A program made the position numbers and the translations under genes. Below the pieces are notes generated by a model. It was not told the DNA's origin. It saw nothing but the letters and a program-made list of their open reading frames with translations, and made no database searches. Shown piece by piece: positions 1 through 41,095 of a stretch of DNA of 41,095 nucleotides. This stretch comes from Clostridia bacterium (GTDB lineage Bacteria; Bacillota; Clostridia; Christensenellales; Aristaeellaceae): contig JAFSCW010000139.1 in the NCBI GenBank assembly GCA_017436605.1, forward strand, positions 1 through 41,095. The letters run 5' to 3'. How positions within the stretch are numbered: the stretch's first letter is position 1; each line of letters starts with the position of its first letter.

Positions 1-163
1 AAGCTATTTAGATCCTTCTTCGCTTACAACCAAATCACGTTTCAGAATAAACCTCAAAATAGCGCTGATTCTGGAATCACTGCCCTATACAATGCTTCCG
101 GCCTTAATTTCTATATCAAACGACTATTATGTATATGGGCGTCCATAGTTGTTGCCTCCTGTG

Positions 164-382
164 TTATGCATTGGTCTTGTCTTTCGGAATCAAATCAACG
201 ATATCACCGATATTGCAGTCCATCGCTTTGCATACCTTAATAAGCACGTCCATGCTTACAGCTTCCCCTTTTGAAAGCTTGGTAACAGACGCCCAGCTGA
301 TTCCTGCAGACACCTGCAAATCTTTCTTTTTCATATCTCTGTCAATAAGGAGCTTCCAGAGTTTTTTATAGCTGATTTCCAT
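164..382 (-). CDS. Small XRE-family (Cro/C1-type) DNA-binding regulator
   Basis: A 72-residue protein that is almost entirely one helix-turn-helix domain. The stretch around residues 18-45 (KKDLQVSAGISWASVTKLSK) has the usual pattern of XRE repressors, followed by a helix that contains a cluster of Cys/Asp residues (CKAMDCNIGDIVD). It has no sensor or peptidase domain, so it probably acts as a simple dimeric repressor or activator. The start is supported by a GAGGTG Shine-Dalgarno sequence just upstream and by a consensus promoter about 55 nt away. It sits in AT-richer DNA downstream of the tRNA-Asn 3' end, a typical place for an integrated element. Target genes cannot be inferred. The family call is secure, the biological role is not. 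Confidence 0.85.
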   Translation of the reverse strand: MEISYKKLWKLLIDRDMKKKDLQVSAGISWASVTKLSKGEAVSMDVLIKVCKAMDCNIGDIVDLIPKDKTNA

Positions 383-432
383 TTTTTCACCTCATGGGTC
401 GGTATGAGCACAGCTCAACAGTAACTAACATT

Positions 433-461
433 ATTATACAGTGATTCATTCATCATGGCAA
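433..461 (-). promoter_or_regulatory. SigA-type promoter of the XRE gene
   Basis: Read on the minus strand, TTGCCA (456-461) and TATAAT (433-438) are separated by 17 bp. The start codon of the XRE gene lies about 50 nt downstream. Confidence 0.7.
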
Positions 462-626
462 GAGAAATTCTCTGCATTCGCACGAATAATCTTCTGAATC
501 AGATCATATCAGACTACTTTGGACGATTCCCTTGCACTTCGGACGTTTTATGGTAATCGTCCAGAGTGGGTGCATTTCTTTCTGCTGAAAAGAACTATTC
601 CCGAGAATCTTCTCCTCAGGAAATAG

Positions 627-660
627 AAAAAGACCGGCAGGGAATGATCCCAAACCGGTC
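627..660 (-). terminator. Terminator-like hairpin downstream of tRNA-Asn
   Basis: On the minus strand GACCGG (655-660) pairs with CCGGTC (632-637), with an inner GGGA/TCCC pairing, and is followed by five T. It lies about 90 nt beyond a first terminator, so it may be a back-up or the relic of a lost transcript. Confidence 0.4.
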
Positions 661-750
661 ATATAATCATATTTTGCAGATAAACTGCGACTTTTTACCC
701 GAAATTGTCGCTATTACCCGCTATTTTCGGCTATTCATGTCCATGAGTAT

Positions 751-789
751 AAAAAATAACCACCCATGCTTTGTATCAAAACATGAGTG
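751..789 (-). terminator. Intrinsic terminator of tRNA-Asn
   Basis: On the minus strand CACTCATG (782-789) pairs over 8 bp (one G-U) with CATGGGTG (761-768) and is followed by a T-rich run (751-759). It starts 7 nt after the tRNA CCA end. Confidence 0.8.
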
Positions 790-795
790 ATTAGG

Positions 796-870
<75 letters not shown>

Positions 871-902
871 ATATTTGTTTGCGCTCTCTTGAGAACGAAA
901 TT

Positions 903-931
903 ATTATACTGCGAATGAGCTTATCTGTCAA
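903..931 (-). promoter_or_regulatory. Consensus promoter of tRNA-Asn
   Basis: TTGACA (926-931) and TATAAT (903-908) are separated by 17 bp on the minus strand, a perfect SigA match. Transcription should start about 25 nt before the mature tRNA 5' end. Confidence 0.9.
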
Positions 932-1051
932 CCCTTTCAGCACAGTTTTTTCAAAATTCCTGAAAAACCCTGACCAACTTCAGAAAATGAAAGGAATACT
1001 GTTTTACCGTCCGTTCAGATATGCTATACTATATGCAAAGGAGGGTTTCAC

Positions 1052-1717
1052 TTGAACAACAACCGCATCAACTACGATCTGGAGAGAAAGCTTCGGCGCT
1101 ATACCATCTCCGATCTGATGAAGTACATCGTTATCGCTCAGGGCGTCGTCGCGATTCTCATGTATATCTGGCCGTCGCTGGGCTATCAGCTCTATTCCAT
1201 GATCACGCTCTCCCGCTCTGCGCTGCTTCGCGGTCAAATCTGGCGGCTGGTTTCCTTTATCTTTGTGCCGCCTTCCTCTTCGCCGCTTTTCGTTCTCTTC
1301 GCGCTGTATTTCTATTACATGATCGGCTCTGCGCTTGAACGGCGCTGGGGCAAAGTCAAATTCAATCTCTATTACGGCGTAGGTATGCTCTGCGCAATCA
1401 TCGCCTGCCTGCTGACGGGCCATGCCGGCAATACCTTCCTCAACCTCTCGCTCTTCTTTGCCTTTGCTGCGATCTATCCCGACGAGCAGGTGTATCTTTT
1501 CGGCATCCTGCCCATCAAAATGAAGTACCTTGCCCTTCTGGATGCGCTGATCTATCTGCGCGAATTCATCGTAGGACCGTGGTCCTCGCGCATCACCATC
1601 GTGCTGTGCCTGCTCAATCTCTTCCTTTTCCTCGGCGGAGACATGATCAATACCCTCCGCCGCGAAAGCCAGTACTGGAAGACACGCCGCAATTTCCGCA
1701 AGGTGATGCGCAAATAA
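1052..1717 (+). CDS. Rhomboid-like multi-pass membrane protein, probably catalytically inactive
   Basis: A 221-residue protein with a basic cytoplasmic N-terminus, about six hydrophobic segments and a very basic C-terminal tail (residues 205-221). The GQIWRLVSFIF segment (near residues 61-71) resembles the loop-1 region of rhomboid and Derlin proteins. The GxSG motif that carries the catalytic serine of rhomboid proteases is not visible; the matching region reads NLSLFFAFAAIYPDEQVYLF. It is therefore better viewed as a rhomboid-superfamily pseudoprotease than as an active protease. The start is a TTG codon, chosen because AAAGGAGG ends 7 nt upstream and no better start exists. It stands alone, with a strong terminator directly after the stop. 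A TTTACC-N16-TATACT promoter may lie at 1003-1030. Confidence 0.75.
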   Translation: MNNNRINYDLERKLRRYTISDLMKYIVIAQGVVAILMYIWPSLGYQLYSMITLSRSALLRGQIWRLVSFIFVPPSSSPLFVLFALYFYYMIGSALERRWGKVKFNLYYGVGMLCAIIACLLTGHAGNTFLNLSLFFAFAAIYPDEQVYLFGILPIKMKYLALLDALIYLREFIVGPWSSRITIVLCLLNLFLFLGGDMINTLRRESQYWKTRRNFRKVMRK

Positions 1718-1730
1718 CAAAACAGAATAA

Positions 1731-1768
1731 GGCCGCGACAGACAACAGCTTCTGTCGCGGTCTTTTTT
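1731..1768 (+). terminator. Strong intrinsic terminator after the rhomboid-like gene
   Basis: An 11-bp stem (1731-1741 with 1752-1762, one G-U pair) is followed by six T. It abuts the stop codon of the converging minus-strand gene that ends at 1767. The T-run only suits the plus strand. Confidence 0.9.
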
Positions 1769-2606
1769 ATTCTCCTTTGGACTTCAGCAGCTTTTTTATG
1801 CTCTTCTTCTCGCCGTCCGCCATTACCAATTCATATACGCCCGCTCCGATCACCAGGAACATACCGGCAAGGCCCAAAATGGCCCAGCCGTCGCTCCCCC
1901 ACAGCTCCGTCAACGCCGAGCCGATAAAGAGCGGAATCAGGCTCATGACAATCGCCGCAATGCCCTTGCCGGTGCGCTTGCGCGCCCCGTCCTCCGCCTC
2001 CTCATGCAGCCGTTCCAGCTTCCTGCGCAGGCGGGCGGAAAGAGAAAACCTGCCCTTGCGGATCTTTTTATCGCTTTTCGGCTTCACGGCGGTAGTGATG
2101 GCATATACGCCCATGCCGATCATCGCAAACATCCCCACGAGCCCCAGCATAGAAAACGCGTCGGCATACCAGAATGCTGCGAAGGCTGCGCCCACCATCA
2201 GCGGCGCCACGCAGGCAGAGCACAGCGCCGAACCCATTGCAATCTTATGCAGATAGTCGTCGCGCTGCTGCATATAGCGCAGCGCTTCATCCTCGCTCAG
2301 CAGCGGCCAGCGGGAAAGCCGTTCTTCCTCATCGCTTTCATCCGGAGCAGCCTCTTCAAAGCCCTGCTCGCGCATCATCTGCGCAATATCGTCAAATTCA
2401 TAGCGTACGCGGTTCTGGCTGGAAATCTCGCTCATGCCCTTTTCCCGCAGTACATCATAACGATTGAGCATCATGCCCAGCAGATGGACGCGATACAGAT
2501 CCGCCATCGGCTCCGATGCAAATCCGGAAGACTTATCCAGAATATGACGCTTGAACGCCAGCGTCGTCTTTTCATCTGCCGCATGCTGTCTTGCCTGTGC
2601 CTGCAT
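1767..2606 (-). CDS. Uncharacterised four-segment membrane protein with an internal duplication
   Basis: A 279-residue protein. Residues 1 to about 115 are soluble and charged (helical, acidic around 95-110). The C-terminal half has four hydrophobic segments in two similar hairpins, each followed by a basic stretch. The repeat is clear: SMLGLVGMFAMIGMGVYAI in the first copy and AILGLAGMFLVIGAGVYEL in the second. The soluble N-terminal part recalls the prefix domains of some Firmicute permease-like proteins, but I do not recognise the family and assign no function. The ATG at 2606 was chosen because GGAGGGG lies just upstream, overlapping the stop of tcdA. A longer frame would run back inside tcdA. 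Translation is probably coupled to tcdA. Confidence 0.75.
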   Translation of the reverse strand: MQAQARQHAADEKTTLAFKRHILDKSSGFASEPMADLYRVHLLGMMLNRYDVLREKGMSEISSQNRVRYEFDDIAQMMREQGFEEAAPDESDEEERLSRWPLLSEDEALRYMQQRDDYLHKIAMGSALCSACVAPLMVGAAFAAFWYADAFSMLGLVGMFAMIGMGVYAITTAVKPKSDKKIRKGRFSLSARLRRKLERLHEEAEDGARKRTGKGIAAIVMSLIPLFIGSALTELWGSDGWAILGLAGMFLVIGAGVYELVMADGEKKSIKKLLKSKGE

Positions 2607-2608
2607 GG

Positions 2609-3322
2609 TTATTCCCCTCCGTATATGCCTGCAAGATCTTTGATGACCTCGCCTGCGAGAATCAGCCCCATCACCGGCGGCACAAAGCTGACGCTGCCCG
2701 GCGCATGGCGGCCGTTCGACGCATCCGCAACGACGCGGCACGGCTCCTCACGGGAGTATACCACCTTATGGCGCGTTATCCCCCGCTTCTTGAGCTGCGT
2801 GCGCATCACACGGCAGAGCGGACAGACGCTCGTCTTGCTCAAATCCTCGACCTCAAAGCGCGTTGGATCGAGCTTGTTGCCCGCGCCCATAGCGCTGATC
2901 ACCGGCACGCCCGCAGCCTTTGCCCGGCAGATGAGTTCCACCTTCGCCTTGACAGTGTCAATGCAGTCGACCACATACGCATACCGCGAAAAGTCGATTT
3001 CATCCGCGTTTTCGGGCGCAAAAAACATGCGATGGCAGACGACGTCCGCCTCCGGATTGATATCCAGAATCTGGTCGCGGATGACGTCTACCTTCGGTCT
3101 GCCGATGGTAGAGGTCATGGCGACCGCCTGCCTGTTGATGTTGGTAATTGAGACCACGTCGTCGTCAAATACATCGATCGCGCCGACGCCTGCACGGGCC
3201 AGCGCCTGCGCGCAATGCCCGCCGACGCCGCCGACGCCGAAAACCGCGACGCGCGCTCCTCTTAAACGGGACATGCCCTCATCACCAAAGATGAGGGCAG
3301 TCCTGATAAATCTTTCATCCAT
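2609..3322 (-). CDS. tcdA: tRNA threonylcarbamoyladenosine dehydratase (TcdA/CsdL, ThiF/E1-like)
   Basis: An E1-like adenylating enzyme of 237 residues. It matches TcdA, which uses ATP to cyclise t6A37 of ANN-decoding tRNAs into ct6A. Visible features are the N-terminal ERFIRTALIFGDEG block, the nucleotide-binding GVGGVGGHCAQALARAGVG loop (about residues 29-47), the conserved INRQ motif and a CPLC pair. The ATG at 3322 is preceded by GAGGAG at good spacing. An in-frame ATG at 3346 would add eight residues and has a poorer ribosome binding site. It lies downstream of asnS, so the two probably share the asnS promoter, and its stop overlaps the ribosome binding site of the next membrane-protein gene. 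ThiF or MoeB are alternatives, but the ERF...TALIFG start and length favour TcdA. Confidence 0.9.
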   Translation of the reverse strand: MDERFIRTALIFGDEGMSRLRGARVAVFGVGGVGGHCAQALARAGVGAIDVFDDDVVSITNINRQAVAMTSTIGRPKVDVIRDQILDINPEADVVCHRMFFAPENADEIDFSRYAYVVDCIDTVKAKVELICRAKAAGVPVISAMGAGNKLDPTRFEVEDLSKTSVCPLCRVMRTQLKKRGITRHKVVYSREEPCRVVADASNGRHAPGSVSFVPPVMGLILAGEVIKDLAGIYGGE

Positions 3323-3403
3323 ATTGAGCTCCTCAGCCGCAGCCATGCCGCAGCCTCTTCCCCACAGAAGGGGAACCGAAGATCAAGCCTGCGATTCCAG
3401 AAT

Positions 3404-4777
3404 TTAGAAATCGCAGTTGCCCGGCGTACGGTGATACGGGATGACGTCGCGAATGTTCTCGATATCGGTGAGATACATCACAAGACGCTCAAAGCCCATA
3501 CCGAAGCCGGAATGCGTGCATCCGCCAAAGCGGCGCAGGTTGAGGTACCAATCCAGAGACGCCTGAGAAATGCCCAACTGGTCCATGCGCGAGGTCAGCA
3601 GATCATAGCGGGTTTCGCGCTGGCTGCCGCCCATCAGCTCGCCGGAGCCCGGCACAAGCAGATCGACCGCAGCGACGGTCTTGCCGTCGTCGTTCTGGTA
3701 CATATAGAACGCCTTGATGTCCTTCGGCCAGTCATAGACGAAGACCGGGGACTTGAAGTGCACATCGCACAGATACTTCTCGTGCTCCTTGAAGATATCC
3801 TCGCCGTACTTGGCCTCATGCTCGAACTCGACGGGCGCATTGCGCAGGATGGTGATCGCCTCTTCGTGGGTCACGCGGGCGACGGTAGAGACAGTGAGCG
3901 CCTCCAGCTTCTCGATGAGGTTGGACTTCGCATAGCCCTGCAGGAACGTGAGCTCCGGCATCGCCTTATCGAGCACTTCGCGGACGACCGTCTTGAGGAA
4001 GTCCTCCTCGATGTCCATCAGCTGATCCAGATCGCAGAAGCAGATTTCCGGCTCCATCATCCAGAACTCAGCCAGATGCGTCTTCGTGTTGGAATTCTCC
4101 GCGCGGAAGGTCGGGCCAAAGGTATAGATGCGCTTATACGCCATGGCGTAGGTCTCGCCCTCAAGCTGACCCGTAACAGCCAGAGAAGCCGGATGACCAA
4201 AGAAGTCCTCCTCCGGCTTATAGGGCTTGCCCATCTCGCAGGTGGTCACGGTGAAGGTGTTGCCCGCGCCTTCGGCGTCGTTCGCGGTGATCAGCGGGGT
4301 ATGCACATAGACATAGCCGCGCTGCTGGAAATAGTTATGGATCGCCTGCGCAGCGATCGAGCGGACACGGAACACCGCCTGGAAAAGGCGGGTACGCGGA
4401 CGCAGATACGCGATCTCGCGCAGGAACTCAAGGCTGTGGCGCTTGGGCTGCAGCGGATAATCCTCGGAGCAGTCGCCCTCAAGCACGACCTGCTGCGCCT
4501 GCATTTCGAGCTGGCCCTTCGGGCTCATGACCAGCTTGCCGCAGGCGCGAATCGCCGCGCCGTTGCGGATCGCCTGAACGGCCGCAAAGCTCTCCACCTT
4601 CTCGTCATAAACGATCTGCATGGGAGCGAGCACGGTGCCGTCGAAGAACTCGATGAAGCCAATATTCTTCTGCTTGCGATGATTACGAACCCAGCCCTGT
4701 ACAGCCACAACCTGACCTTCAAACGCCTTGGGATCCGCCGCAATCTCGCGCAGATCATACACTTTGATTTCGCTCAT
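3404..4777 (-). CDS. asnS: Asparaginyl-tRNA synthetase
   Basis: A class IIb aminoacyl-tRNA synthetase of 457 residues that charges tRNA-Asn. The N-terminal OB-fold anticodon-binding domain (about residues 1-105, with VQGWVRNHRKQKNIGFIE) is followed by the catalytic core. Motif 2 reads FRAENSNTKTHLAEFWMMEPE, and motif 3 lies in the C-terminal GFGMGFERLVMYLTDIENIRDVIPY block. The ending PGNCDF is typical of AsnRS and separates it from AspRS. The start at 4777 is preceded by AAGAAGG; an upstream in-frame start would add 11 residues that do not look like AsnRS. It has its own promoter at 4835-4863 and leads an operon with tcdA and the downstream membrane-protein gene. There is no T-box leader in its short upstream region. 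Confidence 0.97.
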   Translation of the reverse strand: MSEIKVYDLREIAADPKAFEGQVVAVQGWVRNHRKQKNIGFIEFFDGTVLAPMQIVYDEKVESFAAVQAIRNGAAIRACGKLVMSPKGQLEMQAQQVVLEGDCSEDYPLQPKRHSLEFLREIAYLRPRTRLFQAVFRVRSIAAQAIHNYFQQRGYVYVHTPLITANDAEGAGNTFTVTTCEMGKPYKPEEDFFGHPASLAVTGQLEGETYAMAYKRIYTFGPTFRAENSNTKTHLAEFWMMEPEICFCDLDQLMDIEEDFLKTVVREVLDKAMPELTFLQGYAKSNLIEKLEALTVSTVARVTHEEAITILRNAPVEFEHEAKYGEDIFKEHEKYLCDVHFKSPVFVYDWPKDIKAFYMYQNDDGKTVAAVDLLVPGSGELMGGSQRETRYDLLTSRMDQLGISQASLDWYLNLRRFGGCTHSGFGMGFERLVMYLTDIENIRDVIPYHRTPGNCDF

Positions 4778-4834
4778 TGTAATGCCTTCTTTCCACGCGC
4801 AAACCGACACGCGCGCTTTTTTCCTGTAACCGAT

Positions 4835-4863
4835 ATCATATCAAAAAAACCTTAGAATGGCAA
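4835..4863 (-). promoter_or_regulatory. Promoter of the asnS operon
   Basis: TTGCCA (4858-4863), a 17-bp spacer with a T7 tract, and TATGAT (4835-4840) on the minus strand. The -35 element begins 3 nt beyond the stop of the upstream EamA gene. Confidence 0.75.
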
Positions 4864-4866
4864 GGG

Positions 4867-5763
4867 TCAATTGCGGCTCTCCCCGCGCTTTGCCGCCACC
4901 ATTTCGCCCCAGGTATACAGCGCCAGGCCGACGATGACCGTCATGCCGCCGACCAGAAGCGGCATGGTCACCGGCTCGCGGAAAAGCAGCAGCGCCCACA
5001 GCGCCGCGCCGATCGGCTCGCCCAGCAGCGCAAAGGACACGACGTCCGCGCTGACAAAGCCCAGCAGATAGGTCATCAGCGCATGGCCGCCCAGCGTGCA
5101 GACAAGCGCCAGCACCACAATGCCGCCCAGCGAGGAAAGCGTCACCTTGAAGCCGCCAAGGAACGGCGAGAAGCACAGAAGACACACCGCCGTCACCAGA
5201 TACACAAACGTCATATAGCCGATCGCCGGCAGATTCCTGCGCGCCGCGCGGCCACAGAGCCAATGCCCTGCGATAAAGACCGCGCCCACGAGCGCCAGCA
5301 CATCGCCAAGAAGGCTTCCGTGCTCGCCGGTCATGGACAGCAGCGCGATCAGCGCAGCGCCGATAATCGCCACAATCGCTCCGGGAATCGCCTCACGCTG
5401 AATCGGCTCATGCAGCAGGATGCCGGAAAGCGCCGCGACAAACAGCGGCTGCGTGCATACCAGCGCAGTCGAAACGAAGGTCGAGGCAAAGCTCAGCGAG
5501 GTCATCCAGCTGGTATAATGCAGCGCCAGCAGGAAACCCGCCGCACAGGCAAGAACAAGCTGCTTTTTCGGCGCGCGCAGCACGGCCTGCAGTTCGCCGC
5601 TTTTCAGGGCGGGAATCAGCAAAAGCAGCGCGGAAATCAGCATGCGGCCAAAGGCGATCATCACCGGAGACGCTCCGCATCCAAGGGACCATTTGACCAT
5701 CGGCCCGGAAACACTCACGCCCAGGACGGCCAGCACGACGAGCAGCGCTTTATTCATCTTCAT
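4867..5763 (-). CDS. EamA/DMT-family transporter
   Basis: A 298-residue inner-membrane protein with about ten hydrophobic segments in two EamA halves, as in drug/metabolite exporters of the DMT superfamily. Recognisable pieces are the N-terminal VSGPMVKWSLGCGASPVMIA and, in the second half, ALLGEPIGAALWALLLFREP, the usual EP motif before the last segments. Substrate cannot be predicted. The ATG at 5763 has GAGGA 8 nt upstream; the TTG six bases further up is too close to it. It lies just beyond the gyrA terminator and I see no promoter of its own, so it may depend on read-through. A second, divergent EamA paralog is at 39030-39926. Confidence 0.88.
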   Translation of the reverse strand: MKMNKALLVVLAVLGVSVSGPMVKWSLGCGASPVMIAFGRMLISALLLLIPALKSGELQAVLRAPKKQLVLACAAGFLLALHYTSWMTSLSFASTFVSTALVCTQPLFVAALSGILLHEPIQREAIPGAIVAIIGAALIALLSMTGEHGSLLGDVLALVGAVFIAGHWLCGRAARRNLPAIGYMTFVYLVTAVCLLCFSPFLGGFKVTLSSLGGIVVLALVCTLGGHALMTYLLGFVSADVVSFALLGEPIGAALWALLLFREPVTMPLLVGGMTVIVGLALYTWGEMVAAKRGESRN

Positions 5764-5781
5764 ATGCAAAATCCTCTGCGC

Positions 5782-5817
5782 AAAAACGGAGCCGGCCGGG
5801 CGTCGCCCGCCGGCTCC
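5782..5817 (-). terminator. Terminator of the remB-gyrB-gyrA operon
   Basis: A very GC-rich hairpin (9-bp outer stem GGAGCCGGC/GCCGGCTCC plus an inner GGGC/GCCC stem) is followed by GTTTTTG on the minus strand. It lies 13 nt after the gyrA stop. Confidence 0.8.
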
Positions 5818-5830
5818 TGGGAATCAGAAT

Positions 5831-8371
5831 TTACCGCAGACCTTCGGTCTGTTCCGGATTTTCCGCCATATCAGGCAGCTTGTCCGCCTCTTCTGCGGCC
5901 TCGGAAGCCTCATCCGCTTCCTCCTCGCGCTCCGTGGCAGTCACGCCTACGATGCGGCTTTCATCCTCCACGCGCATGACGCGCACGCCCTGAGACACGC
6001 GGCCAATGACGGAGATGCCGTTTACCGGCATGCGGATGATCGTGCCGTCGTCCGTGATGAGCATGATATCCTCATCCTCGCTGACGAGCAGCTGAGCGGC
6101 CAGCAGACCGGTTTTCTCGGTCAGGCGCATCGCCAGAATACCCTTGCCGCCGCGGGTCTGACAGCGGAATTCCTCGAGCTCCGTGCGCTTGCCGTAGCCG
6201 TTTTGTGTGATGGCGAGAACCTGCTTGCCCTCTTCCACCTTGGCGACAGCGATCACCTCGTCGCCCTCGCTCAGGTCAATCGAGCGCACGCCCATGGAAT
6301 TGCGGCCCATCGCGCGGACGTCATTTTCGCTGAAGCGGATCGCCTGACCCATGCGGGTCGCCATCATCAGTTCGCTCTCGCCCTTGGTCAGCTCGACGCC
6401 GATCAGTTCGTCATCCTCGCGCAGCGCAATGGCAATCAGGCCCATCTTGCGCAGGTTCTTGAACTCGTCGCTGCCGGTCTTCTTGATCAGACCGTTCTTC
6501 GTCGCCATGACGAGATAGCCTTCCTCGCGCTCCTTGGGCAGCGGAATCATCGCCGTCACATTCTCGCCGCCGTCCAGCTGGAGCAGGTTGACGATCGCCG
6601 TGCCGCGGGCTGTGCGGCCCGCCTCCGGGATTTCATAGGCCTTGAGGCTGTAGACGCGGCCTCTGTTGGTAAAGAACATGAGCTCCGCATGGGTGGAGGT
6701 CACCAGCAGCTTCTCTGCGTAGTCCTCCTCGCGCGTGGTCATGCCCGATACGCCCTTTCCGCCGCGGTTCTGGCTGCGGTAGGTCGTGCGCGGAATACGC
6801 TTGACGTAGCCGAAGTGCGTCAGCGTCACGACGACGCTGTCCTCCTGGATGAGGTCCTCCGGATCGATTTCGCCGTCCATCGTGGTGATTTCGGTGCGGC
6901 GCTCGTCCGCATACTTTTCCTTGATGACGAGAATCTCGTCGCGGATGATGCCCAGAACCAGCTTCTCGTCCGCCAGAACGGCGCGCAGATACGCAATGGT
7001 CTTCTGAAGCTCAGCATATTCTTCCTGCAGGCGCTCGCGTTCCAGACCGGTCAGGCGGGCCAGACGCATATCCAGAATCGCCTGCGCCTGCTTATCCGAG
7101 AGGCCAAAGCGCTCCATAAGCTGCATTTTCGCCTCGCCGGTATTGGCGCTGCCGCGGATAATGCGGACGATCTCGTCGATGTTATCCAGCGCGATGAGCA
7201 AGCCTTCGAGGATATGGGCGCGCGCTTCGGCCTTATCCAGATCATAGCGCGTCCTGCGGGTGATGATCTCCTTCTGATGCTCCAGATAATGATAGAGCAT
7301 TTCCTTGAGCGAGAGCACCTTCGGCTCGCCATCCACCAGCGCGAGCATGATCGCGCCAAAGGCGTCCTGCAGCTGGGTATGCTTATAGAGATAATTGAGC
7401 ACCACAGCGGCGTTAACGTCGCGCTTGAGCTCGATGACAATGCGCATGCCGTTGCGGTCGGATTCATCGCGGATATCGCTGATGCCCTCGAGCTTCTTGT
7501 CGTGAACCAGCTCCGCGATCTTTGCAATCAGCACGGACTTATTGACCATGTACGGGATTTCCGTGACGACAATGCGCTGACGGTTATTCGGCATCGGCTC
7601 GATGTCGGTCTTTGCGCGCACGACGATGCGGCCGCGTCCGGTGGTATAGGTATCGTAGATGCCCCTGCGGCCGAGAATCACGCCGCCCGTCGGGAAATCG
7701 GGGCCCTTGACACATTCCATCAGTTCCTGACTGGTCACATCCGGATTTTCGATGAGCTTCACCACGCCGTCGATGACCTCACCAAGGTTATGCGGCGGGA
7801 TGTTGGTCGCCATGCCCACAGCAATGCCGGACGAACCATTGACCAGCAGGTTCGGATAGCGGCTGGGCATGACAGTCGGCTGCATGAGCGTCTCATCGAA
7901 GTTGGGCACGAAATCGACCGTTTCCTTGTCGATATCGGCAAGCATCTGCAGGTTCAGCTTGCTCATGCGCGCCTCGGTGTATCGCATGGCGGCGGCGCCG
8001 TCGCCATCGACGGAACCGAAGTTGCCCTGTCCATCAACCAGCGGATAGCGCGTCGCGAAATCCTGCGCAAGGCGCACCAGCGCGCCATAAACCGAGGAAT
8101 CGCCGTGCGGATGATACTTACCCAGAACGTCGCCGACGATACGCGCGCACTTACGATACGGCTTGTCCGGCGTCACGCCGAGCTCATGCATCGCATAGAG
8201 AATACGGCGATGCACGGGCTTGAGGCCGTCGCGCACATCCGGCAGCGCGCGCGAGATGATGACGGCCATCGCATAGGAGATAAAGGACTTCTTCATCTCC
8301 TGCTCCAGGTCGATCGGGCGGATGCGTTCAATATCCGTCAGATTACCGGGCAGATTGTCTTTAAAATCCAA
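5831..8371 (-). CDS. gyrA: DNA gyrase subunit A
   Basis: The 846-residue breakage-reunion subunit of gyrase, which with GyrB introduces negative supercoils. The active-site tyrosine is Tyr131 in [10 protein letters not shown], equivalent to Tyr122 of E. coli. The GyrA-box-like QNRGGKG at about residue 530 marks the start of the C-terminal DNA-wrapping beta-pinwheel and separates it from ParC. The tail (about 815-846) is strongly acidic, as in many GyrA proteins. In the quinolone-determining region [14 protein letters not shown], Ser92 (E. coli Ser83) is kept, but the position of Asp87 is Gly96. The start is a TTG codon, preceded by GGAGG at 8 nt; no alternative fits. It follows gyrB by 17 nt. 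Confidence 0.98.
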
Positions 8372-8388
8372 AGGTCCTTCCTCCTTCC

Positions 8389-10717
<2,329 letters not shown>

Positions 10718-10786
10718 AAACCCTCCGAAAAAACGTATTTCCCGGACCGAAAACAGGACCGGAAACGACAGTTTTGTCGCTATGAT

Positions 10787-10815
10787 ATTATACCAAATTT
10801 TACGTATTTTTTCAA
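10787..10815 (-). promoter_or_regulatory. Promoter of remB-gyrB-gyrA
   Basis: TTGAAA (10810-10815) and TATAAT (10787-10792) with a 17-bp spacer on the minus strand. The 5' leader is about 60 nt. Gyrase operons are often supercoiling-sensitive, but no specific signal for that can be read here. Confidence 0.85.
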
Positions 10816-10861
10816 ACGTCTGACGAGCTTTTTCCGCTGTTTTTCGGGCTAAAAAACACAC

Positions 10862-10887
10862 AAAAAAAGGCGCTGGAATTCAGCGCC
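10862..10887 (-). terminator. Terminator of the nrdD-nrdG-S49 peptidase operon
   Basis: A perfect 7-bp stem GGCGCTG/CAGCGCC with a 5-nt loop is followed by seven T on the minus strand. It lies about 80 nt after the S49 peptidase stop and before the remB promoter. Confidence 0.85.
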
Positions 10888-10970
10888 TTTTCCTTGTATT
10901 TTTCAAGCAGTTTCCGGCGATTCCGCCTCCTGCCCCGCATGCCTTTTCAGGCCGCCGCGAAACCGGCGGC

Positions 10971-11924
10971 TCAGCTCTGCAGGCCGCGGACGGACGGTCT
11001 TTCACGGACAGCTTCCGCACCCACGCCGGGCATAAGATAATCGAACCAGTTCAGAATCACATCCGAGCCGAATCCAAGATCGTCAAACATTCCGGCGGGC
11101 GTCACATCCTCGAGCGGAATGCCGCCATGCGCCTCAATCAGAGAATCCTCAAATTCGCCCTCATACGCAATCGTATCGATCAGACCGAGGTCCTTTGCCT
11201 GAAGGGCAGAAAGCAGCCGGCCGTCAAGAAAGCCCTGCATCTGCTCTTCCGTGAGGCCGCGCGCAGACGTAATCGCCTGTTTGAAAAAGCCAAAGCTCTC
11301 CTCAACCAGCGACTGATAAATCGCGATCTGCTCGTCGGTGAGTTCCGGATAGCCTGTCACCTTGTTTCTGCCTGTGGCAACGTATTCATTGTCGATGCCC
11401 AGCATGTCGTACAGCCCGGCTTCGCTCATCGCCTGCATATACACGCCGATGCTGCCGGTAATGGTCATCCTGGATGCAGCGATTCTATCCGCCGCCATGG
11501 CGATATACACGCCCGCAGAACAGCACTCCTGCTGCATGTAGGCATAGACCGGTCTGCCCGTCTCCTGCTTATACGTCATGACCGCATGATACAGTTCGTC
11601 GGCCTCATAGAGGCTTCCCCCCGGTGTATTGAGCACCAGAAGCAGCGCACTGTTGTCTTCATCCGCGCACAGCTCCTCCAGCGCCTGGAGCGTGCCCTGA
11701 TGGTCATAATCATACGCATACGCCGAAATCTCGCCGTCGATCAGCAGGCGCGCAATAGAACCGCTCTGGCCGTCTGCAGCAGAGGCCTGCGCACGCTCCT
11801 GAATGCCCTGCGCAGCATCGCCCAGGACCGAAGACAGCCAGCTTCCCGGCTCCTGCTCCGCGCAGGCAGAACAGACGCACCAAAGCAGCGCCATGCAAAG
11901 AACCGCGCAAATCGTCTTCTTCAT
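10971..11924 (-). CDS. Exported S49-family (SppA-like) serine peptidase
   Basis: A 317-residue member of peptidase family S49. A signal peptide or N-terminal anchor spans residues 1-21 (MKKTICAVLCMALLWCVCSA); the end CVCSAC could be read as a poor lipobox. Fold markers are LNTPGGSLYEADELY (about 98-112), the putative catalytic serine in CCSAGVYIAMAADRI (Ser136), TGSIGVY, and the general-base lysine in GRNKVTGYPELT (Lys188). Its single-domain size is that of short Gram-positive SppA, which degrades leftover signal peptides in the membrane. The start at 11924 was chosen for the GGGAG site and the signal peptide; an in-frame start at 11978 would precede the signal by 18 basic residues. It follows nrdG by 19 nt, an unusual partner. 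Confidence 0.85.
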   Translation of the reverse strand: MKKTICAVLCMALLWCVCSACAEQEPGSWLSSVLGDAAQGIQERAQASAADGQSGSIARLLIDGEISAYAYDYDHQGTLQALEELCADEDNSALLLVLNTPGGSLYEADELYHAVMTYKQETGRPVYAYMQQECCSAGVYIAMAADRIAASRMTITGSIGVYMQAMSEAGLYDMLGIDNEYVATGRNKVTGYPELTDEQIAIYQSLVEESFGFFKQAITSARGLTEEQMQGFLDGRLLSALQAKDLGLIDTIAYEGEFEDSLIEAHGGIPLEDVTPAGMFDDLGFGSDVILNWFDYLMPGVGAEAVRERPSVRGLQS

Positions 11925-11943
11925 CGTTCTCCCGCCCTTTCTC

Positions 11944-12450
11944 TTACCACGCAGGCGGCACATACAGCCGGATCTCACCGGCCTTCAGCGTCGCAGGCAT
12001 ATCGATCAGCCGCTGATTCCGGCTGCCGCAGTACAGAAGATCCAGCGACCTTTCGTGCGCCAGATAGGGGCCGTCGACCAGTACATCCACAGCTTCCAGC
12101 AGCGCCATGCAATCCGGATCCTTCCCTGCGAGGAGCTGCTCAAGCGTATAGCCCGTATAGCACCATACGTTCAGCCCCTTCTGCTTGGCCGCAGCAGCGA
12201 TTTCTGCCATAGCGGCAGCCTGCGTCATCGGCTCGCCGCCGGTCAGCGTCACGCCGCGCACAAGCGGATTCCTGCCAAACGTTTCAATCACGTCAGCCGT
12301 ATCAGTCTGATACCCCCCGGCATAATCGTGCGTCGCAGGGTTATGACACCCGGGGCAGCCATGCGGACAGCCCTGGCAGAACACCGCCGTGCGGTATCCC
12401 GGGCCGTCTACAATCGACTCAGGCTCAACGCCTGCAAGGCGGATCTGCAT
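11944..12450 (-). CDS. nrdG: Anaerobic ribonucleotide reductase activating enzyme (radical SAM)
   Basis: A 168-residue radical-SAM activase that installs the glycyl radical on NrdD. The [4Fe-4S]-binding triad is CQGCPHGCPGCHNP near residues 25-38, with the NrdG-type CX3CX2C pattern overlapping. It is followed by the SAM-contacting TLTGGEPM and by NVWCYTGYTLEQLL, both typical of the family. It lies 32 nt downstream of nrdD in the same operon. Because it needs a low-potential cluster it works only without oxygen, in keeping with an anaerobe. Confidence 0.96.
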   Translation of the reverse strand: MQIRLAGVEPESIVDGPGYRTAVFCQGCPHGCPGCHNPATHDYAGGYQTDTADVIETFGRNPLVRGVTLTGGEPMTQAAAMAEIAAAAKQKGLNVWCYTGYTLEQLLAGKDPDCMALLEAVDVLVDGPYLAHERSLDLLYCGSRNQRLIDMPATLKAGEIRLYVPPAW

Positions 12451-12482
12451 GTCGTGCGCTCCTTTCGGAAATGGAATTGAAA

Positions 12483-14798
12483 TCAGACGCCGTGCTTCAC
12501 GCGATCGCGCTCTTCCGCGCGCTTGCCGTTATTGAAGCGTTCCAGCGTGCCGACCAGATAGCCGGTGATGCGGCGGATGCGCTCAAAGTGCACCTCTTCC
12601 TCCTGACGGCCGCACATCGGACAGCTGTCGCCGATGATGCCGTTATAGCCGCAGACCGGATCGCGGTCGACCGGATGATTGATGGAGCCATAGCCAATGC
12701 CCGCATCGTGCATCGCGCGGACAACAGACTCAAACGCATCCAGGTTCTTCGTCGGATCGCCGTCCATCTCGATATAGGAGATATGGCCGGCGTTGGTCAG
12801 CGCATGATACGGGCCCTCCAGGCGGATCTTATCGTAGGCGCTGATGCCGTAATATACCGGAACATGGAAACTGTTGGTATAGTATTCGCGGTCGGTCACG
12901 CCCGGAATCGAGCCGAAGCGCTCGCGGTCGATGCGGACAAAGCGGCCGGACAGACCCTCAGCCGGAGTCGCCAGCAGGGTATAGTTCATCTTTCGCTCCT
13001 GAGAAAGCGCGTCGAGCTTTCTGCGCATGGTCGTGATGATCTCAAGACCCAGCTTCTGCGCGCGTTCGCTCTGGCCATGATGCTCGCCGATAAGCGCAAC
13101 CAGCGTCTCGGCAAGGCCGATAAAGCCCACGGAAAGCGTGCCATGACGCAGCACCTCGCCGACCTCATCGTCCCAGTCCAGCTTCTCGCTGTCCATCCAG
13201 ACGCCTTCGCCCATCAGGAACGGATAATTGCGCACCTTCTTATGCGCCTGAATCTCGAAGCGCTCGTCAAGCTGCTCGATAACCAGATTCATGCGCTCAT
13301 CCAGCAGACGATAGAACACATCGATGTTGCCCTTCGCCTCGATAGCAATGCGCGGCAGGTTGATGGAGGTGAAAGACAGATTGCCGCGGCGGTTGCAGAC
13401 CTCGCGCTCCGGATCGTACATATTGCCGATTACGCGGGTACGGCAGCCCATGTAGGCGATCTCCGTCTCCGGATGGCCGGGCTTATAATACTTGAGGTTG
13501 AACGGCGCATCCACGAACGAGAAATTCGGGAACAGGCGCTTCGCGCTCACGCGGATCGCCAGGCGGAACAGGTCGTAGTTCGGATCGCCCGGATTATAGC
13601 TGACGCCTTCCTTGACGCGGAAAATCTGAATCGGGAAGATCGGCGTCTCGCCGCGGCCAAGGCCGCTCTCGGTCACCAGCAGCAGGTTGCGCATGACCAT
13701 ACGTCCCTCCGGAGAGGTATCCATGCCGTAGTTGATCGAAGAGAACGGCGTCTGCGCACCCGCACGGGAATGCATGGTATTCAGGTTATGGATGAAGGCC
13801 TCCATCGCCTGATAGGTACGGCGCTCGGTCTCGCGATAGCCGCGGTTGATGGCATAGCGCATGATGCGGCGGGCAGTCTCCTCGTCGGTCATCTCCATCA
13901 GGCGGCTGCGCAGCTCGTTTTCAAACGCCTCATTCGGACGGAGCGTCGGCACGAAGCCGGTTTCATTTTGAATCTGACGCAGAAGCGCCTTCGCCTCGTC
14001 GTCGCCTGCATGATGCAGCAGCACGAGATCCAGACCCGCGCCCAGCGCGCGGCGATACTCCTTGATATAGGTCTTCGCCACGCCCGGCGCCATATCATAA
14101 TCGAAGCTGGCAATCGCCTGTCCGCCGTGCTGATCGTTCTGATTGGACTGGATCGCAATGCACGCCAAGGACGCATAGGAGCCGATGTCCTGCGGCTCGC
14201 GCAGCACGCCATGGCCGGTCGAGAATCCGCCAGCGAAGAGATCCGTCAGATCAATCTGCGTGCAGGTCGTCGTCAGCGTCAGGAAGTCCAGATCGTGAAT
14301 ATGAATATCGCCCTCGCGATGCGCGGCCGCATGCTCCGGGTTGAGCACATACATATCGTAGAACTGCTTGGCGCTCTCGCTGCCATACTTGAGCATCGTG
14401 CCCATCGCCGTATCGCCGTCGATATTCGCATTTTCACGCTTGACGTCGGAATCCGCCGCATCCTTAAAGGTGATATCCTGAAGGATATGCATCAGGCGGG
14501 TCTTCGCCTCGCGGGCGCGGCTGCGCTCCGCACGATAAAGAATGTACGCCTTTGCCGTCTTCGCATAGCCCTCTTCGATCAGGATACGCTCAACCGTATC
14601 CTGCACGCCCTCGACAGTCGGCAGGTCAATGCTCTCGTCGCGGTTGATCTCACGGGTCACCCAGCGCGCGAGACGGCGCGCCTCTTCGATTCCCTTGGCA
14701 CTTTCGGCAGCTTTGAACGCGCTTTCGATCGCCTCGGCAATCTTTTCTTCTTCGTACGGTACCGTGCGCCCGTCGCGCTTTTTGATGAATTCAGGCAT
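12483..14798 (-). CDS. nrdD: Anaerobic (class III) ribonucleoside-triphosphate reductase
   Basis: The 771-residue catalytic subunit that reduces ribonucleoside triphosphates to dNTPs by a glycyl radical. An ATP-cone allosteric domain fills about residues 1-95 (FIKKRDGRTVPYEEEKIAEA). The barrel shows GDIHIHDLDFLT, typical of NrdD. The C-terminal zinc site is CGYNGIIGDSCPMCGR. The glycyl-radical loop follows as RRITGYLVGTLERFNNGKR, and the Gly of ITGYLVG is the expected radical site. The ATG at 14798 has a GGGGG ribosome binding site; an earlier frame adds 12 residues not typical of the family. The promoter at 14896-14924 is followed by two NrdR-like boxes, indicating repression when (d)ATP is plentiful. 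Confidence 0.97.
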   Translation of the reverse strand: MPEFIKKRDGRTVPYEEEKIAEAIESAFKAAESAKGIEEARRLARWVTREINRDESIDLPTVEGVQDTVERILIEEGYAKTAKAYILYRAERSRAREAKTRLMHILQDITFKDAADSDVKRENANIDGDTAMGTMLKYGSESAKQFYDMYVLNPEHAAAHREGDIHIHDLDFLTLTTTCTQIDLTDLFAGGFSTGHGVLREPQDIGSYASLACIAIQSNQNDQHGGQAIASFDYDMAPGVAKTYIKEYRRALGAGLDLVLLHHAGDDEAKALLRQIQNETGFVPTLRPNEAFENELRSRLMEMTDEETARRIMRYAINRGYRETERRTYQAMEAFIHNLNTMHSRAGAQTPFSSINYGMDTSPEGRMVMRNLLLVTESGLGRGETPIFPIQIFRVKEGVSYNPGDPNYDLFRLAIRVSAKRLFPNFSFVDAPFNLKYYKPGHPETEIAYMGCRTRVIGNMYDPEREVCNRRGNLSFTSINLPRIAIEAKGNIDVFYRLLDERMNLVIEQLDERFEIQAHKKVRNYPFLMGEGVWMDSEKLDWDDEVGEVLRHGTLSVGFIGLAETLVALIGEHHGQSERAQKLGLEIITTMRRKLDALSQERKMNYTLLATPAEGLSGRFVRIDRERFGSIPGVTDREYYTNSFHVPVYYGISAYDKIRLEGPYHALTNAGHISYIEMDGDPTKNLDAFESVVRAMHDAGIGYGSINHPVDRDPVCGYNGIIGDSCPMCGRQEEEVHFERIRRITGYLVGTLERFNNGKRAEERDRVKHGV

Positions 14799-14833
14799 CC
14801 TTTTCCCCCACTTATGGTCTATCTTGATGTGCA

Positions 14834-14881
14834 TTCATGCATATTGTGTATTCGAAAACGAAGCGGCACAAGATATAGTGC
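14834..14881 (-). promoter_or_regulatory. Pair of NrdR-like operator boxes upstream of nrdD
   Basis: The distal box, 14866-14881, reads GCACTATATCTTGTGC on the minus strand and is very close to the NrdR consensus (CAC-w-ATATAT-w-GTG type). The second, 14834-14849, keeps CACAATAT in one half and is degenerate in the other. Their centres are 32 bp apart, about three helical turns, as expected for tandem NrdR sites. Both lie just downstream of the predicted transcription start. Confidence 0.75.
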
Positions 14882-14895
14882 CGCGACTGAGGACT

Positions 14896-14924
14896 ATCAT
14901 ACAACAACAAGCCCCGACTGTCAA
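14896..14924 (-). promoter_or_regulatory. Promoter of nrdD-nrdG
   Basis: TTGACA (14919-14924), 17-bp spacer, TATGAT (14896-14901) on the minus strand. The start site would fall near 14889, 8 nt before the first NrdR-like box. Confidence 0.85.
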
Positions 14925-14961
14925 GTGACCAAGCATGTGCATATTGCACCCTCAACCCCCG

Positions 14962-14996
14962 AAAAAACAAGGCAGTACAATATAAATACCGCCTTG
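14962..14996 (-). terminator. Terminator of the solute-binding-like gene
   Basis: A 10-bp stem (14987-14996 with 14968-14977, one G-U) is followed by six T on the minus strand, 22 nt after the stop at 15018. Confidence 0.88.
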
Positions 14997-15017
14997 CTTC
15001 GTAATTATTAAACTTTC

Positions 15018-15716
15018 TTAAAAAACAGACTGCGTATTCTTCTGCGAATCACGCATCTGGTCATAGCCCTCCGGCTTCTCCGTCTGATACTCGCGGATCA
15101 GCAGATCGATCATCGCAACCGCATGCTCGTCATTGCCGCTGTAGACCATCGCGCACAGGACGCCATCCGCAGGATCCGTGCCGTACTGCATCAGGCCATA
15201 CAGCGAGTCAGCAGGAATTCCATATATTCCCTGACCGCCCTCGGGCTTCGGGAGTGTCGTTTCCGTCAGATCAATGCCACAGACATCCAGAGCGCCGCTC
15301 TCGATATACGGCGTCAGATCGACAAAAGCGTCGCTGGGTGATTCCGCTGAAAGCTTCTTGACCTCGCTCATCGGCAGCATGCACACATCACCCTGCTGCG
15401 CAGCAGCATAGGTCGAGAACTGCATCGCCGCGTACATGTCCCCCGAAGAAAGGTTGATGTTCATGATCGTCAGCTCTTCCTGATCCGGATTCTCCGCCGA
15501 GAAAATCGGCCAGAGCGACTCATGCATGGTCATCGAATCATTGAAGCTGCTGCAGATATACAGCTCGATCTTCTTTTCTTCCGGCGGTCTGTAAGCCGTC
15601 ATAGTAAAAAGAATGTTGACGCCCATGATGCTGATCATCGTGAGCAGCATATACTTCCACCAGCTGTAATGCCAGTGATTCTTCATCCATTTTTTCGTGA
15701 TGCGATTCTCTGCCAT
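15018..15716 (-). CDS. Membrane-anchored extracytoplasmic solute-binding-like protein, function unknown
   Basis: A 232-residue protein with a short basic, Trp-rich N-terminus (KKWMKNHWHYSWWKY), one transmembrane segment (about 23-43, ending ILFTMTAY) and an acidic extracellular domain. That domain has the feel of an ABC sugar-binding lipoprotein fold: a start like KIELYICSSFNDSM, then GDVCMLPMSEVKKLS, FVDLTPYIESGAL and GIYGIPADSLYGL. It is shorter than real binding proteins (usually 400 or more) and no permease is nearby. It may be a truncated or repurposed binding domain. The ATG at 15716 has GGAGG 8 nt upstream. It is a monocistronic unit with its own promoter and terminator. Confidence 0.75.
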   Translation of the reverse strand: MAENRITKKWMKNHWHYSWWKYMLLTMISIMGVNILFTMTAYRPPEEKKIELYICSSFNDSMTMHESLWPIFSAENPDQEELTIMNINLSSGDMYAAMQFSTYAAAQQGDVCMLPMSEVKKLSAESPSDAFVDLTPYIESGALDVCGIDLTETTLPKPEGGQGIYGIPADSLYGLMQYGTDPADGVLCAMVYSGNDEHAVAMIDLLIREYQTEKPEGYDQMRDSQKNTQSVF

Positions 15717-15748
15717 TGTCAAGGCCTCCCACGGGTTTTCGTCATATT

Positions 15749-15777
15749 ATGATACCACGCAGGGCGAAATTGTTCAA
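15749..15777 (-). promoter_or_regulatory. Promoter of the solute-binding-like gene
   Basis: TTGAAC (15772-15777), 17-bp spacer, TATCAT (15749-15754) on the minus strand, about 32 nt before the start codon. Confidence 0.7.
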
Positions 15778-15811
15778 CCTCGAGTTTTGATCGGTTAGTC
15801 GATGAATATCC

Positions 15812-15844
15812 AAAAGGCAAAGCCTCTGCGCAGGCAGAGGCTTT
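15812..15844 (-). terminator. Terminator of greA-lysS
   Basis: A perfect 11-bp stem AAAGCCTCTGC/GCAGAGGCTTT with a 4-nt loop (15819-15844), followed by GCCTTTTG on the minus strand, 16 nt after the lysS stop. Confidence 0.8.
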
Positions 15845-15860
15845 GTCATGAAATCGGGAA

Positions 15861-17810
15861 TCAGTACATCTTCGCGCCAGCCGGGATGTGAGGATCGAGC
15901 ATGAGCAGGTGGAGCTTCTCCTCGCCCTCTTCGCTGTGCACGGCGGAGATGAGCATGCCGCAGGATTCAATGCCCATCATCGGACGCGACGGCAGGTTGG
16001 TGATGGCCAGAAGGGTCTTTCCGACCAGCTCTTCCGGCTCATAATACGCGTGGATACCGCTGAGGATGGTGCGTTCCTTGCCGGTACCGTCGTCGAGCGT
16101 GAACTTCAGCAGCTTCTTGCTCTTCTTGACGGCCTCGCAGGCCAGCACCTTCACCGCGCGGAAATCAGACTTGGAGAAGGTCTCGAAGTCAACTGTATCC
16201 TCGAACAGCGGCTCGATGACGACCTTGCTGAAGTCGATCTTCTCTTCGACCGGAGCAGCAGGGGCAAAAACAGCTTCGTCAGCGGGCGCAGCCTTCGCAT
16301 CTTCCTGCTTCTTCGCCTTCTGGCCGCCCTGAGTCTTCATCGTCGGGAAGAGCAGAACGTCGCGAATTGCCTGACTATCGGTGAGCAGCATCACCATGCG
16401 GTCGATACCAAAGCCGATACCGCCCGTCGGGGGCATACCCAGCTCCAGCGCATAGAGGAAGTCCTCATCGGTGGTGTTGGCTTCTTCGTCGCCCTTGGCC
16501 AGCTGAGCCTCCTGCGCCTTGAAGCGCTCGCGCTGATCGATCGGATCGTTAAGCTCGGAGTAGGCATTGGCCATCTCCCAGCCGTTCATGAAGAACTCAA
16601 AACGCTCGACATAATCCGGATTGCCCGGCTTCTTCTTGGTCAGCGGAGAGATCTCGATCGGATGATCCATGACAAAGGTCGGCTGAACCAGATGCTCTTC
16701 AACAAACGCTTCGAAGAACAGATTCAGAATATCGCCCTTGCCGTGGCGCTCCTCGAATTCGACGTTCTTCTCCTTGGCAATCGCACGAGCCTCTTCGAGG
16801 GTGTGAATCTCGTTAAAGTCCACGCCGGAATACTTCTTGACCGCATCGAGCATGGTAATGCGCTCAAATGGCTTGCCCAGATCCATTTCGATGCCATTGT
16901 AGACGATCGTTGTGGTACCCAGAACCGTCTTGGCGACGTGACGATAGAGATTCTCGGTCAGGTCCATCATGCCGTGATAATCGGTATAGGCCTGATACAG
17001 CTCCATCAGCGTGAACTCCGGATTATGGCGGGTATCGACGCCCTCGTTGCGGAAGACGCGGCCAATCTCATAGACCTTATCCATGCCGCCCACGATCAGG
17101 CGCTTGAGATACAGCTCCAGAGAAATGCGCAGCTTGACGTCCTCATCCAGTGCGTTGAAATGCGTTTCGAACGGACGGGCCGCAGCGCCGCCGGCATTGC
17201 TCACCAGCATCGGGGTTTCCACCTCGATGAAACCCTGACCGTCCAGATACTGACGGATGGTGGAGATGATCTTGGAGCGCTTGACAAACGTATCCTTGGA
17301 TTCCGGATTGACGATCAGGTCAATATAGCGCTGACGATAGCGGGTGTCGGTATCAGTCAGGCCATGGAACTTCTCCGGCAGCGGATGCAGGGACTTGGTC
17401 AGCAGGGTCAGCTTCGTCGCATGAATGGAGATTTCGCCGGTCTTCGTCTTGAATACCGTACCCGCAACACCGATGATATCGCCGATGTCCATGGTCTTGA
17501 AATCCGTATAGACGTCCTCGCCCACGTCCTCGCGGCGGACATAGGCCTGAATCCTGCCTTCGCCATCGAGCAGATGAACGAAGGAGGCCTTGCCCATGAT
17601 GCGGCGGGCCATCATACGGCCAGCGATGACGACCTCCTGGTTTTCCAGCGCATCGTAATTGTTCAGAATCTGCTGGGAGGTATGCGTGCGATCGAAACGG
17701 GTGATGACGTACGGATCGCGGCCTTCCTCCTGATACTTAAAGAGCTTCGCGCGGCGAATCTGCTCCTGTTCGCTCAGTTCCTGCGCGGCAACCATCTTTT
17801 CTTCAGCCAT
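15861..17810 (-). CDS. lysS: Class II lysyl-tRNA synthetase fused to a C-terminal Trbp111/EMAPII-like tRNA-binding domain
   Basis: A 649-residue protein, about 150 longer than ordinary bacterial LysRS. Residues 1 to about 500 are a complete class IIb LysRS: the OB-fold ([20 protein letters not shown]), motif 2 ([20 protein letters not shown]) and motif 3 ([20 protein letters not shown]). A Lys/Ala/Pro/Glu-rich linker (about 500-535) leads to a domain of some 110 residues. It reads like the C-terminal tRNA-binding domain of MetRS, Trbp111 and CsaA, with [25 protein letters not shown] and [16 protein letters not shown]. That fold binds the outer elbow of tRNA without sequence specificity and often dimerises. 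The ATG at 17810 has AGAGGA upstream. It is co-transcribed with greA (28-nt gap). Confidence 0.96.
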
Positions 17811-17838
17811 TATTGTTCCTCTTTCTTTTCTCAAGCCA

Positions 17839-18324
17839 TCACAGCGCGATGTTGATCACGCGGAGACGGCGCACGCCGCCCGGGGTGATTGCGGAAACGA
17901 CCTCGCCCACGTGCGCGCCAATCAGCGCAGCGCCGACCGGGGACTCGTTGGAGAGCTTTCCGTTCGCCGGATCAGACTCGGACGTACCGACGATGGTGTA
18001 GACTTCCTCTTCCTCGTCTTCATCGTCCAGATCGACGATGGTGACGCGGGTGCCGAAATTGACAGCATCCGTGTTGATCTTGCTCTCGTCGACGACGACA
18101 GCATTTTCGATCATCGCTTTCAGTTCGGTGATGCGCTGCTCCAGCGCGGCCTGATCATTCTTGGCAGCGTCGTATTCTGCGTTCTCGCTCAGGTCGCCAT
18201 AGGAAATGGCCACCTTCAGCTGCTCCGCAATGCGCATTTTTTCTGTAGTCTCTTTGTATTCAAGCTCTTCCTTCATCTTCTGAAGGCCTTCGCGGGTGAT
18301 GACAAGACGCTTAGTATCAGCCAT
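17839..18324 (-). CDS. greA: Transcription elongation factor GreA
   Basis: A 161-residue GreA. The N-terminal coiled coil (about residues 1-75) contains the tip motif [13 protein letters not shown], whose acidic residues enter the RNA polymerase secondary channel and stimulate cleavage of backtracked RNA. The C-terminal FKBP-like domain ends in [23 protein letters not shown], as in the family. GGAGAG precedes the ATG. It is the first gene after a consensus promoter and precedes lysS, a pairing common in Firmicutes. Confidence 0.96.
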
Positions 18325-18416
18325 GACAATCTCTCCTTTTCATAAGCTGCGCACAGAAGGCGCAGAAAAGCCGGCCTGCCGAAGCGATGACCGGACATAA
18401 TGTACCATGTTGATCA

Positions 18417-18445
18417 ATTATACTCCGCACATCCAGTTTTGTCAA
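18417..18445 (-). promoter_or_regulatory. Consensus promoter of greA-lysS
   Basis: TTGACA (18440-18445), 17-bp spacer, TATAAT (18417-18422) on the minus strand. The leader to greA is about 85 nt and contains no T-box. Confidence 0.92.
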
Positions 18446-18464
18446 TTCATTACTGGATTTTTGC

Positions 18465-18953
18465 TCAATTCCAGTCGTTTGAAATCCACACGTCCATTTC
18501 GCTTTTTTCCGGCATTTCATAGAAAGATTCAAACTTCCTTGCCAGAGCGTCATCCACAAAATACGCAGAGGTGACTCCTGCTTCAATCTCTTGATTCCTC
18601 TTGGCGATATTTCGCTTCCAGACCTCGTCGCATACGTCGATCTGATGAAACTCGCATGCAATACCGTGCGCTGTGTAAAACGCCTTTGCCTCTTCGCGCT
18701 CGGATTTCATCCAGAAGCCCCAATCGAGAACGACATCAATCCCCTGATGCAGAATCTCCAAGGACTTGTCAAACAAGTATCTCTGCGTCCGCTCCACAAT
18801 CTCATCGTGCTTCTCTCCGATTTGTCCATCAAACAACGCAAGCGTGATTTCATCGACAGACAAAAGCACAGCCCGTCCCTGCTTCGTCAGTTTTCTTGCA
18901 TATGTGCTCTTTCCGCTGGCAATTTTTCCGCAGACAAGAATCGCTCTGGCCAT
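18465..18953 (-). CDS. Small P-loop ATP-binding protein (AAA_33-type kinase), first of a tandem pair
   Basis: A 162-residue P-loop protein. Walker A is GKIASGKST at residues 9-17. A likely substrate/Mg aspartate follows strand 2 in LLSVDEITLALF, then VVLDWGFWMKSEREEA and a basic lid with WKRNIAKRN. This is the layout of AAA_33 kinases (relatives of polynucleotide kinase, zeta toxin and small-molecule phosphotransferases). The substrate is unknown. The ATG at 18953 has AAAGGAAG upstream; a start at 19016 would overlap the partner gene. Its GC content looks lower than that of flanking housekeeping genes, suggesting later acquisition. Promoter not identified; it probably reads through from the partner gene. 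Confidence 0.8.
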   Translation of the reverse strand: MARAILVCGKIASGKSTYARKLTKQGRAVLLSVDEITLALFDGQIGEKHDEIVERTQRYLFDKSLEILHQGIDVVLDWGFWMKSEREEAKAFYTAHGIACEFHQIDVCDEVWKRNIAKRNQEIEAGVTSAYFVDDALARKFESFYEMPEKSEMDVWISNDWN

Positions 18954-18975
18954 ACTCGTTCTTCCTTTCGCACGA

Positions 18976-19503
18976 TTATTTCCGTGCTTCACCAAAGAAT
19001 TCAAGAATCTGATCAACCGTTTCCTCAGGCGAAAGCGAGGAGTTATTCAGCCACAGGCCGATGCGCGGCGTTTCGTCCATAAAGGCACGATACAGCAGTT
19101 CGAGCATATAACCCGCATATCCTTTCTTCCCCCTTAACTGCTCGCGCGTACAAATCGTATCCATATCCGGGCAGAGGACAACGACCTGAACTGGATATCC
19201 TTCCAGGAATTCCAGCATATGCTCAAGTGCAGGTCCGTAGTAATTGTCCTGAATCACAACGGAAAAGCCATGATCGAAATACTGCTTTGCTGTATCTGCA
19301 GTCAACTGATACCGAAGATAAAGCTGCTCGAGCGCCTCCTTCGGAGGATTCTCCCGCATATCCTCCCGGCCGGAGACGATCATTTTCCTGAAAATATCGC
19401 CATGCAGATGAACCGCTTTATCAAGCCGCTCCGCCAGTTCCTGCGCCGTCGCCGTCTTTCCGGAGGCCATCAGTCCGGTGATCAGATATATATACTGCTG
19501 CAT
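18976..19503 (-). CDS. Small P-loop ATP-binding protein (kinase/phosphotransferase-like), second of a tandem pair
   Basis: A 175-residue P-loop protein. Walker A is GLMASGKTA at residues 10-18. The motif LHGDIFRKMIVSGRED gives the substrate-side aspartate after strand 2, and VVIQDNYYGPAL sits where AAA_33 kinases hold the second acidic position. Chloramphenicol phosphotransferase-like and shikimate-kinase-like enzymes share this plan, but the substrate is not readable. The ATG at 19503 has GAGGGGAG upstream; a longer frame to 19593 adds a residue stretch with no family character. It lies 22 nt upstream of the other P-loop gene. The two are similar in plan but clearly diverged, not a recent duplicate. 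Confidence 0.8.
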   Translation of the reverse strand: MQQYIYLITGLMASGKTATAQELAERLDKAVHLHGDIFRKMIVSGREDMRENPPKEALEQLYLRYQLTADTAKQYFDHGFSVVIQDNYYGPALEHMLEFLEGYPVQVVVLCPDMDTICTREQLRGKKGYAGYMLELLYRAFMDETPRIGLWLNNSSLSPEETVDQILEFFGEARK

Positions 19504-19826
19504 ACGCGCTCCCCTCTCATGACGCTCACTTTCTGTTTCAAGGATAAACCATCCTCTATTACACGCACTTGTCCTCTCCATATCATTCTTCATTCAGCCA
19601 TGCATGCATTTTATCACAGCATGCAGCAAAAAGAAAGCGGACGTCCAAATCAACCACTGGCACAGCAGCAAAAGGTCTTGTTGCCAACATGCACCAGCAA
19701 CAAGACCTTCCGCATTCTTGACTCTCTGTTCCTCTGAGATTCATCCTATTCCCGAATCCGATACCCGACACATAGCAGCACATTCTTTATCAGGTTCTAT
19801 CGGGGGCAGGCCATCCTGTCTATGGC
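19504..19826. other. Intergenic interval between kinase pair and degV
   Basis: No gene is supported here; small frames on both strands lack ribosome binding sites. It holds the 13-bp inverted repeat at 19672-19709 and presumably the kinase promoter, which I could not place with confidence. Confidence 0.4.
19672..19709 (-). terminator. Probable terminator hairpin downstream of degV
   Basis: A perfect 13-bp inverted repeat (AAGGTCTTGTTGC with GCAACAAGACCTT, 12-nt loop). On the minus strand it ends in CCTTTTG, a short T-run. It is 117 nt beyond the degV stop. A weak terminator is the simplest reading. Confidence 0.5.
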
Positions 19827-20672
19827 TTATCTCTTGCGAAAGAAGCCCAGCACCACCGCACCTGGGCCCGCATGCGTACCCACGACGCTGCACAGCTGTG
19901 TCCTTCGCACAGGCTTTCCCCCCTGCTCCCAAACTGCGCTGCTGCTTTCCAGGAATTTTTCAAGGGACGCATCGCTGACGCCGGTATAGCCCGCATAAAA
20001 CGGTTTGCTGAAGTCAATGCCGCCGAGCGCATCAATTTCCTTGAGCAGCAGGCCATAGCCCTGCTTGATCCCGCGCCCCTTACCGAGCATCTCCAGCCTT
20101 CCATCCTTCATCCACAGGATGGGCTTAAGCGACAAAAGGCTGCCTGCAAGGGCCAGAATCGGCGGGATGCGTCCGCCTTTTTTGAGGTTCTCGAGCGTAT
20201 CCAGCAGCGCAAGCAGCACCACGTCCTCCCGGGCCGCCTCCAGCTCCTTGGCGATTTCCGCTGCGCTCATGCCACGATCGACCAGCTCCAGCGCATACTC
20301 CGCCAGCGCGCCAAGCGCAACGGCAACGTTCAGGCTGTCGACGATATACACATTTTCTGGATAATCCTGCGCAGCGATCATGGCGCTCTGATAGGTGCCG
20401 GAAATCCCGGAGGACACCGTCAGCACGACCAGCTCGTCGCCCGCTGCCTTCGCTTCCTCAAAGACGCGGGCATAGGCGTCCGGCGAAGGCTGGCTGGTCG
20501 TCGGCAGGATGCGGCTTTCAGCCAGCATCTCATAGAATTCACGATGATCAATGGTGACGCCGTCAATATACGTTTCCTGACCGAAGCTCACATTCAGCGG
20601 AACGACCGTCAGTCTCTTCTGAATCTCCTGCGCAACGTCCGCCGTAGAATCGACAACAATTCGAATACTCAT
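19827..20672 (-). CDS. DegV-family fatty-acid-binding protein
   Basis: A 281-residue DegV/FakB-type protein. Such proteins bind a fatty acid and, where FakA kinase exists, present it for phosphorylation so that exogenous fatty acids enter phospholipids. Visible hallmarks are the N-terminal IVVDSTADV, the TTSQPSPDAYARVF motif (about 58-72), SSGISGTYQSA, and GTHAGPGAVVLGF near the C-terminus. The ATG at 20672 has AAGGAG at good spacing; an upstream frame start at 20708 is not needed. No fakA is present in the window. It is a single gene between two terminators. Confidence 0.92.
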   Translation of the reverse strand: MSIRIVVDSTADVAQEIQKRLTVVPLNVSFGQETYIDGVTIDHREFYEMLAESRILPTTSQPSPDAYARVFEEAKAAGDELVVLTVSSGISGTYQSAMIAAQDYPENVYIVDSLNVAVALGALAEYALELVDRGMSAAEIAKELEAAREDVVLLALLDTLENLKKGGRIPPILALAGSLLSLKPILWMKDGRLEMLGKGRGIKQGYGLLLKEIDALGGIDFSKPFYAGYTGVSDASLEKFLESSSAVWEQGGKPVRRTQLCSVVGTHAGPGAVVLGFFRKR

Positions 20673-20790
20673 GTTTTTCTCCTTCATGTTTGGGTAGGTT
20701 TGATCCACTCGTACTGTACACGCTTCTTTTTTCTGAATTGCTGAAATCTTATTGCGGAATTCTTAAAATGCAGTCCGGTCCATACGCAAG

Positions 20791-20815
20791 AAAAAAAGGC
20801 CTCCGCAGGAAGCCT
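20791..20815 (-). terminator. Terminator of the phosphohexomutase gene
   Basis: An 8-bp stem (20808-20815 with 20797-20804, one G-U) and a 3-nt loop, followed by about seven T on the minus strand, 38 nt after the stop. Confidence 0.85.
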
Positions 20816-20853
20816 TCTTTCTTAACATGCCTGACGCCAAGATCAGCTCGAAA

Positions 20854-22275
20854 TCAATCGTGGAATTCAAGTTCGAGGAAACCCGCCATGATTCGCACGA
20901 GGCTTCTCGCGCGTTCTTTGGTCGGCATTTCGGCAAAGATCCGCACGCGCGGCTCCGTACCGGAGAAACGAACGATAATCCATCCCTCGTCAAAATACAC
21001 CTTGCAGCCATCGCGGTAGCTGATCTTCCCGATCTTCATCCCGAAATCCGGCAGCTGCTTTTCGATCATCACCCTGCGATGAATCGCCTCGCGGGATTTT
21101 GTCGTCAGCGCCCAGTCGTATTCAGCCATATGCAGTGTTCCGAATTCTTTTTCCAGCTCGGCAAGAAGTCTGGAAAGCGGCTTGCGCGTTGCAGATACCA
21201 TCTCCACCAGCAGAGAAGCCGCATACAAGCCGTCCTTACCGCTGATATGCCCGCGCACCGTCAATCCGCCGGAGGACTCGCCGCCGATCAGCGCGTCATG
21301 CGCATCCATTCCGGCAGAAATATGCTTGAACCCGACTGGTACCTCATAGCACTTTTCGCCGAACGCCTCCGCAACGCGGTCCAGCCGGTGCGTCGTCGCG
21401 ATATTGCGCACGGCGGCGCCCTTCCATCCCTTGTATCTGAGCAGATAATAATAAAGAAGTACGAGCACATCGTTGGCCGAAACATAGCGTCCGCGCTCGT
21501 CGATGATGCCCAGCCTGTCGGCGTCGCCGTCGGTCGCGATGCCCAGATCCGCATGATGATCCGCAACGGACCCCTGAAGATCGCGCAGGGTGTCGGGATT
21601 GGGCGCGGGCAAATGACCGCCGAAGAACGCATCGTGGCGATCGTTGATGACGTCGACGTCGCATCGCGCTGTAAACAGGATCGTCATCAGGCCCGACAGG
21701 CTTACGCCGTACATCGGATCGAGCACGACGCGCGGCCTGCGCGCACGGATAGCCTCCATGTCAATCTTTTCCATAATCGAATCGAGGTACTCGTCGCGCG
21801 GGTCGATAAACAGCACGCGCCCCTCAGACAGCGCCGTTTCAAACGACATCGACGCAATTTCCTGATCCTGAAGCGCATTCGCCAGCGCGCTGATTTCGCT
21901 GGTAACATCCTCCGTCGCATCGCGTCCGCCGCGGGTAAATAACTTGATGCCGTTGTATACAGCCGGGTTATGGCTGGCTGTCACGGCCGCGCCATACGGA
22001 AGATTCATGTTCTTGACTGTGAACATGATCTGCGGCGTCGGCGCAGCGAGGTTGACAAAATAAAGCCTGATGCCCTCTGCCGCCATCACCTCGGAAAACC
22101 AGATCGCCGATTCGCGGCTGAGAAAGCGGCGATCATAGCCGATGCAGAATCCCTCATGCTCAACGCCCTCATTTTTCATTTTCCGCGCCACGGCACAGGC
22201 GATACGCCGGATATTCGCCCGGGTAAATCCATCGCCGATGACCTCGCGCCAGCCGCCAGTACCAAACCGGATCAT
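20854..22275 (-). CDS. Phosphoglucomutase/phosphomannomutase family protein
   Basis: A 473-residue alpha-D-phosphohexomutase that interconverts hexose 1- and 6-phosphates. The four active-site segments are in order: the phosphoserine loop AVTASHNPAVYNG, the Mg loop ATDGDADRLGI, the sugar-binding loop GGESSGG and the phosphate-binding loop RFSGTEPRVRIF. Specificity (glucose, mannose or glucosamine) cannot be set from the motifs. The start MIRFGTGGWR at 22275 is preceded by GAGGAGG; the FGTGGWRE opening is the usual family N-terminus, so the longer frame to 22467 is rejected. It forms a single-gene unit between two terminators. An AT-rich patch with TATAAT about 65 nt upstream may hold its promoter, but no good -35 is seen. 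Confidence 0.93.
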   Translation of the reverse strand: MIRFGTGGWREVIGDGFTRANIRRIACAVARKMKNEGVEHEGFCIGYDRRFLSRESAIWFSEVMAAEGIRLYFVNLAAPTPQIMFTVKNMNLPYGAAVTASHNPAVYNGIKLFTRGGRDATEDVTSEISALANALQDQEIASMSFETALSEGRVLFIDPRDEYLDSIMEKIDMEAIRARRPRVVLDPMYGVSLSGLMTILFTARCDVDVINDRHDAFFGGHLPAPNPDTLRDLQGSVADHHADLGIATDGDADRLGIIDERGRYVSANDVLVLLYYYLLRYKGWKGAAVRNIATTHRLDRVAEAFGEKCYEVPVGFKHISAGMDAHDALIGGESSGGLTVRGHISGKDGLYAASLLVEMVSATRKPLSRLLAELEKEFGTLHMAEYDWALTTKSREAIHRRVMIEKQLPDFGMKIGKISYRDGCKVYFDEGWIIVRFSGTEPRVRIFAEMPTKERARSLVRIMAGFLELEFHD

Positions 22276-22416
22276 CCTTTGTTCCTCCTCGATTCCCGCC
22301 GCGGCCTGCGCGGCCGTTCGCTGTATATGATTATATTTTATCAAATCTGTCCATGGATGAAAAGACCATGCCCGGCTTTTTTCTGCGGATATGCGTCTTT
22401 CCGGCCAGAAAGGCGC

Positions 22417-22451
22417 AAAAAACCGGAAGCACAGATCACCGTGCTTCCGGT
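22417..22451 (-). terminator. Terminator of the liv operon
   Basis: A perfect 11-bp stem (22441-22451 with 22422-22432) and 8-nt loop, followed by six T on the minus strand, 21 nt after the livF stop. Confidence 0.9.
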
Positions 22452-22472
22452 CGGGGTCGGTATTCACCTTGA

Positions 22473-23186
22473 TCAGTTGGAGCCGAGATACGCATTCTTC
22501 ACCGCTTCGTTGACGAGCAGCTCCTGGCCGCTGCCGGTCATGGTGATGCGGCCGGTTTCCATGACGAAGCCAAAGTCTGCGCAGCGGAGCGCCGCGTTCG
22601 CATTCTGCTCGATCAGCAGAATCGTAATGCCCTCGCTCTTGAGATCACGGATGATCGAGAAGATATCCTTGACGACCAGCGGCGCAAGTCCCAGAGAAGG
22701 CTCGTCCATCATCAGCAGCTTCGGCTTGGCCATCATCGCGCGTCCAACGGCCAGCATCTGCTGCTCGCCGCCGGAGAGCGTGCCCGCCAGCTGCCATTCG
22801 CGCTCCTTGAGGCGCGGGAAGCGGCGGTAAATATCCTTGATGCCCTCTTCGATTTCGTCCTTATCCTTGCGCAGATACGCGCCGATCTTGAGGTTTTCCT
22901 TGACGGTCAGGTTCGCAAAGACGCGCCGTCCCTCCGGCACCATCGCAACGCCCTCGGCGACGATCTTCTGCGAATTGAAGGCCGTAATATCGCGGCCCAT
23001 GAAATTGATGCTGCCGTCGCTCGGCTTGACGAGGCCGGAAATCGCGCGCAGCGTCGTGGACTTGCCCGCGCCGTTTGCGCCGATCAGCGTAACGATCTGA
23101 CCCTGACGAACGTCGAAGCTGATGCCCTTGAGCGCCTCGATGCCGCCGTAGTTGACCTTCAGATCGGTGACCTTGAGCATAATCAT
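22473..23186 (-). CDS. livF: Branched-chain amino acid ABC transporter ATPase LivF
   Basis: A 237-residue ABC ATPase. Walker A is GANGAGKST, the signature is LSGGEQQMLAVGRA, and Walker B is LLMMDEPSLGLAPL, the last phrase being the usual LivF wording. With LivG it energises uptake by LivH and LivM. The ATG at 23186 overlaps the livG stop by 4 nt (ATGA), a sign of coupled translation; a second ATG lies two codons later. It is the last gene of the operon, directly before a terminator. Confidence 0.96.
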   Translation of the reverse strand: MIMLKVTDLKVNYGGIEALKGISFDVRQGQIVTLIGANGAGKSTTLRAISGLVKPSDGSINFMGRDITAFNSQKIVAEGVAMVPEGRRVFANLTVKENLKIGAYLRKDKDEIEEGIKDIYRRFPRLKEREWQLAGTLSGGEQQMLAVGRAMMAKPKLLMMDEPSLGLAPLVVKDIFSIIRDLKSEGITILLIEQNANAALRCADFGFVMETGRITMTGSGQELLVNEAVKNAYLGSN

Positions 23187-24022
23187 TCTTCATCCACCCC
23201 CAGATACGCCGCGATGACGGCGGGATTATCGCGCACCTCTTTGGGCGTGCCCTCAGCGATCTGCTTGCCAAAGTCGATAACATAGATGCGATCGGAAATG
23301 CCCATGACCAGATTCATATGATGCTCGATCATGAAGACGGTCAGGCCAAACTTATCTTTGATCTCCTTGATGAACACGCCGAGCTCGTCGGTCTCCTGCG
23401 GGTTCATGCCGGCCGCAGGCTCGTCCAGCAGCAGAAGCTTGGGATGCGTCGCCAGCGCGCGGGCGATTTCAAGGCGGCGCTGCTGACCATACGGCAGCGA
23501 GGTCGCCAGCTCATCGGCAACGCCGTCCAGACCGACAATCTTCAGCAGCTCCATCGCCTCTTCGCGCATCTCCCTTTCCTCCCTGCGGTTGAGGCGGAAG
23601 GTCGCGGTAAATACATTGCTGGTGCGGCGCATGTGCATGGCAATCAGCACGTTGTTAAACACCGTCTGGCTCTTGAACAGGCGGATGTTCTGGAACGTAC
23701 GCGCAATGCCCAGCTTGGTAATCTTGTCCGGCGTGTGAACAATCCTGCGCGTATACTTGCCGTCGTTTTCGCCGGCATAGGTGCGCTTCATCTTGCCCGA
23801 CGGGAAGTTCTCCACGATGGTCGCGCCCAGAAAATCGACACGGCCATTGGTCGGTTCATAAACGCCTGTGATACAGTTGAAGGCCGTCGTCTTGCCGGCG
23901 CCGTTGGGGCCGATCAGCGCGACGATTTCGCCCTCGTTGATGTCCATGGAGAGGTTATTGACCGCAACGACGCCGCCAAACTGCATCGTCACGTTTTCCA
24001 CATGCAATACATTTCGGCTCAT
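23183..24022 (-). CDS. livG: Branched-chain amino acid ABC transporter ATPase LivG
   Basis: A 279-residue ABC ATPase. Walker A is GPNGAGKTT, the signature region is SLPYGQQRRLEIARAL (the LPYG form is typical of LivG), and Walker B is LLLLDEPAAGMNPQE. The C-terminus IAEGTPKEVRDNPAVIAAYLG is also characteristic. An insertion of about 20 residues around positions 75-95 (MKRTYAGENDGKYTRRIV) is somewhat longer than in many LivG proteins. It overlaps the livM stop by 4 nt and has AAGGAGGG upstream. Confidence 0.96.
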   Translation of the reverse strand: MSRNVLHVENVTMQFGGVVAVNNLSMDINEGEIVALIGPNGAGKTTAFNCITGVYEPTNGRVDFLGATIVENFPSGKMKRTYAGENDGKYTRRIVHTPDKITKLGIARTFQNIRLFKSQTVFNNVLIAMHMRRTSNVFTATFRLNRREEREMREEAMELLKIVGLDGVADELATSLPYGQQRRLEIARALATHPKLLLLDEPAAGMNPQETDELGVFIKEIKDKFGLTVFMIEHHMNLVMGISDRIYVIDFGKQIAEGTPKEVRDNPAVIAAYLGVDEE

Positions 24023-25080
24023 TGCTTGACGCCCTCCTTATTCTTTCTGCGCGGGGTAAACAGGTCCCAAAGCTCACGCTCGCCCATGATGCCCTTGCGG
24101 AAGAAGAGCACGACGATCATGATGACGACGGAGAAGACAACCATACGGAAGCCGGAGCGCATCAGCGGCACCTTGAAGGTTCCGCCGAAGAGATACATCT
24201 CCGTATCCAGAAAACGCAGCCACCATTCGCTGCAGGCAATGAACAGGAAGCTGGCCATAACCGAGCCGCTGATCGAGCCCATGCCGCCGATGACGACGAT
24301 CAGAAGGATTTCGTAGGTCATCGAGGACTTGAACGCATTGGCCTGAAGGCTGCCCTGATACATCGCCAGCAGCGCGCCGCCGATGCCCGCGAAGAACGAA
24401 GAAATGACAAACGCCATCTGCTTGTGGTGGAAGAGGTTAATGCCCATCGCTTCCGCCGCAATTTCGTCGTCGCGGATCGCCTTGAACGCGCGGCCATAGG
24501 TCGAGTTAATCAGGAATACGATCACGGCTATGCAGATCGTCGCCGCCGCAAAGACAGGAATGACCGACTTGAAGGTCGGATAGGTCTTCAGCAGGTTCGA
24601 GCCGTTGGTAATCGGGCCGAGCGTATCCCACTGGATGATCGCGCGGATGATTTCCGCAAAGCCCAGCGTCGCAATGGCCAGATAGTCGCTCTTCAGGCGC
24701 AGAACGGGCAGACCGATCAGCGCGGCGAGGAGCGCGGCAAGCAGGCCCGCGGCCAAAATGCCGACAATCGCCGGAACGGTGAAATTGATGATGCCGCCTT
24801 CATAGTACTGATACACCGCCATGCGCTTGGCCATGGGGATGGTCAGCACCGCGTAGGTATATGCGCCGACGAGCATAAAGCCCGCCTGTCCCAGCGAGAA
24901 CAGACCCGTAAAGCCGTTGAGCAGGTTCATCGACACCGCAATCAGCGCATAAATCGCGCCCTTCTTGAGCACGGTGATCAGCATGGAGCGCCTGCCAAAG
25001 TGCTGTTCGAGGAAATACAGCACGACAAACATGAGAATCAGCAAGCCGATATTGATAAGATTCTTCGTCGATTTCTTCAT
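24019..25080 (-). CDS. livM: Branched-chain amino acid ABC transporter permease LivM
   Basis: A permease of about 353 residues with some ten hydrophobic segments. Family markers include the N-terminal GLFSLGQAGFMLVGAYTYA, then LPVLRLKSDYLAIATLGFAEI and the cytoplasmic coupling loop RDDEIAAEAMGIN, followed by GGMGSISGS. It forms the channel with LivH. The ATG at 25080 has GAGGTG at 6 nt; a GTG three codons earlier (25089) is an alternative start. It lies 10 nt after the livH stop. Confidence 0.94.
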   Translation of the reverse strand: MKKSTKNLINIGLLILMFVVLYFLEQHFGRRSMLITVLKKGAIYALIAVSMNLLNGFTGLFSLGQAGFMLVGAYTYAVLTIPMAKRMAVYQYYEGGIINFTVPAIVGILAAGLLAALLAALIGLPVLRLKSDYLAIATLGFAEIIRAIIQWDTLGPITNGSNLLKTYPTFKSVIPVFAAATICIAVIVFLINSTYGRAFKAIRDDEIAAEAMGINLFHHKQMAFVISSFFAGIGGALLAMYQGSLQANAFKSSMTYEILLIVVIGGMGSISGSVMASFLFIACSEWWLRFLDTEMYLFGGTFKVPLMRSGFRMVVFSVVIMIVVLFFRKGIMGERELWDLFTPRRKNKEGVKQ

Positions 25081-25090
25081 ATCGCTCACC

Positions 25091-25969
25091 TCAAACCTTC
25101 TCAGACGTCTTCTCGCCGAACAGGCCCGTCGGCTTGAAGAGCAGGATCACGATCAGCAGCGCAAACGTAAACGCATCGGAGAACGTTGTATAGCCCAGCG
25201 CCTTGATGATGTTTTCACAGATGCCGATGATAAATGCGCCAATTACCGCGCCGGGAATGGATCCGATGCCTCCAAACACCGCAGCGACAAAGGCCTTGAG
25301 GCCCGGCATCGCGCCGACGGTCGGCGTAACGGACGTATAGTTGGAGAAATACAGCACGGAGCCCACGGCCGCCAGCAGAGAACCGATGACGAACGTCGTG
25401 GAGATAACGGAATTGATCTTGATGCCCATCAGCTGTGCCGTTTCAAAATCCTTCGAAACAGCGCGCATGGCCATGCCGATCTTCGTCTTCTGGATGATCG
25501 TGACCAGCGCGAGAACCAGCAGGATCGTAAGCACCGGCGTAATCAGCGTGACCATCTTCGTGGTCGCGCTGCCGATCGTCACAGAATCGGAAATCCACGG
25601 AATGACCGGATACTGCTTGGCCAGACCGCCCGTCACATACCACATGAGGTTCTGCAGCAGATAGCTGACGCCGATCGCAGAAATCATTACCGACATACGG
25701 GGCGCGCTGCGAAGGGGCTTATAAGCCACGCGCTCGACTGTCACGCCCAGCAGAACGGTCAGGATCACGACCAGCGGAATCGCCAGCGGCACAGGAAGCG
25801 CAGCGGCGATATACACCATAAAAAAGCCCGCGGCGGTAAAGATATCGCCGTGCGCAAAGTTGATCAGGCGCAGGATGCCGTAGACCATCGTATAGCCGAC
25901 GGCAATCAGCGCATACTGACCGCCTACCGAAATGCCGGAAAGCAGGTAGGGCAGCATTTTGTCAATCAT
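25091..25969 (-). CDS. livH: Branched-chain amino acid ABC transporter permease LivH
   Basis: A 292-residue permease with about eight hydrophobic segments. GISVGGQYALIAVGYTMVYGI near the N-terminus, LINFAHGDIF and the later AVFGGIGSIPGAVIGAF are hallmarks of LivH. It pairs with LivM in the membrane. GGAGG precedes the ATG at 9 nt. It is separated from livJ by 170 nt that contain a hairpin but no evident promoter, so it is probably transcribed from the livJ promoter. Confidence 0.95.
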   Translation of the reverse strand: MIDKMLPYLLSGISVGGQYALIAVGYTMVYGILRLINFAHGDIFTAAGFFMVYIAAALPVPLAIPLVVILTVLLGVTVERVAYKPLRSAPRMSVMISAIGVSYLLQNLMWYVTGGLAKQYPVIPWISDSVTIGSATTKMVTLITPVLTILLVLALVTIIQKTKIGMAMRAVSKDFETAQLMGIKINSVISTTFVIGSLLAAVGSVLYFSNYTSVTPTVGAMPGLKAFVAAVFGGIGSIPGAVIGAFIIGICENIIKALGYTTFSDAFTFALLIVILLFKPTGLFGEKTSEKV

Positions 25970-26069
25970 TCTTGAAAGCCTCCGTCCTGTACAAGAAGAT
26001 GCCGTATTCCCATTGAATCCCCCTCCATCCCTCAGTCCCTGTCTTCCGCAGTTTCCTCAGGAATGAAGA

Positions 26070-26099
26070 CGCCGAACCCGCATGGACGCGGGTTCGGCG
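26070..26099 (-). repeat. Intercistronic stem-loop between livJ and livH
   Basis: A perfect 12-bp GC-rich inverted repeat with a 6-nt loop. On the minus strand it is followed by TCTTCATTCC, not a T-run, so it is a poor terminator. It may protect the livJ message from 3' decay or partly attenuate read-through, giving more binding protein than permease. Confidence 0.6.
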
Positions 26100-26139
26100 G
26101 AATGACATTCGAAATCAGATAGCGTCCGATCCTTTTATG

Positions 26140-27315
26140 TTACTCAGCCAGTTCGGCAACAGACTGGGTCTTCACGAAGTCAAACGCAACGGTCTCGGTG
26201 TTGGCCTTCTTGATGTAAGCCATATCCTTGTTCGCATCGCCGATCTCGTCGAAGGAAATGCTGCCGGTCACACCGTTGGTCACGACGGACGGGAGCGCCT
26301 CGGCGATCGCCACGCTGTCGATAGAATCGGCAGCCTTGATGGCCTCGATGGCAACCATGTACGCGTCATAGCCCAGCGCGGAAACAGCCGCGACGATGTC
26401 GTTGCCGCCGTTGTTGGTCTTCTTATCCGGGTTGGCGTTCAGCCAGGCCTTGAAGCCCTGAACGAACTCAGCCGCAACCGCATTGCCGTCGTTCTCGTCG
26501 AAGAAGGTGGACATGCAGATGGTGAGGTTGGTGCCCTTCGCGGCGTCGAGGATAACGGAGGACTCCCAGGTATCGCCGGCCAGAATCGGCATCGCGATGT
26601 TCATGGAAGCAGCCTGGTTGATCAGCAGGGAAGCGACGGTCGTGCTGGTCGGGCTGAAGATGACATCCGCGCCGCCGTTCACAGCGTTGTTCAGGTACGC
26701 GGTGTAGTCGGAAGTGCCCTCGGTGAACTGCTCGTTGATGACGGTGCCGCCCATGGACTCGAAAGCCTTGGCGAAGTAGGTCGCAAGACCCGTGGTGTAG
26801 TCGTCGCCCAGCTGGCTGAGGACATATGCGGTCTTCGCGCCGAACTCATCCATCGCGAAGTTCGCCATGACGGTGCCCTGGAACGGATCCAGGAAGCAGA
26901 CGCGCCAGTAGTAATCGCACAGAGAGGTCACGCCCGGGTTGGTCGCGGAGCAGGCAATCGCCGGAACCTCAGCGTCAGCGAAAACCTCGCCGCCCGCCAT
27001 GGAGACGCCGGAGCCGTAGGAACCCAGAACGATGCTCACGCCCGCATCGACGAGCTCCTGAGCAGCGGAAACAGCCTTGTCAGTCGCGGACTGGTTGTCA
27101 ACGATCACCAGTTCGACATCGTAGGTCTTGCCGCCCACTTCAACCGTGGGAACGAGGGAGTTGGCATACTCAATGCCGATAACTTCCTGCTTGCCGCCCG
27201 CGCCGTTATCGCCGGACGCCGGCTCAAACACGCCGATCTTGACGGTATCCGCCATAGCGACAGCCGCCATAGACATCATTGCAAAAACCATAACCAATGC
27301 GAGAATCCTTTTCAT
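26140..27315 (-). CDS. livJ: Branched-chain amino acid ABC transporter substrate-binding protein
   Basis: A 391-residue periplasmic-binding-fold protein (Leu/Ile/Val-binding type, Peripla_BP_6). A signal peptide covers residues 1-22 (MKRILALVMVFAMMSMAAVAMA), with cleavage likely after AMA. The mature start DTVKIGVFEPASGDNG, the phrase VLGSYGSGVS and TNPGVTSL are typical. No lipobox cysteine is present at the cleavage site, unlike most Gram-positive binding proteins. AAGGAGG lies 9 nt before the ATG and a promoter with a perfect -10 lies at 27346-27374. It leads the livJHMGF operon. Ligand could be leucine, isoleucine, valine or another amino acid or amide. Confidence 0.93.
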   Translation of the reverse strand: MKRILALVMVFAMMSMAAVAMADTVKIGVFEPASGDNGAGGKQEVIGIEYANSLVPTVEVGGKTYDVELVIVDNQSATDKAVSAAQELVDAGVSIVLGSYGSGVSMAGGEVFADAEVPAIACSATNPGVTSLCDYYWRVCFLDPFQGTVMANFAMDEFGAKTAYVLSQLGDDYTTGLATYFAKAFESMGGTVINEQFTEGTSDYTAYLNNAVNGGADVIFSPTSTTVASLLINQAASMNIAMPILAGDTWESSVILDAAKGTNLTICMSTFFDENDGNAVAAEFVQGFKAWLNANPDKKTNNGGNDIVAAVSALGYDAYMVAIEAIKAADSIDSVAIAEALPSVVTNGVTGSISFDEIGDANKDMAYIKKANTETVAFDFVKTQSVAELAE

Positions 27316-27345
27316 TCAGGTATTCCTCCTTGAAGTGATACCAGC

Positions 27346-27374
27346 ATTATACAGAAATGCTCGTCAAATTACAA
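27346..27374 (-). promoter_or_regulatory. Promoter of the liv operon
   Basis: TTGTAA (27369-27374), 17-bp spacer, perfect TATAAT (27346-27351) on the minus strand. The leader is only about 25 nt, too short for a T-box or riboswitch. Confidence 0.7.
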
Positions 27375-27544
27375 CCCCTTATCCCTTATTTTTTGAAATT
27401 TCTTTCACATTTCCCCGCGTAATTCTGCATTTCCGGCATTTTACCTCGCGTTATCTGCATCGCGTGTCTCGTTTTCTTTCATTTGCTTCATCCAAGCAGA
27501 GCACAGGTGCAATCGTTTTCAGGCCCATCCTCCCTTATGCATGC

Positions 27545-27579
27545 AAAAAGGCGCCCTCCCGATGCTTCGGGAAAGCGCC
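27545..27579 (-). terminator. Terminator of the GH2 glycosidase gene
   Basis: A 13-bp stem with two G-U pairs (27567-27579 with 27550-27562) and 4-nt loop, followed by five T on the minus strand, 37 nt after the stop. Confidence 0.88.
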
Positions 27580-27615
27580 CCTGCTCTGCCGCGCGGTATT
27601 CAGCGTCGGCGCTGC

Positions 27616-29337
27616 TTATTCCTCGCAGGCCGCCTTCTGGCTGTTGATCGCGCGGATCACCTCCGGCGGGAACTTCGGTTTCCGATCATAGGTATACAGA
27701 CCGTTCTGCTCCTGCTCCACATCCGTCAGCTGCGTATAGCAGAATCCGCAGTGATCCGGATTGCCCAGCAGCGTTTCCGTCAATCCGCGATAACGCTCCA
27801 GGAACTCTTCCCTGCTGGCAACGCGCGAGCCATAGCCCCAGCCGTCCTTATCCGTATCGCTCCACCAGATTCCGCCGTATTCGCTGACGAAAACCGGAAG
27901 ACCCGGCTTATAGAACTGTCTCTTATCAAAGCGATCGTACAGAAGCTCCGTACCCGCGCCATAGTATCCGCGGAAAATCTCCGGATTCTGTTCGTAATCA
28001 TGCACATCAAAGATATCGGTTTCAACATGGAAATTGCCGGACGTATCGATGCACGGGCGGGTCGGGTCGATCGCCTTGGTGATGCGGTACGTCATGCGCA
28101 GAACGTCGTCGCGCTGCGCGCGGCCGTTCTGATCCCACGTTTCATTGAACGGGCACCATCCGATGATGCTCGGCGCGCTGTAATCCCGCTTCACCGCCGG
28201 GATCCAGTCGTTCAGGAAGTCCGCCAGCGCGCAGTCCTCGCTGTGATCGAGCCCCCAGTTCGCCATTTCGCCCCAGCAGATATAGCCCATATGATCGGCA
28301 TGATACAGGAAACGGGCCTCGAACACCTTTTCATGCAGACGCGCGCCGTTAAAGCCCATCGCCATGGACATCTCGATATCCGCGCGCAGCGCAGCGTCCG
28401 TCGGCGCGGTGTAGATGCCGTCCGGATAGAAGCCCTGATCCAGCACAAGACGCTGGAAGACCGGCTTGCCGTTGATCACAAAGCGCATGCCGTCAAAGCC
28501 CACGCTGCGAAGGCCAAAATAGCTGTAAAGCTGATCGCAGACCACGCCGCCGCAGACAAGCTCCATCTCAAGATCATACAGTTTCGGATCGCCGACATTC
28601 CAAAGATGTTTTTCAGAAAGCGGCAGCACCAGCTCCGCAACGGAGCCGGACGACTTCGCGCTCGCCTCGCCCATCGCCGCGCCCTCATAGGAAGCACGGA
28701 CGCTGAGCGTGCACGGACGGGAAACAATGGCCCTGACGGTTACCGTTCCTTCCTCCGCATGCGGCGTCAGGTAAACCTCTTTGATATAACAAGCATCGAC
28801 CCACTCCATCCACACCGTCTGCCATATGCCCGTCGTGCGGGTATAGAAGCAGCCGTAGGATTCATACGTGTGGCTCTGCTTGCCGCTGGGCTGATGGCCA
28901 CTGCGCGTATCGTCCTGCGCGCAGACGGTGATCAGGTTTTCGCCCTCCTGCAGGGCATCGGTAATATCGAAGCAGAAGGACGTATAGCCGCCCTTATGCG
29001 TGCCCACGCTTTTGCCGTTCACCCACACCTCGGTCAGATAATCCACTGCGCCGAAGTGCAGGAGCACGCGCTTGCCCTTCGCCTCTTCGGGCAGAACGAC
29101 GCTGCGCTTATACCAGACGGCACGGATAAAATCCTTGTAGCCGATGCCGGAAAGCTCACTCTCGGGGCAGAACGGCACCATGATGCTGCCTGCGAGTTCC
29201 TTCTTTTCCACAAGGCCGCGCTTTCTGCCAGAATCACCCTGATCCATTTCAAACTGCCAGACGCCGTTGAGATTCATCCAGCCCGCACGCACAAACTGCG
29301 GCCTGGGATATTCGGGACGCGGAATCTGCTGATTCAT
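27616..29337 (-). CDS. Glycoside hydrolase family 2 protein (beta-glycosidase)
   Basis: A 573-residue GH2 enzyme with no signal peptide, so cytoplasmic. Order of domains: N-terminal jelly-roll sugar-binding domain (about 15-185, with LNGVWQFEMD, WYKRSVVLPEE and DYLTEVWVNGKSVGTHKGGY), Ig-like sandwich (about 187-280), and TIM barrel (about 281-570). The acid/base is likely Glu399 in WCPFNETWD, and the nucleophile Glu486 in VFVSEYGG. Beta-galactosidase, glucuronidase and mannosidase activities all occur in GH2. It lacks the C-terminal domains of LacZ, so it is not a LacZ. AGGAGG precedes the ATG, and it has its own promoter and terminator. No sugar transporter is adjacent. Confidence 0.93.
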   Translation of the reverse strand: MNQQIPRPEYPRPQFVRAGWMNLNGVWQFEMDQGDSGRKRGLVEKKELAGSIMVPFCPESELSGIGYKDFIRAVWYKRSVVLPEEAKGKRVLLHFGAVDYLTEVWVNGKSVGTHKGGYTSFCFDITDALQEGENLITVCAQDDTRSGHQPSGKQSHTYESYGCFYTRTTGIWQTVWMEWVDACYIKEVYLTPHAEEGTVTVRAIVSRPCTLSVRASYEGAAMGEASAKSSGSVAELVLPLSEKHLWNVGDPKLYDLEMELVCGGVVCDQLYSYFGLRSVGFDGMRFVINGKPVFQRLVLDQGFYPDGIYTAPTDAALRADIEMSMAMGFNGARLHEKVFEARFLYHADHMGYICWGEMANWGLDHSEDCALADFLNDWIPAVKRDYSAPSIIGWCPFNETWDQNGRAQRDDVLRMTYRITKAIDPTRPCIDTSGNFHVETDIFDVHDYEQNPEIFRGYYGAGTELLYDRFDKRQFYKPGLPVFVSEYGGIWWSDTDKDGWGYGSRVASREEFLERYRGLTETLLGNPDHCGFCYTQLTDVEQEQNGLYTYDRKPKFPPEVIRAINSQKAACEE

Positions 29338-29409
29338 TCGCTCTTCCTCCTGTCTTCCTGTATGTCATGATGCTGCAAATCTTTCCGAAACAGCATACTC
29401 TCTGTCCTT

Positions 29410-29438
29410 ATTATAGGAAGTTTTCATGCGAATAGCAA
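29410..29438 (-). promoter_or_regulatory. Promoter of the GH2 gene
   Basis: TTGCTA (29433-29438), 17-bp spacer, TATAAT (29410-29415) on the minus strand. The leader of about 65 nt contains a short ATGCTG/CAGCAT hairpin and no recognised operator. Confidence 0.7.
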
Positions 29439-29493
29439 GAAAATATCCGCCGCTATACAGAATTTCTCTGACGAGGCAGGTCTGCTCATGTCT

Positions 29494-29961
29494 TTACAGC
29501 CATTCCATCAGATACGCCGCAAGGCCCACGACGATCGAGCTGGAAATGCCGTACACCAGCACCGGCCCGGCGAGCGTAAAGAGCTTCGCGCCCACGCCCA
29601 TGACGAGTCCCTCCCGGCGGAATTCCATCGCTGGCGCGACGACGGAGTTAGCAAAACCCGTGATCGGGACAATGCTCCCCGCGCCTGCGTATTTGCCGAT
29701 CTTGTCATAGACGCCAATCCCCGTCAGGAGCGCAGCAATTGCAATGAGCGTGATACTCGTCGCTGTAGAAGCGCTTTCCACGCCGAGCAGAAGCACGTTT
29801 CCATAGAAATCGGAGATTCCCTGCCCGATGCTGCAGATCAGACCGCCGACCCAGAAGGCACGCAGCAGTCCTTTTCCGATCTCACTTTTGGGTGCCAGCC
29901 GAGCAACCAGCTGCGCATAGCGTTCGATTGTGCGCTTACTCTGCGGATTGCCCACGCCCAT
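29494..29961 (-). CDS. spoVAC: Stage V sporulation protein AC
   Basis: A 155-residue membrane protein matching SpoVAC (about 150 residues in Bacillus), part of the SpoVA channel that moves Ca-dipicolinate into and out of spores. A basic N-terminus precedes four or five hydrophobic segments. Shared wording includes AFWVGGLICSIGQGISDFY, LLTGIGVYDKIGKYAGAGS and VPITGFANSVVAPAMEFRREG. It is distinguished from SpoVAE by length and by the GVYDKIG phrase. The ATG at 29961 directly follows a GAGAGGGGGG site. The spoVAD and spoVAE partners that normally follow are not adjacent. No clear sigma-G promoter was found. Confidence 0.93.
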   Translation of the reverse strand: MGVGNPQSKRTIERYAQLVARLAPKSEIGKGLLRAFWVGGLICSIGQGISDFYGNVLLLGVESASTATSITLIAIAALLTGIGVYDKIGKYAGAGSIVPITGFANSVVAPAMEFRREGLVMGVGAKLFTLAGPVLVYGISSSIVVGLAAYLMEWL

Positions 29962-30079
29962 CCCCCCTCTCGTTTCGAATACGCATGCCATCCGGCGGCC
30001 TGCGCACGCGGACTTCCCGCGAGCCGGGACGCGGCCCGTTTTCCAGCGCACAGGGAAGCAGAACACGTCTGGATTCCAA
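29936..30079 (-). CDS. Possible 47-residue Arg-rich ORF overlapping the spoVAC start
   Basis: A TTG codon at 30079 has GGAGG 8 nt upstream and opens a 48-codon frame that ends 26 nt inside spoVAC in another frame. The product is rich in Arg and Pro (for example SREVRVRRPPDGMRIR). It may be a leader ORF that couples translation to spoVAC, or chance. I recognise no family. Confidence 0.25.
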   Translation of the reverse strand: MESRRVLLPCALENGPRPGSREVRVRRPPDGMRIRNERGDGRGQSAE

Positions 30080-30147
30080 AGTCAACACCTCCGCTTTTTA
30101 CAGATAGTGTGCCTTTCATCTTCAGAATTCATACGCGCCCATGCATC

Positions 30148-30186
30148 GTAAAAGCCGGCCCCTTCCAACGGCGTGCCGGCTTTTAC
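30148..30186 (-). terminator. Terminator of the sigma/anti-sigma operon
   Basis: A perfect 12-bp stem GTAAAAGCCGGC/GCCGGCTTTTAC with a 15-nt loop, 17 nt after the stop at 30204. The T-run lies within the stem, so it could work on either strand. Confidence 0.75.
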
Positions 30187-30203
30187 AAATCCCGATCCTA
30201 TCC

Positions 30204-31616
30204 TCAGCGGATTATGATGCTTTCCTCTTCAATCCATCCCATTCCCAGCCGCCTTGGAATCAGCGCAAGATGCTCCGCGGATTGCGGCAGGTCAAAGCGG
30301 ATATCGACATTCCAGCAGGTATCATGAATCCCGATGCCATATCCGCCGCCGACATTGGGATACTCCACACCGTCTGCAACCAGCTTATAGTCGTAAACGT
30401 ATGACGTTTGATCATCGTAAACGGTATCGTTGAAATCGTCAATCCATTCCTGCGGCGCGTCAAATTCCACCACGCCGGAAATATCGACGTCGGAGATCGC
30501 CATCTGCACGCGCGCATTGTATTCCTCAAACGAAGCTTCTGCGCGCAGTTCCTGCACGGCGCCTGCGATATCCGCCGTGAAGCGCACAGGGAAATAGCCC
30601 CGGTTTTCCAGATTATTGACAGACGTACGGTATACGCCGTTTTCATCCTGACAGACCACCTGCGTATAGTAGGCGACATGCAGGAAGAAGCTGATCGTAT
30701 CGCCGGGCACGTAGCCCTCGGGCAGATCCACCTGCTGGAAGCCGAATTCCGTATACGGATCCGGTTCTTCCATGCTGCTGTCAAAGATCATGAGCGGCTT
30801 GCCCCGCTCGCTGCCGTCGTCCAGCCACGCGCCGTCGCCGATGCCGAAGAGCGATTCAACAGCATAAGCACGCTCGTGCTCCGCGAAGAACGCAGCTGCC
30901 TGCGAGCGTTCCTCCTCGGTTGCGCCCGGCGTCCAGTAGGTATCCGCAAGCCGCTTGCCCGGCTCTTCCCAGTCCCATTCCTCAAAGCCCGTCGGCAAGC
31001 CTTCATGCATTTCAAAAGTCCGCTGCGGCTCGCTGATGCGGTAGGTATAGTACAGCTTGTTGCCGTCGCAGTATGCCTGGTCGACCGTCAGCTCAAACTG
31101 ACGCGAGAATTGCTGGCTGAGCAGCCTGCCATAATCCGTTTCCGGATCTGCGCCGTTCATATCGCCGGCAGGCGCGAGAACCTGCTGCGTCTTGCCGACG
31201 TTGATGGCCACCTCCTCCAGATGCTCCAGCCTCTGTCGGCTCATCTCGGTATCCGGTCTGTTCACAAAGTATCCAAACAGGCCCAGCGTAGCCGCGATCG
31301 CCGCGCCGGCAAGCAGCAGCATAAGCAGCGCCGCAATCAGGACTGTTTTGGCCGGATAGCGTCTGCGGTGCATCCGATCGCCGCGCCGCCGCGCACGGGA
31401 CGGACTGAATATCGCCTCCGCAAGCCTGTTCCACAGGGTATCGCGCGCCGCGCTGCCAAGGCCCGGCGCATCCGGATAGAGGAAAAGCAGACATTCGTCC
31501 ACAAGTCCATGATCAATCCGCTCCGCACGCAGAGACAGCTGCCAGTCAATGAGCCTTCGCACATCCGCGTTGGTCAGGCTTCCGCTTTTTATCTTTTCCT
31601 TCATTCGCTGATCCAT
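30204..31616 (-). CDS. Single-pass membrane protein, probable anti-sigma factor
   Basis: A 470-residue protein. The cytoplasmic part (about 1-87) begins with a helical, charged region (MKEKIKSGSLTNADVRRLID) suited to binding a sigma factor. One transmembrane segment follows (about 88-112, TVLIAALLMLLLAGAAIAAT), then a large acidic extracytoplasmic domain of some 350 residues. That domain resembles the DUF4179-type outer domains of Firmicute anti-sigma proteins, with an early helix and later beta-rich parts. The gene begins 21 nt downstream of a sigma factor gene, the standard arrangement for a sigma/anti-sigma pair. The signal it senses is unknown. AAGGAGG precedes the ATG. Confidence 0.78.
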   Translation of the reverse strand: MDQRMKEKIKSGSLTNADVRRLIDWQLSLRAERIDHGLVDECLLFLYPDAPGLGSAARDTLWNRLAEAIFSPSRARRRGDRMHRRRYPAKTVLIAALLMLLLAGAAIAATLGLFGYFVNRPDTEMSRQRLEHLEEVAINVGKTQQVLAPAGDMNGADPETDYGRLLSQQFSRQFELTVDQAYCDGNKLYYTYRISEPQRTFEMHEGLPTGFEEWDWEEPGKRLADTYWTPGATEEERSQAAAFFAEHERAYAVESLFGIGDGAWLDDGSERGKPLMIFDSSMEEPDPYTEFGFQQVDLPEGYVPGDTISFFLHVAYYTQVVCQDENGVYRTSVNNLENRGYFPVRFTADIAGAVQELRAEASFEEYNARVQMAISDVDISGVVEFDAPQEWIDDFNDTVYDDQTSYVYDYKLVADGVEYPNVGGGYGIGIHDTCWNVDIRFDLPQSAEHLALIPRRLGMGWIEEESIIIR

Positions 31617-31637
31617 GTATGCCGCCTCCTTTCCGAA

Positions 31638-32186
31638 TTATCGCAGGCCAAGGGTCATAGCGAGCACCGCATAGAAGATTTCCGGATGCGCGACCAGCTT
31701 TTTCTTCATCCGGGAAATGCGCATCCAGACGCAGTCCTCGCTCAGCCCCCACTTCCGCCCGAGTTCGCGGGCGGTATAGCCCTCCACGGCATAGGCAAGA
31801 AACAGGCGGGCATTCTCCTCGCCCAGCAAATCGCTCAGCGCCGCGACACGATCCTGAAGAAGCGCTTCCTGCTCCGGCGTCATTTCGCCCGCAGCAACGG
31901 GACGCGCCTCCTCCTCATCCAGCGAAAAGGCATGGCGCATGCCGCGGCGGTTCGTCTTGCGCTGATAGGCCTGTGCGCGGTTCTTGATCGAGAGCGTCAG
32001 CCAGCCTCCGATGTTGGGATGCTCCATCAGCTGCGCACGTTTGACCCATGCGTCCATAAAGGCTTCCTGCATCAGGTCATACAGCGTCCCCTCGTCAGCG
32101 CCGCTGCCCAGAAGATGGCGCCCCAGGCGAAACAGATAATCCGCATGCTCGCCGTATATTGATTCAAACCATTCCTGTTCGTTCAT
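31638..32186 (-). CDS. RNA polymerase sigma-70 family factor (ECF type)
   Basis: A 182-residue sigma factor with only regions 2 and 4. Region 2 contains LYDLMQEAFMDAWVKR (about 45-60) and WLTLSIKNRAQAYQRK. Region 4 has a helix-turn-helix in YTARELGRKWGLSEDCVWMRISRMKKKL (the motif is in ARELGRKWGLSEDCVWMRI). The ATG at 32186 has AAAGGAG upstream; a frame start ten codons earlier is less well placed. It heads an operon with a membrane anti-sigma candidate, so its activity is likely held at the membrane until a surface signal arrives. A TATAAT lies about 65 nt upstream without a matching housekeeping -35. Confidence 0.88.
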   Translation of the reverse strand: MNEQEWFESIYGEHADYLFRLGRHLLGSGADEGTLYDLMQEAFMDAWVKRAQLMEHPNIGGWLTLSIKNRAQAYQRKTNRRGMRHAFSLDEEEARPVAAGEMTPEQEALLQDRVAALSDLLGEENARLFLAYAVEGYTARELGRKWGLSEDCVWMRISRMKKKLVAHPEIFYAVLAMTLGLR

Positions 32187-32302
32187 CTTTTCATACTCCT
32201 TTGCACATTCATGCACATCAGCGCCATAACCTCATTTATTATACATCCTTTTGCACCCGGCCGCTACAGCTGTATACGGATTCAGCCCCTTGATCGGCGC
32301 GC

Positions 32303-33148
32303 TCAGTCAAGGCTTTCGCTGATTACCCGTGATCCATATTCCTCGTTCAGCGCGGCAATCGTCATGCGCCCGGCCAAGCCGTCCTGCTTGAGCCCTTTCT
32401 TCCTTTGGAATGCGCGCACAGCCGCATCTGTCATGCTGCCAAAATAACCCGTCGGCTCCACATCCATATACCCCAGATCAGCGAGCATCCTTTGCAGCAT
32501 CCGGACGTCCGCCGAGCGCTCGCCCCGCCGGAGCGTTCTGTCTGCGCTGAGCACGCTTATCGTCTCCTCCTGCGGCAATTCCATCACAGGCGTCTGTTCA
32601 TCCGCTGTTCCTGCTTCCTCCCGGAGCTTTTCCAGCGTGATCGGACCCGCGACGCCATCCGAGCTCAGGCCATGCGCCCGCTGGAAACGGCGCACCGCCT
32701 CCTTGGTCAGATTGCCGTATCTGCCCGTGACTGTTCCATGATAATAGCCCAGCTCATCCAGCGCAGCCTGCAGCGCGCGCACGGCTTCTCCGGCGCTGCC
32801 CTTTTTCAGCAGCTGCGACGCAGGCGTTTCCTCCGTCTCGCCCGTTCCCGTCTCCTCCGATACGGCCAGATCGACGTCCGCCTCGCGATAGAGAATCCTC
32901 AGCGTCTGCTCATCCGCCGCGCCTGTCTGCGCAAGCCCGTGTCTTCTTTGGAATTTCCTGACGGCCGCCTCCGTCTTCGAGCCGAAATGTCCCGTGATAT
33001 CCGCATAATAGTAATCCAGTTCCTCCAGCGCGCGCTGAATCGTTTCGATTTCCTCGGCGCTGTCCCCATAGCGATAGCTCTGCGCCGAAGCGGCGCCGCA
33101 CAACAGCAGCGCAAAACACGCCAGCACAAACGCAGCGATTCTTGTCAT
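32303..33148 (-). CDS. Secreted protein with three peptidoglycan-binding modules
   Basis: A 281-residue exported protein: signal peptide 1-22 (MTRIAAFVLACFALLLCGAASA), then three PG_binding_1 repeats at about 25-85, 115-175 and 205-270. Each repeat has the pattern leading to LGYY..TG.YG..T..AVR.FQR..GL. Examples are TGRYGNLTKEAVRRFQRAHG and TGYFGSMTDAAVRAFQRKKG. No catalytic domain follows, so it is probably a wall-binding protein or a regulator of wall hydrolases. The ATG at 33148 has GGAGG 9 nt upstream; the in-frame ATG two codons earlier is too near. It precedes the sigma factor gene by 116 nt in the same direction. Confidence 0.88.
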   Translation of the reverse strand: MTRIAAFVLACFALLLCGAASAQSYRYGDSAEEIETIQRALEELDYYYADITGHFGSKTEAAVRKFQRRHGLAQTGAADEQTLRILYREADVDLAVSEETGTGETEETPASQLLKKGSAGEAVRALQAALDELGYYHGTVTGRYGNLTKEAVRRFQRAHGLSSDGVAGPITLEKLREEAGTADEQTPVMELPQEETISVLSADRTLRRGERSADVRMLQRMLADLGYMDVEPTGYFGSMTDAAVRAFQRKKGLKQDGLAGRMTIAALNEEYGSRVISESLD

Positions 33149-33308
33149 ATGCATCTTCCTCCATGTCCGGCCCGGATTTCCGCGCCTCCTTTTTCCGGAT
33201 ATTTCACGCGCGCCGGAAAACCTGACACCGGAAATACACTTTTTTCTTTTTTCTTTCAAGAATCATACAGAACAGCGATGATTCCACCGTTTTCATTCCG
33301 AATCAGGG

Positions 33309-33337
33309 TTGACTTTCTTCCGGTATTTGTATATAAT
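33309..33337 (+). promoter_or_regulatory. Consensus promoter of rpsT
   Basis: TTGACT (33309-33314), 17-bp spacer, TATAAT (33332-33337). Transcription should begin near 33343-33345. Confidence 0.9.
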
Positions 33338-33342
33338 ATGTC

Positions 33343-33493
33343 GCTAGAGAGCTTATGCCCTTGGATGACCGTGGCACCGAGCAGGGTCGCGCATTACACT
33401 GGTGCAGCTACACTTGCTGCTCCCTCTTCCAGTGGAGTCAACCGGACGATGAGGTCTCTAGCCACAATGTTTGATTGAATACTTTCTGGAGGG
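33343..33493 (+). promoter_or_regulatory. Structured 5' leader of rpsT, candidate autoregulatory RNA
   Basis: The leader of about 160 nt begins with GCTAGAGA (33343-33350), which pairs perfectly over 8 bp with TCTCTAGC (33455-33462) and so closes a domain of 120 nt. Inside are a GCAGC/GCTGC hairpin (33405-33421) and a GCACC/GGTGC pairing. CCCT (33422-33425) plus CCAG (33429-33432) are together complementary to CTGGAGGG at 33486-33493, the rpsT Shine-Dalgarno region. This allows mutually competing folds with the site exposed or hidden. S20 autoregulation is known in E. coli; here it is an inference. Confidence 0.5.
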
Positions 33494-33502
33494 AAATTCA
33501 AA

Positions 33503-33745
33503 ATGCCGAATATCAAGTCCGCTATCAAGCGTGTTACCGTTACCGAGCACAAGACCCTGCGCAACAAGATGGTCAAGTCCGCCACCAAGACCGCGATGAA
33601 GAAGTTCAACACCACTGTTTCCGTTGAGACCATGACCAAGGCTGTCGCTGCTGTCGATAAGGCTGCCGCCAAGGGCGTCATCTCCAAGAACGCCGCGAAC
33701 CGCCAGAAGGCTCGCATGGCCCGTGTGCTGAACAAGGCTGAGTAA
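33503..33745 (+). CDS. rpsT: 30S ribosomal protein S20
   Basis: An 80-residue, highly basic helical protein that binds 16S rRNA early in small-subunit assembly. The [11 protein letters not shown] opening and the C-terminal [11 protein letters not shown] are characteristic of bacterial S20. GGAGGG lies 9 nt before the ATG. Codon use is strongly biased to a few codons (AAG, ACC, GTT), as expected for high expression and unlike neighbouring genes. It is a single gene with a strong promoter, a long structured leader and a terminator. Confidence 0.97.
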
Positions 33746-33758
33746 TTCACGCTTTTTC

Positions 33759-33782
33759 CCCTCCCTTTCGGGAGGGTTTTTT
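33759..33782 (+). terminator. Terminator of rpsT
   Basis: A perfect 7-bp CCCTCCC/GGGAGGG stem with TTTC loop, then six T, 13 nt after the stop. Confidence 0.93.
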
Positions 33783-33792
33783 ATTTGGAACG

Positions 33793-33835
33793 GCAAAAGA
33801 AAAGGCACTGCAGCATGCAGCGCCTTTTCTTTTGC
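33793..33835 (-). terminator. Terminator of the nfeD-floA-LytTR operon
   Basis: A 20-bp stem (33793-33812 with 33816-33835, one G-U pair) with a 3-nt loop. On the minus strand the 3' arm ends in TTTTCTTTTGC. It lies 16 nt after the regulator stop, back to back with the rpsT terminator. Confidence 0.85.
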
Positions 33836-33851
33836 TTTGCATTTTTCCGGA

Positions 33852-34619
33852 TCAGGAGAACATGCTCTCCAGCTCCTCATATTTTTCATGTGTGATCAGC
33901 GCATCCTGATCGGTTCCCACCAGATGCACAACATACGTCCAGCGGCCATAGGGCGTGATGCTGTCAATCACATTCAGGTTGATGATATAGGACTTATGGC
34001 ACCGGAAGAAGATCTTCGGATCGAGCCTGTCCGCCACATCCCCAAGCGCCTCGCTCGTTTCGAAACGGCGTCCGTCCGTCGCATAGAGCACAGTCGAACG
34101 ATTCTCCCGCTGGACGAGCAGAATATCCGCCTGATTGATGAAATTCACGCCTTCCTTATGCCGCAGCATGATCCTGCCCGTAGCCGCGCCGCGCGCCCTG
34201 CTCACGGAAAGCGCAGTCTCCTTCTGCGCCGGCTCGCCGCGGCCGGCAATCACCTTGCGGATGCGTTCGAGCGTCTTCATTACGCGCTCAAGCTTGAAGG
34301 GCTTGATCATGTAATCGAACGCATAGACCTCAAACGCCTGCGCCATATAGTCGTCATGCGCAGTCGCAAAAATGATGATCGTATGCGGGTCGGTATCCTG
34401 AATCGCCTTCGCACATTCAAGCCCTGTCATCCCCGGCATTTCCACATCCAGAAAGCAGACATGCGGCTTATGCTTTTCCACAAGTTCCAGCGCAGACGCG
34501 CCGTTATCTGCCTCCGCGCAGAGCACAAAGCCTTCGGCTTTCTCGATCATCCTGCGCAGAATCATGCGCATGCCTTCCTGATCGTCTGCGATGACAACGC
34601 GAATCAGCTGCTCATCCAT
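33852..34619 (-). CDS. LytTR-family response regulator
   Basis: A 255-residue two-domain regulator. The receiver domain (about 1-125) has the acidic pocket ADDQ (Asp12, Asp13), the phosphoacceptor Asp58 in VCFLDVEMPG, and the conserved Lys in YMIKPF. After a linker, the C-terminal LytTR DNA-binding domain (about 150-250) shows ILLVQRENRSTVLYATDG and FFRCHKSYIINLNVIDSI, including the conserved HKSYIVN-like motif. No histidine kinase is in the window, so it is an orphan here. It begins 5 nt after a small membrane-protein gene in what seems to be the nfeD-floA operon. The nearest Shine-Dalgarno-like AAAGGAG is rather far (about 15 nt), so the start is less certain. Confidence 0.92.
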   Translation of the reverse strand: MDEQLIRVVIADDQEGMRMILRRMIEKAEGFVLCAEADNGASALELVEKHKPHVCFLDVEMPGMTGLECAKAIQDTDPHTIIIFATAHDDYMAQAFEVYAFDYMIKPFKLERVMKTLERIRKVIAGRGEPAQKETALSVSRARGAATGRIMLRHKEGVNFINQADILLVQRENRSTVLYATDGRRFETSEALGDVADRLDPKIFFRCHKSYIINLNVIDSITPYGRWTYVVHLVGTDQDALITHEKYEELESMFS

Positions 34620-34624
34620 GGTAT

Positions 34625-35098
34625 TTATCGTCTGCTCCTTTGCGCGGCCATGCGGCCGGACGGTCTGGTCAATATTTCGCTCATGATCACGCCGCGAAGA
34701 ATATCCTGCGCCGCCGGGTTTTCCCCGGTTTCCTCCGGGAATGTTCCGCTCTGGGGCGCATCGCTGTCAAAGTCATATGCGCCGCCGGCATGGCAGGGAT
34801 CCTCGCCCTCCTGCGCGCGCTCAAACGCCGACTGCGTAACCTCATGCAGATGCAGGGGACGCGTTTCGCAGCCCGCCTTCTTCTGCGCGCTCTGGCCAAA
34901 CGCCTCAGCAAACCCCTTTTCCGTCTCCCGGGTACGCCCCGCCTCGCGTGCATCCTGCCTTGCGCCCTGTGTCCGCGTGCGTATCGGACCGCGTTTTTCA
35001 GCGTTCCGCTTTCTCGCGTTCTGTTTTTTCTTCTGGGAAGCGGAACCGAAAACAAGGTAGACCACAAACGCGATCAGCAAAACAGCAAAATCTTCCAC
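34625..35098 (-). CDS. Membrane-anchored charged protein of unknown function in the floA operon
   Basis: A 157-residue protein. One hydrophobic segment at the very N-terminus (VEDFAVLLIAFVVYLVFG) is followed by a very basic stretch (about 22-65, QKKKQNARKRNAEKRG) and then a more acidic, probably disordered tail. This is the plan of a small membrane-tethered cytoplasmic protein. I do not recognise a family. The start is taken as GTG at 35098, because GGGGG lies 7 nt upstream. A TTG two codons earlier is too close to it. It lies 34 nt after floA and 5 nt before the LytTR regulator. Confidence 0.65.
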   Translation of the reverse strand: MEDFAVLLIAFVVYLVFGSASQKKKQNARKRNAEKRGPIRTRTQGARQDAREAGRTRETEKGFAEAFGQSAQKKAGCETRPLHLHEVTQSAFERAQEGEDPCHAGGAYDFDSDAPQSGTFPEETGENPAAQDILRGVIMSEILTRPSGRMAAQRSRR

Positions 35099-35132
35099 GT
35101 TCAATCCCCCTGTCCGAAACAGTCAGTCGTCG

Positions 35133-36107
35133 TTATTTCTTTACCGGCTGCGTCTGTCCCATGGATGCGATCGAATCGCGCATGGACGTATCGGCAATGG
35201 TGTTCTGCATCTGATAGTAATCCATCACGCCCAGCTTGCCATCGCGCAGCGCAGCGGCCATCGCCTTGGGCACCTCCGCCTCGGCTTCGATAACCTTGGC
35301 GCGCTGCTCCTGGGCGGCAGCCTTCATCTCCTGCTCGCGGGCGACGGCCATAGCGCGGCGCTCCTCCGCCTTCGCCTGCGCGATTCGGCGATCGGCCTCC
35401 GCCTGATCCATCTGCAGCTGAGCGCCGACATTGCGGCCCACATCCACATCGGCGATATCAATCGACAGGATCTCAAACGCGGTGCCGGCGTCCAGGCCCT
35501 TGCCCAGCACGGTCCTGGAAATCAGATCCGGATTCTCCAGAACTTCCTTATGCGTCTGCGCAGAACCGACAGTCGTAACGATGCCCTCGCCAACGCGCGC
35601 AACGATCGTCTCCTCGCCCGCGCCGCCGACCAGACGCTCAATGTTTGCGCGCACGGTCACGCGCGCCTTGGCGCGCAGTTCGATACCGTCCTTCGCGATG
35701 GCCGCAACGACCGGCGTCTCGATGACCTTGGGGTTAACGCTCATCTGCACAGCCTGCAGGACGTCGCGTCCGGCAAGGTCAATCGCGCAGGCCTCCGGGA
35801 AATCCAGCTTGATATTCGCGCCGCGCGCCGTAATGAGCGCGGTGATCACACGGTCGAGATTGCCGCCGGCAAGGTAGTGCGCTTCCATCTTGCTGATCTC
35901 CATATTCAGTCCGGCTTTTTCGGCCTTAATCAGCGGCGCCACGATCTTCGCCGGGGAAACCCTGCGGATTTTCATGCCCACGAGAGTGAAAATCGAAACA
36001 TGCACGCCGGAAGCCAGCGCAGAAACCCACAGCCCCAGCGGAATAAAGCTCAGAAAAACGATGATCGCAATGATGATGACAAAAATCAGAATGATACCTT
36101 CGAACAT
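35133..36107 (-). CDS. floA: Flotillin-like protein FloA
   Basis: A 324-residue flotillin-like scaffold of functional membrane microdomains. An N-terminal hairpin-like membrane segment (about 5-40) is followed by an SPFH/PHB domain (about 45-200, with [23 protein letters not shown]). Next comes an Ala/Glu/Lys/Arg-rich coiled coil (about 225-290, [20 protein letters not shown]). Length and wording match FloA (YqfA). GGAGAAG precedes the ATG. It lies downstream of nfeD (82-nt gap), the standard pairing of flotillin and NfeD proteins. The two genes after it, a small membrane protein and a LytTR regulator, appear to be in the same operon. Confidence 0.95.
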
Positions 36108-36189
36108 GGTATTCTTCTCCTTTCAGAATCCTCTTGTCAGAATCCTCCCGCGCACGCGCGCCCTTCCTCCATCTATCCTGAGCCGCGCC

Positions 36190-36684
36190 TCAGTTTCCGC
36201 CGAGCTGGCGGACAACGATGCGCGCACCATCCACACTGATGATTTCAATCGGCATATCGCGCTCAACAAAGTCGCCTTCCGTGACGACATTCAGCCGGAC
36301 GCCGTCAAAATCGCCGATGCCGGCCGGCCGAAGCACACTGCCGGTCTTTCCCGTTCTGCCGACAAGCACCTGCATATCTCCGTGATATTCCAGCTCCTGC
36401 TTATCATCCAGGAACAGCTCCGACCGGCCCATGCCACCGCGCGCCGCCGCGCGCAGCACCCACGAAATCAGCACCGCCAGCACAGCAATGACGACAAGCA
36501 GAATCCCGACCGCCGTCAGCATGCCGTAGTGCATGGCAGCGAGCAGAACGCCCGCCCCGATGAGCACCATGCCGGAAATGCCCGGCAGGCCAAAGCCCGG
36601 CAGAAATACCTCCACGATGATCAGCGCCGCGCCCAGCAAAACACAAAGCAGCATCGGCAGATTCGCGATCAGATTGGCCATCAT
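36190..36684 (-). CDS. Short NfeD-family membrane protein
   Basis: A 164-residue protein of the short NfeD class. Three or four hydrophobic segments (about 5-85) include IVEVFLPGFGLPGISGMVLIG, a common NfeD phrase. The C-terminal OB-fold domain (about 105-164) shows LVGRTGKTGSVLRPAGIGDFDG, also typical. It has no ClpP-like protease domain, which only long NfeD proteins carry. NfeD proteins work with flotillins in membrane organisation; floA follows directly. The start has two adjacent ATG codons (36684 and 36681) with AAGGGGG upstream. Confidence 0.92.
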   Translation of the reverse strand: MMANLIANLPMLLCVLLGAALIIVEVFLPGFGLPGISGMVLIGAGVLLAAMHYGMLTAVGILLVVIAVLAVLISWVLRAAARGGMGRSELFLDDKQELEYHGDMQVLVGRTGKTGSVLRPAGIGDFDGVRLNVVTEGDFVERDMPIEIISVDGARIVVRQLGGN

Positions 36685-36785
36685 AGGATTACCCCCTTCT
36701 TTCGTATCATCAGCATACCACAGCCAACGCGCAAGGAAAAGTGTTTTTGTCTCAAATGTCCTTTTCAGCGTCCGAAACCGCAGGT

Positions 36786-37358
36786 TCAGCCCCGGCCCAG
36801 CATCGCGGCAAGGCGGCGGACGTCCTCTTCATACACGCTTTCCAGAGACCGGTTATAAATCAGGCTCGCCGGATGATACAGCGCAAAGAGCGGAAGTCCC
36901 GTTTCGCCGGCAGGAATGATCCTGCCATGCACCTGCCCGATGGTCTGTTTCGATCCGGTCAGCGCCTGCAGCGGCACATTGCCCAGCGTCGCGATCATCT
37001 CCGGCGCAATCTCGTCGATTTCCCGGATCAGCCACGGCCGAAAAAGCGCCGTCTCCTCCCGGGTCGGCGGGCGGTTGGAGAGCCGGCCTGTCTTTCCCGT
37101 CTTGGTCGGCCGGATTTTGACGGTATTGGAAATGTAGATTTCCTCGCGCTTCATGCCCGCCAGTTCGAGAAAGCGGTCGAGATTCTTTCCGGCTTTGCCG
37201 ACAAAGGGCCTTCCCTGCAGCGTCTCCTGTTCACCCGGCGCTTCGCCGATGAGCATCAGCTTGGGCTTCTTTGGCCCCTCTCCAAAGACCAGCGCGCTTT
37301 CCCTGCCCGGCATGACGCCGGCAATCAGTTCCCGCAGTTCGCGCTTATATTTGTCCAC
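36786..37358 (-). CDS. Uracil-DNA glycosylase family-4-like protein lacking Fe-S cysteines
   Basis: A 190-residue member of the UDG superfamily. Motif 1 is LIGEAPGEQETLQGRPFVG (about 37-54) and the C-terminal active-site loop is LYHPASLIYN. Layout and length match the family-4 paralog just upstream. However the protein contains no cysteine at all. The KCRPP cysteine is Ile82 here (VKIRPTKTG), and the second ligand of that pair is also replaced. It therefore cannot hold the [4Fe-4S] cluster. It may be an active cluster-free UDG, since the uracil pocket residues look intact, or have a changed substrate. The start is GTG, with AAAGGTGG 7 nt upstream. It is second in an operon, 33 nt after the canonical paralog. 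Confidence 0.85.
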   Translation of the reverse strand: MDKYKRELRELIAGVMPGRESALVFGEGPKKPKLMLIGEAPGEQETLQGRPFVGKAGKNLDRFLELAGMKREEIYISNTVKIRPTKTGKTGRLSNRPPTREETALFRPWLIREIDEIAPEMIATLGNVPLQALTGSKQTIGQVHGRIIPAGETGLPLFALYHPASLIYNRSLESVYEEDVRRLAAMLGRG

Positions 37359-37391
37359 AAGCTTTCCACCTTTCCCCCGCAGAAGCAGCGC

Positions 37392-37964
37392 TTATCCCTG
37401 CGGATATGCGCCCAGTTCCTTCAGTTTATCCCGGATCGCCTTGAAATCCTCCCATGCGGGCCGTTTTTTATCCATATCGCGCAAAAGCGCAGCCGGATGA
37501 AAGGTCGGCATGAACCATATGCCCTTGCGCAGCTGCCATACGCCGCGATCGCGCGTGATGCGGATATGATCGCCCAGCAGCGCGCGGGCCGGCGTCGAGC
37601 CGAGGCAGACGATGATCTTCGGCCGGACCAGCGCAACCTGCTGACGCAGATAATCCATGCAGGCCGCGCGCTCATCCGCTTCCGGCACGCGGTTCTGCGG
37701 CGGACGGCACTTGACGATGTTGCAGATATAGACCTGATCGCGCGTCATGCCGATCGCGGCAAGCATTTTATCCAGCAGCTGACCGGCCGCGCCGACAAAA
37801 GGCCTTCCGGTTTCATCCTCCTGCTGCCCCGGTCCTTCTCCGATCAGCATCAGACTCGCGTGGATATCGCCCTCGCCAAGAACGACGTTTGTTCTCGTCT
37901 GGCAAAGCCGGCATCTTTCACAGCCAAATACAGCTTCCGTCAGCGTCGGCCACGAGGTCTTCAT
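37392..37964 (-). CDS. Family-4 uracil-DNA glycosylase with [4Fe-4S] cluster
   Basis: A 190-residue thermostable-type (family 4) uracil-DNA glycosylase that removes uracil from DNA at the start of base-excision repair. The four cluster ligands are visible: Cys15 and Cys18 (CERC), and Cys86 and Cys102 with the usual spacing (KCRPPQNRVPEADERAAC). Motif 1 is LIGEGPGQQEDETGRPFVG and motif 3 is FHPAALLRD. The ATG at 37964 has AAGGGATG upstream. It is followed by a cysteine-free paralog and preceded by a small membrane-protein gene. Confidence 0.93.
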   Translation of the reverse strand: MKTSWPTLTEAVFGCERCRLCQTRTNVVLGEGDIHASLMLIGEGPGQQEDETGRPFVGAAGQLLDKMLAAIGMTRDQVYICNIVKCRPPQNRVPEADERAACMDYLRQQVALVRPKIIVCLGSTPARALLGDHIRITRDRGVWQLRKGIWFMPTFHPAALLRDMDKKRPAWEDFKAIRDKLKELGAYPQG

Positions 37965-38032
37965 ATGCGCTCATCCCTTCCAAAGAACGTATGCCCGATA
38001 CAAAAAGCGGCCTCTTCCCGCAGGATGAAGCC

Positions 38033-38254
38033 TCATTTCTTTGCCGCATCGGTAATGATCACCGCATCGGTAATGTTGTCCGTCAGATCTGCAAACGTCA
38101 CCGAAAGATCCTGCCGCAGCCATGAATACAGGCTTCCCAGCATCAGCAGAAGGACGATAATCGCCGCGGACGCAGCCGCTGCGCTGAAGACGTCGACCAC
38201 GCCCGCAGCCACGCGATAACCGATCCGGCTGTTTGATTTCTTCTTTTTCTTCAC
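38033..38254 (-). CDS. Small single-pass membrane protein, function unknown
   Basis: A 73-residue protein with a Lys-rich start (KKKKKSNSRIG), one hydrophobic segment (about 22-45, AAAASAAIIVLLLMLGSLYSW) and a short acidic tail containing TDNITDAVIITDAAKK. The start is taken as GTG at 38254, with GAGGGG about 10 nt upstream. An in-frame ATG at 38314 would add 20 residues without a ribosome binding site. It lies 68 nt before the first UDG gene in the same direction. An overlapping frame at 37971-38264 is judged a shadow because it lacks membrane or domain character. No family is recognised. Confidence 0.6.
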   Translation of the reverse strand: MKKKKKSNSRIGYRVAAGVVDVFSAAAASAAIIVLLLMLGSLYSWLRQDLSVTFADLTDNITDAVIITDAAKK

Positions 38255-38359
38255 GAAGCCACAACCCCTCGTCAGGATAACGATTTCCTGCAAATATTGT
38301 ACCCCATCGCCCAAGGCCGTGTCAATACAAAGCGCACAGACGCGCCTTCCGCCCGTTTT

Positions 38360-38878
38360 TTACAGATAATCCATCCAGGCTCCGTCCGCCTCTTCCCGAC
38401 CGGTCAGCTCGCCGTGATCCAGCAGCTTGTCAAACCCCCGCTGGCGAAGCGCCTCATAGCAGACAATTGCCACAGAATTGGACAGATTCAGACTGCGCGC
38501 GCCGCTGACCATGGGGATGCGGATGCAGCGGTCATAGACGCGCTCAAGCAGGTTTTCCGGAAGCCCGCGGGATTCACGGCCGAAGACCAGAAACACGTCC
38601 TCAGGATATTCCACCTGCGCATAGCTGTGCGGCGCCTTGGTGCTGGCATAATAGAACTGCGCGTCCGGATACTGCCTCAGCACATCGGAAAAGTCCGGAT
38701 GGACATGCACCTTGACCAGCGGCCAATAATCCAGCCCCGCGCGCTTCAGATACTTATCCTCCAGCTTATAGCCCAGCGGCTCAACCAGATGCAGTTCGCT
38801 GCCCGTCGCCGCGCAGGTTCGCGCAATGTTGCCGGTATTCTGCGGAATCTCAGGTTCAATCAGGACGATATGGATCAT
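38360..38878 (-). CDS. trmL: tRNA (cytidine/uridine-2'-O-)-methyltransferase TrmL
   Basis: A 172-residue SPOUT methyltransferase that 2'-O-methylates the wobble base of tRNA-Leu isoacceptors. The N-terminus IHIVLIEPEIPQNTGNIAR and the trefoil-knot SAM-binding motifs LVFGRESRGLPE and IPMVSGARSLNLSNSVAIV are diagnostic. Length is that of minimal TrmL, without extensions. The ATG at 38878 has GAGGAG upstream; a frame start 33 codons earlier lies across the promoter region and is rejected. It is divergent from the EamA gene and seems monocistronic. Confidence 0.95.
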   Translation of the reverse strand: MIHIVLIEPEIPQNTGNIARTCAATGSELHLVEPLGYKLEDKYLKRAGLDYWPLVKVHVHPDFSDVLRQYPDAQFYYASTKAPHSYAQVEYPEDVFLVFGRESRGLPENLLERVYDRCIRIPMVSGARSLNLSNSVAIVCYEALRQRGFDKLLDHGELTGREEADGAWMDYL

Positions 38879-38934
38879 ACATTCTCTCCTCAAACATGAT
38901 CTGTTTTCCTGCCGGGAAAACCAATCTACGCTGT

Positions 38935-38963
38935 ATTCTACCTCAAATTCCCGGTCTGCGCAA
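38935..38963 (-). promoter_or_regulatory. Probable promoter of trmL
   Basis: TTGCGC (38958-38963), 17-bp spacer, TAGAAT (38935-38940) on the minus strand. The -35 is weak. Confidence 0.45.
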
Positions 38964-38970
38964 GCCATCC

Positions 38971-39000
38971 TTGACAAGCTGCCCGCAGGACATGTATCAT
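38971..39000 (+). promoter_or_regulatory. Promoter of the second EamA gene
   Basis: TTGACA (38971-38976), 18-bp spacer, TATCAT (38995-39000), 29 nt before the GTG start. It lies back to back with the trmL promoter. Confidence 0.75.
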
Positions 39001-39029
39001 AGCTTTGCTATACAAAAGGAGGAAATCCC

Positions 39030-39926
39030 GTGAATCAGTCCATCACCAAGGCCCGGGGCATGGCGATGCTCATCTTCGTCAATGTCATGTGGGGACTTTC
39101 GTTTATCTTTTCAAAGGCCGCGCTTGCCGAAGGCATGCCCGCCATGACGCTTGCCTTCATCCGGTATCTGCTGACGGCGGCGATGATGATCCCGCTGTGT
39201 ATCCGGATGGAGGGCGGCATACGGCTGTATCGATGGGCGCCGCTGGCCCTTGCGACAACGCTGCTGGGCATCACCGTCTATTTCTTTTTTGAATACACCG
39301 GCCTGCAGCGGACGACCGCTTCCGCCGCTTCGCTGATTCTCGCACTGGTTCCGATGATGACGCTCCTTTACCGCGTCCTTTTCTGCCGAGAACGCATCTC
39401 TCCTGTCCGTTGGGGCGCCGTCGCGCTCTCTCTGATCGGTGCGTATCTCGTCATCATGACCGACGGAAGCGAAGGCGCGGGTACGCTTGCCGGCAATCTG
39501 CTCATGGTCTGCGCCTGCCTGTGCTGGACGGGCTATATCCTCACAACGCCCAGGCTGATGGAAAACTGCTCGTCCATGCGCGTGAGCACCTGGCAGGCGA
39601 TCGCAGGCGCCATGACGCTTGCTCCCTTTGCGCTCTATGAGCGCGAAAGCTGGGTGCCTGTATCGCCGACGGCATGGCTGTGCATCTTTCTGCTCGCCGC
39701 AATCTGCTCTGCCCTGTGCTACGTCCTGTACAACGACGCCATCCGCGTAGTCGATACGCTGACCGTATCGCTGACGATCAACCTCAACCCCGTCGCAGCG
39801 TGTATCGGCGGCGCGCTCCTGCTTTCCGAGCGGATGACCGGCATGCAGCTTTGCGGCGGCGCAGCCATCGTCCTTTCGATGATCATCGACGCCCTGGAAA
39901 CAGGACGCACAAAAAAACAGGGTTGA
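39030..39926 (+). CDS. EamA/DMT-family transporter (second copy)
   Basis: A 298-residue membrane protein with ten hydrophobic segments in two EamA repeats. The N-terminal phrase LIFVNVMWGLSFIFSKAAL and the segment-3 region FFEYTGLQRTTASAASLILAL are common in DMT exporters. The second repeat contains LSLTINLNPVAACIGGALLLSERMT in the usual position. The substrate is unknown. The start is GTG at 39030 with AAAGGAGG 8 nt upstream. It is only distantly related to the EamA protein at 4867-5763. Its stop codon lies inside the -35 element of the following tyrS leader. Confidence 0.9.
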   Translation: MNQSITKARGMAMLIFVNVMWGLSFIFSKAALAEGMPAMTLAFIRYLLTAAMMIPLCIRMEGGIRLYRWAPLALATTLLGITVYFFFEYTGLQRTTASAASLILALVPMMTLLYRVLFCRERISPVRWGAVALSLIGAYLVIMTDGSEGAGTLAGNLLMVCACLCWTGYILTTPRLMENCSSMRVSTWQAIAGAMTLAPFALYERESWVPVSPTAWLCIFLLAAICSALCYVLYNDAIRVVDTLTVSLTINLNPVAACIGGALLLSERMTGMQLCGGAAIVLSMIIDALETGRTKKQG

Positions 39927-39951
39927 CATTCGTATTTTCGCACCGTATAAT
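39923..39951 (+). promoter_or_regulatory. Perfect consensus promoter of the tyrS T-box transcript
   Basis: TTGACA (39923-39928), 17-bp spacer, TATAAT (39946-39951). The TGA stop of the EamA gene (39924-39926) is part of the -35 hexamer. Confidence 0.93.
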
Positions 39952-39957
39952 ACGAAA

Positions 39958-40222
39958 AGAAGCGACGAAGGGAACAAGTACGCTCGCCGCATGTGATCAA
40001 GAGAGCTGCCGGATGGTGCAAGGCAGCATCACATGGCCTGCGGAATACATCCCGGAGCTCGGCCCCGAACAGCAAACCGCTCAGTAGGCCGCCGCCGGTA
40101 CGCCGGATACAGCGTGCAGCCCGTGATCTGCGGGCGGTGAGGAGGTCTGCCGCAAGGCTGCCTCGAACGGAAGTGGTACCGCGTGATTTCACGCCTTCCT
40201 GATTGTAAGGAGGGCGTTTTTC
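39958..40222 (+). promoter_or_regulatory. Tyrosine-specific T-box riboswitch of tyrS
   Basis: A complete transcriptional T-box leader. Stem I contains the AGAGAGC and GATGGTGCAA elements. Its specifier loop reads GGAATACATCC, with the tyrosine codon TAC at 40046-40048. The conserved T-box sequence AAGTGGTACCGCG is at 40172-40184, and its TGGT bulge pairs with the ACCA end of uncharged tRNA-Tyr. The antiterminator pairs GGAAG (40170-40174) with CTTCC (40196-40200), and the same CTTCC is used by the terminator. Uncharged tRNA-Tyr should therefore switch tyrS on. Confidence 0.95.
40193..40222 (+). terminator. Regulated terminator of the T-box leader
   Basis: A 9-bp stem CGCCTTCCT/AGGAGGGCG (one G-U) with a 7-nt loop, then TTTTTCTTTT. 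It competes with the antiterminator for CTTCC at 40196-40200. Confidence 0.92.
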
Positions 40223-40268
40223 TTTTGCTCTCCTGCCCCATTACATTCTTCTAACGGAGGGATACCCC

Positions 40269-41095
40269 ATGGCACAGCACATTCTCGACATCCTCAAGGA
40301 GCGCGGCTTTATCGCGCAGGTCACCTATGAGGAAGACCTGTACAAGCAGCTCGAAAACCCGACCACCTTCTACGTCGGTTTCGATCCGACCGCTGATTCC
40401 CTGCACATCGGCCACTACATTCCGATCATGGCGATGGCGCACATGCAGCGCGCCGGCCATAAGCCGATCGCCCTGATGGGTGGCGGTACCGCGATGATCG
40501 GCGACCCGTCCGGCAAGACCGATATGCGCAAGATGATGACCGTCGAAACCATCGACAACAACGTCGCGCAGATCAAGCAGCAGATGGGCCGCTTCCTCGA
40601 TTTCAGCGAGGATAAGGCGATCATCGTCAACAACGGCGATTGGCTCCGTCATCTGAACTTCATCGACTTCATGCGCGATATCGGTTCCACCTTCTCCGTC
40701 AACAAGATGCTGACGGCGGACTGCTACAAGGCCCGCATGGCGACCGAGAACGGCCTTTCCTTCCTGGAGTTCACCTACATGCTCATGCAGAGCTATGACT
40801 TCCTGGAGCTGTATAAGCGCTATGGCTGCCGCCTGCAGATGGGCGGCAACGACCAGTGGAGCAACATGCTCGGCGGCGCGGATCTCATCCGCCGCAAGGA
40901 GCAGACCTCCGCTTTTGCGTGCACATTCCAGCTGCTGCTGACCCACGATGGCCGCAAGATGGGCAAGACCGAGAAGGGCGCCCTGTGGCTCTCCGCGGAG
41001 AAGACCAGCCCGTACGACTTCTATCAGTACTGGCGCAACATCGACGACAAGGACGTCGGCAAGTGCCTCGGCCTTCTGACCTTCCTGCCGATGGA
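40269..41095 (+). CDS. tyrS: Tyrosyl-tRNA synthetase (5' part; runs off the window)
   Basis: The first 275 codons of a class I TyrRS; the frame stays open to the window edge. The protein starts [19 protein letters not shown]. The HIGH signature is HIGHYIP near residue 49, and tyrosine-recognition wording is present ([26 protein letters not shown]). The KMSKS loop appears as KMGKTEKG. The anticodon-binding S4-like C-terminal domain lies beyond the window. GGAGG precedes the ATG at good distance. Expression is controlled by the tyrosine T-box just upstream. Confidence 0.97.

Follow-up and report, generated by a model that had tools for sequence, protein, structure and literature searches.

A narrowly distributed conserved RNA core is located 5′ of rpsT, the gene for ribosomal protein S20, in three of the 29 genomes of the host genus, namely G306, G308 and G000, the latter being the genome of the window (the whole 41,095-nt stretch of DNA analysed here, from a source assembly of 2.65 Mb over 147 contigs). 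By its sequence and its promoter, the region at 33343-33502 forms the 5′ leader of rpsT in the window, and the same holds for G306; it contains a lineage-restricted structured RNA. The model that we prefer, to which we give an even chance, is a lineage-restricted rpsT leader that would switch between the P2 helix and pairing with the Shine-Dalgarno (SD) region or a terminator, with S20 as its probable ligand. A conserved, compact leader of rpsT for which the alternative pairings are defined would offer an RNA for testing autogenous repression by bS20, while its co-inheritance with a diverged S20 allele would show an operator and its regulator moving as a unit.

The rpsT locus and the fold of its leader

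A promoter-like sequence upstream of the leader (Table 1), which recurs with the same hexamers and spacing in both G306 and G308, places the start of transcription near 33343. The transcript would thus begin with the sequence GCTAGAGA, which, as the sequence-only reading had claimed, pairs perfectly over 8 bp with TCTCTAGC to form P1, and the two arms belong to an 18-nt inverted repeat with 83% complementarity. The predicted fold of 33343-33520, at -57.3 kcal/mol, comprises P1 together with a compact domain, and its stability is equalled or beaten by 6/200 shuffled sequences (z: -1.98). The stability of the isolated core is unremarkable (149, 176 and 159 of 1,000 shuffles are as stable in the three species, respectively), while hairpin 1, P2 and P3 are common to its minimum free energy (MFE) folds in all three. 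Within P2, an 8-nt bulge, UCCCUCUU (33421-33428), remains unpaired, with unpaired probabilities of 0.85-0.99 in the G000 fold, and the four nucleotides that follow it (33429-33432) belong to the P2 3′ arm. Comparison of the window against Rfam 15 identified only a tRNA elsewhere and no family match for the leader; relaxing the threshold to E-values of up to 10 gave two matches, far below the gathering scores.

Table 1. Positions of the promoter, leader elements and gene at the rpsT locus of the window
Feature	Position	Strand	Remarks
Leader promoter, TTGACT / 17 nt / TATAAT	33309-33337	+	Promoter-like, 11/12
P1 5′ arm	33343-33350	+	At predicted transcription start
P1 3′ arm	33455-33462	+	
Conserved core RNA, 76 nt, model R1	33366-33441	+	P1a, hairpin 1, P2, P3
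P1a	33366-33369/33437-33440	+	
Hairpin 1, with a GAGCA loop and a single bulged A	33370-33391	+	100% of cells paired
P2	33397-33402/33429-33434	+	Encloses P3; 100% of cells paired
P3	33404-33408/33416-33420	+	Within P2; 100% of cells paired
Pyrimidine strand TCCCTCTTCCAG	33421-33432	+	SD-complementary in two registers; invariant in 3/3
Shine-Dalgarno region CTGGAGGGA	33486-33494	+	
rpsT, ribosomal protein S20, 80 aa	33503-33745	+	ORF and relatives; name fits protein
Terminator-like hairpin 3′ of rpsT	33759-33776	+	

Conservation and distribution of the core

Searches by blastn with 33363-33462 retrieved the three genomes with E-values of 1.2e-17 or better, and the best matches in nine further genomes of the genus (E-values: 0.12 to 0.88) were taken as chance. 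Among 308 genomes of the family, the covariance model R1 scored 98-105 bits in the same three. R1 matches in fifteen other family genomes (22-31 bits; E-values: 6.1e-4 to 0.099) were dropped as chance; the ten best alignments were inspected and the surrounding DNA was read for three (L158, L156 and L159), with the L158 match being situated within a long reverse ORF. In samples of 396 genomes of the order (E-value up to 0.001) and 391 of the class (E-value up to 0.0005), R1 matched the window's own genome alone, these searches employing strict filters and overlapping samples, and the samples of the order and class can hardly have included G306 and G308.

Across 47 sources, comprising the window and rpsT loci, R1 recovered the known copies along with a match in L113 (E-value: 0.077), on the strand opposite to rpsT there, and a second site in the window (E-value: 3), both of which were dropped, as were two matches in 100 rpsT loci (E-values: 0.71 and 1.1), some of which are among the 47 sources. 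Two exact 19-mer matches in viral contigs occur without the remainder of the core, and a second viral scan gave no matches. Likewise discounted were matches of 23-31 nt, among those listed (6 and 10, respectively), in six plasmid and 20 phage records, and a 17-mer pattern allowing two mismatches, which occurs in 189/308 genomes and is therefore uninformative.

Outside the core, the flanks of the three species are mostly hard to align. Between G000 and G306, 55 nt are identical (33300-33354), against 86% identity over rpsT and 75% at its third positions. Substitutions in the core mostly preserve pairing: 97.1% of cells stay paired across the three species, as compared with 26-48% for slid partners. 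They include two two-sided changes, from A-U to G-C in P2 (in G308) and from U-A to A-U at the P1a end, as well as one U-G to C-G change in hairpin 1, while P1a of G306 lacks two pairs in the alignment used. Covariation, which the sequence-only reading had named as support, is not significant with three sequences (109/500 shuffles score as high). When P1 and the SD helix are added to the core, 94.7% of cells are paired and 69/500 shuffles reach the covariation score of these three sequences; the SD helix itself is invariant, such that covariation provides no test of it. The P1 helix is complete in G000 (8/8 pairs) and nearly so in G306 (7/8), but is absent from G308.

Pairing with the Shine-Dalgarno region

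The complementarity between CCCT and CCAG at 33422-33432, separated by a 3-nt bulge, and CTGGAGGG at 33486-33493 is present as originally described. Two contiguous registers can furthermore be drawn. In the first, TCTTCCAG (33425-33432) pairs with CTGGAGGG over 8 bp, two of them G-U, in competition with P2. In the second, TCCCTCT (33421-33427) pairs with GGAGGGA (33488-33494) over 7 bp, one of them G-U, and as the strand 33421-33427 is unpaired in the core fold, P2 need not open for this register. The length of these helices does not exceed chance, with the longest Watson-Crick SD helix (6 bp) matched in 399/2,000 shuffled leaders and the 8-bp helix with G-U pairs in 436/2,000.

In G000, the MFE fold (-62.8 kcal/mol) contains P2 with its bulge open, and forcing the 7-bp or 8-bp SD helix yields -58.0 and -56.5 kcal/mol, a cost of 4.8 and 6.3 kcal/mol, respectively. 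In G306, the fold with the SD blocked by the 7-bp helix is itself the predicted minimum (-53.0 kcal/mol; pair probabilities: 0.64-0.72), as compared with -51.4 kcal/mol for a forced P2 and -50.5 kcal/mol for the 8-bp SD helix. With the competing folds this close in predicted energy, the blocked one being minimal in one species and 4.8 kcal/mol dearer in another, the suggestion that the two are able to compete is supported.

The SD sequence GGAGGGA is found in all three species with the element and in none of the remaining 21 rpsT genes examined in the genus. Its pairing with the anti-SD amounts to -10.4 kcal/mol, against -17.4 to -19.1 kcal/mol in the five of the 21 others that were scored, and with this weaker pairing an internal blocker of about -12.0 kcal/mol could compete. 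The idea that the SD was altered to match the strand was not upheld over a 14-nt strand, which pairs with its own SD at -12.0 kcal/mol and with those of five element-free relatives at -11.8 to -12.3 kcal/mol; the 8-nt bulge alone does pair better with the GGAGGGA SD (-11.8 kcal/mol) than with one default SD (-8.5 kcal/mol). Among the rpsT leaders without the element, 11/21 carry CACC(C/T)GAGGAGGTG (e.g. L113, L115 and L116), suggesting that a small SD hairpin of their own (CACC with GGTG) is possible.

SD complementarity at chance level would also be expected if the leader were passive, serving as an mRNA-stabilising 5′ stem or a conserved start region that binds no ligand and pairs with the SD by accident. 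P1 begins at the predicted start site, and between G000 and G306 conservation of the promoter spacer and of the start equals that of the core, both of which accord with such a role. A mere stem, however, has no need of the loop GAGCA and the bulge UCCCUCUU, which are among the best-conserved parts, and P1 is lacking in G308, so that we consider a passive leader rather unlikely.

Arrangement in G308

In G308, the TTGACT/TATAAT promoter and the core are followed by a potential hairpin, CCCUCUUCCAGCGGAGUCUGCGGAGGGCGGG, ahead of seven U residues, a second promoter-like sequence (TTGCAA/TATACT) and rpsT, in that order, and the hairpin uses the same pyrimidine strand as its 5′ arm. As rpsT of this species has a separate promoter downstream of the element, a plain rpsT-leader reading fails to cover all three species. 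By eye, the second promoter is similar to the one that rpsT usually has in this genus and therefore looks ancestral; the same promoter scan gives the first promoter alone in G306. The hairpin has a predicted energy of -14.9 kcal/mol on its own. Forced into the 125-nt element it yields -47.3 kcal/mol, against -48.5 kcal/mol for the free fold (a cost of 1.2), and the cost is 3.2 kcal/mol when the element ends after the U tract, while 40/300 shuffles contain as good a hairpin of this type. A terminator scan, which disallows the bulge of this hairpin, lists no terminator in G308.

The promoter of its own and perhaps terminator that the G308 core possesses ahead of the second promoter and rpsT are what an independent sRNA gene would display, one that was fused to rpsT in G000 and G306 after loss of its terminator and of the rpsT promoter. 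The C-rich bulge of such an sRNA would act in trans by pairing with the SDs of several mRNAs. The core nevertheless adjoins rpsT in all three genomes, in which no second copy was found at a significant E-value, and is inherited together with the rpsT allele. Although the strand also fits the SDs of relatives and only the first promoter is found in G306, the G308 hairpin is missing from the terminator scan, and on balance we regard a separate sRNA gene as improbable. A coding function of the core, for a short peptide with a regulatory role, is highly improbable. Open frames run across it in G000, but in G308 the P3 loop differs by a +2 indel that shifts the frame and beyond which the bases are unchanged, arguing against conservation of the reading-frame type.

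Proposed mechanism and known systems

In the switching leader that we favor, a first state would comprise hairpin 1, P2/P3 and P1a, together with the long P1 in the window, and would leave 33421-33428 exposed as the P2 bulge. In a second state, 33421-33432 would pair with CTGGAGGGA and block initiation, either through displacement of P2, as in the predicted minimum of G306, or in a pseudoknot with P2 intact. The same strand in G308 would serve as the 5′ arm of the hairpin before the seven U, functioning as a terminator. Binding of a ligand to the core, most likely S20, would bias the choice between states and produce negative feedback. An alternative pairing with the SD or a terminator is possible on paper in all three species, with each also being reached by shuffles, and the operation of the switch, its direction and S20 as the ligand are plausible.

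The operator of ribosomal protein S4 is of the pseudoknot type. A pseudoknot likewise forms the S15 operator of E. coli, according to the part of a 2024 review available (PMC10931766). By description, a pseudoknot that covered the rpsT ribosome binding site would block translation in a similar manner, but the leader considered here has no Rfam match. The part of the same review that covers bS20 describes its autoregulation as neither confirmed nor refuted, with failed attempts at showing affinity of bS20 for its mRNA and no conserved mRNA structure, and traces the proposal for E. coli to a weak UUG start (PMC10931766). The proposed regulator, S20 acting on its own mRNA, is the same in E. coli as here, whereas the rpsT of the window combines an AUG start with a structured leader. 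In that review, a UUG start is said to be typical of rpsT in several families of gamma-proteobacteria only (PMC10931766, in part). Among the S20 genes, which were found in 24/29 genomes of the genus, 17/24 start with TTG and 7/24 with ATG.

The 20 candidate leaders of ribosomal protein genes in PMC7247131 (as far as its text was available) resemble the present one in being structured, lineage-restricted 5′ leaders, but do not include an S20 leader, and the present one rests on three sequences. Neither 's20' nor 'bs20' occurs in the available main text of that paper, nor 's20' in that of PMC2965389, and no S20 leader was seen among the matches listed, by title and start of abstract, from the open-licence PMC literature. 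The single 'rpsT' in the accessible Table 1 of PMC7247131 is given as the gene of a Deltaproteobacteria L20 leader, and is probably a slip for rplT. Mimicry of rRNA was assessed, by sequence likeness only, against the 16S rRNA of E. coli, since 16S sequences were found in 0/29 genomes of the host genus, and no resemblance beyond chance was observed (92/500 shuffles score as high).

History of the leader and the S20 allele

The S20 gene tree (13 genes) unites the three species with the element (support: 0.998 and bootstrap: 100 for DNA; 0.950 for protein), while the joined proteins of neighbouring genes reject them as a clade (p-AU: 0.0083), indicating that the leader and the S20 allele travel together. 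The neighbour set consisted of LytTR, floA, nfed, udg1 and udg2, as well as trmL in 7/13 genomes, these gene names being provisional labels, and nine genomes are common to both trees. The neighbour tree places G306 among the four species whose rpsT has the opposite orientation, which are themselves also rejected as a clade (p-AU: 0.028), and single-gene neighbour trees vary. As such, the leader and rpsT seem to have been exchanged as one unit. A new class of S20-sensing ribosomal protein leader, moving with its own S20 allele and using one strand to control translation in two species and termination in the third, is a tentative proposal, which we consider possible but would not yet call probable.

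In L113, L115, L116 and L117 (G318, G300, G322 and G310, respectively), rpsT runs in the same direction as the LytTR-like gene, and the two are convergent in the window, G306, G308 and seven more members of the genus. An inversion of rpsT in the species with the element was therefore rejected, as the seven other genus members, among those in which LytTR was found, are also convergent and it is four close relatives that differ. Judging by the neighbour tree, a flip or exchange may have happened more than once. Elsewhere in the window, two adjacent reverse-strand genes at 36786-37964 form a tandem pair, which we take to be perhaps uracil-DNA glycosylase-like, the product of each gene showing 34-39% identity to relatives of the other.
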